From Clavelina lepadiformis (Eukaryota; Chordata; Ascidiacea; Aplousobranchia; Clavelinidae), in contig NC_135243.1 in NCBI RefSeq assembly GCF_947623445.1, forward strand, positions 5,272,501 to 5,336,500: a stretch of DNA of 64,000 nucleotides. Reading direction: 5' to 3'. Below the pieces are notes generated by a model. That model had not been told where the DNA came from, searched no databases, and saw nothing but the letters and a program-made list of their open reading frames with translations. Shown here piece after piece: positions 1-64,000 of the stretch. A program made the translations under genes and the position numbers. The stretch's first letter is position 1. Every line of letters starts with the position of its first letter.

Positions 1-325
1 TTTTTCAAAATGATTTATCTCAGTGAAGTTTTGGTTTTCTGTCCTTAGAATATAGACGACATGCAAAGTTTAGAGGTCATTGTAATGTATAAATTCTATT
101 ATATTTGCAATGGTTTAAAATTTTCATACTTTTAAATGTTGTTTGTAGACAAGACACTGATATAGGATGTTGCGTGTCTTACTGTATAGTCTATTTTCCT
201 AGTTTATTTCAGTTATAAAGAACACGGGACACCGTACACTAAGCATCTGGGACAAGCCTGAAAGCTCTGTCGAGCAATCTACCTATAAAAACAAGTTTTT
301 TTGCAAGAACCTTTGTGTTTTGTAT
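1..325. repeat. Duplicated flank block X, copy 1
   Basis: This block aligns along its length with 3895-4240. Shared landmarks include ACATGCAAAGTTTA at about 60 and 3966, and GTCGAGCA near 270 and 4170. It belongs to the tandem duplication that also carries the small membrane-protein genes. No open frame of note lies in it. Confidence 0.7.
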
Positions 326-1640
326 CCAAGATAACATAATTTGTAAAAAGCAGCCACAGCTTCATGTTACCGCTTTGACAATGGAATATGAAGGATTTTA
401 TTAATCAAATATTTAGAACTCTGACATACAGCTTTTATAACATATAACTCTATGTCATCTACAGGGTGTCCATAAGGTCTGTGTACATATAGGGAATTTT
501 GCTAATAAATTTTGTTCCAGAATGCATGAAGGCTCGGTCTAAAGAATTGAATTTAGTTGGTACTTTTAAGCGGACGAGAAGGATGGTCTTACCGTAAGGA
601 TTGTTTTATTTTTAACCACGTACCCAGACTTTGTAGACGTCCTGTATAATGTAGAACAACTTCTGCAAAAGGTTGTCGCAAAAATGTCGAACATTTTGTC
701 AAATAAAAAAAATCTGCTGCACATGAACCACATGGAAGAACCAAACTTGTAAATATACACAAAATTTTCTTAAAATTATACTTCAACATGTGCCTAACAA
801 CATTTTTGATTTTTCACTTAGGTCACTTCCTTTTTGAATTGTTGGGAAGCTTTAGATCTGAGATGACAAATTAAACAAATCGAAATGAATCAATAGATGG
901 AAATGTTCAGCTACAAGACAATGAAATGCAAATTGCTAATTTACAATATGGAATGTTACCAACTTTTATGCCAAAATTTCCGTTGAAAAGGGTTGCGGAA
1001 TATGTATTAAGCATACTATATACATCATATTGTACTCGAATAGCTGTCGCCAGATAATAACATGTCAAATAATTAACTTGGTAACATTTTTTGTTTAAAG
1101 ATTAATGTGAAATTTGGACAATTGCTTGGTATGACTTCGATGGAGATTAGAAGACAAGTAAATTGAAATCTTGGTGAATGTAGATAGATTGTAAGATGCT
1201 AATTAAACTTTGTACGACGAAAAAACTTCACACAAGCCATTTTGCTTTTTTATGCAGGGAATGATTGTTAGATTTTATAACACTTTGTAACCATTAATTC
1301 AAGTACCCAGTCTTCAAATTAACAGTACCAAACTATATACAAAACTGCTTAATCAAAACTTGATCCTTAAACATGTATAATTGCAACACATAAAATTTAA
1401 CAAATGTTAATTTAAACACTTCATTCCACATACGAACTCAAATTCAATTCATTTAACCCTAAACTTGTGCAAATTATGGTGACACTGAATGTTTAACAAA
1501 GTTATTACGTTAAAGTAATAATTTATAGAGTATGGTATTCCAAAAATGGTTGACAATTTACTTGGACGAAAGTTTTATTAAAGCTAAAGGTTTGATTGAT
1601 GGAATTAAATCAAGGATTAGCTGGAGAACAGAAAATAACA
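326..1640. other. Gene-free AT-rich stretch
   Basis: I see no convincing exon, RNA gene or complete mobile element here. The sequence is AT-rich with only short, stop-interrupted frames. Confidence 0.5.
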
Positions 1641-2120
1641 AGTTACTCAAGTTCCACGAGTATAGATACACTTAGCTGCTCGTTTGACGGTTCAAACGCA
1701 GCTATAAAATCCGAGTTTAAATTCTCTGCAATACAATTTTGTGCATACCAAGTTGAACATCTTTAGTGAACTTTTATTAAATTAATAAATTTACATAAAC
1801 ATATGATCTGCGATAATGTTGGTTATAAACAACTCAATACTGAAAACGTTACGCATACAGGGATTCAGAACGGATTTTCGAAATATCCTGTTGAGATAGT
1901 CGTCTAACCACAGCCATTGTAGCACGTTTTTTTAGGTAGCTAAAGATCTCTTCTGATGTAGCATGAAAAAGCTACTGAGATGAAAACATCAAAACAAGGA
2001 GTCAGTGATTATTTTTCCAGTAACTAAATTTATTCTTTTCAAAACATAATCTACCTCCAAGATAATATTTAAAAAATAAACATAAATACTCTTATGAATT
2101 ATATTAAAATCGTAATCGAT
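1641..2120. repeat. Duplicated 3' flank block of the small membrane-protein genes, copy a
   Basis: This block resembles 4690-5100 strongly and 4225-4620 more weakly. A shorter relic lies at about 7560-7690. Landmarks include the run around GAACTTTTATTAAAT and GATCTCTTCTGATG. It lies just 3' of a family gene on the minus strand, so it was probably copied together with the genes. Confidence 0.7.
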
Positions 2121-2365
2121 TCGTAAACAATCGTAAAGTTTTTAGAATCATAATCGTCCCTCTTACCTTCAAGACAATTTTTATCCGGGTTGGGTTGGTT
2201 TATGGCTCAGTATGATTTGAAAAAATCTACCTGCACAAATAAGTAAACAATATTGTTATCCGTTGCATTGCATCTTTTGTTTATGATATAACATATATGA
2301 TACATGTTTACGTTTTATAATCTAAAGTGAATTTTCCACATAACAACACATATATATGGCTGAGT

Positions 2366-2860
2366 TTATCGAGTAAGAGCATATTTGACGATTATATTGC
2401 ATACCAGAACATATACAACGACCACAGCGAACATTGCAACGCCAACGTTAGCTAGCACCAAATATGTTCTGTTGTCATAAGCGTCAAAAAAAAAATCTGT
2501 AAAATAAGAACTCAGTGTGAGTAATGTTGATAGAATTTAAAGAACTCACAGCGTCGTTTCAAACTTACAATCATCGTCATATATGCAATCAAGGTTCCTT
2601 TCCGCTATCTCAGTCCAACTTTCTTGGTTCTCTATTGTGGCAACATCGCTCTCGGTTTTCCCGCCCTCGGCATTCTGGCAATCCGCAACGCGGCCGCTAG
2701 AATCCCCGCCTTTGGTATCCTCGCTTTCGGCATCTCCGCCTTTGACATTCTCAATATCTGCATTTAAGGTATCGTCATGCACGATACTTGCGGTATTGTC
2801 GTTTGTTGCATTCTCACCATCAGTTTTACTTTCATCGTAATTTTTTTCGCAGTCAAGCAT
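2366..2860 (-). CDS. Small acidic single-pass membrane protein, family copy 1
   Basis: Two exons, 2569-2860 and 2366-2496, join in phase 1 across a canonical intron and give 140 residues. The first exon encodes a strongly acidic, Asn/Asp/Glu-rich soluble part. It contains two repeats of the type KGGD(A/S) and no signal peptide. The second exon encodes one hydrophobic helix rich in Val, roughly residues 112-130, followed by a short basic end (KYALTR). This layout suggests a tail-anchored or type II-like protein with its N-terminus in the cytosol. Copies 2 and 3 lie at 5301-5753 and 8447-8755 with the same intron position and phase, which supports a real gene. I do not recognise the family and assign no function. 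Confidence 0.68.
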
Positions 2861-3180
2861 GCTGTCAGGATTGGTGGCTCAATTAAAATCAAAATTAACA
2901 AATTACTTCCTAAGAAAATTATGAAGTTTCTTTGATACAATTGGAAAACTTTATTTCATTTTTCTATTTGTACAGAACCCTAACCTGTTACATCTTAAAA
3001 ACTTCTGCACGCCGTTTAGTCTAGCCAAATAAATCGTTCAAACAAGTAACTGTTAACAAAGCAATGCTCCAGCTTATGTAATTTCTCACTACACCACTTA
3101 ACATTGTAGGATCGCTTCACTGGGCATTAACAAGTCTGTTTTTGCTTTATTGCTGGTCTTATTACACTGAAATTTCTGAC

Positions 3181-3289
3181 TTTCTGCTGCACAATTGTAC
3201 CTACCGCACAGCACGTGCTCAGCAGATAGAAAATAAGCAATCAATGAAGGTGACCGGTGCAAGAAACTTTACTACACGCTTCACTGACC
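3181..3289 (-). promoter_or_regulatory. Conserved 5' block with CACGTG core, copy 1
   Basis: About 110 bp are nearly identical to 6098-6205 and closely similar to 9060-9165. Each block lies about 300-350 bp upstream of the start codon of a family gene. The core is GCACGTGC (CACGTG at 3212-3217) next to TGCTCAGCA, followed by AAGGTGACCGGTGC. CACGTG is a classic E-box for bHLH factors. The block is more strongly conserved than the flanking sequence, so it is probably promoter or 5' UTR. No transcript evidence is available. Confidence 0.5.
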
Positions 3290-3894
3290 GTAAGCAAACT
3301 ATTTTAATTGGATAATTTGTCGAGAATTTTTAAAACTGCTTTTTTTCGGTTGAGAAATAAATTGAGAACCTGAATGCGGAGAAAAACTCTAGATTCTTTG
3401 AAAAAATACGAAAACGAAAGTGACGTTTAATTTTGAACAATATAAAACATTTTCAAGCCATCATACAGTCAAAGCGAACAACATACTTTCAACAAACTTG
3501 CACATTCATATCACTAAATTGTGTAATATACATATCATATCACTAAACACATATCACTAAAACCAACTATTGAAAATATTAAATTTTACATAAAAATGCC
3601 GAGACAGAAACAAATGTGATGACTTAAGCAAATTGACGAATCAAACACAGCAGATTTAACCAAGTTATACTACGACCATTTTATATACCAAAATGTAGCT
3701 AATCTATACCTAATGCAGTTAATGTAACTAATTTCGTAGCTGCATTAGCTATACTTTGTTACAATAGTTAAATTTTGATATTTAGTTAATACACTATCTC
3801 CATTAGTTACATTTTGGTATATAGGCTGTAGAGTGGTCCGTTAACGAAACTGACTAAGGAGAGTTAGGCAAGTTCTTTCGCATGTATTTTGGTG

Positions 3895-4240
3895 CTTCAA
3901 TTTTTATAATTGTTTTCATAATTATTCGCCTCAGTAAAGTTCTTGTGTTCTATCATTACAATAGATGACATGCAAAGTTTAAAGGTCATGATCATCCATA
4001 AGTTTCATGATATTTGTACTGGTTTGAAATATTTAGGTGTTTAAATTTTTCTTAGAGTGTTGTAAAGTGACATTACAGTATATTGCGTGCACAGTTTATT
4101 TGCATAGCATACAATAAAGTTATAGAAGAGACAGCACGCCATTTAACAAGCATCGAAGACAACCATAAAAGTCGCGTCGAGCACTTTGTTTAAATGGGCA
4201 CAAGTTTATTTGAAACAATCTTTGTGCAGTATATGTACGG
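3895..4240. repeat. Duplicated flank block X, copy 2
   Basis: This is the second copy of the block at 1-325, diverged by substitutions and small indels. It marks the boundary between the first and second duplication units. Confidence 0.7.
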
Positions 4241-4620
4241 TTAGACAGACATTGTAGGTCCTTGTTGGACAATTTGAACGCAGCTAATCCTGGCTGAAAT
4301 ATTGCAACGAAATTTTATGCATACCAAGCTAGACATGTTTAATGAACTTTTATTAAATAATTAGATTTGCACAAACAAATGGTCAGTAATAACGTTTGTT
4401 ACAAAAAAAGTAATGCTGGAAATAATGCGCATGCATACTTTCAAAACAGATTTTACAAATTTCATGTTGGTATAAAAATGTATCTGCCGTCATTTTAACA
4501 CGTTTTGTTTGAATGAAGAACTTTTCTGATGCAATCGCGGAAAAGCTGTTGTTGACATGAAATACAAACATAGGCATTGTGGTTATTTCTATACATAAAC
4601 TCATAAACATAAAAATGTAT
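4225..4620. repeat. Duplicated 3' flank block, copy b, without its own gene
   Basis: This block resembles the 3' flank at 1641-2120 and 4690-5100, for example around GCATACCAAGCTAGACATG and TTTGAATGAAGAACTTTTCTG. No family gene lies between it and the next block. It is either a remnant of a lost gene copy or a duplication of the flank alone. A short TA run (about 4617-4633) closes it. Confidence 0.55.
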
Positions 4621-4689
4621 ATATATATATATTAACTCAGTTCATTCTTTTTAAACTATTTTTTATTTTCACCGTCATTTGAAATAATC

Positions 4690-5100
4690 CAGGTTCGTTT
4701 GAAATATACCAGGGTGAACATGTATAGTTAACTTTTATTAAATAAATAAATTTGCATTAACATATGATCCGCGATATTGTTGGTTATAAACAACTCAATA
4801 CTGAAAAGTTGGGCATGCAGAGTTTTAAAACGGATTTAAGAAATATCCTGTTGAGATAGACATATAACCACAGCCATTGCCACTCGTTTTGTTTCAATAG
4901 CTAAAGATCTCTTCTGATGCAGCATGAGAAAGTTGCTGAGATAAAAATATAAAAAAATAATTATTGTGATTATTTTTCCAGTAACTCAATGTACTCTTTT
5001 CAAACTATGTTTTACCTTTAAGGTAATTTTTAAATAAACATAAAATACTCCCATGAATTATATTAAAATCGTAATCGACTTAACCTCTTTTAAATATAAT
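4690..5100. repeat. Duplicated 3' flank block, copy c
   Basis: This block is closely similar to 1741-2150, including GGTTATAAACAACTCAATACTG. It lies immediately 3' of the second family gene in the minus orientation. Confidence 0.7.
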
Positions 5101-5300
5101 CGGCTCTCTTACCTTCAAAACAGTTTTTATCTGGATTGGGTTGGTTTATAGCTCAACATCGTCTAATTTGAACAAGCCTGTCTGCACAAAGAATAACCAA
5201 ACAATATTGTTATCCGTTGCATTGCATCTTTTGTTTATAGCACGTTTCATGATATAAAGTGAAGTTTCCACATAACATATACATATATATATAGCTGAGT

Positions 5301-5753
5301 TTATCGAGTAAGAGCATAGCCGACGACTAGATTGCATACCAGAAAATACGCAACGACCGCAACGACAAATGCAACCCAAAAGCCAACAAGCCAGAAAAAT
5401 GCTCTGCAGTCACGAACGTCAGAAAATGAATCTGTAAAATAAGAACTCAGTGTGAGTAATGTTGTTAGAATTTAAAGAACTCACAGCGTCGTTTCAAACC
5501 TACGATCATCGTCAATAAGGTTATCTTTGTCATATATGTTTTCAAGGTTCATTCCCGCTATCTCAGTACAACTTTCTTGGTTCTCTATTGTGGCAACATC
5601 GCTCTCGGTTTTCCAGCTTTCGGCATCCCGGCCCTTGACATTCTCAATATCTGCATTTAAGGTATCGTCGTGCACGATACTTGGGGTATTGCCGTTTGTT
5701 GCATTCTCACTGTCAGTTTTGCATTCATCATAATATTTTTCGCAGGAAACCAT
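5301..5753 (-). CDS. Small acidic single-pass membrane protein, family copy 2
   Basis: Exons 5504-5753 and 5301-5431 join in phase 1 and give 126 residues. The second exon has exactly the length of that in copy 1 (131 nt). The N-terminal part is acidic and shares DDTLNADIENVKG and ESDVATIENQES with copy 1, but it lacks the internal GGD-rich repeat. The membrane helix follows (about residues 98-117), with the same YALTR ending. Intron position and phase match the other two copies. The product is not recognised; an adaptor or tail-anchored role would be a guess. Confidence 0.68.
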
Positions 5754-6097
5754 GCTGTCAGGTATGGGGACTTAAATAAAATTAAAATTAATAACAAATT
5801 AATTTCTAAGAAAATTGTAAAGTGGTAAAATCTTTGATACAATTGGAAAGCTGTATTCCATTTTTTTATTTGTACAGCACCTTAACCTGTTATGTCTTAA
5901 ATACTTTTACACGCCATTTAGTCTAGCCAACTAAATCGTTCAAACAAATAGCCGTTAACAAAGCAGTGCACCAGCTTATGTAATTTCTCACTACACCACT
6001 TAACATTGTAGGCTCGCTTCTCTGGGCATTAACAAGTCTGTTTTCAAATCTTACTGATATTGGTGTTGCTGGTTTTTTTACACTGCAAAGTCTACTT

Positions 6098-6205
6098 TTC
6101 TGCTGCACAATTGTACCTACCGCACAGCACGTGCTCAGCAGATAGAAAATAAGTGATCATTGAAGGTGACCGGTGCAAGAAACTTTACTGCACGCTTCAC
6201 TGACC
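6098..6205 (-). promoter_or_regulatory. Conserved 5' block with CACGTG core, copy 2
   Basis: This is nearly identical to 3181-3289, with CACGTG at 6128-6133 and the AAGGTGACCGGTGC motif retained. It lies about 345 bp upstream of the start codon of copy 2. Confidence 0.5.
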
Positions 6206-6397
6206 ACGATTAAAGTTGGTGGTTTTCGGTTGCGAAATACATCGAGAATCTGAATGTTGAAATAAAGGCAATGTTTTGTTGACAAAAGGCGTAAAAATCA
6301 CAAGTGATATTTCGTTTTAAACAAAACAAAAATATTTTCAAACCATCTGTCAAAAGCCGACAATTGATTTTTGTACAAGTCATTCGAACGTATAGAG

Positions 6398-6573
6398 CAG
6401 GGATGTCCAACCTGCGGCCCGCCTGAGATTTTTGTGCGGCCCGCTAGTCATTTTCACTCCAAAAGTATGTACTTCATGTACCCATTTTTCTTGAAATTTA
6501 ATAGGTTCTGCGGCCCATTCAATTATTTCAAGTGACAATGCGGCCCACTATAATAAAAGGTTGGACATCCCTG
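6398..6573. mobile_element. Non-autonomous hAT element (MITE), 176 bp
   Basis: Terminal inverted repeats begin CAGGGATGTCCAACCT and end AGGTTGGACATCCCTG. The element is flanked by a perfect 8-bp target duplication, GTATAGAG, at 6390-6397 and 6574-6581. The interior has several GCGGCCC motifs. The CAG...CTG ends and the 8-bp duplication are the hAT signature. There is no coding capacity, so it was moved by a transposase supplied from elsewhere. Confidence 0.9.
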
Positions 6574-7559
6574 GTATAGAGTATAGACAGTTATCAAATT
6601 AGTCTTACTTTCAGTTCCGAAAGCCGCAAAATGTTTTGGATTACCCAGCAATTGCTGGCTTAATTATCTAATATGCATGCTTCAATATTGTGTTTTTTTG
6701 CTGGCAAATTTTATAAAAAAAATTTTAGGTAAAAGATTTTAAATTACAGCATCATTGCTTCTGTTCGCATAAGGCCACAAGCTTTTTGTTCAATCGTTAT
6801 TTTAATAAATTAAAACCAAACTATCGTTTTCTTTCCTTAACCTTTTCAAATCAACTTTTTGTAGCAGGAAGAGCATTGTAATATTGATTTTAATGCAAAT
6901 TTGTGAGTTGTTAATAAGATTTGTGTGTCTTTTAACACCTTAGTGTATTATGTAAATTTATTGGGCCAGAAAGCCTTTACTACTCTTTCGCTTTCTGGCT
7001 TGTCAAATTCATACATTCATGATTAGTAGACATTTTAAATTTTTGTTAAAGTTTTTTATATCTAATTGCTTCTGCTTGATTTAATGAAGATCTCCTGTAT
7101 TTTATAGACTTTGCCAACTCTGATGTAAGAAACTTAATTAGAATTATTGTCAATGTTCTTGTGATTTACGATTGTACAAAGAATAAAGTGAAGAAGTACA
7201 CTTTTAGAGATAAGAACTGAAACAACTATGGCATATTCATGAGATACTTTCGGTGCTTATTTCGGACTCATCTGGCTTCTACTAGTAATAAAATACACAG
7301 TAAGTACTGTGTTTTACTGAAGCTGAAACCACAAGACAATTTACTGACACTGGCGGCTTGGTGGTTTAAACTTTGCATATTGCTAAATATGGACTCTTTA
7401 ACGCCTATAACTTCCTTTAATTAAACTATAACCTTCCTATAACCTCCCTCAAGGCCCACAGTCTGTTACAAATAAATACAAATTTTAAAGGTAACATACA
7501 CTGCAAATATACGTTTAAATGGCCTCAGATCTTGGGTAAGGAATTAAAACCAGTAATGT

Positions 7560-7690
7560 AACTTTTGCAATATTTTATTTAATTTCAAAATATCAAGTTG
7601 GCATAAAAATTATGCAGTGTCAATCATCAAGAAACAAAATTTGTTTGATTGAAGTTCCTTCCACAATGCATAGAAAACCTGTTGGCACAA
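7560..7690. repeat. Relic of the duplicated 3' flank block, copy d
   Basis: It shows partial similarity to 4318-4530 (GCAATATTTTATTT...GGCATAAAAATTATGC and the GTTTGATTGAAG run). It lies 3' of family copy 3, as expected if the whole unit was triplicated and then diverged. Confidence 0.4.
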
Positions 7691-7745
7691 AATAAAACAG
7701 ATTTAGACTTTGCGTTTGTTGCCAACTCAAAACCATGGTCTATAG

Positions 7746-8125
7746 CAGGGGTTCTTAACCTGTGGGTAATTACCCACTAGTGGGGAATTTGAGGATTTCA
7801 AGTGGGTAACGAAACACAATGTTAAATCTGGAATCAGATTTGCGTTGTGCAATCTCAAAAATAGAGCCTGACATTGACTCGATCGTCGCTGAAAAGCAAG
7901 AACAAAAATCGCATTGACGTTGTTTGAAACTACGTAAACGTTCTTTAATGTTATTCTTCTCATTGAAATTGTTCTTTTTGTTAAATACCATTGTGCTTTG
8001 GGATATGTCACACAGGTCACTAGGATTCATTTTGATTTTTCAGTCAGTTTTAAAAGTATGTGGGGAATATAGGTTTATTAAGTAGCGGAAGTGGGTAACG
8101 AAAAGAAAAAGGTTAAGAACCCCTG
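7746..8125. mobile_element. hAT element, 380 bp, internally deleted
   Basis: The ends are CAGGGGTTCTTAACCT and GGTTAAGAACCCCTG, nearly perfect inverted repeats. They are flanked by the perfect 8-bp duplication GTCTATAG at 7738-7745 and 8126-8133. On the minus strand an open stretch at 7770-8030 has an SRFNI run. It loosely recalls the C-terminal dimerisation region of animal hAT/ZBED-like transposases (pattern SRL(D/N)). I infer a deletion derivative of an autonomous element. Confidence 0.88.
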
Positions 8126-8446
8126 GTCTATAGATTATAGTATTTTCACATTTCGTTAATGAAATAAGGGTACAAGATTATTTTAATAAATAATAATTCA
8201 GAATTCTGAGAAATTTGTACACAAGTATACTTTATATACCTTCAGTTATATTCGCTTTGTTTAATTACGCTGTGCCCATGGTTTATAGATCTTCAACAGT
8301 TGACTTTTTCTGCTGTAGAACGATTAACAAAGTAGTTTTGTTACAGAATGTTTTTGTTCAAAGTATATGTCCTTCCATTTCTTCACTCATATGTGTTATT
8401 ATCTTTTGTATAATGGAATGTTTCAACATAATTAAGCTGCGCATGT

Positions 8447-8755
8447 CTACATACGTACCAAGATGTACGTAAAGAGCCCAGCAATAAACGTAATGTACAT
8501 AATGACTACTGTCAACGCGGTTTTGCCGTAACCGATTTTTAAATTCCAAATAAAACCTGTGAAATAAGAGTATAGTCATAGTCACTTAAAATAACTTTCT
8601 TTTAATTTAAACATCATTTTACAAAACTTACATTCGGTTTCATCATCGTCAAGTACATTCATATAAAATTCGTCATCTTCACTTTCGGCGTTTTCACCGT
8701 CGCTAATTATATCTTCGGTCTTGTTCTTCTCCGGTTGTTTTTCCGAGTCAGACAT
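8447..8755 (-). CDS. Small acidic single-pass membrane protein, family copy 3 (short)
   Basis: Exons 8632-8755 and 8447-8556 join in phase 1 and give 77 residues. The 41-residue N-terminal part is acidic (ENAESEDDEFY, then VLDDDETE). The second exon encodes a hydrophobic helix (about residues 52-74) that ends in LVRM. The sequence has diverged far from copies 1 and 2, but gene layout, intron phase and the upstream conserved block are the same. It is the shortest member, so either the family tolerates loss of the acidic domain or this copy has a different job. Confidence 0.6.
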
Positions 8756-9059
8756 TCTCCTAATGCTGGTTGCTATCAGAATTAAAAGAATATTGTCCCT
8801 TCAAACCCTGACATCATTCGTTTGATAAACCTGGAATCTGGAGCTCAATTTTTTATGTTTTCACAGCACCCTAACTTATTATACTGTATGTTCTAAATAT
8901 CTTTGAACACTCATCGGAACATCAACCAACACTACGCTACACTATCCTTTGAAGTATAAATCTTCTAACGTATTGTAAAAAAAAAAACAGTTTTATTATG
9001 TTTAGGACAATTTTCAACAACAAACCACACGGCAGGTATTTCTTACAGAAAATTCTGAC

Positions 9060-9165
9060 TTTCTGCTCCACAGTTGTACCTACCGCACAGCACGTGCTCA
9101 GCTGACAGTAGATAGGTCACTGAAGGTGACCGGTGCAAGAAATTTTCCTACACGCTTCGCTGACC
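9060..9165 (-). promoter_or_regulatory. Conserved 5' block with CACGTG core, copy 3
   Basis: The same block lies about 305 bp upstream of the start of copy 3. CACGTG is at 9091-9096 and AAGGTGACCGGTGCAAGAAA is retained. It has stayed similar although the coding part of copy 3 has diverged strongly, which suggests constraint on this DNA. Confidence 0.5.
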
Positions 9166-9169
9166 ATGA

Positions 9170-10360
9170 TTAAGGTTGTTTTTTGACGACGACGAGCAAA
9201 CTATTTTAATTGAATAATTTGTCGGGAGTTTTTAACACTGCTCGGTTTTGGTTGAGAAATAAATGGTGACAGCGCGTGTTCAAACAAATGCTATTTTTTG
9301 ACAAAATGCGTGAAAGAAAGTGATGTTAATTTTTGAACTGTATGAAAACATGTTTATTTTATTATAGTCATAGCGAGCAAAGCCAAAGGGTTAAGCATGT
9401 GTTGGTAAAAAATTTAACATCAATCAGAAAACATATTTTCACAAATAATTTTTGGAGCTCGGCCCCAAATGTCGAAAATCATATATTCAGCGCAATATGT
9501 GGACGCATTATGCGCACAGACAATAATTAATTGCAGAGATATCCGTGAAAGCGATTTTAGGTAAAGATTTTGCAATCTTTATTTTTTATAGGACAATCTA
9601 ATATTGAAGTTACAAGTTTTTATCTCAATATAATTAAGAAAGTTTTATCACGAAGATATTGCAAAAGAATGGTCGAAAATTTCAATCGTTTATTGTTCAT
9701 CCCGTTACGTAATGCAAATTTTATCTTCCCTGACTATAGTCATTTCTTTTAACTTTTTCATTCCTTTTACTTATGATTTAGGACAAATGGATTTAACAAC
9801 TAAGGACCTGACCTGAGAATTTGTTAAAGCGACATTTAACTGAGGAAAAAAACTTTCTGCGTAAAAGCATATAAGCGGCAACGTCAAACTCATGAAGCAA
9901 AAAGTTTTTTAACGCTGATAGTTTAATTAATACACCTCAGAACTGGATGAACATTTTTTTAAACATTCATAGGTTTGTTGAGGTGAAGTTTACATCAAAA
10001 TTTTGAACACAGCACACAAATAATTTTGGCTTTATATAGTAGAGTAATACCAATACAGATTTCAAAAAGCGTTAAACAGAAAAGTGTTTCAAGCATCCGG
10101 TATACTTTTAACGATACAATAGTGCCTATATATAGGCCTACGGTAACATTGCTCTAATAATTAATTGCAGTTTATGTTTGGTTCTAACTTGTATCGAAAA
10201 TTTTTATATCAGTTACTATCCTTAAAAGGTCTGCAATAAGACCGTTCACTTCTACTCTGGATCTAGACTTTTGCATTAAGAAATGAAATATTAATCATAT
10301 AACTGAATACATTTACTGTACAAAAAGCACAACTCAAACAACAAATACCAGAACATTGCC
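9170..10360. other. No gene seen
   Basis: The first part (9170-9320) continues the upstream similarity shared by the three family genes. The rest is AT-rich with only short frames of low-complexity composition. Confidence 0.5.
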
Positions 10361-10363
10361 AAA

Positions 10364-10637
10364 TCAAGCGTCTGTAAAAAACCCATAATTGTATGGTTGC
10401 AATAAATAACCACGCCTCCATTTCTTGAAGAAGATCACGCTGTGGATGACGTAGATGACGGTAACAATGAAAACAAAGCCGGCTGATGTAATAATGATCC
10501 CGTTGTAGGAAACCTAGACGTTATAAGACGCGTCGACGTAAGCAGCAATGAAGTACATGAGTGCCCATAAAGCGTTGTGAGCAAACAAGGTGCTCCCGAA
10601 CAGGTGGAATCCAAAAAACTGAATAATAAACCCCACC
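10364..10637 (-). pseudogene. C-terminal half of a MARVEL (MAL/plasmolipin-like) membrane protein, interrupted by a stop
   Basis: After an acceptor at 10638, an open exon encodes two hydrophobic helices. One is around FIIQFFGFHLFG...ALMYFIAAY. The other is around GFVFIVTVIYVIHSVIFFK, followed by KKWRRGY. The second helix plus basic end matches the last membrane helix of MAL family proteins (pattern IATLLYVVHAVFSLIRWK). An in-frame TAG (about 10514-10516) separates the two helices, and reading through it restores the family spacing. I find no exons for the first two helices within 1.5 kb upstream. Either this is a broken gene fragment or one base differs in this assembly. The true stop is TGA at 10364-10366. 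Confidence 0.5.
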
Positions 10638-10639
10638 CT

Positions 10640-11700
10640 AAATGAAAGCGTGATTTGCGTTAGCTTATGAAATCTGTACCTAAACACATAAACAGTTATG
10701 GTGAGAATTCGTTCTCTGTACAATTATTTTCTTTTTTGGCATTAAGTAGATTATTATTCAATAATAATGACAGAAAACCACTGATTTAAAAGAAAAAAGC
10801 GGCTGCTGTTTTGTATATTAACGTATTAACTGATTCAGAGGATTTTTACAAAAAAGTATGTTTTATCTTTTTCTAAAGTTAGTATAAATTCTGTTACAAC
10901 CATGTTTGTCAATTTACAAAAACTCATCAAATCTGGTTCGTGTATAATCACAATGCTTCAGGTCACCACGTATCTTGCTCATTGCAGTGGTACTGCGAGA
11001 TATTGAATAACAACCACATTTAAAGTCACCGGGTCGCACACTTAAAACAACTTGAGCGAAACGTAAATAGAAATCAAAGAAACATGAAACACACTACACT
11101 GCACATCGTTTTAAGTAAAGATAATTTGTTTTGTTGAAAGTATTTCCTACAACATTTTGCATTGCTGAATTCTTTTACAAACATTTGAAACGTTTGAAAA
11201 AATTGGCATAAGACAAAAATAAATAAAATAAATATCTACGTTTACAAAAAAATAATCTTTACAAAAGTACAGTTGCAGAAAGTTTGTATGTGCACTTATC
11301 TAACAAAAAAAGCTCAACAAAAAAGAAGAAGACTGCACATGTAGAAAAAAGACACCAAACGAAAAAGAGAGAAAACATAATTTATGCCATTGGCCACAAA
11401 AAAACGCACTTTTTTGGGAAGATTTATCAATATGATTTTTGACCATGTCGGTCATTACACTAAATATTTAACTACAATAACAAAAGAGTTAGCCTCGAAC
11501 ACCATACAAAATACAATGTCAATCACCGAATGCATAATTTATTCTAGAAAATGTCACACGCCACGACACACAGGAGAAAACGCGCTTAAGTCAAATGAAA
11601 TTCATTTAAGTTATTGACATGATTTCGATATTTACAGAAAATTCGTAAAAATGCAGGCGGATAACAAGGTCTAGGTTTTATTTACACGTGACAAATCTAA
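10640..11700. other. No gene seen
   Basis: This is an AT-rich stretch. A short plus-strand frame at 11384-11617 has no recognisable domain and no splice context, so I do not call it. Confidence 0.45.
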
Positions 11701-11701
11701 A

Positions 11702-11790
11702 TTACAAGCAGAATGCTTCTTTCCAACGGGTAATTTCTGAGTCCGATTCTAGAGTGGAAACGACTTCTAAGCTGTCAGATGATGGTGGAA
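11702..11790 (-). CDS. Possible terminal exon of the gene at 12402-15041
   Basis: The exon opens after an acceptor at 11791-11792 and ends at TAA 11702-11704. It encodes PPSSDSLEVVSTLESDSEIT followed by RWKEAFCL, a composition like the acidic exons upstream. It joins in phase with a candidate exon at about 12264-12371 that encodes the basic stretch ending SLKRK. That candidate exon does not join in frame to the exon at 12436-12499 by a simple GT-AG rule. The link to the main gene is therefore unproven. Confidence 0.35.
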
Positions 11791-12401
11791 CTCATTTGAT
11801 CATTTTCCTTGGTTGCATATTTGTTCCTAGAAAAATGTTTACATCTTAATTTCCTATAATTTTGCAAACTCGCGGGTAACGAGTTTCCTAAAAACGTGCT
11901 TTTCGTCGTATGTAGTACAGTTAAGTCTATAGCGATGATATAAAATCAAAATCAAAGAAAAGTTCCAAAGCCGCTCAAAACATTTTGCATCTATATTGCA
12001 AAGTACCGAAGGTTTATCAAAAAATGTTTAAGTTTGTTTGTTAAATAGATTATATTATATAACTTAATATTTAGATATTTAAGTATATTTAACCAATATT
12101 TCTTCATTTGTATATATTTGCTTCAGTTTGGTTAGTATCTAAAAAAGTTATTTCAACTCTATAAAATCAAATTGTGCAATTTCTAAAAACATGTGAAAAG
12201 ATCTGCACTTCTTTGTTTTTTTACTCTTTTTCATTCCTTTACTTTTCCACTCACTTTTCCTTTTCAGGGAACCATTCCGCGTGAAAATGATTGATGTAGT
12301 TTCCAAATCCATCTTCTCCGATATTTTGTCCTTCTCTAAACCTTTGAGGTACAAAATATGGTTATGCAAGGAATCACCTGCAGATTAATATTATCTTTGG
12401 A

Positions 12402-15041
12402 CTATATTGTTGTTTTTCTGATCAGAAATACCAACCTTGCTTTTAGGTAGTAATTTGTAGTGTCAACAGCAGCCGAAATCCAATAGTCTGGTATGTCAAC
12501 TGTCAATAAAGCGAAGTTTATTAAGTTAGACGTTTCTTAATATTAAATAACGCAAAAATAATATATGGCCATATGAATTACGTATGGTATACTCTTTGCT
12601 TGCGTGTCTGTTTCTTTCAGCAGTTTGAACAGACCTGAAAATAGATACTGAGTTTCAGCATGCTTAGAGCTAAGTGATTTGGATCAAGCAAAATAAATGC
12701 ATGCCGATAAACATCGGGATCGAATATTGAAAAATTAATGCGTTATAACTCATGCCCGTGCAGTGTTTTGCTTGATCGAGATATTTTTCAACTTGCTTAT
12801 AAACTGTTATAATAATGCAAAGAAACACTTCATCCAAATTGAATATGCCCGTAGAATAAACTCAGTGCAAAACGAAATAGGACATGTTTCTCAAACGCAT
12901 TAACCCTGTTTCCAGACTTTCTTCCTGCGGGTAATCGTCAGGAATCATTTGATTGTTATCATCACCTGCAATGTTTATTAGTTATTTGTAATTAAATATC
13001 CAATAGGTTCTGTTCCATAATCACTTTTAATAACACTTCTACTCGTTGCGTCATCAAACAGCTGTGTAGTATTTAAGTGAAATTTGTATCAATTACTGAA
13101 ACAGTAATTGTTGCTATTGTGAATAAAGTTAAACAATACCTTGGACGTTTTGGTCGTTTAATCCAGCAGAAACCTGACACCTAATTTAAAACGCAAATTA
13201 AAATCTGTATTTCTAAGTACAGTAGTACACTAAAGAAAGTATAGGTCTACTAATACGACTTACATGCAGTTTTCTTTCACCAAAGCGCTGTCCTTTACGG
13301 CATCAGGCCTGTCAGCAGAACTGCTAACTTTTTCAACTTCAGCTGGTCCATCTATAAAAAAACATTTGTTCAAATAAGCTTGGTTAGAATTTGACAATGT
13401 CGTTAATTTGACCACGCATGAGCAACCACTTCATCATCTACGAATCCAAAAATTACTTCAGCAACAAATCCTGCTACGGGTTACATTGAACGCCGATGCA
13501 ATTTTTGCTCTGACAAAATTGAACAAAAACGGAAAAGAGAAATAGGAAAATCTTAACACCTAGTCTTGACACCTATAGCCTAGTGTCACTTCGACACTGG
13601 AGTAAGTGGAATGCGGTTTTCAAAGCCTTACCTTCATCGATTTTGTGTCCGTTTTGTGCAAGGTTTTCATTCTCTTCAACTATTACCCCCGACCTTAACA
13701 AAAAACAATTCGAAACAATGCCATGCTCTTTTACCTTTTACATTAAAGTATGCATTAGATATTTCAATGAATTTATCCAAAATATTATATATATTATTAT
13801 TAGCAGGATTTCAAACGCATGTAAGGGTATGACAATGCTGTGTACTTGAAATATTGTTGATGCAATTGATTAAACGAAATGTAATTACACAATTATTGTG
13901 GTAACACGATACCAATTTTAAACCACGTACGTATCCACTATAGGGACGTCAACAAGTTTTCGATCACGTTGTTTGACAATTGCGTTATCATAAAACTTCG
14001 CTGCTTGCTTTTCCCTGTAAATGTATCAATCAAAATATAAACCTTTTTTAAAAAATGACTAAACAGAGAATTTTTGTTCTACTAACAAACTAACCGTTCC
14101 TTTAACTCCTGAAATTCCCGCTCAAAAACAGTAAATTACATTACAATGCCAAATAATCACTTACTCGTTCAATAGAGGAGTGTAATTATCTTCATCGCAT
14201 TGCGTGGAGAATATGTTTTTGTTGAAGTTCACTGGTTGGTCTTGGCTGCAATTGTAACAACCAAAATGTCTTAATAATTATCCTTTTCTTATTAATGGTC
14301 GTAGAAGGTGTATTTCTGCTACCAACCGATCTTCAAATGCCCTTATTCCCGTTTTCTTGATGCCCGCTTTTGTGTTAGTGTCACGAGAAGTATTTTTATA
14401 TCCATCACGTTTTATTCGTTTTTATTCGCATCATCACGTTGTTCGCATTGTCACCGTCACGTTTTATACATCGATTTATCCGCGTTGTATTGTCTCTTTG
14501 TGCATGTTCACGTGCTGCTGTGTTTTACTTGTTCATGGGTCCACATGTTTTTATTCTATCTCTTGTGACGTTACCCCGAGGGCCCAATTAGTACTGTGTT
14601 TAGCGCCCCACGCTGATTCTACGATTGCGTGGAATTTGTTTTGGTATGGTGTTTCGCTCGGGTATAGAGTGGTGGTTCAGTAACGTTTGGGTGAGATAAC
14701 AGAAGGACGTATGTTTTTACCTAAGAGATATGCCATTAAATGTGAATAAAGAAGACAGAGCTAATTGACTAGCCGTTAAGCGGGAAGATTCCTGGTCAAA
14801 GAAAGTTTGGTTACATTAGCAGCTTTGTATTCCTGAAATAATTCTTCATGGCAATCTTCGTAAGAGCTGCTCTCCGATGAACTAACTTTCATATTAAATA
14901 ATATCAATTTAAAGAGATATAAAACGAACGATTTTTCACAAAAATTGCTGTACTTATAACGGAGTTCCTGTAATGTTAATGTAACCCACCACTATCACTT
15001 GAAGCATGATCTTGCCATCGATTGTCTGGTTCATAGTTCAT
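12402..15041 (-). CDS. Unrecognised gene made of very small exons
   Basis: Eight small exons keep perfect phase through canonical introns: 14165-14245, 13931-14014, 13632-13693, 13264-13351, 13140-13180, 12897-12965, 12593-12634 and 12436-12499. The last may instead read on to TAG at 12402. Two more likely 5' exons are 14990-15041, which starts MNYEPDNRWQDHASSDS, and 14815-14885, a Ser/Glu-rich stretch. They join each other in phase but do not join 14165-14245 in frame. A GC-richer insert lies between them, so an exon may be missed. The encoded protein is hydrophilic and acidic with a central KQRDRKLVDVPIVDT and a later LMRLFKLLKETD. I see no membrane segment, signal peptide or known domain, so no function is assigned. 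The chain of matched phases is the main evidence. Confidence 0.55.
14295..14800. repeat. GC-richer insert in an intron, possibly a solo LTR
   Basis: This block has clearly higher GC and CpG content than its surroundings and ends with an AATAAA signal near 14742. It interrupts the small-exon gene. Its composition recalls an LTR, but I could not fix its ends or a target duplication and found no partner copy. The family is unassigned. Confidence 0.25.
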
Positions 15042-15044
15042 TTT

Positions 15045-18000
15045 TAGCGTTCCAGTGATTCAACAAATCAGAAATTTATTTTACTGTATAACTGTATTAA
15101 TTCTAAATCTGAGGAAACTCTGCTAAAGCTTATAACAAGCGTTTTTGTTAATAGCATACAACGTATACACCTCATCACAAATTTCTTTTAATAACTTTTT
15201 AAAAACACTTGCAAGCTATGATGAAAATCATGATTGCGCAAGGCTTAACAACAATTTAACATTCTTTGATTTGGACAGAACTTTGTTTAACTACGTCACT
15301 CACGCTGTACAAGCTTGAATCTTTGTATTAATTTAGTAGAACAATAGATCACATGATGGTAAACAAAGCCTTCAACATGTTCTTTAAGATTAAGTCTGCT
15401 TTGTTACAGACGGAGGCTGTTATGAAAGGCTACACTTATAAGTTATTATGAAGAACTAGAAAGTAGAAAAAACTAGAACTATGTTTATCGAAATACATTT
15501 CTGGCAAAAGGAAGTTATATCAGTTAGCACAAGCACAGGGACAATATTCAATATTATTTAACTTCCAACATGATTTAACATGTAGCAAATTATTTTTATC
15601 TGGGAAACACAAAAATTTACTCGAATTTAAATAAAGATAGTTAAAAATAGAAATTTCTGTTTTAAAACTGAGTGCTCATTAGTGCTGAAACAAAAATGAA
15701 TTTAACCAACATTTGTAGGTTACATGAGATAACAGAAAGTATTTAAACCTGTCGTAAATTGTTCATGTGTGAAATAAAAATAACATGCTTTGCTTTGGAA
15801 ATCCTTAGCGCACAACAACACCATAACCAAAACTTTCATTTTTATGCCTTTTTAATCTTTGTATACTCGGGCACCTGACCTGCACTGAAAAGATTCAAAC
15901 CACAGAGAATAAGCGAGCAGGGAAAGTCCACTCTTTAATAGAGGGGTTGAAACGAATTACCACCTTGAGAAGTATTTATAGCTTCTCCGATTTACCCAAG
16001 TTTACCAGGTGACGCAATTCTCGAAAATTCTAAAAGTTCTGTCGCAATAGGTTTTACAAATCAATACAAAAGAAAATCGCCTGATAGATGCCAACACTGT
16101 AGCAAGATCATGTGTGTCACCGATTCGATTACAATTTCTTCAGTGTGGCGTAAACTGTGAGCTGGCAAACGTTTGACGACGCAGACATCGAAATCTTCAA
16201 TCAACCAGAAAAATTGTACACTACTCGTAATTATTGTACAGTCTTAAACGTGTGCACACAAAAATGGTTATATTTTTTGCTAGTTTTATCGAAAAAACAT
16301 AGATTTATTCCATGAAAACTTGGTAGGGGATTTTGTTTACAACGTTATTTCGTGATTACACTCAACAAGTTAAGAAAAAGTTGGTAATAAATTCACGCTA
16401 AAATAACTTAATAATAAATAAAATAACCTAATAAAAAATAACCTCACGCCAAAAGCTTGCTGCCCAGTCTTAAATCATACAAAGCAAAAGCGTTGTCTAC
16501 CTTAACTCGTAGGACTCGTAGAATCGTACTTACAACTAATTTAACCTTATATGGAACCTCAAATATTACGGACATCTAACAACAGCTTTCCCGTAATAAG
16601 CTATGTTTGATTTAAACTGCCTAGTTTTAGTAATCCAAAATTTCTGCATTTTCTTGGTTATAACGTAAAAATATTATGAAATAAATTTTAATTCATTGTT
16701 ATAAACCATGTTAGCTATCTCGTCAAAATTAAAAAGTTTACAAGAAAAGTCCCTTGTTTAATTTTACAAAAGCGGTAATAAAGTGCACAACTGTACACAA
16801 CACAACTTAATGATAAAACAACAACAAAAAACAGGATGTGACCAAAATTACTGTACAAAAACCTGATTTTTGTATTACGTAATTACATTAACTTGTTTTT
16901 TCCTTCTAGAAATCTAGAATATTCCGCGATAATTACATGACTTAATCTAAAGTGATAGTTGGTTAATAATCATATTATAATCAGCACAACTAATCCCGCT
17001 GCAATCCAGCAACAATCACACTGCGATGAAACAAAGAATCGCTCACCACATTATTACACATTTGACCACTTGGTGTTGACAAAGCGCAATTGAAATCGCA
17101 CTATAGTGCTATACACTAAGTGAATCATCAATGTTCGTCACAAAGTTGTGACATGGAAACCGATAATGCAAAAACATCTGGCCCCAGACACAGGAACCTG
17201 GACGAATGATTGGTTTGTTCATTACGGCTTATGTAGACGTTAAAACATACGTAGCAATAGAACGTTCGTTAGCGAAATGAAATTATTCTATTTTATCAGC
17301 ACTTGTTTTGATACGTCCAACTGTTAACGCTAGACTTAATAAAGTGTTTCTCACTGAATGGTGTGCACACGAATGACCTGGACAAACAGTGGGCAGACGA
17401 GTACACGAAAATTTCAAAATATAAACCAAAACTAGCAGAAAAACTCCATCGTTCTTTGATAATTAATTGAATGCGGCTCAAAAATACGGGCAAGAAAATT
17501 AGTTTGAAGGCACAATTCAGGCTGTTACAAACAATAGCGGATAAAACGTAGGATTTAGAAAAGATATGCAAAACGTCCCTTTTCGAAAGGAAGTAAGAAG
17601 GGCATAATAACAATGGAAGTGAAGGTGCTAAAGCAAGGCCGTTTTAATCCCATGAGCAAAGAATACTGTAGGTTAAGCTTTCCGTCTAAAGATATACTGT
17701 ACCATTTTAAAGAGAAAAACGAGTTTTAAAAGAGAAAACACGTGCTTAAACGTGCTTTGTTGCCCGGTTAAAGTTCGTACATTTTGTGTGTTTTGTACAG
17801 CGGGTCTGCTACTGTACATATATCAAGTAAATAATTTTTGCAAGGCGCAAGTATATACAGTACCTACAAAAGCATTAACACATGGCAGAGTTTCTTACAT
17901 GACACTGTGGTAAAAAATATGATCAAACAAAAACTCTTTATATTTCGGCCTTGGCCAAAATCATGCGAGTCGTAACCTTGGTAACCGAAGGGTTAGTGAC

Positions 18001-19640
18001 TGCAGCGCTGTATTCGCAATAGTGTAACCTGTGTTCGATATCGCGCTACCGTTGTAATGTCATGAAGAAAAATTATGATTTTATACCAAGCCATTGCGAT
18101 TTTTTATGATATTAAAGTTGAACGAAAAAGCCTGATATATCGGTCTTTATGTAACCACAAATCTAAGATCGATTGCCAGTTTAATATCCATTGTTCATAA
18201 GGTTTTGCCTTCGCAAGATTGATTTATTTGAAATGTAGTCTCACAGTTGTGGAGGTTGATTAAGATATTTGCAAAAATCACCTCCTTTGGATGAAGTTAA
18301 CCACAATGATAACTTGTACAATGTACTGTGCATGGTTGATGTCTATTTGCTTGTAGTCTTTAAACAATTCAAAAAGTACACAGCACGACACGTGATGCAG
18401 TCTATTTGGCAAGTCAGGCAGTCAGACATTGATCTTAATAATAACTTCATAAGAGAAATTGGTGGCTAAGTTGACAAAGGTTGATTAAATTAATTATTAA
18501 CTTGCTTTTACATCATTTGACACTTCTTATTCTGCCTTTTTACCGTTTGGCAACAAACCAAACGTTGCAGTTGAAATTATTTTATTGAGTAGCACGAATC
18601 GAGAGCGGTCTGAAATTTCTTATTTACATCCAACATTAATAACATTGCTTAAAGAAAGAAAGGTTCATAAATGCAGAATTATGTACAGCATGAGAAATCG
18701 TGAAACCTTTTTCTTATTAATAGGATTGCATAACGGTAACCTTTTTGTTAAGCGATATGATTGCATAACGGTCCAAAGTTCGTGAAGATAAGCTCGTAAC
18801 ACAACTCAAATGACCTACAGCACATTAATGGTGTTAACCACACGAAAGCTCAGGTTGAAAGGAAAATAATTACAAATAGGTTTAATTGATTTTATAAGCA
18901 ACAAATCCGATACACAATAAACAAAACAAAAACAAATGTTCAGTTTACAAGATGTTAAATTTCGGCGTGTTGATGATCTGTGTACAACAACTAAAGGTCT
19001 TTGCAGAATATTTATAAATGCTGGATACTATTATTTAACCTTTTGCCTAATAATTCGTAATATCCATTACGTATGGGCGCTTACAGACTTATAAACACAT
19101 GTTGCTGGTAAAAATGTATTCTTCAGAAAAAGTTATTTCCGCTTTTATTTCATGATTTCTTTTTCATTGCTTAAGTTTTAAAATACAAACGCCATTTAAC
19201 GATGTTAAATACGGCGACGTTGTTTCGTATGAGACATGATTTAGTGCACTGTGAAAATAACGACAATTTTAAATTTCAATAAGCACAGTAACTATCATGA
19301 AACCATAGTAGCAATAAAGTCCATGTAACAATTATTACAAAGTCGTAGCGATAAAACCAAACCGGTCAGAAATGGAACTTAAACAATAACGGATTAAAGC
19401 CGTGCTAGCAAAGAGAGTTTGAGTATTAGGTTAATAAACTCATTTCCCTTTGACTTGTCGGAGATTTTAACATTTTAATCCAAATGCAATTTATGTTGAA
19501 AGCCGAGTTTGATTATTTTCTTTTCTTACTTTTAAGGGCGGCATGCCTTGAATTTACAGTATAACAAAAGTAATTGGTAAAAAATTGTATAGGGTCCTTC
19601 AGATCGTTCGTCGTTTATAGGATGGAAAGTTTCTGCGTGA
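15045..19640. other. Long stretch without a convincing gene
   Basis: About 4.6 kb of AT-rich DNA. Short open frames at 17296-17613 (minus) and 18269-18469 (plus) have no recognisable domain. No tRNA, SINE head or terminal-repeat pair was found here. Confidence 0.45.
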
Positions 19641-21206
19641 TTACTTGCCTTTTAAATATGTCATTTGTACCAGATCACCAACATCAATAATTGCCGATAA
19701 TGCATCCTGTATTTGTTTATCAGTGAGGGTTGCCGACAAACAGAACCTTACTCTCGATCCCAACACCGGCGTTGCTGGATATCCTGCGACAACAACGGCA
19801 AAACCACGTTCTAACATTTCCCGACTAAAGCCCAACATTTTGGATGGATAAAAGATCATAACCGGTACTATTGGAGAATCGTCGTTGCCGTACACAATGA
19901 AACCTGCTTTCTTCAGTCCCTGACGAAACATTCTGCAATTTTTAGCTAGTTGTTTGGTTTTTTTCTTTCCTTCTTCGGTGCTAGATAACATGTTGAACAC
20001 AGATATTGCCTGCTGACAGACTGGGGCCGACATGGACGTAGCGTAGCTGGCTATGGCAGAATCTGCTCTTAAATGCTCGATGATGGCTCGACTTCCAGCA
20101 ATAAAACCACCTTGACCTGGAAAGAATTTTGAAAATGTTCCCATTATGACGTCTACTTCTTTTGCATCTATTCCGAAGTAATCAGTTACACCACGAGCAC
20201 GCTTTCCTAGTGCACCCATACTGTGTGCTTCATCAATGTACAAATAGGCTTTGTATTTCTTTTTCAGTGCAACTATTCCAGCAAGATTCGTGATGGAGCC
20301 TTCCATGCTGTACACGCCTTCGACAACTATAAGTATTTTCTTCCAAGGACGATGTGTCCTTGGTTGTCCATAAGCGATTCCATCGCAGAGCTTCTTTTCC
20401 AAATCTTCCATGTTATTATGCTTGAATCGGCGAATGGTAGCATTTGAAAGCTTACAGCCTGTCGCGATTGATGCGTGATTATGTTCATCTCCTAACACGA
20501 GGCAATCCTTGTCAACTAGGCTTGGTATGGTCATCACATTTGTAGCGAAGCCCATGCCGAAACTGATACTCGCTTCTACATCTAAATATTCTGCCACAAC
20601 TTGTTCTAGTTCGGAATGAATGTCCAAGTTCCCCACTTCACGCCTTGGACTACAGATACCAACACCATACTTCTTGGCGGCTTCAATAACTACTTTGGTG
20701 GACTTGCCTTTGTTTTCGGAGATTCCAAGGTAATTGTACGAGCCCAAGTTCACAACATTCTTTAGTATTTTACCGGTATATTTACAGACCCAGCCGGCGT
20801 TTGAGAATTCTCTTTCAACTATATGAAGCACTGCGCCAGGAGCCCGTGCAAGTGGCCTGGTGAGACATTCTATGATACGCATAAATGCGTTTCTGTGATA
20901 AAAGCTTAAAAAATCGTCGTAGAGTGGAGCAAAACCTTTCATTTCAGGGTCTTCAGAGGCAGTAAACACCTTTTCAATTTTGTTTGTACGAAGGAAATCG
21001 CGGATAACGCCGAACAAACCCAAAAACATGTAGTTTACAGACGCAAATATAGATGCAGACAGAGGCATTGGCTCAAAAGTCTCCTGAAATGCACGCACCG
21101 GTCGAACGTGTGGAGAATGTTTCCCATTTGAAACACCATTGGAAACACCATTGGAAACACCATTGGAAACACCATTGGAAACACCATTTTTTGTTACAAC
21201 AGTCAT
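19641..21206 (-). CDS. SPTLC2: Serine palmitoyltransferase long-chain base subunit 2 (intronless)
   Basis: A single uninterrupted frame of 521 residues matches SPTLC2 across the family. It catalyses condensation of serine with palmitoyl-CoA, the first step of sphingolipid synthesis, as the PLP-bearing subunit at the ER membrane. A hydrophobic segment at residues 50-72 fits the membrane anchor. Family landmarks are YGQPRT at 279-284, DEAH at 325-328 and MGTFSK, whose Lys360 is the expected PLP Schiff-base lysine. The C-terminus stops soon after DLVQMTYLKGK, about 40 residues shorter than human. The N-terminus carries tandem GVSN tetrapeptides (residues 8-27), encoded by a 12-bp repeat. The complete lack of introns contrasts with most neighbours and suggests an old retrocopy or intron loss. 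Key residues are intact, so it is probably functional. Confidence 0.95.
   Translation of the reverse strand: MTVVTKNGVSNGVSNGVSNGVSNGVSNGKHSPHVRPVRAFQETFEPMPLSASIFASVNYMFLGLFGVIRDFLRTNKIEKVFTASEDPEMKGFAPLYDDFLSFYHRNAFMRIIECLTRPLARAPGAVLHIVEREFSNAGWVCKYTGKILKNVVNLGSYNYLGISENKGKSTKVVIEAAKKYGVGICSPRREVGNLDIHSELEQVVAEYLDVEASISFGMGFATNVMTIPSLVDKDCLVLGDEHNHASIATGCKLSNATIRRFKHNNMEDLEKKLCDGIAYGQPRTHRPWKKILIVVEGVYSMEGSITNLAGIVALKKKYKAYLYIDEAHSMGALGKRARGVTDYFGIDAKEVDVIMGTFSKFFPGQGGFIAGSRAIIEHLRADSAIASYATSMSAPVCQQAISVFNMLSSTEEGKKKTKQLAKNCRMFRQGLKKAGFIVYGNDDSPIVPVMIFYPSKMLGFSREMLERGFAVVVAGYPATPVLGSRVRFCLSATLTDKQIQDALSAIIDVGDLVQMTYLKGK
21125..21186 (-). repeat. In-frame 12-bp minisatellite in the SPTLC2 N-terminus
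   Basis: About five tandem copies of GGTGTTTCCAAT encode repeated Gly-Val-Ser-Asn. The copies are almost identical at DNA level. This implies recent expansion and probable length variation between individuals. Confidence 0.9.
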
Positions 21207-21209
21207 TTT

Positions 21210-22365
21210 AGCTTTCTATTTCTGTAAGCTCTCCACACATAAAACAGAACCATGATGAAATTGTTAAATTAATTTTGCCCTAAACCAGATTCAAACATAA
21301 TTATAAGTAAGTTTAAACAAAATCATGTTATCTTTGACTTAAAGCCGTCTTGTTATGCTTTTCTGCGGAGTAATGTTGTATTAAACTTCTTAGTTCTTAC
21401 TTACTATACTTTTATAGTAACTAACTTACCGCAACAAACATTCTTTTCTAAATATAATTTTTTGCCTGATGATATTAAACTAAACACGTTCCTATATTAT
21501 AAATATTTTTGGTTTTTGTATTTGTGTCCATATTCGTGGAAGTGTTAAAATATATTCCATCCAATGCATATAAACCATTATAGCTGACCGACTGCTGAAC
21601 ATAGATGGTACCTTTTAATCATTCGTAAATCAAAAATAACATATGTTTAGACGCAAATCAGTGCCACTTTTAAGCTAAAAAAAACTTACAAAAGCGAACT
21701 ACAAAACTTTTCATGTTTTAATCACCACCTTCGCTAGGAAAAGGTAAACTAAAAACTGAAGTATAAATGTACAATGAATAACGATAACATCGAGGAAACC
21801 AACGCAAAAAAGGCAAAAACCTTGCGTAACATTTTATCAACCGACCAATCCGTTGACTGTGAAAAAATAATGGCTCTAAGTTTTATTTGTGCGACTCAAA
21901 CAAAGAGGAGTATAAAGGTCAGATCTATCAGATGCGTGCTGCGGGTGTGACCTAAATTTATCGAAGAAGGTTCCGCAGATCTCTTAAACACGCAAACAAA
22001 CTGTTTATTTTGCGGCAGCGCTAAACTCCTTTTGCCTCTATGAACTCATTGACTCCTCAGTACTTGGCGATAAGGCAAACAGTAAGAAGCAGGTTGTACC
22101 TGAAACCCCTGGTTGTGTTACAAGTGTCAAGCAGCTACTTTTTTGGGTCTTGCTTTCTTTTTAGTTTTGAAAGTAGGTGCATAAGTTGGCGCAGTCAATA
22201 CCCCTGTTACCACAATACAGTTGTGTTTTCTTTCCAATATCTCCTCTTATAATCTTCTTGTAAAAAATGTTTTTCCATTACTTTTATAGTGGTTGTGATA
22301 TTGATCATGAAATTTGAATAACAAAAATGTTTTCCCCGGCGTTAAGCTGATTACAGGTTTTCTGG
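21210..22365. other. Upstream region of SPTLC2, no gene seen
   Basis: This AT-rich stretch presumably includes the promoter of SPTLC2. I could not assign a core promoter or a second gene. Confidence 0.4.
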
Positions 22366-22369
22366 ATGC

Positions 22370-22887
22370 GTTGTGACGATTACGTCACGAGTCAGAAGTT
22401 GTTTTCGAGATGCTTGAATTTGATTTTGGGATCTTGTGATTCAGTTGTTGACCGGATTTGAATTCTCCTTAATGACGTTCAGATAAATTACCTCGCTTGA
22501 ACTGATGTGCCATATATATACCGATGTAATGTTTGCAATCTTTCCTTTTTACCGCTTTCGATTTCACTTGTTATCAAGCGCAATGTAACATTCAGTAAGC
22601 TTTGCCCGAAGATGAAAACCTTTGTGTGTTATAATAAATAAAATGGGAACTTTATCATTTAGTAATATGTATAGACAGAATTAAGCAACTAACAGCATAG
22701 TCACGCCGTTTGAGAAATGAGAACTCATTTCATCGAAGCAGAAGTAAAACAAGTCATCAACCATCAATCGTCCTCGCTCATATTCTAACAATTACCGCCA
22801 GGATACGCGGTCATTATGACAGATGAGTTTGTTGTGTAATACTTCACACGAGTAATACACAAACGAATTAAAATTTGTCATAGCGTA
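22370..22887 (+). repeat. Dispersed repeat of about 510 bp, copy 1
   Basis: The whole block recurs in inverted orientation at 51361-51870 with the same order of landmarks: TCAGTTGTTGACCGGA, CAGATAAATTACCTCGCTT, ATGTAACATTCAGTAAGC, AAATGAGAACTCAT and AGTAATACACAAACGAA. It has no coding frame. It is probably a non-autonomous transposon; I found no clear terminal inverted repeats, so the class is open. Confidence 0.75.
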
Positions 22888-22889
22888 AA

Positions 22890-23850
22890 CTTGGTTACTT
22901 ATTCAAAATCGGTAAATATCTTTACTAAGGAGTAATTAAATGAATACGAGTATAACCAATGACCCAACAATCTAACACTAGGATGAATGTTTAATGCTCG
23001 TATTTGCACCAAGATAATAGAAATTGCCCTGCAGAGTACATGTAAGCAAAGCTGTTTACTTTGCGTTGCGTTCTATATCTGTTTTACCTCTATGAACACA
23101 AAAACTTTGGGAGTTTGACCAGACTATAAGCAAACAGACGTGATGAGTTTCGATTTAAATTTTTGATTGCTTTTAAAAGCTGCAACATTTTGCATCTTCC
23201 AATTTTCATTCTTTTACAAATATATCTGCACCGGTTGGTGCAATCAGCACCAACCCCTTTATTTTTGCAAATTCAAGTCCTGCTATCTTTGACACGACAA
23301 ATGCCTTTCCTTTATTAAGGCAATTTAAAAAAATTAAAAATCTATACTCAAAACCATACATTCAGCTTATATTTGTATATATGTTTTCCTATTTATGTTT
23401 ATGTACTGTCAGAGTGTCCGCAACTGCTTTGTACTACTTGACTGGACGGGCAGGTGCAAAGCGCTTCCGCGGTTGCGTGACGTTCCTGTAAGTGCAAAAC
23501 GGCGTCAAGTTGGCTACCTATCACTTTCATATTTAAGCTTGACTTCTTCAAAAGGTGAAGTTGGTTACCTTTGTTATTTATTTGTAGATAAAGTGAACAA
23601 GCAACGTCAACCTTTGTTTATCAATCCCTGCAAACTCATGACGTCACTTTCAAGCACAACAGTGAACTTCACCAGATTCTTTACCACTTCAAGCATTGAA
23701 GCGACGAATGGTACTTCCAAACGGCCGAATTGAAGCGCTTTAGCTTCATTAAAAACGAATTTACATCAGGCCTGCTATCATCTCATTTTATAAATCTGGA
23801 TCAGGCTTACCAAGGTATCTGCAGAGCCATGATAGGCCTACTAATAAGTA
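22890..23850. other. No gene seen
   Basis: A plus-strand frame of 112 codons at 23395-23733 has no domain or splice context I recognise. The rest is AT-rich intergenic DNA. Confidence 0.4.
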
Positions 23851-23929
23851 ATAACTAATTGGCACAAAGGAAAAGTGACCACGCGGCCATTGCTCCAACT
23901 ACTTGCCGTGCTAAAATTCCAAACATGAG

Positions 23930-25350
23930 TCAGTTAAGCACATTTTTCATTTTGCCTCTTCAGACGCAACTTACAACAAAGCAGCCTCCACTCTTTTGGA
24001 GAAGTTTGACGCTAAGAAGATTGCGCAGTGAATGGAATCTATCAAGACCGTCGACTCCTCACACTCAAGCATGAAGTCGTCTCGTTTCCGTCTTCCGTTT
24101 CTCCTCTCTTCCCAAACCACCGTCAACTGATGAAAATGGAAAGTCTACTAGAGAAGAGACTCCAGATCGACAGGAATTGTGATAAGGAAGTGTCAACGTG
24201 TCAAAAACAAAGTCAGGTAAGTAGGCCTATAAGGGCCCAGACAATATCTGTCGGGAACTCATACGCCAAGTTGGACATTTCATGAATTCTTGACTACATA
24301 TCTTTCTGTCTTCCTGCTTTCGACACCACAAAATCTCCAAATGTTTGAGGGAAACCTTTGTGGTAGAAAAGTCATAAACTCAGAAACCGCTGGGGGTCTA
24401 AAATTGCTATCAAATAATGCCTTTGTAGAATGTCTCCTTCAAGGTTCTCAAAGGTCTAATTGACACCCGCTTTAAACCCATAGTCCACCACATCTTTCCT
24501 TGTGAGCATCAAGGTTTCGATGCTAGAAGTCAATGGATCTCTTTTATAACTAGTTTCGAAAGTAAGGAAAATACGGAATATACTTCCACATTTACTAATT
24601 TATACCGGACTAGTTATTATGTAGTTACTGAGTTAGCTTTAATCTTTAATTTCATTTCGTGATGATGATTGGTTATTGATAACACTCTGATAACACAGTA
24701 GCCTACATTGCGCATGAGCTCCAACGATATAGGCTACCGCTTCACTGAGTATAGAACTGCTTTAAACAATATACACTGTTAGCCACTTGGTGTCGCAAGA
24801 ACACAGTTGAGGTAGCGTTCTATGCTCAATGAATTAGCGTTCGCAACAGCGCAGGACTTTTCGACCCTAGAGCTTCTTACATGAAACGACCAGCCGCTTG
24901 GCATAACCAACTGCTCCCAGACAAGCACATAGTTAAGTCGACAACGTAGGCGTCAGAGCGTTGCGTTTGGGGAAACACAATTGGAATGCAAGGTGGAGAA
25001 AAATTCATGCCCGATTTCTGAGCTTGGTCAGCGACGAAGATTGTTTTGTTACCTAACTTGACTTCAGCTTTATTGAGAAGGCTTGGATATGACTTAACAG
25101 CCTTCAAACCGGTACGGGGCGTTTCCGCTCTACTCGTTACCAATGGCGAGTGGAAAACTCTGCGGCTTGCGAATGTGGCGCGGAGAAGCAAACCAACGGT
25201 AATGTTATATTCGAATGTTCTATCTACCACCTTTTCCTCGGATTGCATGGTTTGTTGGTTATGGATGATGAAAAGTGGCGACTCGACTCCTTGCCTCGAT
25301 ATATAGCCTGGTTGGTTGAATACCATCTTGTCTACACAAAGACGAAGTAG
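23930..25350 (+). mobile_element. Degraded LINE (non-LTR retrotransposon), reverse-transcriptase ORF fragments
   Basis: Three plus-strand pieces appear in the expected order. First, 23950-24080 reads LLEKFDAKKIAQ followed by SSHSS, the linker before the RT domain. Second, 24440-24550 reads FKVLKGLIDTRFKPIV and CEHQGF, the RT finger region (family pattern YK.LE.LI..R..PI and EQAGFR). Third, 25040-25310 reads ECGAEKQT...FEC, the C-terminal Cys-rich knuckle (family pattern C.CGAE.QT.DH...EC). Stops and frame changes separate the pieces. The RT catalytic core is missing from what lies between, where 24600-24840 looks unrelated. It resembles jockey-type LINEs, but the clade is uncertain. It cannot be active. 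Confidence 0.75.
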
Positions 25351-25359
25351 CCTATTACA

Positions 25360-26340
25360 CAAACTTGCCTACAGAAATTTAATACAGATCAAACAGTAGC
25401 GTAAGACCGCATTTTGGAAAAACTTACAAAAATATCTAAGACCCAAATTCTGTATTCCCGTGCTCCTGACAGAAGCCGAGTTATCACCAGTCTTGTCTTA
25501 AACAGTATATGTCATCTGTATTTTACATTACGTAATTTATCTGCATTTATATTTATGCATTTCAAGGGAAAAAGCTTTGTCTCACTATCTTGCATTGAAA
25601 GTTAAATAGACCCTCACATATTGGTGCAACTGTTTTTATCAGGTCAAAAAAACCTACAAATAAAAAGAGTTATATCATTGCTTTCCGAATTTTTGGGAAA
25701 AATTGTAGTTAGTTATACCTGCTGGTTACTCAGCTAATCATAGTCAGTTATTCTGACAACCTGACTTTTGCAACCCTTTAAAACAAATAAAGTTAAAATA
25801 TTTCGAATTTATTGTATTTATATTTCATCTTATAAGCAGGACAGTTTGACTCGAACGAGGAATGACGTGACCACATGATAAAAGATATAGTTTTTACTTA
25901 TTGCTTTATGGGCGATTGTGAAAACATTTTGTAAATAAGCAGTGTAGGTTATAGAAAACGCATATTATTTAACGTATGATGAATAAAATGCTTAACTATG
26001 AAATATATGTTAAATTTAGTTTATGCTATGCACAATTTATTGCTTACTCGTATATATGTGTATGTATGATATGTATATACCTGCTCTCTATTGATTGGAA
26101 AGAAAACACAAAGTTAGACCACAAGCATTTTTGGTAACAAAATATTTAAAGAATGATTTGAAACAAATAATTACGTTGATTAAACCATGTTAACAGTTTA
26201 AATATCAAATCTACAAAAAACTCATGCACACATAACTAAATGTCAAACTTTGTTGTTCATCTTTTATCAATTTACAGCTGTGTTTGCTGAAAGAAAACCA
26301 AAGTTTTTCCAAGATCTAAAAGGGTATTTACCGAAGCTGA
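25360..26340. other. No gene seen
   Basis: AT-rich DNA with repeated ATATGTAT-like runs around 26050-26080. No exon, RNA gene or terminal repeat was identified. Confidence 0.45.
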
Positions 26341-26342
26341 CT

Positions 26343-28960
26343 TCAAGCTTGCAACAAAATGTTCATATAGCAACTATACAAACGGTTTTGCCAAATTAAG
26401 TTTTCTAAGATTCTTCTCAAGTCATTAATTAAAACTTCGTGTAAACGTTCTTTGTTTTCTAATGACTCTTCATATAATTTCATTTCCGTTCTTATACGTT
26501 TAATATTTTCTTCATTATCTTCATTGCTAAACCTTTCGCGAATCAATAATTATCCTTTCAATGCTTCAATCGCTGTGGAAAAGTCATGCTTCTTTGCGAA
26601 ACATTTCAAAATAATAGCATAAACCCAAGAAATGAAATTCTCGCCTTGCCTAGGAACTCCTTGGTAATATGCAAGCACTCCTTCTGCAACTGTTATTGCC
26701 GAATCATAATTACGTTTCAGCAGTAGACATTTAGCTATATGAATGATTGAGCGAATGTGCATTTCATCAAAATTGTCATACGATAACTTTTCTTTGTTGT
26801 TATGAAGGAAGATATGAACAAAGAAATAAAATTTCAAGGTTGAAACTTGAAACATATAGTTATTTAATTCTAACTTCCAGACAATGCTGTACGCAAACCT
26901 CATAAGCGTCCAATATATCAAAAGGTAAACAATTTGATGGAGGATTCTGAATATTTTCCAGAAAATATTGGAAAATTTCATCCTCGTCAAGGCTTGTTAC
27001 CACAAGCTTGCCATTCAATTTGTCTTGTTTTTTCTTTTCGTTGATAACTTCCAATGCCACCACCGAAGCGAACAAATGTGCTCGGCTATCAGGGCTGTAT
27101 TCTGTACGAATTTCCTTTGCAAGTTTAAGGGCATCATCAAATCTACCCTTTTGTCTGTAGCACTCAAGTGTAAAAAGTTTAACTTCAAAACTGGAATAGG
27201 CATGTTGCCCTTTATTCTTAAGTATCAATTAGTTTATCACGCAGACGTAAATATTACAACGCTTACATTCTGTACGACAACAAGTGTTGCGTTACAAACC
27301 TAAAATCAAGTTTTTTTATTTGAATCATACCTTGCAAGCACCAAGTTATTTCAAAATAGTCCACAGCAGATTTGACGCCAATTAATTTTGTCAACTTCAA
27401 TATATCCACTTTAACGGGGTCGCTATAATATCCCGTTGAAAATAAAAAGCTATCAATTTGGCTGTACGTGGAGCAGTAAACTTCCAGGCGAAACTGACAA
27501 GCAATTGCTATGGCATTCCCAGCTTATGAGCAGTTTCTTGGTTTATTATTTGTTTCTCCAGTAGCCTAAGTGATCCACAACATTGAAGTTGGAATAACTG
27601 GAATTAGAAATATAATGTATGCTGCCAAGTGCTTGAATGAACAAAGTTGTACTTCTGTAAACGAGACGTTTGACGTTGAACGAATGATTATCCCGAAAAC
27701 TGTTTCAGTATCTAAAAATTCTCAAAATCTTCTTTTAATTGGGAATTTATGTTTTTGTATGATACAGAAAATTTCTGTTTTACCAACCTCGAAAACCGTT
27801 TCCAAATAGAGTGTTTACCAGCAACGAAGCAAGTTTTAATTAAAATCTCTTAAAAGTGATATCCGTTTTTAAGGATTTCTGATTTTTACAAATACTTCAA
27901 CATTTCACTGGTTGATAAATTCGGTTTTCTATTTCTTCTTTTCATTGTGTTTCTGCCTGCCCAGTGGAAACTTACATGCATGTGGGAGAATTACATCAAA
28001 CGATATGCCCTGTGGCGTAAACCTTTTCACAAACCATTCTTTGCAATTCTTATAGCCGTTTATAGAGACGACAAACGGCACAATTGCTTCTCTTAAAGCT
28101 TAAATAATTAAATGAGAAAGAAATGTGATGCTGCGGAAATATTCTAGAGCAAGCACCTTTACTTTCTTGCTCTTTCTACTTATGTTGTCGTCCAGTAAGA
28201 TGATGTTTTCAAAGTCTGAGTAGAGAGAGATTTCTCCTCTTGCGAGAGAGCCCATCCCAACAACCGCATATTCACGCACTTTGCCCATGATGTCAATGCA
28301 AGTCTCAGAAATGAATTTTATGATGTCAGCGTACTGTTTAGATATGTCACCCTGCAGGTCCCCCATAGCTTTTATCTGTGCTGCTTCTTCATTTTGTTCG
28401 TCTGAACTTTTGGTACACAACGCAGATCACGTTTTGTGTTCTTGCACGTGCTTCTAACCTTTTCCTTTACTACTTCAGCAAATTAGATTACTTTGAAATC
28501 TTTACTACTTGCTCCAGCCATTGTCAAAACATGACTATGAAGCTCGTTAAGATCTGCTTTGATTTTCATATGTAGTTCATATGTAGCTTTGATATTGTAG
28601 TTCACAACAAAAGCCATCTGTTTCAGAGGTAAATGACATGGCAGACTCGAATATTCCGAAACGGATGGTCTGACAACAAAGTTCAGATTGGATAGAACAC
28701 TGCAAACCCCTTGTGATGAGAAAACGTATCGAATTTGCTCATGTGCATATTACCCTATTAAGCGATATGTGTCTCCAATGTTTTCAGGCTTTTATCTCGG
28801 CCAAACTCTTAAAACGATGTCGCAAAAATGAAGTAAATAAACGTTGAACGATAGGGTAAAGTGCCGGTGAATTTTCCAAAGCCAAAACGTAAAAACAAGC
28901 ACAACACGCGAGCCATTGTAAGTTGGATATCGGTCAAAAATAATCTTTTCAGATACGTCG
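26343..28960 (-). pseudogene. Decayed gene: nucleotidyltransferase-like (DUF294/GlnD-type) domain plus TPR-like helices
   Basis: At 28130-28410 the frame reads KVREYAVVGMGSLARGEISL followed by YSDFENIILLDD, the G-S...SD pattern of a nucleotidyltransferase fold. At 27950-28080 it reads WFVKRFTPQGISFDVILPHA and then CKFPLGR, which I recall from uncharacterised invertebrate proteins with this domain. At 26860-27490 and 26550-26790 lie helical repeats of the TPR type, such as FTLECYRQKGRFDDALKLAK. The part with the nucleotidyltransferase has several in-frame stops and at least one frame change: a stop after SSKDFKVI, a frame change near 28400 and stops at 27760-27950. The TPR part is more open. 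I read it as a pseudogene of a host gene family. A partly expressed TPR remnant cannot be excluded. Confidence 0.6.
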
Positions 28961-28969
28961 ACTGTCACG

Positions 28970-31010
28970 ATGTTGTTTCAGTTGGCTGATTGTAAACAAA
29001 GCTTTTTACAGTTAGTAAATATTGTGAGCAAGATTTTTTTCGAAAATCGGTTTTTAACAGGCTATCCGCTATATACTGTACATGGACAGAGAGCGTCGCT
29101 AATATGAATTTAGCGACATGCCAACAACTCAACCATACTGCTCACGCAGTCATGCGGTAATATAGTGTGGTTTTCGTTAACGTATGTCATATTATTCATG
29201 AGAAGTACTTCTACCAAAGTCCTTTCGGAAATTATAGATTTGGGCTTGGCACAAAAGCTCTCTGCATCTTTTTGTCGTAAAAACAAAACGGGATCTAATA
29301 CGATTTTTCTTGTATACACGGCATGTGCGTGATTTTTATTGCTTTCTCAATCCCGAAACACCCGTGATTGTGTTGTGAAAATCACGGATATTCCAGAAAT
29401 TTCGAGCATGATTCCAAAATCCCAACATTATTTCAGACCCTGCTAACAATCTTATTTTAATAAAGTTGACTAGAGATACACCCCGGCGCCGTATTAATTA
29501 CACTTGCCCAGATTTTAACTTGAACTGACATCATCAAACTTACAACAATCATCAAACTTACAACAATGAAATTGCATCAGAGTTTCACTGAAAGAATAGC
29601 CTGGTTACTAAATTGGACCTAATTCGCAGAATGCAGAACAAGCTATTTCAGTGCTATGTGACTCATAGGGCTATAATCAAGCTGCGCTTTGAAATAGTCA
29701 GCGTCATACGTAAGAAACCAAAATAGGCTTCTCTTTTTTACGTAGTCAAACGTCATAAAGGGGTGATGACAGGAATGAACATATCAAATGAAGTAGCCTG
29801 TGGCAAGAAACAAGATATTATGATTTCGGAGATTTCCGAACAAATGCAGGATGGCATAATGTGAAAACCACTGGCCTATGGCTTAGAGAACATATCGGTG
29901 TCTGCTTATTGTTAACTGTCAAATTGGGAGTTCTTGTAGACCGATACTAATTAAGTTACAATTTTAACAACGAAAGCGCCTTAATCCTTTTCAGCTACTG
30001 CACTATATCAGCGTAGAATACAGGATAAAACTGGAGAACCAAATGGTTTGCAGGCTAGAAGATTGCTAGTTATGCAGCATGTGTTCAAGTAAATTGTAAA
30101 GCAGAGGCCGATACACCAAGTTCAAAATTGTCAAAGAACTTGCATGACCAGAAATCACTGCTTATACTTCCCAAAAGTGTGCTTCCAAGCTAAGCACGCA
30201 AGCTCTTTGTTATGTCACTACAGTGATCCAGCTCTTGGACGACTTACGAACAGTGAGTGGTGTAGCCAGAAAAAAATTTGGGGGGGGGGGCAAATATTTC
30301 ATGATTTCAAGGGAACTACGAAGTGTTTGTTTTAAGACACCGCCACCTGATGTAGAAGCCTATAAACACAAAAACTTGAGTAGGTCATGGCCCCTTTCGC
30401 TCCCCCCTGGCTACGCCTATGCTTACGAACGTCAAGGTTTCATTAAATATGGTGTGGTTTTCAAATGAAAGTCATTGACACAAGCGATGAGCAATTATAG
30501 CTTTAAATAAACTTTGCGCAGTGTGTGAGTTTCACCTAACTGATTTCAAATGAGCGGTGGGGAAAGTATAAAGCGAAATGTCACGTTTGAGCAAGCAAAG
30601 TTTATGGAAATAATAGCTATTATGACGTTTTCCTTAGTGCTTTGACAAAATCATATAGAGAAAGATTGTTGACTTATTGGTGAGACTCCGGTGTCGTGAA
30701 ACTCGCTTCCTGTTTGAGATGTATTTACATAGACAACGTAAGAGAAATGAGCTGAAATGCATGTGATGTCTAACTAAATAAGTCAAGGGTATTCGGAGAA
30801 TACTCGTCGTTATGGTTGAGAAATATTGGTTCTTTTGATGGATAAGTTTTTAATTTTTAGTTACGTTTTTCACTTTAGAGTTTAGACTTAGAACATTATT
30901 TTTTGGAATTTTGCAGACATTTTTACTTCGATATTTAAAACAATACGCTTACATTGGTCTTATTTGGGAGCTTTTGTAAGTCACTGATAAAACGCATCGC
31001 ACGCATTAAT
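28970..31010. other. No gene seen apart from a small MITE-like element
   Basis: The interval contains a short minus frame at 29110-29319 without recognisable features, plus the element at 30259-30417. The rest is AT-rich intergenic sequence and probably the promoter of the heat-shock gene at its right end. Confidence 0.4.
30259..30417. mobile_element. Short MITE-like element with GGYGTAGCCAG ends
   Basis: The left end GGTGTAGCCAG (30259-30269) and right end CTGGCTACGCC (30407-30417) are inverted repeats with one mismatch, 159 bp apart. A run of G follows the left end and a run of C precedes the right end. The same kind of end sequence is common in dispersed repeats of marine invertebrates. 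I see no clear target duplication. Confidence 0.5.
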
Positions 31011-31017
31011 TTCAACA

Positions 31018-31481
31018 ATGAGAATTATTCGAGGACAAATGACACCACGTCAGCAATGGTCGATGTCGGTGCGAGTCGGTGACTTTCTGCCGGAAGACAT
31101 CATCGTAAAAGCGGTCAACCATCGGCTCGAAGTCCGGGCCGAGAAAGTGGCGGTGGACGGCAACAGCGAAGCCGAATTCAGTCACAAGTAAGCGTTGAAC
31201 TTACGGTGCGTTGTTGAAAATTAAAATGTTAAATCCAGCTTCGATTCCTGTATTTCAAAGCGTTTGTTGTGGTTTCTAATTTAGACCAAGTACTTACCGG
31301 TTAATTATCTGTTTATTTATGAGCAGGTAGTAACAAAAATGACCTTTAAAGTGACGTAATAATGCATTTTATCTGCAGATGTCAACTCCCCAATGAAGTT
31401 GACGCAACCAGCATTTCGACGCAGTTATATCGGGATGGAACGTTGGTTCTGCGCGCTGATTGGAAGCCTGGTACATTATGA
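31018..31481 (+). CDS. Small heat-shock protein, alpha-crystallin domain only
   Basis: Exons 31018-31187 and 31379-31481 join in phase 2 and give 90 residues. The protein reads WSMSVRVGDFLPEDIIVKAV, then LEVRAEK, EAEFSHKCQLPNEVDATSIS and LYRDGTLVLRA. These are the beta strands of the alpha-crystallin domain: DF.PEDI.VK....LEV.A, then EF.....LP..VD....S......G.L.. . It should act as an ATP-independent chaperone or bind clients. Unlike typical family members it has almost no N-terminal region and no C-terminal I-x-I tail, so large oligomers seem unlikely. It is GC-richer than its surroundings. A further 5' exon is possible but the ATG fits. Confidence 0.75.
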
Positions 31482-32866
31482 CGTCACGAATGACCTTGCT
31501 GTCAACTCCGACTATCTATGCATGTTTAGTGTCATCTTTCGAATCGTATTTGATGTATTATACTTGCAGCTGCGGTTTCGTAGGCAGCAGTGTTGGCATT
31601 TTATGTGGTGAAGACCTTACCCCACACGAAAGCGGTATTCTCACAATGTATCTTTGTTATACTATTTGTACGATGTGACCGTATATCGATTGTATAAGAA
31701 TAGGCTGTTATTATTTCACCGTAAAAAGATTTTAGGTTCAAAGCAATTTTTCACAGTTTTTTGTCCGCCCAACTTAAATATTAATACAGAACCAAGTGAA
31801 CAAACCTAACTGTTCTTTCTGATGCAATTAATTAACCTTGCCCTACCTACCTATCTTCAACAACGGGCTGCGTGACCTTCTTACGGTGAAATAGTCACTT
31901 TCTTAAGATAGGAAATCAAGCTACTGATCACACAGGATTTGAATATCATTATAACGTCTTCAAAGACCTTGCCTGCGTTTAATATACCATCACTGTATGT
32001 TTATGTAACTTATCTGTGGCCAACCGTGTTGATTACTTTCTCAACTGTCTTTTTTTCAAAGGGTTTTAAGCCCTTTAATCAGCTTTGTATTTGTTCTTTC
32101 CTGAGGTAGCGCATTTCTTTTAAATGAAATCATATGATGTCTTTCAATTATCCACTTTGAAAGCGTCCTTGGGAATTGTCTTCGTGCGATTTGATACACA
32201 GTTGCTCAATACAAACAATTCTCACTGCAGGTGTAACAACTAGGCCTGTTATTGTATTGTTGTTGTTAGTTCCAAGAGATTCGTCAGACAATGTATTAAC
32301 GCCAGGCAATCGAGTTGCTGAGACTTTGCAAGGCGAAGTGCTCAAAATCTGGAACACACGCGACAAACATGCTGAAGGTCGCATATTCGCCACAGTAAAA
32401 TTGGTAAAAAGCAATGATCGCGATTTTATGCTTCTGCCAAAAAATGTTAACGCAACCTAGGAAATCTTTTACAACACAATTTCAGGAGAAAAATGTGAGC
32501 AGTGTTTACTTTTTAAAATCACAACAAAATCTAATTAGTCATGCATGCGGCCTACATTCCGAGTGACTTGCAATCATATGACGATGTCAAAACTAAATAA
32601 AGCATACAAGGTGACAAAGAATAATAAAACCACCGCTTTGTCAAACGTAGAGCGGTTAATTTCGATGACATTCCATACAAAACGTAACGCTGTGTGACTG
32701 TGAACCGCCAAGATTGAGACGGTAGGTCGGTTTAAAAACTAGCTCTTTTGCGCCACCTGCCGCAAATACTCGTTCAACAAAGGTCTCAACTTAATTCTCA
32801 CTGCTGTGAACACGAGCACCAATTGCAAATTTATATTTTTAATTTTATGTGAAAAATATTTAAACG
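31482..32866. other. Intergenic, with a small repeat shared with 58.1 kb
   Basis: 31836-31925 resembles 58134-58200 (shared CTTACGGTGAAATAGTCACT and a preceding CTGCGTGAC), so a dispersed repeat fragment lies here. A plus frame at 32176-32460 follows a good acceptor (CTCACTGCAG) but matches nothing I know, and I leave it uncalled. Confidence 0.45.
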
Positions 32867-35800
32867 TTAAAATTTAGTCATTTTCCGATGAGTTTCCGCT
32901 CGTTTCTGGTGAAGTTCAATCACCGAACTCTCAGACCGAACCGAATCCAACTCGGACTGGAGTTGCTTTAGTTTCCCCTGCATCTGCTTCGCCACACCGG
33001 GGTTCCTAGGCAGACAAAATTATCAACAAATATAGTTAAGCTTTTATTAATATAACTGTAAGTGTGTCTTGAAAATTTTTATTTCTGATAACATTCGCAA
33101 CCGTCAGCTGCATACTAGCAACGCCGACCTCGCAATTACCGTTGTAAAACTTTCCCGATGAGCAGCTTTTAACCGGGCGCAGCTTTATATTACGGCTAAT
33201 ACAATACAGAGCCAGTGCAATTGAAATAACGAGAACATGTCTTGGAGAGTAATTCCAATAACTGAAGTTATCTGCTAGGTACACGCAGAGTTCCCCTAAC
33301 TATAACAAGCGCCGAAAAAATCGACTTGATAAATAAAACTATGAAGCATGCGATAAAGAATCGTGGCCTGTGAGAGAAGGTACATTGGGGCAGCGCGAGA
33401 GATGCCATGTTTTGTAACGACACCTTTTTCCGAGGAAAAGTTCTTGTACCGCAAACAAAAATCTTAATCTAACATTCAAAAATATCAGACCAAATTATAG
33501 AAAGCTGTCAAAGTCTTGTCACCTCTCTCTGTTTCTTCTGATGGCGTCTTTCACTTTTGATATTTTGTCTTTCAACTGTTTGATTTTTGAGTCGTTTTTC
33601 AGTAGTTCCGCTTTTATTTTACAAGGTCCAGAACTCTTCATAGGCTTGTTGATTCCAAAAGAGTCTTTCGGTAAAAGCTTTTTCAGACGGTCATCCTTCT
33701 TATTTCTATCTCCGAGGGTTTTATTAATGAAATGAAAAACTGTGTGTTTGTGCCGTTTTGGCAGAGATGAACTCGATGTCGCTGCAGCCTGTGATGGTTT
33801 CATGCGTAAGTAAAAGTTAAATAAATAGAAGATAATAGAAATTTTTAAACTCCATTTTCAAAATTCAATATTTAGCTATTGACATGGTTGACTTATTCGC
33901 AAAAACCTAGTATCAAATTTAGGCAAACAATAGATCCAATTGGAAAAGGGTTTAGACATTAACGTGAATAAAATGCCCAAATATTGCTTAGCTTAAGTAC
34001 TTCCTGACGTACGGTATTGTTTCTCATCTTTTTTTCTTTAATCATCATGCAATGATCTAAAGACTTTCCAGCTGGTAACACCACAACCGGAACAGGTTCC
34101 ACTCTGCCCTTGCCATCTTTACCCAGTCCCTCTCCAGCCTTGTATCTAGATTTTAGTCCAAAGAATGAATCAATTCATAACGCAATGTCGGCCAAAAGCA
34201 AAACATGGCAACCTTTTACAAAAACATTGTTAAGAGCTTTGGAACATGTAGGCCAACTAAGTAGTATTATTTAGTGTTATTACAGGTACAACGTAAAGTG
34301 TACGTAGTAGGGTGATGAATATGTTATGGTTATGCAAGGATCAATTGAAAATGTTATTACCCGAACTTCATGAGCATTTTCGATCCAAAACCATTCGTGT
34401 ACTTCTCCCAGGCACCGAGTTTAGCTTGTTCACTGCTGCTCGAGTCTTGAGCTTAAACAACACACAGAGCTTATGTTAAAAAATAAACCTTAGTTAATGC
34501 CTTACGCTCGCATTTCAATTTAACACAGTGTCGCTTATGTATTATGAAATTCAGAAAAACGTCACAATTAAAGCATGCGATCATAATATCCACTTCAGAC
34601 CAAAACAAGAAATGCCAAAATGGTTTCAAAACGCTATTATTTGTTTTTAAGTTTTCTATTGCTGCAAGTTACTTGTGGTATATTACCAATTTCCTGACGA
34701 TCATTGACTTCTATGACGTCATCCTCATCTGAAGAGCTTGAGCTGTATTCATCGATGTCATTTTGCAAAGACGGAAAAACCTCATCAATGTTTAAAGTGG
34801 TTGTTAGATTTTGATGCGAAAACCTGCAGAAGATAGGCTAAGTGGAACAGCTGCAACATGTTTTGCATTACATAAAAGTTAAACAAAAAATAATTTTGCA
34901 GTTACTCGCCACACACCTCACAATACAGAAAAATTTGCCACTGCTACCAAACAAGGATCGACAAAACTCACTGAACAGTGTACTGATGATTTTCATGGGT
35001 TTCAAGCAGTGTCGCAGGATGCCAAATCCCGTCCGGATGTTTCGCAACACAAGTTGAGCCAGCCTTAAATGACGAGAAATCAGGCTCAGAAAATTTCCGC
35101 AAAACATACAGGCTCACTGTGTGTCCATGGGAAAACTTGCATTCACGGGACGAAAATCTTGTAAAGCATAAACCTTGTTAGCCATTGGTTGGTTATAGCT
35201 TTCCAAATTGCCCGCTTTTACAGAAGTAACTATATTTTTGGACATCACATATATTTTCATACATACCAGTATTTCAACATCAGTGTCATTCAAAAGAATG
35301 CCAGATCAATGCCCTTTTACCATTAATGGTTTCCAGTGACAAATTATGATTAAAATTATGATTATGTTTAATTATGACAAAATATAAATACCCAATGAGC
35401 TATTGACAAAACAAAGCAAATAGGTGAACTACGCTAGGCAGTAAGAATTACTGCCAAAATCAGTATCACATATTTACTTGCATTTTCCTTCCAGCATAAA
35501 GTGACAGGGTTTCATTTCAATTAGAGTTGGGTTCAAAAACAAAACCTTCACAAATATTTTGGGATCAGAATATTCCTTTTTCGAGTTATTAGTCTCGTTT
35601 ATTACGTCCATGATCATGGCGTTATGGTACTGCACGCCAGACCACTCTGTCCTGAAAGGTGCTCTACAGCGCACCCCTGTGATATCATCAGAGTCTTCAA
35701 TAGTTTCCAAAAAATCTTCGTTAAAATTAAAATTTTCCCCTGATAAGTCCGAGTAATCATCGACATAGAAATCTTCATCGTTAGTAATTTCTTCCGCAAC

Positions 35801-36648
35801 TTGTGGAGTCATGTGACCACCACCATCGAGTCTGCCGGACACCTTCTTTGATTTGCTTGTTTCGGCCATGACACCTTGTGAAGATCCATTGTCTTGTGCG
35901 GAATTAACACCAGCGTAGAACAATGTCATTTCATCATCCATCGACTTGCTTTGATTGTCCACGTCTGAACAAATACCTTGTTCACCATTTTGTGCATTTG
36001 TGTGATGGTCACCAGTCTAAAAGCAAGCAAATACCTTTTGATAACATTAACTATGGTACAATGTGGTAAGGTGGCGGCATACACTCAAATATGCCACCCA
36101 TCTAACTAACCATGCAATGTGTTATTTTAGTTAAACTAGAGATATAGGAAAGAATAGAAATCAAAGATAAATAAGAACAAGGTCTACCAGGATATCAAAC
36201 TCACTTCATTGTTATCATCTGCAATTTCATCCAATATAGCGAGCAGTTTGCTTTTCTCATGTGATAAAACACTCTCTTCGGTGAGATCAATTAACTCCTT
36301 CATCTCACTTTGAAGTACAAGAAGCTCGGCATCGGACTGGCCGGCTGAAATCGCAGATTCTATCTTAAAAAGAAACGGATTCGCCCATTTAAAACACCTA
36401 TGTCGTGCATTTGAAGCATATTGTGTTAATTCACAACGTGTCATATATGCGAGCAGTAACGACCAAATTTTTAAAAGTAGGCCAATATATTTCTTATGGA
36501 TGCTCTTGGTAATACTAATTATACAATAAAGGCGACAATTGCAACATGGAGTACACAAAGAAAAAGAATTTTAGTCAAACTCACAGTTTTGTTTTACCTG
36601 CGCTAGCTGTAGTTTGTATGATTCCAACGTTCCTTTTAACTCATCCAT
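32867..36648 (-). CDS. ZGPAT: Zinc finger CCCH and G-patch domain protein
   Basis: Nine exons keep phase throughout and give 566 residues: 36598-36648, 36205-36363, 35478-36016, 34972-35157, 34687-34823, 34361-34451, 34013-34145, 33523-33788 and 32867-33005. Domain order matches ZGPAT. An N-terminal helical part comes first (KELIDLTEESVLSHEKSKLL). Next is the CCCH finger around residues 240-260 (PCHFMLEGKC, then CKFSH). A Tudor-like stretch follows (FKAGSTCVAKHPDGIWHPA). The G-patch at about 365-410 reads GEGLGKDGKGRVEP and LPAGKSLD. The C-terminal coiled coil includes KIKQLKDKISKVKDAIRRN and ends THRKMTKF. In vertebrates the protein is nuclear and acts as a transcriptional repressor linked to NuRD, with isoforms in splicing. 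The spacing C-x7-C-x6-C-x3-H has one residue more than I recall for human, possibly due to the exon junction there. Confidence 0.93.
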
Positions 36649-36654
36649 TTCAAG

Positions 36655-37950
36655 CGCTTGAAGCTTACCACTTCCAACAAGTGTGAAGGAATCTTCAGAT
36701 TACAACATTATTTACATTATAAACTACATGATTACGTTGTTTTCAAAAACTTTGCCTTAAAACCTGCACCGATACAAGATGTTAATATACAAATAATAAA
36801 ATGCCTTGACAAAGTTAAATTACACCTTGGTGATAATAAATGATCTATACAGCTGCAGTAGTTAGTAGGAATGCAGCTATGATTTCAAAATGACAAAAAG
36901 AGAAAACTGCAATACTGGCGTAAAAACTTTGAAAATGATAAGATTTTATGTAATTTTTAAGAAAACCTACTATGACAAATTATGATCATTTTTGTATGAT
37001 AGCAAGTTGAACATAAACTATAATTAATTTAAAACTTATCTTACCAATGAAATAATATTCATATTGAAGCTTGAAATAACGTTAAAAAAATTGTTGCCGT
37101 ATTAAAGTGGATGCAAATAAAATTGGTTTAGAATTAACGAAAACATTGAAGCGTAATGATTGCACCAGGTTTAACAAAATTAACTAGCACAAATAAATTA
37201 AAATGATCTTTACAATTACGTGTTTCCGTGTCTGAAGAACCATTTGTATCAAAATGTGAACTTTACAGTTCAATCTTTACAATCTTTACAGTGGCACAAG
37301 TCATTTTAAAAGACAAAGATAAGAAAAAAGTACGTAAATTACAAAAGGCACAAAATACTGCTTAGTTTGATCGGAACTTAAGCGTGAACTTACCTGTTTA
37401 TTATAAAAGCTAGTAATAGAAAAACTAAAATAAATCTCCTTTAACGAAAAAGAATTGCTTTCAAGTGTATAAAAATTTAAAAAAACTCACATGACAATAG
37501 GTAGATAATATTTAGGCAAATATGAATACATGGCGAAAAGAAAAAGATCACTGTTATTTGAGTGAATTTGTGATCTCGTTGCACTTAACACTGTGAAAGT
37601 ACGTTCTCATTGTAAATAATACTGCGCATGAATATGGCACTGAAGGTGTAGTTGGTTGAATAATGGATAAAACAGACAAAACAAATATGGATGTAGTTCC
37701 ATGTCAACATTGCACTTATGCACAACCAGCATCTTCTTAATCGGCAAGAAAAAAATCAAGAAAACCTGTTTGTTCTTATTTACATAAACGTAAATGTGTG
37801 AAATGTACTTGCAAATTTACAAGTAGTGCATTTCCTCTAAACATGCCTTGCAAAAGCACCAAGTAAAAATGTACGATATATACATATATATATAATTTAC
37901 CAACAAAAATACAGGTGACAGATGTATAGCAAATACGGGCTGATAAAGAC
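36655..37950. other. Intergenic between ZGPAT and the first CPPED1-like gene
   Basis: Strongly AT-rich, including a short TATATA run near 37885. No exon or mobile element recognised. It should hold the ZGPAT promoter and the 3' UTR end of the CPPED1-like gene. Confidence 0.45.
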
Positions 37951-37953
37951 ATA

Positions 37954-40585
37954 TCAGGGCAAGGTTACACTTTCTGGGATATCACTGATGGTGTAATAAG
38001 AATGACTTATTGCGTTTTTGAGAACCTTCACCACTCTTATACCCGACTGGTCACCTCCAAGCTGAGCACCTAAGGCACTGGACACAACCACTTCAATCTA
38101 TAAAATATCATAAGATATAATTAACGTGAGGATATCACCCGGTGTATTTGTTACATACATTAACATGTGCAAGCAACTGATAATATAAATTTACTAGACA
38201 TTTGTTGAACGTGCAATCATGTTGAACCAGACACACGCAATTAGCATCATATCGGAAAATAAAAAATTATTTTATATAATCACATTTACATATTACATTA
38301 CCTTTGACTGCATTGACCCCTAAGGTAAGTAAACAACAAAGTAACACAACAGCAGATTGACAGCACAACAGATCAACGGCAAGCTTACCTCAACTGAGCT
38401 TCCATCCTGTTTCTGCTCCGTCCAAACGCTACCAGAGTTTCTGTGATAATGCCCTGAAAAGACCTTCTCGACCCCAGCGTGAGAGAATTGCCTCAAAAGT
38501 GCTAATCTTCTGCTGACTGGTATGGAGAAATATGTGTTGCTTTCTTCAAGTGAATCAATAAATGGTGGTATATGCATTAATATAACCACATGCTGGCAAG
38601 ACGAATTTCCTGCTCTGAAAACCATGAAGTATAACCATTTTTAACATTTTAAATAGAACTAAATATGCGTTGATTGATACCAGTGCATATACCTAACTGC
38701 ATTGAATAATTGCACGGCTATGACTTTTATTTGAAACAATAACTCGATTCAGCCTTTTGTCAGAAGTATTGTCAAGTCAGCTTAAATACGGTTTGATAAG
38801 AGTTACATGATTACACGTGTAACACTTTGCAGACAAACCTGTCTAACTCTTTTTGCAACCAAACATCCTGCATAGTGCATAAGCCCTCGGTATAAGTAGA
38901 ATTGAACATACACTGAGAGTTGAGGGCAATGTACATAACGCCGCCGACCCAAAAGGCGTAATAGTCATCTCCAAATTCTTTCTGATAGCTTTCCATTGTG
39001 TCGGGTGTTGGCACATTGCCAAGATCATGATTTCCGCTAATAACGAAAATCGGGATGGAGCTGTTTAGGTATGAGAAAGCCTCTCTGATGTCAGCCTCTT
39101 GTCTTTTTCTCAGTGATTCCCCTACAAAAAAATAAAACGAACATTTAAATTTAGCAGAGATGAAACACAACAGACACAGAATCAATAATACGGCGTTAAA
39201 ATGGCGATTATTTTACTAATAATTTCAAGTTGTAATTTGATTGCGGACAGAAAAAATTTATTTTATGGTAATTACAGTGGTTGATAAATGCGGATAAAAC
39301 ACTCATCATATGTAACCTGCTACTAACATAAACATAAAACTAGATTCTGCAAACTCTTTTCGTTTCAACTACCTGGAAATGCATTTACAATGTCTCCACC
39401 AACAAACAGAAACTTAGGTGGCGGTTTCATGTTATTAATGGCAGTCATTGCATTCCTTGTATTCTCAAGTTCAGTATCCCAACGAGAACCTACAATCATG
39501 GAAATACAACGTTTCAAGTAACTAAAAATGAAGACTGGCCGAAATGCCAAGCAATACTGCCAAATAAAGTCTAAATATTTACATTTCAAAATCGTTAGAA
39601 TTGAATGCCACTTCTCACTGGTTGCAGAATAATAATCATACATATCAGCCATGAAACGACAACAATAGGTACAAAAAGTAAATTATGAAGCAAAAATCAA
39701 TTATTTTAACTTGAAAAGTAAATTAGTATTCGAGTGTTAGGACAAGCAACACAACAGCCTACTGACCACCTACCATCACCTCCTTCTATCATGTCTATCA
39801 AACCAGGCTGAGGATCAGTGGAAAAAATAAAGTAATAAGCTTCTGACCAGGAGCCTTCTTCAGCTAAAGATGAAAGAAGTTTGATAAAAATACACTTTTT
39901 TTCATGGATTACAGAATCATGTACCGTATTTACTCGATTGTAAGCCGTAGCTTATAAAAAAAATTTTATCATTATTTTTTGTGGCTTTTGTTTTGTAATC
40001 AAATCGAAACTTTATTTAGCTTTATGATTTTATATTGTTTGTTTGCTACGATTTATCAATAAAATATTTTCCTCTTTTTCTTTTCTGGTATCGTTGTAGT
40101 GAATAGAAAATATATCGCAGAGTCTCAATGTACTGTATGTTCCAGTACAGCATACTGTACTATTACATACAGTTTATAAATAGGGGCAGCCTGTATTACA
40201 TTAGAACTATCGTATGCGGCGTACAATGAAGTGAATACAGCAATTTACAATCATATAGCACATAAAATTCCAAAATCCAATAATGACTTTTTGAAATATT
40301 ATGAGAGGTGGCAGAAGTTTTTACCTTCAGTGTAATGTTCAATTTCTTTCTCGTCAGCTTTTCTGAACTGATTCCCATCCCACGCTCTGGAGCTAGGGAG
40401 AGTGCAAAGATAGAAAAACACCTAAATACAAAAGTTGATGTACTACATGAAAACTGGTTTAAATTTTTTTTACTGAAATATTTGGCGCCCACAAAAAGAT
40501 TAAACGCAACACAATTAAAAATAGGTTTTCATACCAGAGATAGAGTTATGTTTGTAGCAATCAAAGCCGACCTTATTCCAGCCAT
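37954..40585 (-). CDS. CPPED1-like calcineurin-type phosphoesterase with signal peptide (copy A)
   Basis: Seven exons keep phase and give 335 residues: 40535-40585, 40325-40421, 39774-39863, 39373-39489, 38839-39121, 38389-38614 and 37954-38097. Metallophosphatase motifs are in order: STDPQPGL, GGDIVNAFPG, SGNHDLGN, MHIPPF and FSGHYHRN. These match the CPPED1 family, whose human member is a cytosolic protein phosphatase acting on AKT1. This copy differs at its start. Two extra 5' exons encode MAGIRSALIATNITLSLV and FFYLCTLPSSRAWDG, a textbook signal peptide with a likely cleavage near SRA/WDG. I infer entry into the secretory pathway or secretion. The middle exons have exactly the lengths found in copies B and C (90, 117, 283, 226 nt). 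The last exon is 12 nt longer. The 5' exon assignment rests on phase match and composition. Confidence 0.88.
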
Positions 40586-40665
40586 TACCAAGTGATTATA
40601 TCAGTTTTAACTTGCAAGGCAGACCCTATGAGACACATGCACCTGAAAAAATGTTTTCGCAGAAG

Positions 40666-40830
40666 TTAAACCAGCGACTCTTAAACTGGGTTCGATTGAA
40701 CGCCAAAGGGTTCAGCAAATATCAGGACACATTGTGTGTTCATCCAGTAAAGTTTAAACAAAGGGTTCGGTAAATGCATGTATGAAACTTGCATGGTTCA
40801 GCGCCTTCAACAAGAAACACACAATTGGAC
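40666..40830. mobile_element. hAT-like MITE fragment
   Basis: The sequence CAGCGACTCTTAAACTGGG followed by TTCGATTGAACGCC and AAAGGGTTC resembles the left end of hAT MITEs of the CAGTGGTTCTTAAACTGGG type. The right end is unclear and no target duplication is visible, so this is a fragment or a decayed copy. Confidence 0.4.
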
Positions 40831-41101
40831 TAATAATTAGCATACGAATAAAAAGAGTGAGGAGGTATTACACGATCTTTTCTAGGCACTAAGTACACAG
40901 CATTTTGCAAGAACGTAATAAAAAGTTTGCTGTCGTTCACATTTTTAGCCAATTTTACTAAAAGAAATCAAAGATCAAAAAATTAAAAGCAAGCTAATTG
41001 CAAAACATAACAAAATCAAGTAGATATCTACGGAACACTTTTACAAAGACCAGTGCACAAGACTTTGAGTAATAACTTAAGCACAGGTAAAGCATATTTA
41101 C

Positions 41102-41590
41102 TCACAGTACCAGCATATTAATAGACAAGGACTTGTCTTTATCCCCAGACTTAGGAATGTCCTTGGAAGACTTTTGTTGGTGAATGCTGACCAAAAAAAT
41201 CTTAACAGTATGTTCAGTCATTGTTCCGACATAAACATCAGAACTTGACTGTGATTGCCACAACTGAATGGCGTAAATTATATTTAAAACACCATTAATC
41301 AGAATAAGCTTTGGGGTTAGCTTCAATGATACCAGTATCACAGCGTAAAATACACAAAAGATGAAATTAATCACTGGTTGTTGACTCCCAGGCCCAATAT
41401 TTTGCCCAACATTCCACCAAACAGACAAGTACATCACAACAAAACCATTTAAGAAGAGTGCAAAATGTAATATTTTAAAAGCTGATAGCTGAAGGTAGAC
41501 CCAATTTATTTCAAGCTTCTCAACGAACCTACACGATAAAATTTCAATTGCACAATAAAAGACAAGGCAACACTTGCATAAGATCCTCAT
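41102..41590 (-). CDS. Hypothetical multi-pass membrane protein, 162 residues
   Basis: A single open frame of 162 codons is long for such AT-rich DNA. It encodes three or four hydrophobic helices, roughly residues 4-20, 30-57 and 75-112. A hydrophilic Lys/Ser/Asp-rich tail follows (KSSKDIPKSGDKDKS). The start codon lies only 6 nt after the stop of CPPED1-like copy B on the same strand. The frame therefore lies within that gene's 3' region or forms the second gene of a two-gene transcript. Ascidians are known to use operons with spliced-leader trans-splicing, and a plausible acceptor (CGTGTAG) sits at about 41529-41535. I do not recognise the family. A chance frame remains possible. Confidence 0.4.
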   Translation of the reverse strand: MRILCKCCLVFYCAIEILSCRFVEKLEINWVYLQLSAFKILHFALFLNGFVVMYLSVWWNVGQNIGPGSQQPVINFIFCVFYAVILVSLKLTPKLILINGVLNIIYAIQLWQSQSSSDVYVGTMTEHTVKIFLVSIHQQKSSKDIPKSGDKDKSLSINMLVL

Positions 41591-41596
41591 AATCAG

Positions 41597-43787
41597 TTAA
41601 GGAATATCTCTTATTGCATAATAGTGGTGGGTTATTTCATTTTCTGAAACTTTTACAATTCTTATCCCAGCCTTGTCGCCCTGGTTTCCTATCTGCTTTC
41701 CAATCGAACTAGAAGCCACCACTTCAACCTATAAGGGGGGAAGATGAGTTTATTAATTTTGGAAAACAAAATTGCTTGTGTAAAAGTTTTGTAAAACATT
41801 TTGCTCAAAAAAAAGATATTAATTGAATTAATTAAGAGATAGGATTACTTCTGCATTCCTGAAAAAAAGATAAATCTTACATAATTACTACCAGCAAAAA
41901 AAATGCCAATTTACAAAAACATGTAATGTGTAAAAAGAGAATATAACATTTCAATTATCTAGTACTATTGAAATGTTATCATTAAATCAACACATATTAT
42001 TACATGCATAATTATATATAAATATAATATATTTATTAATACCAGTTGACATCAACTTTTTAACGTTTCCTTATCAGATTTTCTTATATTTATCTACCTT
42101 TGATAAAGATCCATCCGGATTAGTTCTTGTCCAAAACCCACCAGCATTCCTATGATAATGACCTGAAAAAACTTTTTCGATTCCTGCATCAGCAAACTGC
42201 TCCATAAGCTTAAAACGATGCTTCATTGGAATCGCATAACCAGTGTCTTCTTCTTCGGGATTTTTAACAAAAAGTGGTATATGCATGAATAAGACCACGT
42301 GTTTGCAAGAAGAAGACAAGGCACTGTGAAGAAAAAAACATGTGTTTATGCAATTTGTCAAAAAAAATCAAGAAAAGAATGTCAAATAAAATCTAGGTTT
42401 GTATTTAATATACATTTCATCACCAAAACCACCTGTGCAATCAAATTAGAATCAAATCTGCTAAATATGCATGATACACTTAAGTCATAAAATGTGATCA
42501 ATTACATACATTTTCAGCTGTTCTTCAAGCCAAGCTTTTTGGGTTTCATACAAGTTTTCCGTTCCGTCAGGACTGATGATACACTGAGTATTGATGACAA
42601 TATAAAAGATGCCTCCGTACCAAAAGGTATAATATTCATCGCCAAAATCTCTCCTGTACATTTCCATCGTCTCAAGAGTGGGTTTTTGGCCAAGATCATG
42701 GTTTCCACTCACAGCGAATATTGGAATTGAAGTATTTAATTGTGAAAATGCCACCCGTAAATCGCGCAACTGCTCTGACCGATACGGCGTACCTACACAA
42801 ATGAAGAAAAAAATGTCTGCTAATGTAAAAAACTAGTATGCCCAATGCAATGCCAACATATTAGTAACCAGCTATGCTTACACCAAAAACTTCTTTTTTT
42901 TATTAATGATGAATGGTAAATACAACAAACTAATAAGTAATTTATATACCTCACCTGGAAAAGCATTCAGAATATCACCTCCTATAACCAGAAACTTGGG
43001 CTTCGGCTGCATTTTGTTAATGGCAAGTGCCGCTTCTTGGATATTTTTTACTTCTTCATCCCAAAGGGAACCTGTTCAACAACCATAGTGGTAGACCTGA
43101 ATATTGTTTACCATTACTTCACAACTTGTGAAAACAGTGATTAGTTACCATTGCTATACATCAAATAGATGAACAAAAAACTAGTGGTGACGGTAAAAGT
43201 AACATTAATTTCTATAACCTCAATGCTAACTTTTGAGAGGGGTGTCAGTTACAAAACAAAGTGGCACATCTACAGCTAGATACATACACCTACAACAGTG
43301 AGTGGAAGTCAAAGAAACTTGTTGCTGTCAGAATATTTTACTTTAATAAAAATTCAACGAATAAGACTAAGCACATGAGAATAACATACCATCTCCTCCA
43401 TCGTACTGATGTATAAGACCAGGTTGTGGGTCAGCTACAAATACGAATTCATACGACTCTGTCCATCTCCCTTGCTCTTCTGAAACACAAAAAGCAACAA
43501 AACAATGTTATTGAACTCAGCTGAAGAAAATTAATCCCAACACCTTAATTGTTATGGCATGTCTCAATTTTGAAGTCAAATTAATTTTTACTCCAACATC
43601 CACTGGTTATTCGCTAAACAGTTACAAATATGTCGGTCATCTTAACTTTTCTCCAGTCAACCTGGGCAAATCTTCATTGTATTATTTTGGCCTAAGTCGA
43701 TCAGAATTAAATTGACTGACTGTTCCACTCACCTTTGGTGAAACCTGATGCTTCATGGTTTGCAACTTTAACAAATTCATTTGTCAT
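41597..43787 (-). CDS. CPPED1: CPPED1-like calcineurin-type phosphoesterase (copy B)
   Basis: Six exons keep phase and give 300 residues: 43733-43787, 43390-43479, 42955-43071, 42510-42792, 42098-42323 and 41597-41728. The start is MTNEFVKVANHEASGFTK with no signal peptide, so a cytosolic protein like human CPPED1. Motifs are VADPQPGLI, IGGDILNAFPG, VSGNHDLGQ, MHIPLF and FSGHYHRNAGG, which cover the metal-binding Asp, Asn and His residues expected in the family. Copies B and C share the start, all exon lengths and most of the sequence, so they are a recent tandem pair. Which of the two is the closest match to vertebrate CPPED1 cannot be told by eye. Confidence 0.9.
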
Positions 43788-44844
43788 CTCTTTGGAAGAA
43801 CAATATGCGAGTCGGACAATATAGTCTACGCTACTAGTCAACCAGTGTAAATTACTTAGCTGAAACTTACCAGTATACACGCGTTACAGCTCATTAAATC
43901 AAAGATAAAAGGATTCAGTGAAATGTTTTGAGCTATTCAACGTTTCTAAGTTGGCAAGTTTCTATATTGTACATTACATTGCTAATGATATCAGTAAACC
44001 AATATAGCGCGTGACTAAGTAGTTACTATTAATATTAATATTATATTATAGACTATTAATAAGATAGCGTAGCAAGTATTGAAGGTAGCAATCCTGTAAC
44101 AGTGTTTGACAACTAAAAGAAATTCTGAATTTTATAATTAGACATAAAATGTGTCTTTAAAATATGATTGCATAATAGAAACAATGATTGGTATTCAGTA
44201 TTGCAATGTCATAAAAGCTGAAAAGCATAAACACAGCATTTTATGAACAAAAATATTTCAAAAAAACTGCAACTGACAATTAACACTTTTAACAACCAAC
44301 ACACTTTAACAATTGAAAACATAGTTCAAGAAATAACTACTACCACTACACAACTTCACACTAGGTGGTAACAAAACAAATAAAGTATCAAAGAATCTTG
44401 AAGAATGTAAATCGAATGAAAAAAGAAGACAGTTGAAGCACATACAAGACATGAGCCTATGAAAAATCACCATGCATACAATATCTGTCTAAGGCAGATC
44501 AGAAAGTTATGAAGATATGGCGCTAATTTGAAGTACTATGAAGATATTGAGGATTGCGAGTAGATGCATTAAATATAGTACAGTATTATGTAGATTAGGT
44601 AAACATTGACAGTTACCGTAGACTTTGCCAATGTCAACAGGATATATACACATTATTGTCACCATATCACCAATGATGGACAGTCTGAAGATGAAATACT
44701 ATCAGTTTATATAGTTATATAGTTTAAAACACAATTTCTTACGAATGTAAACTCTATGCATGACTACAATTTTGATATTCTACGTTACACAAAAAATAAC
44801 AAATGCGCTTTGTGTATTTATATACGCCATGATTCTTCTGGCCA

Positions 44845-47800
44845 TCATTGTGAAGGAATTTCTGCTAACGGGTAATAAGAGTGAGTTATTTCTTTTTCCA
44901 AAACCCTCACGACTCTGACACCAGCCTTGTCTTGACCCAGCTGTTGGCCCAGGGAGCTAGACGCTACCACTTCAACCTAAAAACAAACAAAGGAAAACTT
45001 AAGAAACCTTTTATTAATGGTTAATATAGGTTCAGCAATGTTCGTGTTCAAAATTGTATAATGGCAATAAATATCTTATTGCGCGGAACTAAGATAATAA
45101 TTGTATTTGTATCTAACTACTTCGCAACATATTTCCGAATATCTCCTGTTCAAGCGCGATATGATATTAAAAACAACGAGATTTTTAAATAAAAACTATT
45201 TGTATTTCCCACCGACCTTAACTAGACATAATTTGAGGTTATCAAAAAAAGATATATAATTCCTATGTCAAATTTCAGACGTAAATCAAGTTGTATAAAC
45301 TTTGAGATGTCTTAATATGAACAACACAAATCATGACTCATTGATGATTTAATCAATATTAAAGTTAATTTCCGAAATAGTTCAACTTACCTTTGACACA
45401 GACTCGTCAGGATTTTTTCTAGTCCAAACCCCACCGGCATTTCTGTGCAAATGCCCGGAGAAGACTTTTTTGATTCCAGCATCAGCAAATTGCTCAAGAA
45501 GCTTGAAGCGATGGTCCTTTGGGATGGAGAAATAAAAATCAGGTTCATCAGGGTGGTCAGCAAAAGGAGGGATGTGCATGAATAAGACCACATGTTTGCA
45601 TGACGATGACAAAGCCCTACAAAAGTACACGGTAGAAAAAGTTCAAAACTACATATCATTTCAGAAATGACCACAGTTGAACCTTAAAAGAAAACAGAAT
45701 CTAATCATTCCATTAAGGAGGCGTATGGGTGACAAAATAAAATTTCTCTGATTTTATCAGACTCTTACGTAGGGCTTTAAAAACCTGTTTTGACCAATCA
45801 GAGGGCAGCATGGTTGGTGTTGTTTTTTAGCCTGGGAATTCCCCTAGCAGTTGGCTTGTTTGAAAGTTCTGGGTTGAATGCATAAGTAAGTTAAAAATTG
45901 GCATATAAAAAAAGATGCAAATGTGTGTTTTAGGGCCAAAAATCCACTTTTGACTTTGGGCCTATGTGACGGGGATATAGTGATATGTGATTTTTGCCGT
46001 ATTCCAGTATCAATTGAACCTAGATCACATGCAAAATTTCAAGGATCCCCAACGAGCAATTTTCGAGTAATTGCATTTTTAATAATTTTACTACATAAAG
46101 AAATAAGCAATAAAATCGACCTTTTTAAAACCTATACGCCTCCTTAACCTGCTTTTATTATTTGTAAGCAAGTTTGTCAGCAAAATTAAACATAATATAT
46201 ATTAATAACCCTATCAAATGTAGTCTAATTTTTCATAGGGGTTCCCAACTAAATGGGCGAAAGAGAAAGGTAATCATTTAAATGCCAAAGTATTTAACTT
46301 TTGTTGGTTCAATGGAAGTAATGCATTTTATGGAAGCAAGAATGGCGACAACACATCAAAGTGTTTAAGGGTTCAAGGAATAAAAACGATTGGAAACCCA
46401 AAAAGTGCTGCAATTTGCGTTTTGTTTCAGAAGAATAAGAGCATTAACCTACATTTCTAACTGTTCTTCAAGCCAGGCCTCTTGAACTTGATACAAACTT
46501 CCTGTACCATCAGGACTAACAATGCACTGCGAACTGATAACAATATAAAAGACGCCACCAAACCAAAAGGTGTAATATTCATCGCCGAAGCTCTGTCGGT
46601 ATATTTCCATCGTTTTCATAGTCGGTTTGTCATCAAGGTCGTGGTTGCCACTTGCTACAAACATTGGTATCGTAGAGTCTAGTGATGAAAAAGCCTGTCT
46701 CACATCACGCACCTGCTCTGGATGGTATTGTCTACCTGGATTTAATAGACAAAATAAAAGCATGACCTGTACAATATCCAGTGGAAATCATATGCGTTAT
46801 ATTCGTTGATAAACATTAAAACAACAAATCCTTCAACAACTAACCCCCAAAAGAGTCAAACCTAACCATTGCTAGACTCGGGTAATAGCAAAACAGTGGG
46901 TGACTGGCATTATTTGGAGTGAAATAAACAAACAATTGAAAATAACTAATGCATTAATTAAATTATACAGTGCAAAATTACAGTTGATGATAAAAAATAC
47001 GACTAAACCAAACTCCTACGATGTAAAATTACTGCATCATATCCCATTCTTAAAACACTACATCACTCACCTGGGAAAGCATTGGTAATATCACCACCTA
47101 TTAAAAGAAATTTGGGTCTCGGCTGCATTTTGTTGATTGCAGTAACCGCTTCATTCATGTTTAATATTTCCGCTTGCCATTTAGAACCTTTCACAAAATG
47201 TATCAAGTGGTGTTAAAAATGTTAGCTAGCTACTGATAGGTAAATATATATAATATGAAATATCACAAAAATTGTCCTCATACGAACTGCAGTGGAAGCT
47301 GGTGTACTCGAAGCTGCAGGAGTTGTTAAGATACTTTGATTAATTAAATTTCTATTGTATTGTTACATACACATTGTTACATGGAAATCTGTACCATACG
47401 TTACACAATACATATACAATATATATATATATATATATAGATATATAATGTTAGTAACAAACTGCATTCTTTACATATATATATATATATGTGTGTATGT
47501 GTGACATATAATGTACATATAAAAATTAGGTAAAATTGACATTAATTTAAAAACACTTTGCCAGCATGAATTAGGTTACTTTGAGTCATTTAAAATTTTG
47601 AGTTTACGAATTACACTGTGTATATATATATTTGCAATACACAATAGAACCACATACCGTCGCCTTTATGACAAACATCTATCAAACCAGGTTGTGGGTC
47701 GGCGATAAATATGAACTTGTACGGCTCTACCCACTTTCCTTGCTCATCTGTAAATTTTAATTTGCAATTTGTATAATTGACAATACAATTTGCATGATAA

Positions 47801-48622
47801 TTGCTAAATGTGGAATATATCCAAGTTGAAAAACATACATATTGACATAGCAATGGTATATGCATTTATATTATCACTTATCAGCACAATTTCTCTAACC
47901 CCTTAATTCCTGTCTTTCACGTACATATTTAACTTTGTCTACACTGGTATCTTGTGCAGTAGGTATTTTATTTATAATGTCACCAATTTTAGCCTGCAAG
48001 ACTTCTTTTGTTCATTTTTAATGGTGTTTAAATACAGAACAAGGTTAATTTTACACTTTCAGACCATTTCTTTTACTGACATCAATGGCAAGTGAGAAGT
48101 GACAATAGCAATTGTCTGTCCTCTGAATAGCAATTTACAACAAGTCAAATGAAATTTCGTCAACTTACTGTTATGTAATTATTGCAGCACAAACTAGGTC
48201 TTAATATTGGATGTACAAATCAAAGAGATCGTAATTTTTGAAAATATTTGAAAACCCTGTAGTAGTTTCTACTTTGTTTGAAAAATTATGTATTATACTA
48301 TTTGCATAATTTACCTTACACACTGCCTTACAACTTAGAAGTCAACAAACATGCATTTTGGCCATGATTCATAGCAGCTTATCCATAATGGTTGTTTACA
48401 TAAAAATTTTATAACGACAGTATTTTCAAATCCCATCAAGTTTATGTTGAAATAAACAAGTTAAATAAGCTCTACTATATTTCATATTCATCACCTACTT
48501 GGTCACAAAATTCACATGCTCATGTCCTTAAGGCTGAAAACACTACAAAATGCCTTTATTTTGGTACCTTTAGTGAAACCTGCAGCTTCATGGTGTTCAA
48601 CTTTTATAAACTCGTTGTTCAT
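44845..48622 (-). CDS. CPPED1: CPPED1-like calcineurin-type phosphoesterase (copy C)
   Basis: Six exons of 55, 90, 117, 283, 226 and 132 nt equal those of copy B: 48568-48622, 47658-47747, 47071-47187, 46453-46735, 45391-45616 and 44845-44976. They give 300 residues. The start is MNNEFIKVEHHEAAGFTK. Motifs are IADPQPGLID, ASGNHDLDD, MHIPPF and FSGHLHRNAGG. In this copy the usual GHYH reads GHLH, which keeps both histidines. The introns are longer than in copy B and one of them (45617-46452) carries a TTAA-type MITE. RCL1 starts 0.56 kb further on the same strand. Confidence 0.9.
45717..46143. mobile_element. TTAA-flanked MITE, 427 bp (piggyBac or Kolobok/T2 type)
   Basis: The left end GGAGGCGTATGGGT and right end ACCTATACGCCTCC are inverted repeats with one mismatch. 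They are flanked by TTAA at 45713-45716 and 46144-46147. TTAA target duplication is typical of piggyBac and Kolobok transposons; ends of the form GG(A/R)GG fit the Kolobok/T2 MITE type better. It lies in an intron of CPPED1-like copy C and has no transposase. Confidence 0.8.
46236..46402. mobile_element. Possible decayed hAT-like MITE
   Basis: The left end GGGGTTCCCAACT and right end GATTGGAAACCC are imperfect inverted repeats, similar to hAT MITEs of the GGTTCCCAA type. No target duplication is clear. It lies in the same intron as the TTAA element. Confidence 0.35.
47415..47500. repeat. TA microsatellites in an intron of CPPED1-like copy C
   Basis: Two TA runs (about 47420-47440 and 47477-47490) are followed by a TG-rich tail. 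They are simple repeats, likely variable in length. Confidence 0.8.
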
Positions 48623-49178
48623 CTCTAACTGAAGATATTTTAAAGATGAAACAAATAACACAATAACTTAGCTGAAAAACGTCAGTGAAGTACTGGTAAG
48701 AAAGTTTTATCCAAGGTAGCATTTTAGACAAAAACTTTTACACACTTCTTTTATGACATCATATTTAACATCCACAAAAGTACTGAAAAGGTTAATGAAA
48801 TTGACAAGAAAGTGTATACCGGTAACATTTTCAAATTACTAGTGAACCATGACCACAAAACATTATTCTATTATAGGTACAAAGCTAAATCACAATATAT
48901 CAACATGCACTACGTTATTTTACATTTTAGACCAATGCAACATGCTTATGTTGTGCAAAATTTATGTATATCATATTTGAGAAATTGTATTTCTTTATTT
49001 GTATACTCAGTGCCAGGTAAGGATAGTGGATACAAAATGAAGCAGAAATCAAAAACCCGGAAAAGAATTGAAAATTGTCAATTGGTCATTCAAGGGCTCA
49101 TCAACAGTTGAGCTATTATATACAAATGCTGATCAAATTTCACATAACAACACCAGTACATAATATCTTCAGAAATAA

Positions 49179-50318
49179 CTATCTAATAGTTTTGCTTATA
49201 TTTGAAAATCCTACACCAACACAAGTGAGTAAAACTTTAGAAGCACCCTGTCGGCCCCCTAGCTCATCGGGATCTGGAGTGATGATGTCAAATTTAAACA
49301 TAACCCCAAAAAAATCTCGCAAGTGTCTCATGAACTGGATAGTGTATGGTGTTAGACTTCCCATAACTATTTTCCCAACGTTCTGATCTCCGAGAGCCAT
49401 GAAGAGAGCAGCTAGGTATTGGCTAGATGATGACACCAAACCTCCTTGATGAATCTCTTCCATCAAACGATTGGCTGCAAGTCTTCCTAAATCCTCGGGA
49501 ACTAGAGGCATATCACTCATGCTTCTGGCTGTAGATGCCTCTGCACTCAAGATGTGTCCAGACGTTGTCTCCGCATAGAGACACAACCCGAATCCGGGTG
49601 AGTTTCCAGATTGTACTCCTTTCCTATGGTCAGTGTAAATGTAAACATCCGGCACAAAACTGTTCAAAATTGCCCTTGAAGAGTCTACCAGTCTATTGGT
49701 TATCTGTGGGGATACCCTTGTGGCATAAGCCATTCCTCGAACTCGTTTAATCTTTTCCAGTTGCATAAACTGGGCACAATTTAATTTACGACACACTGGA
49801 GATTGAAAAATAATTTCTCCGCCACCATCTGGAGCTGCCCCACGCTTGACTATTTTTAATTCAAGGCCATTAAGAATACCAAATTGACGCATAACAGGTA
49901 GTGATGTCTCCTTCAGTAAATCAACGGATGGATCAGCATTATCATTTGTCACTCCCTTTAAAGTCGCCTTCACAGGTTGTTTGCAAAACGGCGCAAGGCA
50001 GAGAAGAATTTCCAAGTAGTAGCCAATCGCCCGTTCATTGTTGCAATCATGTTCAAATGCTCCACCCTGTAGAATCCCTGGCTCGTACACCAAGGTAGTG
50101 CCAGAGACACTTATTGCAATGGTTGTTCCATTTGTTATTTTATCAAGCAATCGCAACAAACTGGCTTCAAATTCATGCAGTCCAGGACTTTCATCTTTTG
50201 AACGAATTCTTCTAATTTTTACTTTTTTTCCGCTTAAAGTCGCCAGCACCAAACGCTGGCGTAAAAAATTACATCCATCGTAAATCAGGTCTTGAGACAT
50301 TTTCAGGCAGTCAAACAC
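49179..50318 (-). CDS. RCL1: RNA 3'-terminal phosphate cyclase-like protein (intronless)
   Basis: A single frame of 379 residues aligns with RCL1 from end to end. It reads YDGCNFLRQRLVLATLSGKK near the start, then LLDKITNGTTI, RGMAYATRVSPQ, YIYTDHRKG and LTCVGVGFSNISKT at the end. RCL1 is a nucleolar endonuclease-type factor for 18S rRNA processing. It works with BMS1 in the small-subunit processome and lacks the cyclase activity of the related RtcA. The family usually begins close to LxYxGCNFLRQR, so the second ATG (50298-50300, MSQDLIYDG) is as likely a start as the first. Length is equal to human (373). No intron is present, unlike its CPPED1 neighbours. The downstream gap to CPPED1-like copy C is short. 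Confidence 0.96.
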   Translation of the reverse strand: MFDCLKMSQDLIYDGCNFLRQRLVLATLSGKKVKIRRIRSKDESPGLHEFEASLLRLLDKITNGTTIAISVSGTTLVYEPGILQGGAFEHDCNNERAIGYYLEILLCLAPFCKQPVKATLKGVTNDNADPSVDLLKETSLPVMRQFGILNGLELKIVKRGAAPDGGGEIIFQSPVCRKLNCAQFMQLEKIKRVRGMAYATRVSPQITNRLVDSSRAILNSFVPDVYIYTDHRKGVQSGNSPGFGLCLYAETTSGHILSAEASTARSMSDMPLVPEDLGRLAANRLMEEIHQGGLVSSSSQYLAALFMALGDQNVGKIVMGSLTPYTIQFMRHLRDFFGVMFKFDIITPDPDELGGRQGASKVLLTCVGVGFSNISKTIR

Positions 50319-50319
50319 A

Positions 50320-51360
50320 GATGGAATAAATACTGATACCTAATAAAGTATAGTAGCCTATGCTAGGCTATATATAAAAAACACAAGTAGGTTACATAAT
50401 TTTTTTGCTTGACCAAGCATTGATAGTTATTGACTTATTGTATTGACACTAAACTTACGTTATAAGCCAATCAATTTCTCAGGACTCCTAGATTTGAAAA
50501 TAAGTTGGCGCAATACTTTTTTAGACTATACAAACTTGTACTAAATAGAGCTATAAATAGCTCCATGATTGTACATGTAATTTCTCTCGCAAAACAAAAA
50601 AATTTCCAACCTTGTGACACTAACATCTAACTTAGTCAACAAGACCAGTAGGTTTAAAGCCCTACTTCAATTTGAGGTCGAGCTGAAAACCATTAGTGTA
50701 CCGAGTCGACATGCATGATATGTAGAAAACAACCACAAAATATTTAAATGGACAGGTATATAGTATACAAGTGCACAACCAGATGATGTCACACATTAAA
50801 TAGCTAGGGTCTAGCATACCAAAGCATCTTGTGGATGAGTATTGTAGGCCTATACTAGACCCAAACGGACTTCTTACTCGGGCAGCATCCGTATCAATGT
50901 TGCTGATAGTAGTTTTGTAGGTCTAGGCTACTTTGCAATCATCATTAACGATATTTTTCGCCGTTTAAGCTTAAAAAGGCCAACGAAAATGATAGTCACA
51001 AAAACTCGCTGGTAACAACCAGCACGGTCACGAAGAGGGGTCGTAACTAACCACCTGCCTGGAGGCATGTGTCTCGGATACCTAGCGGTAACAGTGGCAT
51101 GTGTCTTGGATACCTAGCGTTAACAGTGGCATGTGTCTGCGGTAGCATGTTGCAATTGCAACATATTTCATTTTGCTTCATGAAATGGCGAAATTGTCGG
51201 TAAAAACTGCAATATAGCCATATTAACATGTTGCTTTGCAGTGTGTACTTGCCTGATATTTCTAGGTGGAGATGGTAACTTACTTACGGTCACAATCTAT
51301 ATAGTTAGCTCTATTCTGGCAGTGCTTGAGTGCTGCACACACCATCACCGATCTATGATC
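50320..51360. other. Upstream region of RCL1, no gene seen
   Basis: Contains the presumed RCL1 promoter. A minisatellite of about 37 bp, repeated about twice, lies at 51065-51140 (GGCATGTGTCT...GGATACCTAGCG). No exon found. Confidence 0.45.
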
Positions 51361-51870
51361 GGATAGCCTATGACAAATTAAAGTTCGTTTGTGTATTACT
51401 TGTGTGAAGTATTACACAACAAACATATCTGTCATAATGACCGCGTATGCTGGCGGTAATTGTTAGAATATGAGCGAGGACGATTGATAACTTGTTTTGC
51501 TTCAATGTCATCAATGATATGAGTTCTCATTTCTCAAACGGCGTGATAGTGCTGTTAGTTGCTTAAATTCTGTATATACATATTACTAAATGATAAAGTT
51601 CCCATTTTTATTTATTATCAGATACAAAGGTTTTCACCTGCGGGCAAAGCTTACTGAATGTTACATTGCGCTTGGTAACAAGTAAAAGACAAAGAAAAGA
51701 TTGTAAACATTACAACAGTATATATATATGGCACACCAATTTAAGCGAGGTGATTTATCTGAACGCCATTAAGGAGAATTCAAGTCCGGTCAACAACTGA
51801 ATTGCAAGATCTCAAAATAAAATTTCAGCATTTCCAAAACAACTCAATGCTCGTGTCGTAACCGTCAAAG
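51361..51870 (-). repeat. Dispersed repeat of about 510 bp, copy 2 (inverted)
   Basis: This is the inverted counterpart of 22370-22887, with the same landmarks in reverse order and only small indels. The two copies point in opposite directions about 28 kb apart. Coding capacity is absent. Confidence 0.75.
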
Positions 51871-53080
51871 ACCTTTTCGATAAAAAGGCAATACTGGTTC
51901 ACATACCGGGTACCCTTGATCCACCTGGCGTTAGCATACTGCATGTATGAAACTTGCTCGAAAACTCTCCAGTTTTTTTCTATTAAATTCTGAATTTATG
52001 TGTTAATGCTAATTTTCGCCATCGACTTTGAATGTAAAAGATAAATGCTGATTGCCAATAAAAACAGCTCAATGAAATCATCCCCCTTTAAGTGTAATGG
52101 ATCTGAAGAACGCTTTGTCTCATGGAAAAGGTAAAAGGGTTGTTTACGCTTAGGAGGGGTAACCAAAAATGAAGAGATTCTTTTGAATTATGAGGGTATC
52201 TTACCTTAATATTGCCTATTGAATTATCCAACTCTATTGTCGGCCGAAATGATATAATGGTATTAAAAAATACCACCCGAGACGCTACAGATCAATTCAC
52301 GATGAATCCATTAACGGGTGAAATAAAATTACAAGCGCTTAGGCCTTAGAAGGAGTAAATACGAAAAGAAATAGCAAATTTGCAGGCTCGCAAGTTTGAG
52401 TCGTACACTTTCAAGTTTAACACTTTTACATGCCTGTAAATCTAAATATATGTGATAACATGACTTTAGCACATGAACATAATCTGATAAATATACATAA
52501 CAGAGGAATGTCATTAAAACATTGCTTGGAACTTATGAAAACAATATTACAATTACAAAAACAAGACACGGATTTTCCAAAAATTCGTCACGCACACAAT
52601 AAAAACTGCCATTCCGTGGTAAAAATTATTCTGAAGAAAAAGTAGAAAAATTAATTAAAATCATTTTATTCTGAAAAAATTATTCTGAAGAAAAATAGGT
52701 TAACAAATTGATTCAGATTGTAAAACTTTCAAAACTTGTAATTTTGACTTTCCTCTTTTTTTAATTGGATTAAATTATTTTTTTAACGGTTAGAAAACAA
52801 CATTAAAACAACTGACAATGCATAGTCACAAACAACGGTCATAAACTCTTCAAATATTCCATCTCCATTCTAAAACTCCGATTAAGCTATACTGTCAAGG
52901 AGATGCTCATTGTGCTTGCTCATTGTTGTTATAATTTGAACACCTGCGAATAACAAAAATAGGTTTAATAACTATATGACCAATAGATCGGTAGCAGTAG
53001 TTTTTAGGTAATAACTAGTATGAAAAATCCATAAAATGTATTGTTTGTATTAATTGAAGAATTTAGTATAACATATTATT
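51870..53080. other. No gene seen
   Basis: AT-rich DNA with a short direct duplication of AATTATTCTGAAGAAAAA near 52624 and 52678. No exon or complete element. Confidence 0.4.
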
Positions 53081-53210
53081 GGGCTCAGTGGTAGAGCGGT
53101 CACTGGCTCTTAAAAAAGCAAAGTGGGTTTGATTCTCAGTTGGGCTAGCGCTGTAATATCCTTGAGGAAGGTATGGATGACGATTGCTTGTGCAATATAA
53201 AATGAAATCA
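53081..53210 (+). repeat. tRNA-derived SINE
   Basis: The head GGGCTCAGTGGTAGAGCGG fits a tRNA A-box region, and GGGTTTGATTCTC (53125-53137) fits a B box. It is followed by a body with ATATCCTTGAGGAAGG, a motif common behind tRNA heads in animal SINEs. It does not fold as a full tRNA. It lies 35 bp past the stop codon of the next gene, in its probable 3' UTR, in antisense. Confidence 0.65.
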
Positions 53211-53244
53211 GAAAAAAATGTGGTAAACAAATGAAAAAGGAGGG

Positions 53245-56200
53245 TCAATCAGAATTTAAACAAAGGCAAGCTCGGTAACCAGGGTTTGAGTGATGAGGAA
53301 TCATTGCCGGGTTTAAGTCATGAAAAAACAATTCCTCATTCCAAGCATAAAGATTGTGATACCATGTCATAAGCATGCTGCTACCTTGTGCAGAGATATC
53401 TTTCATAGTCTGCAAAGCTTGCCGATCTACTGGGTGAAGACAGTTCGTGACAATGTAATCTGGTTGATGACGATAAGCCTCTAGGAGAGCAGCCCTGTTA
53501 GAAGCATATACCTCGGTGTGTATGCATCTTGAATTGCCTATAACTGGTGGAGGCTCATGACCATATCCACAGATCTAAACATTTACATCTTATAAGCAGC
53601 ACTGACAAAACAAAAGTTTCCGAAAGGTTTTAGTTTAGAAAAATATTGTGGCTAAAAGCAAAAGAATATAGAACACAGAGGAGTCTCAATAACTCAAAGC
53701 TGAAGGGGTTCATCAAATTACTTGAGTTATCTGTTGTTGATGTAATTTAAATTTTACTGTGTATGGGAATTTTACAGAAACTGATCAGGTCGGTAGAAAC
53801 AGAAAGAAATCATTTTTGCATTATCTGAAACCTAAAAATAAAATATTTGAGTTAACAAAGCCTCCACTGTGACTGTCATAAACAAAAAATAAACGTACTC
53901 CTCCATCACGATCAACAATGAACACGTGATCTCTTTGAGAGCGTATTTGGGCTAGAGATCTCAAATAGCTGTGTATGACATCATTCATGCACTCTGCTGG
54001 ATCGTAAATTATAAAACAAAGATTTCTGAGCTGTTTTTCCTCAAAGCTGGAAATGGAACTGGGAGCATGGGACTGGAGCATTAGAGTCATACCAACAATG
54101 TCATCATCCCTTTTCATAAGCCTTAGGAATCAAGTTTTTTAATAGAACAAAATAAAGCCACAATGCAGTTTGAAACATACCAGAAGCACTTTTTTATTAA
54201 CTACTTCTATTAACTATTTTCTGTTGAAAATGTTACCTGATCACATGCAGACTGTCTCTAACTCCAAACAATGTTGTGAGGAATCTGACAATGTCTTTAT
54301 GCTCAAGAATTTGCTTAAGTAGGGCACCATCTACTTTGCTTTGATCGGAGAGTTCATATGTTGAATACTTAAGTTTCGCATCATTTGATGCCAACCTAAC
54401 GATGACATATACATAGCAAGAAACTTTATCAAAGTCAATGTACTGGCTACTAAATGAGAACTGTAAAACAACTATTAATAAAACATAAATTGTATCATAG
54501 TAATCCTACAAGCTACTAAACTTGTTGAGTGACTGATACAGTAATGATTAACTTAATTTTTATACCGTTACACTTTTACTTCTCTACACTTTTAATGCCT
54601 TTAAATATTAAAAATCGGCAAGTGCTGGAATTGCATTTTTAAAGTGTGTGAAAACAACAATTGGAATTAGTTGTGAAATGGTCCTATCTTTAATAATAAC
54701 CTTTAAAATGGGATACAATAAAATAATAAAAGTTTTCAGTGGTGTATAACAAGAACACCTATTGGCTCCACTTTATCAGCTAACTGAATTTATGATAAGT
54801 AACGATTTATAATATATACAATTTGTAATTTATGAATTATGATACAGAAAAAACAACTTAAAAATAAAGAATATCCTCATAAACGTCACTAATGTAACCT
54901 TATTCATTTCCACTCACTTAATAAGTGGAGCTTTTCCAACGTCAAATGCAATTGTCTTAATTTTTGTGTAGTCTTTTATGTTCGCTGTTGTCAGCAAACG
55001 CTCCAATGAAGATAGAAACATGACTCCGAACAAATTGCGCAAAGTTTCTTTAACTCCTTTATGGGCCTCTGAATTTTCGTTACTTGTAACTTTCAAATCT
55101 CCAAACCCTGTTTATTGTAGTGTTTTAAAGATACAGTATACTATGAATAAAAACATTCTACAGCTCCCTTTGGTGGTCAACTTAGCAGGGTTCTACTATA
55201 TGTAATATTTAAGTAGATAACATAATTTAAACTAATGTATTACAAAACTAGTGTATACTTGCAGATTATCTGATTGATCACATGATAATGATGGCTCAGT
55301 AACTGTGTCTAACTAAGTGAGTTATATACCATTTGAATTTAAGCTAGATGATGGTGGGTTTTGGTTCATCTCCACACAAGTGTTTCTAGTATCATCCGTC
55401 CCTAATGAAAGTAGGCTATCTTGAGATGTGTAGTTAAATATTTTACAGAATTGTAAATGGTACATCATAATATCTAAAATGACAACTATGGTTCGAGTGA
55501 ATTTATAAAACAAATTACCTTTACCATATTAATGGCTAATTATACAAACAAAAAGTGTGCAATTGTTAGATAACCAAATTCTATGAGTAGGCTATATGAA
55601 CATGTCTATATACCACGGCAACTTACCAGTAAAATTTAAAGTTGAAGATGATAGGTTCTGCCTTACATTCACGATGGTTGAGCTGGTACTGGTGTTACTG
55701 GTTGCAGCAAAATCACTGAGAGTTTGAATCGGAGTCACGACTGAGTTGGCTGCGTTGGTTGCGTATGCTTCTCTTTGTGGGTGTTTGAGTATCGAAACAT
55801 TGTCATCAATTCCTACTTGGAAGACTGACATGTGCTTCAAGAGGAATTCCTTTATAGCCTCAGGAGATGCCTTACCTCCGATTGTTCCAATTATAACGGC
55901 TTGTCCTTCACTTTTCTGACTCAGGTAACCGGCAAGCTGTTTGATATCACAACCCTTTCCTCGTTTAGCATTTATCTTTTCATAAAAATAAGAAACTGTT
56001 TTGCTAACAGCATCGTCCTGAGCATGCTCGCCTGGGTGCTTCTTCAAGGTAACTTGTTGACCATCAACATCAAAGACAAAAGAGTTTCTTTTGAGGAATT
56101 CACAAAAAACAAGAGAATTTGTTGAAGTAATGACATTTTTTACCTCCTTGGGTGCTTGATTCCAATGGCCCGCTAGTTGGGTACATGTTAAGGATTGCTT

Positions 56201-56698
56201 TTCTAAAAATTTCGAAAAATACATCACAGCTTCATAATCATCAGCATTTACCTTTTGCTCAAGAGAAAGAAGGTAAACATTTTCCTTCAACAGAATGAAC
56301 AAATCATCGTTTCGGGCGATAAAATTAACCACGCCCTGTGCCCAGCTTTTGTCAGCTTTAATGTAAGCTGTTGTCGCTTTGTCACATTTTTTCAGAAATG
56401 CCTCTGAATGTATTTCTGAAAATTTCACAAAGTCATTCTCTCCTAAGAAACTTTTCAAAAGCTCTCTAAGCTTTGTCTCATATTGATTCAAACAGACCTC
56501 TTCGTGTTTTATTGTGAATAAATTTGAGCTGGATGTAAGAAAATTATGCAGCTGATCCACAGTTGCAGTTTTCAAATCCTTTGGACAGTTAGGTGGGTCA
56601 GTGGTTGTGGTACAAATGCCCAATAAACTATGGGCATTTGTTGCTCCATTCTTTTTAAGAACATTTACAATGAATTGTCCCCAGGCGTCAGAAGGCAT
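53245..56698 (-). CDS. Winged-helix-like repeats fused to a Ycf45/SpoIIIAA-like ATPase fold with degenerate Walker motifs
   Basis: Six exons keep phase and give 687 residues: 55627-56698, 55330-55419, 54918-55107, 54237-54395, 53899-54121 and 53245-53574. Residues 1-310 hold about four similar units. Each ends in a pattern like FLKRNSFVFDVDGQQVTLKK (200-220) or FLLKHMSVFQV (285-295), and two share an LAG(H/Y) helix. They resemble Egalitarian-type winged-helix domains. Residues 390-687 follow the order of bacterial/plastid Ycf45-R3H ATPases: FDVGKAP, then DDIVGMTL (family EIVGLT), then ICGYGHEPPPVIGNSR (family EIAGDGDIPHPAIGRAR), then LLEAYRHQPDYIV (family MIEAVENHMPEVIV). The P-loop position reads YDPAECMN (543-550) instead of GPPGVGKT, and the Walker B position reads VTNCLHP instead of VIDEIGTE. 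I infer an inactive ATPase fold, perhaps nucleic-acid binding. Function unknown. Confidence 0.65.
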
Positions 56699-56699
56699 T

Positions 56700-59000
56700 G
56701 TTTACCACAACAGCTAATTGCCTGTCTGATCTACAAACAGGAAGTGAAAACCAAGTCATAAGAAAACATTGATTATGTCGATACAACAACGGCGCTACAA
56801 CGTTGGAAGGTCACCAAACCCTGAGTAATTTAAACATGTTGTTAAATGACAACAATTTAGAAAAATAAACATCTTAATTCATCCTATGGTAGTGTGGTAT
56901 ATCCCATTTAGGCGACTGAAGTTCAGGATAAAATTTTGTTACTCAAATAACAAGTCAAACATTTTTTCCAAAGGACAGAAACTTTCTCATTCTGAGTAAA
57001 CTATCCAAAAAGGGAAAATTGTTAGTAAACTTTTTTGTTGTTTTTTTACCAGTTTTAATAGTATTGCGTAGGGTAGCTCGAAGCTGTAGTGTAAACTTAG
57101 TAATGATCATAAGCCTATGATAGACTAAAATGGTAATATTGCTGTTCTGAGTAACATATCCATCAATTTGTATAATCGATTAAAAAATAGCAGCATCTAT
57201 TTCAAAAATTTTACATTCATAGCAATCTTCTCGTTTCACTTCTGCCTGTCACTATTTCACCAGAGAAAATTGGATGTTCGAAGCTATTTTTTATAGTCCC
57301 TTGTAAACCTAACTTAAATATTAGGATATAGTAACCTAAACCTAACTTAAATCTTTCCTGTAATCAAAATCTAACGTCAATTTCCAGCAACTTGGGTGGC
57401 AATTTCTAATAACATTATTTCATTTCTTGTAAAGTGTTGTCTAACTTGTGGTTGACATTTATGAATATATGGTTTTGATAAAAACTTGAACTGATGATTG
57501 ACATTTAGTAACTTTCTCTGAACTACTTAATGTGAAAACAATTTTCATCTATTCCCATGTTTCCTGCATTTATTGTGATAAGTAATCTTGATTGGAAACG
57601 TCTATCTCCCTTAACCTCCGTCCAACTTATTCCATATGTCTCATTGTGTAAGCTTTCAGCTATACGTTATCCTCATGGTTTTATCATTGTTTTGTCCGCT
57701 ACGGCTGCCGTAATCAGCCACCGTAATCATTTTATACATTTTAACTGGGTCATCTTCACGCTATAAAAACTCGCGTTTCTACCAAAAGCAGAGTTATCTC
57801 AGTGAATCACCAAAACGAGCAAATGAGTAGCCAAGTCAGACCTGATGGTAACGAAATCATAGACGACTTGTAAAACAACATGCGATTTGTTTGATTACCT
57901 AGTGTAAAAACATGTACAGAATCTCAAATAAACGGTTTCCCTTGTAAGCAAATTTGTAGCCAACTGACAGCCACACAATGTTAGGGTATTCTAAAAACAC
58001 GCAAGCACTAGAGTCAGAATTTTTAGCAGGTTAATTTAGTGAGAAAACCGCTTTTTCGTAAACTCATCACTTCAAATTAAACCATAATTTAATTTGCATA
58101 AATCCACTTTTAGTATGCCCATTTTCCTATCTAACCTAACTGCCTATCTTAGCAGTGGACTGCGTGACATACTTACGGTGAAATAGTCACTTCGTAAAAT
58201 TTTACCGGAAAGTTGTAGCTTAAAAGTTAATTATTTATCTGTAACCTATAATCCTATATCACTGTATCAGTAAAAATCAACAACCCTGTGATAATAAAGG
58301 GATATTATAGCCTAGTATACATATCGAATAGAATAAAGAATTGTTATTTTCAGACGTTTGCTTTACTAAACAGGACATTAATGATAGATAACATTGCGTA
58401 CCAATAAATTTCTGTTTTCCGTTTTAAGTCGTGACATAAATATCGCACCTGCCTATCTTGCGTGAGTTATGCACAGCTGTTCAATGCATTCATTCTACTA
58501 AGATCAACCCTATAACATGGACGTCTTAATGCTCATGTTGTGCCAATGTTTTGTCTAAATGTAATTCTTCAAAGAAAATTCAATATAATCAGTATATACA
58601 GTTGTCATTCCTATGTAACTATTGTTAAATTCTATTGGAATAAGTTCAGTGTTGAGAGAGACAACTTTATTGTCATCTTCACAACCCTATCAAATCAACC
58701 TTAATTCACTTTGACATATCATCATTTTAATTTACCTTAACGTTACTCTAACCGTTACTGGCAAAACTTAACTATATGTGCGTGCATTTTCTCCAAACTG
58801 TGCAATACATCGGTGGAATAAGCTCTGTTCTGCCACTTTGCCAACAACTGTTTTATTAACCTGGTCTTGGAAAACCCAAGACGTAAAACTCTCCTTTCCC
58901 TGTAGGTAAATTCCCCGCATACGAGTCCTGTTTAGATAAATAGATACGTTATGTTTTTTAATATTATTAGGTAGAAAGAGTAGAAGTCGATTTTAAATAC
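56700..59000. other. Intergenic, with a small repeat shared with 31.8 kb
   Basis: 58134-58200 resembles 31836-31925. A plus frame at 57557-57766 has no domain. No exon recognised. Confidence 0.45.
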
Positions 59001-59421
59001 CATAAAGTTGCAAACAAAGCAACTAGCGCCGGAAACATAATTTGTTAACAATGCACGAGAACTAATATATTTCGGACATGAACATATTTCCTTTATCAGA
59101 GTGAGAAACGAATGTAAAAGTTAAAATGCTGTTTTTGCACCTTGCCTTTTGCAACATCTGCTACCGCCACAGCCTGTAATTTTGAACAATGCCTTTGCAC
59201 CTATTATTATCATTTACTGTATCGTTTTGTCTGGAATCTCTAAATTTCGCGTCTTTTTTGCAGCTACTCCGATACGGAGTTGTTCAAAATATTTACACAA
59301 CTTTGGTTTTAACAATTACATTCGTTTCTCACTCTGATGAAGGACATCTGCTCATGTTAGGTCTCGTGCATTGTTAATAAATGACGTTTCCTGCGCTAGT
59401 TGCTTTGTTTGCAACTTTATG
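59001..59421. mobile_element. Foldback element with about 120-bp inverted arms
   Basis: The arm at 59001-59120 (CATAAAGTTGCAAACAAAGC ... CATCTGTCC-like part ... CAGAGTGAGAAACGAATGTA) matches the reverse complement of 59305-59421 with scattered differences. A unique spacer of about 185 bp separates them. The ends coincide with the start of similarity, as in a foldback transposon or long-TIR MITE. CACTCTGATGAAGGA in the arm recalls a motif frequent in animal retroelement tails. No flanking duplication is obvious. An RNA across it would form a long hairpin. Confidence 0.65.
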
Positions 59422-59424
59422 GTG

Positions 59425-62125
59425 TTGTGCTAACTGCATGGGCGTGTTGTTGGGGTTAATTATTGTCAATTATTGCTTGATCGATTGTTTGTTGGTCTGA
59501 CTCCATTGTAGCGCGTTCATTAGCCCCCTGGTAGCCTAGTTAAGCATCACAGTACCAAAGTCAAACTGTCAATGTCTTGAATATTGACATATTATTGGTT
59601 ACCAACGAAACGGTTGCTGTTTTCAGAGCACAGAATAAACTGCATTCGGTAAACTGTCAATACCAAATTGTCAATGTCAGACTCGACAACATCTGAATTA
59701 ACTCGTTAAGCGCTGGAGTACGAATGACGTAATTCGGAAGTAATAATGTGTCGTGTATACTAGACACGGACAAATTATGGTAGGCCTACAGCGCTTATTG
59801 TTAAAAACACGAAATAAAGCACTAATAACATTATAATATCATCAGATCTGCACGAGAATTCCGTGGGCATAAGGGCTAATTATGACAATTAGCACAATAT
59901 TTTTCTGATATGTTGCGGAGTTTTCCGTATTGCGTGAACTTTTGTGAGGAATTGCAGAAAATTTATTATCTGTTGATGCAAGTTTACAAAATGAAAAACA
60001 AGTGACGTGTCATTTTATAATTTCTTCAACGCCCATTATAGCCAAAGTAGCACATCAGCACTAATCCCTTAAATCTGTTAGGCCTATTTCTTTGTCACCT
60101 AATCAGTTAACTAGGTCAGCAATTTTGCCACTTGAGTGCTTACCTACTTTTTAAATTAAACGCAAACACGTTTTTTGAGTTTAAACTTTTTTTCTTTCCT
60201 TAAATGCTTACCTTTTTTGAGAAAATGGTAGTTCTTGTAAAAACGAGTAGAGTCCATAAATTTACAATAACTTCTTTAAGAAATGCAAAATAGTTTGGCA
60301 TGAGGAGGATGCAAGCTTAAATCACTAACTCTCAAACACAACAACTAAAATCAAATTTAAAGAAAAAACATCAAAAACGTGAATTCCATCAAAATCAAAT
60401 TTGTCAGTAAATGCATGTGGAATATGAGATGGCGACATAGTTTTGAAATTTCAGCAAAGAATTTTTTTGTTGCCACAACAACCAAGTATAATGCACTATC
60501 ACGCTCAAATCATTCAGCGCTTTAAAAAATTGAGCCATATCGCTTCGTAAATTATAGGCTACAGGTAAAAAAGTTGTCAAATAGAATCAACGTGATGAAA
60601 AAATCAGATTTTCACAAGATTAGTAAAACCTGAAATGAGGTAGACCTTGATACAGAAGGCAATATGACAAAAATCATAAATATGTGTGTTAAGACAGAGA
60701 AAGGAAACAGAAAACACATTATCTATGAAAATACAACTGACAAATTTGTTCACATTATAATGCTGGGAAATGCATAAAACTTGTATAACATGCGCAGCAT
60801 ATTCCATGAAAACAGAATATATGTCTTCAAATTTCTTTCTAAACTCAATGCAGCAAAACATTTAAGCAGCTAAAATCGCCCAGAATTATAATCCAAACAA
60901 TGAGAAAAATAATATGTGACTTTACAAATAGACAATTTGTCAGGGCTTTGGTCTAACACAAACAATTAAAGAGTATAACACATCATATGCTGGCTTTTTA
61001 AGCCGCTTACTACTTGAGGTTATAACAGAATTGCAATAAATCAGAGAACACGGACACAATATCATAAAATTTCACAGCATCACGTTTCAACATAAAATTG
61101 ACTAAACTAATAAATAACAACCAATAAGTATGGAGTACTACATGATGTGAATAAACTGCAAGAATTTTAAACTGTAATAATCTATTTTCTATTTAGCCCA
61201 GTACTTCCAGGAGCTTTACATCCACTATTTCATTTTGATTTCCTGGTTTCAATCATTTAAACTTTTGGATCAAGTGCAAATTGTACGCCCATAAAAAGGC
61301 CTACGACGTAATCAAAAGAGGTCATGTCATGATAGTGTCTCGATACTCCATCTTGATATGGGCGTGCAATTGCAAATTTTATGCAAATACTTTTGAAGAA
61401 AATATTCATTTAGCGCAGCCACATTAATACTGACTTTACAATTTTACTTTACAAAACATTTACAATTTTTTAGAGTTAATTGACCGAAAATTACAAAAAG
61501 AAATACAGTGTAAGCTCATTAACTTGGAAGTTGAAAATACCATCTAAATTATTTTGAGTTATCTGAAGTAGGTATAACTAATTTTATTACACTTGAATTT
61601 TGCCAGTACATATTATGTTTCCAACTTACGTCAAAACTTAAGTAAAAGGAGTTGAGTTGATGAGCTTCCACTCATTTTCAAATATAAAAAGAATTGCTAA
61701 GTCAACACATTCTGCAGTTTGCCTTTGGCAGAACAACCACTCATACAACCATACATTGAAACACACTAATCAGTGTAACACGGAATACTAGTACCTATGA
61801 AAATAATCTCCCATTCCTTACTAGGCCTGGTTGGTTAATAAAGGAAATACTTTTTTAACCTTTGATTTATAATAAAAGTGTGAGAGCAATTTTTAATTAT
61901 AGCTTGCACTAGACGGCTGTTAATCCATTAAAAGTAAAATTTGGTTAATAAATTACAGCTTGTGCTCTTGAATCTCAATAATTTGGTTGAAATTAAAATA
62001 AAATAAGTGATTCCGGTCAAGGTTTGAAACAGCAAGTTTTCGATGATACGGCATGACATGAAACTGATGCACAATATGCTCATCAGCAGAAATCTTTTAG
62101 CGGCAATTTGCTGATTCGGGATTCT
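59425..62125. other. Intergenic or long 3' UTR of the SLC38 gene
   Basis: AT-rich. The minus frame at 60604-60861 has no recognisable domain. The part next to 62130 is presumably the transporter's 3' UTR. Confidence 0.45.
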
Positions 62126-62129
62126 CATT

Positions 62130-63896
62130 TTATGAGTAGCATTGGGTGACTGTTGCACTGGTTTCATATATATCATTCATGATTGCTTCAGTGGTAATTT
62201 CTCCAAAAAGAAAAGATCCAATTAGAGTGTAAAGTAAGCCGATAATGAATAAAATATATGACCACCATGTTTTTGCATCTTCAATTAGGTCAATAGCAAG
62301 CTTTGTGAGACAGAGTCCTAAAACAAAAGTTACAATCGTGTTAAAACAGCTCTGGTCTACGTACAGTTACATTGCATTGCCGCAAAAATCTTTGTGCTAC
62401 CCCTCAAAACAATCAAAAGTTATCTTTCAATCAAGGGGGGTAAACCATGGACATATCTTCATGTATTTACAAAATACAGTAAGAAAGACTAAAAACTTAA
62501 GTTCTCAGCGTTAACCGGAATCAATGTTGAGAAAAATTAAAGAGTTATGATTGCCAACTACACTTACCGGGAAATAAAACAATAAAGCAACCTGCAAACC
62601 CTCCGACCACAGCAATTGCCTGTCCTATGTTAGGGATGAATAACGCAAGAACAAGCGACGTCAAAAACCAAACAGATGTCACGAGATACCGGCGAACTTT
62701 TTCAAATTTTGTTGTGGGGTTTTGTGAAAACAATTTCATCTTTACGAATAGGGTAAGCAATGCAGCTCTGTAAAGAAAACACATTCTGCTGCAAAACGTC
62801 TACATGCATACAATTTAGACTTTATACAGAAACAGACAACTTACATATTATACTTTAGATAAATATGTTCGTGATCATAATTATGCTATCGTCATACATA
62901 GTTTTATAATATCAACAATGCAGTAAGTAATGCAATAATAATTAGTAAGACAAGTCTACAGTAAAACTGCAATAATTATAGATCTCTTCAACCTACTGTA
63001 AAACCTACACCTTATATATACATACACAGGCATATATATCGTACCTTCCGCAGAAGTGGACAATTGGATAAGAAGTAAGCATAGCAATAACAATAGACAC
63101 ACGAGCAATTATGACCCAATCATCTTTTGCATCATATGACTGCAGCACATCGCTTTTGACGTCATCTCCAAAGGTTAGATAACCGCAAATTCCTGCAGTG
63201 TAAGTATTAATAACGTATAATGAATATTCAAAGAGTACACAAAAATAATAAAAAAACAAAAGTGCACATAAATACAAAAAGAAAAACTATAATTCTACAT
63301 GCATATACAACATACTACAAATACATTTAAATACCTTAATTTAGAATTTTATATCGGTAACACAAACTATATATCATGCTTATTACAAGGCTAAAGCAGG
63401 AATGAAATAATTATATCAAACTCACACGTATGTAGGACATACAGAAATATATACCTGTGAGGGTGTAGGACAAAGCACATAGAAATATGGCACATGAAAT
63501 AACTATAACCCAGTTTGATGAGGTTTTCTTTTTCAACGATGCATAGACAGGTACGGAACTAACATGACACTGAGCAGTGAAATTGACATATATAAGTATT
63601 TCAATTTATTAACATGCAGTTAATCAGAAAAATACAACAACATTCTTTGAGTGTATGATAATTAAAGAGCAAGTTAAGTCAGTAACATGAAAGACTTTTG
63701 CTTTCATCTCATCTAGACCAGGTATCATTAAAACAATCTCCTAACCTGGTAAGCGAAAAAAATTGTTGGAATTGCAGACAATGTTTCTGACAGGCTTTTT
63801 GGCGAATGTTGAATTGTAGACGGTGTATATGTACCCATGGTAAACTTTACAACGACAGTTACCATGACTACTATAGTTGCGATCACACCAACAACA
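62130..63896 (-). CDS. Sodium-coupled neutral amino acid transporter, SLC38A7/A8-like, 5' part outside the window
   Basis: Five 3' exons keep phase: 63746-63896, 63455-63569, 63045-63192, 62568-62767 and 62130-62317. They encode the C-terminal half of an SLC38 (APC superfamily, AA_trans) carrier. Matching landmarks are [63 protein letters not shown] and [11 protein letters not shown]. GICGxLTFG and SYPIxHFCGR fit SLC38A7 and A8 better than SLC38A6, A9 or A10. About five membrane helices are covered. The family exchanges glutamine and other neutral amino acids with sodium, A7 at lysosomes and A8 at the plasma membrane. The protein ends in a short polar tail, TVTQCYS. The first exon seen starts in phase 2, so further 5' exons lie beyond 63900, probably off the window. 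Confidence 0.88.
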
Positions 63897-64000
63897 CTGT
63901 GAAAAACAAACTAATCTTAATGCAATTATATATATCCAAATGAGCTGCTAATCTGTATGATGGCACACAGAAATATACCATAAATAATTGCTTGTTAATC

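Follow-up and report, generated by a model that had tools for sequence, protein, structure and literature searches.

In the ascidian Clavelina lepadiformis, we identified a predicted gene on chromosome 4 (minus strand), at 52882-56698 of the window (the whole stretch of 64,000 nucleotides that was analyzed, to which all coordinates refer), whose seven exons encode a protein of 661 amino acids. The front end of this protein consists of Egalitarian-type winged-helix domains (EDs), and its C-terminal part, which comes from exons 3-7, is homologous to the Ycf45/SpoIIIAA ATPase domain, with degenerate catalytic motifs. The most likely reading is a pseudo-ATPase scaffold behind domains of an RNA-binding type, a layout that parallels Drosophila Egalitarian; the binding of RNA and the function as a scaffold are both putative. 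Such a fusion of EDs to a dead ATPase appears unusual.

Gene model

Each of the six introns is bounded by GT..AG, all exons are open, and the codon-use score over exons 1-6 is positive solely in the frame of the model. The parts of the gene are as follows.

55627..56698, minus strand: exon 1, residues 1-358, from the ATG to the donor GTAAGT; holds all winged-helix units
55330..55419, minus strand: exon 2, residues 358-388, linker; 90 nt, phase 1/1
54918..55107, minus strand: exon 3, residues 388-451, Ycf45 N-domain; supported by profile alignment and codon use
54237..54395, minus strand: exon 4, residues 451-504, Ycf45 N-domain; supported by profile alignment and codon use
53899..54121, minus strand: exon 5, residues 504-578; end of the N-domain, degenerate P-loop, start of the Asp-box
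53385..53574, minus strand: exon 6 (corrected), residues 579-642, with the donor AAG|GTAGCA at its end
52882..52943, minus strand: exon 7, starting within the codon of residue 642 (split by intron 6) and running through residue 661 to the stop; GVQIITTMSKHNEHLLDSIA; degenerate His-box
52665..52670, minus strand: candidate polyadenylation signal AATAAA, about 210 nt past the stop; weak, the hexamer being common in this DNA

An in-frame stop sits two codons upstream of the ATG of exon 1. Exon 2, with a codon-use score of +0.04, is the least secure of the internal exons, and its length and phase would permit in-frame skipping. The same DNA could be read as two adjacent genes or operon cistrons, an intronless winged-helix gene followed by a separate gene for a Ycf45-like pseudo-ATPase that starts in exon 2. 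Operons and trans-splicing are known in ascidians. Exon 1 reads through to its own stop at 55592, giving 368 aa from the ATG; exon 2 contains an in-frame ATG, the Ycf45 match is confined to exons 3-7, and the putative intron 1 is just 207 nt long. However, exon 1 closes with a consensus donor, the phases agree through exon 2, and intron 1 carries neither AATAAA nor ATTAAA, so that we regard two genes as an unlikely arrangement, if one to be kept in view. The single spliced gene is the model followed below.

Egalitarian-type winged-helix domains

The Pfam family WH_Egal (PF23713) matched the protein with 99.3 bits (E 1.7e-28) in three stretches, against a cut-off of 27. The units of the front end are as follows.

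56480..56677, minus strand: winged-helix unit 1, WH_Egal, residues 8-73; E 4.5e-5 and 24.3 bits when scanned alone (gathering score 27)
56246..56482, minus strand: possible winged-helix unit 2, marginal, residues 73-151
56039..56236, minus strand: winged-helix unit 3, WH_Egal, residues 155-220; E 8.1e-13 alone, E 2.5e-10 in the genome search
55787..56002, minus strand: winged-helix unit 4, WH_Egal, residues 233-304; E 8.8e-9 alone, E 2.3e-6 in the genome search

Where the sequence-only reading had proposed about four such units, three are recognized by Pfam. Of these, unit 1 (residues 8-73) falls under the gathering score by itself and also under the cut-off in the genome search (E 0.0195). 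The fourth, at residues 73-151, is marginal: scanned against Pfam it gave zero matches, and 37 of 5000 shuffled sequences scored equally well against a leave-one-out profile built from the three remaining units.

When a profile of all four units was compared with 177,635 PDB sequences, Drosophila Egalitarian was the sole match at E ≤ 10, with a whole-chain E of 0.023 that was built from one stretch per repeat in three repeats, each non-significant alone. A single unit searched against the PDB gave no matches. Drosophila Egalitarian is represented in the PDB by 9rvy and 13 further entries. A single-sequence structure model of exon 1 had a pLDDT of 33.6 and was uninformative.

Similar to Drosophila Egalitarian, the present protein carries N-terminal repeated EDs followed by an enzyme-like domain. 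According to the part of the Egalitarian study considered here (PMC13186709), ED1 and ED2 bind the minor grooves of RNA, and the nuclease-homology domain can dispense with its putative catalytic residues, which are located at a distance of about 15 A from the RNA. The two proteins differ in that the ascidian one has three or four closely spaced EDs and a pseudo-ATPase instead of the 3'-5' exonuclease homology domain. The exonuclease family PF01612 is not listed for it at E ≤ 10; elsewhere in the genome PF01612 has six matches. The EDs also have a LOTUS-like fold in the same part of that source (PMC13186709), which relates them to Oskar, TDRD5/7 and other LOTUS (OST-HTH) proteins, whereas no LOTUS family is listed for the present protein at E ≤ 10 and its match is to WH_Egal.

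We also considered that the gene might be the ascidian counterpart of Egalitarian, a dynein cargo adaptor acting via BicD in which the dead ATPase replaces the exonuclease-homology domain. In an exon-by-exon search of the genome, WH_Egal matches above the cut-off occurred at this locus only, and ED1 of the Drosophila protein interacts with BicD as well as with RNA (PMC13186709). The first unit is, however, the weakest of the three detected by Pfam, and we consider the adaptor role decidedly unlikely. A second WH_Egal place, on C7, lay below the cut-off, contained a stop and offered no convincing frame, and it was discarded.

Homology to the Ycf45/SpoIIIAA ATPases

The Ycf45/SpoIIIAA ATPases (PF19568) are relatives of the PilT/VirB11 secretion ATPases and occur in bacteria, plastids and a few protists. 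We built a Ycf45 profile from 140 distinct bacterial sequences (143 rows, among which L107, L108 and L109 are copies of L079, L064 and L051). The corrected C-terminal part of the protein scored 28.2 bits against this profile (E 4.3e-11 for one sequence), whereas the same part of the earlier model scored 21.2 bits. This comparison had been named beforehand as one on which the homology would fall if the alignment stayed at noise level; the best of 20,000 shuffled sequences reached 8.6 bits, the reversed sequence -2.0 and the N-terminal part -2.4, and the reading was not refuted. In a comparison with hhalign, the score was 42.0 over 191 columns, and 300 shuffles reached 30.4 at best. The alignment spans profile positions 6-242 in order, covering the N-domain and the greater part of the ATPase core across exons 3-7, in agreement with the Ycf45-type motif order that had been recognized in the C-terminal part from the sequence.

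The purpose-made profile alone detected this domain: Pfam and NCBIfam at E ≤ 10 and a single-sequence search of the PDB did not, and Pfam Spore_III_AA (PF19568) was not listed at E ≤ 10, its curated cut-off thus not being reached. Matches to eIF3H (E 1.3), to YhfP in the N-terminal part (E 1.9) and to Ribosomal_L6e (below its cut-off) were set aside as noise. No other Ycf45 was found in the same genome by a family search that misses the present gene too and could let degenerate copies escape, and a scan of viral contigs found no relatives.

In the part of the survey considered here, eukaryotic Ycf45 is reported from Phytophthora ramorum and Naegleria gruberi, protists that lack plastids; in the covered part of its table, Monosiga brevicollis is without a Ycf45 and animals do not appear (PMC3087521). 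The present gene resembles the protist ones in being a eukaryotic Ycf45 outside the plastid-bearing lineages. It differs from the Ycf45/SpoIIIAA ATPases at large in that the domain is joined to EDs in a nuclear animal gene.

The 3' end of the gene

The sequence-only reading had given the gene five introns and a protein of 687 aa, whose last 46 residues (642-687) are wrong and come from reading through intron 6 into a dispersed repeat; their codon-use score was -0.27 per codon, stop included.

53214..53379, no strand assigned: dispersed repeat in intron 6, common core about 53225-53371

The repeat has at least 39 other copies with identities of 70-83%, one of which extends to 53100. It lies about 5-13 nt from the donor of exon 6. 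In the corrected model the last nucleotide of exon 6 is 53385 and a seventh exon (52943-52882) follows, and there are therefore six introns instead of five and 661 aa instead of 687.

When 6,504 AG sites across the window were compared as acceptors, that of exon 7, tttttgttattcgcag, gave the top Ycf45 profile score, and it was also first among the 159 downstream AG sites on the gene strand, with 28.2 bits against 22.1 for the runner-up. Exon 7 had been picked by eye with the Ycf45 sequence known, and the test of all AG sites was run later as a check. The exon adds 6.3 bits to the profile score; its codon-use score is -0.20 per codon over 20 codons, stop included. The protein ends 11 residues beyond the His-box position and lacks the C-terminal strands and the region past the His-box that are present in Ycf45/SpoIIIAA. 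Since it stops before these elements, the core may be incomplete. A profile of this region, which has low power for short exons, found no further exons past exon 7 that could supply these strands. One candidate for such an exon, read by eye at about 52190-52290, was dropped.

Loss of catalytic residues

The landmarks of ATP chemistry were located in the alignment as follows.

53983..54006, minus strand: degenerate Walker A, YDPAECMN, residues 543-550; the family has GRPGVGKT there
53899..53922, minus strand: first part of the Asp-box, FIVDRDGG, residues 571-578; D574 retained
53527-53574, minus strand: opening loop of exon 6, ICGYGHEPPPVIGNSR, residues 579-594
53434..53463, minus strand: degenerate Walker B, PDYIVTNCLH, residues 616-625

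The Lys-Thr of Walker A, the Asp-Glu of Walker B, the Glu of the Asp-box and the His of the His-box each occur in 143/143 rows of relatives, an invariance that was partly selected, since the queries and profiles carried the motifs and the first 80 relatives were filtered for GKT for the first profile. The present protein has M549 and N550 in place of the Walker A pair, and Y, A and C in place of the three glycines of the P-loop, which confirms by alignment the replacement of the P-loop by YDPAECMN. Likewise, the acidic pair of Walker B, also described as missing in the sequence-only reading, has become N622 and C623. The Asp-box Glu is G578 by alignment, and the His-box His is S650, a position placed by ungapped extension one residue beyond the end of the alignment (649). 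Judging from these residues, the C-terminal domain would no longer be able to bind and hydrolyze ATP. Both halves of the earlier description, a pseudo-ATPase behind an Egalitarian-type front end, are thus supported, with the loss of ATP binding deduced from the residues. In the part of the SpoIIIAA study considered here, the same motifs were mutated and the ATPase motifs were reported to be required (PMC2703783).

Over profile positions 1-242 the relatives share 70 invariant columns, of which 26 are kept, 41 are changed and 3 are skipped in the present protein. D574, G581, G583, G591 and R594, which belong to the Asp-box loop, are among those kept. Five of the 70 columns are catalytic and all five are changed, an outcome expected by chance in 8% of draws. 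Because many non-catalytic invariant residues have changed as well, a selective loss of the chemistry is not demonstrated.

These changes in 41 of the 67 aligned invariant residues, together with the shortened C-terminus and the closeness of the repeat to the exon 6 donor (about 5-13 nt), would also suit a decaying gene whose Ycf45 part is drifting. Yet every exon is open, every intron is GT..AG, and codon use over exons 1-6 favors the frame of the model alone, which makes decay improbable. It is more improbable still that the altered domain binds nucleotide with atypical residues standing in for Walker A and B: the domain order and several glycines are retained, but the Walker A Lys/Thr, the Walker B Asp/Glu, the Asp-box Glu and the His-box His are lost jointly, and the glycines of the P-loop are gone. 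A chance resemblance to Ycf45, for which the absence of such a domain from the Pfam and NCBIfam lists at E ≤ 10 would speak, is scarcely credible in view of the score relative to the shuffles, the collinear match over about 240 profile positions and five exons, and exon 7, which was found later and extends the match better than every other AG site in the window.

Proposed role of the protein

We tentatively propose, at somewhat under an even chance, one nuclear gene that combines three or four EDs, a linker and a dead Ycf45/SpoIIIAA ATPase serving as an RNA-contacting or oligomerizing scaffold. EDs, linker and Ycf45-like domain would be translated from one spliced transcript. Like ED1 and ED2 of Drosophila Egalitarian, the EDs would contact structured (double-stranded) RNA with the second helix. 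The ATPase core may touch the RNA itself or oligomerize, and would thereby keep the EDs of several protomers close to one RNA, an ATP cycle being unneeded. This proposal repeats the logic of Egalitarian, in which the nuclease-homology domain contributes to clamping RNA and its putative catalytic residues are dispensable. As to origin, it is possible, though we consider it doubtful, that an animal lineage captured a secretion ATPase of the bacterial or plastid type, removed its ATP chemistry and fused EDs to it, yielding an ATP-independent scaffold for RNA recognition.

If such a capture took place, the gene would be a second, independent coupling of EDs to a dead enzyme beside Egalitarian, and therefore evidence that EDs plus a dead enzyme form a reusable design for reading structured mRNA. 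The proposed protein would couple EDs to a partner other than the nuclease-like domain of Egalitarian. It would also provide a chordate version of Ycf45/SpoIIIAA without the catalytic residues, placed behind domains of the mRNA-localization type, as an ATPase turned scaffold. Ascidian eggs are classic material for localized maternal mRNA, and a candidate reader of structured mRNA is therefore directly testable there.

Gene structure and the corrected 3' end

The following features are needed here:
52882-56698, minus strand: the gene, exon 1 encoding winged-helix units and exons 3-7 the Ycf45-like part
53214-53379: combined span of the matches to a dispersed repeat in intron 6
about 53225-53371: core of this repeat common to the copies taken
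53080-53379: the repeat plus flank, with a tRNA-type B box-like stretch by eye on the plus strand

The corrected model of the gene has seven exons and encodes 661 amino acids; an in-frame stop precedes the ATG by two codons, and AATAAA lies approximately 210 nt 3' of the stop codon. The sequence-only reading had proposed six exons (53245-56698) encoding 687 residues, and although their GT..AG junctions can be joined as proposed, the ending turned out to be repeat-derived. When we searched the animal's own genome with the 687-residue protein, six of the 69 matches were the gene's own exons, and the remaining 63, many of them containing stops, were confined to residues 622-687. At the DNA level, the repeat was matched in all 14 copies taken, and a second search, in which 40 of 484 candidates were scored, gave at least 39 further copies with 70-83% identity, one of which extends to 53100. 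Because of the B box-like stretch, the repeat may be a tRNA-derived SINE. ARAGORN found no tRNA genes within the window.

The donor AAG/GTAGCA at 53385/53384 lies 5 to 13 nt before the start of the repeat, and an acceptor 441 nt downstream of it, tttttgttattcgcag, opens a 62-nt exon 7, which encodes GVQIITTMSKHNEHLLDSIA followed by a stop and extends the Ycf45 alignment (relatives: ERGVQLIGTAHGN). Exon 7 was picked by eye first, and the choice was tested afterwards by appending the sequence after each of 6,504 AG sites (both strands of the window) to the domain and scoring it against the profile. The exon 7 acceptor ranked first with 28.2 bits, followed by a site in an unrelated place (26.2 bits); among the 159 downstream AG sites on the gene strand, the second-best reached 22.1 bits. 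A rival reading divides the model into two separate genes. On a codon-use score for which two genes from the window served as training set, exons 1-6 were positive in the model frame (exon 2 marginally, 0.04) and negative in both other frames, and the repeat-derived tail scored -0.27; exon 7 scored -0.20, its 20 codons plus stop being too short to judge.

Homology of the two ends

For the back end, profiles were built from relatives, namely the best 80 of 562 confirmed bacterial (mostly cyanobacterial) Ycf45 loci and 63 more obtained via Spore_III_AA from relatives of three genomes of the first set (143 rows, 140 distinct sequences). The full corrected protein scored 24.4 bits against the wider profile (E 6.4e-10 for one sequence), with residues 400-649 aligned onto profile positions 6-242, and homology judged from this alignment spans the Ycf45 N-domain plus the ATPase core. 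A noise-level alignment, set beforehand as the refutation of a Ycf45-like C-terminal part, was not what we found: this part alone scored 28.2 bits, 21.9 bits without exon 7 and 21.2 bits even with the earlier ending, against 8.6 bits for the best of 20,000 shuffles, -2.0 bits for the reversed sequence and -2.4 bits for the N-terminal part. Chance resemblance was also named as a rival; with the 80-sequence profile, one of 5000 shuffles beat the earlier version and none of 20,000 beat the corrected one, and hhalign with the same 80 sequences gave 42.0 over 191 columns (probability 67%) vs 30.4 for the best of 300 shuffles.

The front end matched Pfam WH_Egal, the Egalitarian-type winged-helix family, in three stretches, with 99.3 bits against a gathering score of 27 (E 1.7e-28), and an exon-by-exon genome search found WH_Egal above the cut-off only in this gene. 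Scanned alone, units 3 and 4 matched with E-values of 8.1e-13 and 8.8e-9, unit 1 matched below the gathering score (E 4.5e-5), and unit 2 had no Pfam match; in a leave-one-out profile test, the shuffles that equalled units 1 to 4 numbered 1, 37, 0, and 0 of 5000, respectively. On these single-piece scans and shuffles, three of the "about four" predicted units are certain, whereas the fourth, unit 2, is possible. The sole match of a four-unit profile among 177,635 distinct PDB sequences at E<=10 was Drosophila Egalitarian (E 0.023), with one stretch for each of three repeats, none individually significant. The Pfam scan listed no exonuclease or LOTUS family for the protein.

Lost and kept residues

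The motif losses described by the sequence-only reading held up. The P-loop GRPGVGKT is replaced by YDPAECMN, with M549 in place of the Lys and N550 in place of the Thr, and the Walker B acidic pair Asp-Glu by N622-C623; moreover, the Asp-box Glu is G578 and the His-box His is S650, the latter by extension one residue beyond the alignment end. The Walker A Lys and Thr, the Asp-box Glu, the Walker B pair, and the His-box His are invariant in all 143 relative rows. Since the catalytic residues are changed (five of five in the compared stretch), ATP chemistry is, as far as sequence can tell, lost. Selectivity of this loss is not established, as a random choice of columns gives five of five changed in 8% of draws. 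Residual nucleotide binding and decay are the rival readings of this part, in which, of the 70 columns that never vary among the relatives, 26 are kept (including D443, G445, H501, G514, D574, G581, G583, G591, and R594), 41 are changed, and three fall in gaps.

The protein also ends short of the final strands predicted for the bacterial fold. When the bacterial domain was modelled (49 sequences, pLDDT 79.7, pTM 0.60), the ATPases PilT, PilU, DotB, and VirB11 and an archaeal RuvB-like helicase proved similar to it, with E-values between 1e-11 and 1e-9; the TM-scores were just about 0.4 and the rmsd above 10 Å, perhaps through a differing placement of the model's two domains. By sequence, the closest solved chains were PilT (E 0.006) and an AAA family ATPase (E 0.008).

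Possible function and prior reports

In Drosophila Egalitarian, the second helices of the winged-helix domains ED1 and ED2 enter RNA minor grooves, one RNA is common to the EDs of two protomers, ED3 is dispensable for binding, and the nuclease-homology domain touches RNA, although binding can do without its putative catalytic residues (PMC13186709). By analogy, structured RNA is the probable ligand of the ascidian EDs, and the dead ATPase would probably act as a scaffold, RNA clamp or oligomerisation unit. The rival role is that of a BicD adaptor; Drosophila ED1 is a BicD binder too (PMC13186709). Among the titles and abstracts listed by open-literature searches on Ycf45, SpoIIIAA or the Egalitarian winged helix, including combinations with animal groups or pseudo-ATPases, none describes such a protein; relatives may be annotated somewhere, subscription papers and animal protein databases being outside this scope. 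The nearest report encountered is a 2009 table that gives Ycf45 for two protists lacking plastids and none for a choanoflagellate (PMC3087521).

Locus and neighboring features

The genome of C. lepadiformis, the light-bulb sea squirt, is given as 210.1 Mb in 102 scaffolds in its genome report (PMC10884593); the version searched comprised 209 Mb in 95 contigs, with the window at C4:5272501-5336500. The gene lies on chromosome 4, and an Rcl1-type gene (RTC, E 4.9e-59) is located about 2.6 kb downstream on the same strand. Because introns are present and the scaffold is an animal one of chromosome scale, contamination is an unlikely source of the gene. Other features of the window are as follows:
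52194-52346, plus strand: short open frame, cadherin-repeat-end-like by eye, no Pfam match at 0.01
51064-51138: 32-bp tandem repeat, 2.3 copies, between the gene and the Rcl1-type gene
38811-39212, 42485-42832, and 46449-46787, minus strand: three frames of exon size that resemble one another and read by eye as calcineurin-like phosphoesterase
19641-21203, minus strand: long uninterrupted frame of 520 residues without intron, encoding an enzyme of aminotransferase class I/II (E 5.4e-53)

The three phosphoesterase-like frames are probably tandem gene copies; one matches Metallophos below the cut-off (E 0.0046), and the other two have no Pfam match at 0.01. The aminotransferase is serine-palmitoyltransferase-like by eye, and the start of its frame contains 5.4 copies of a 12-bp tandem repeat (21124-21188) encoding GVSN repeats.
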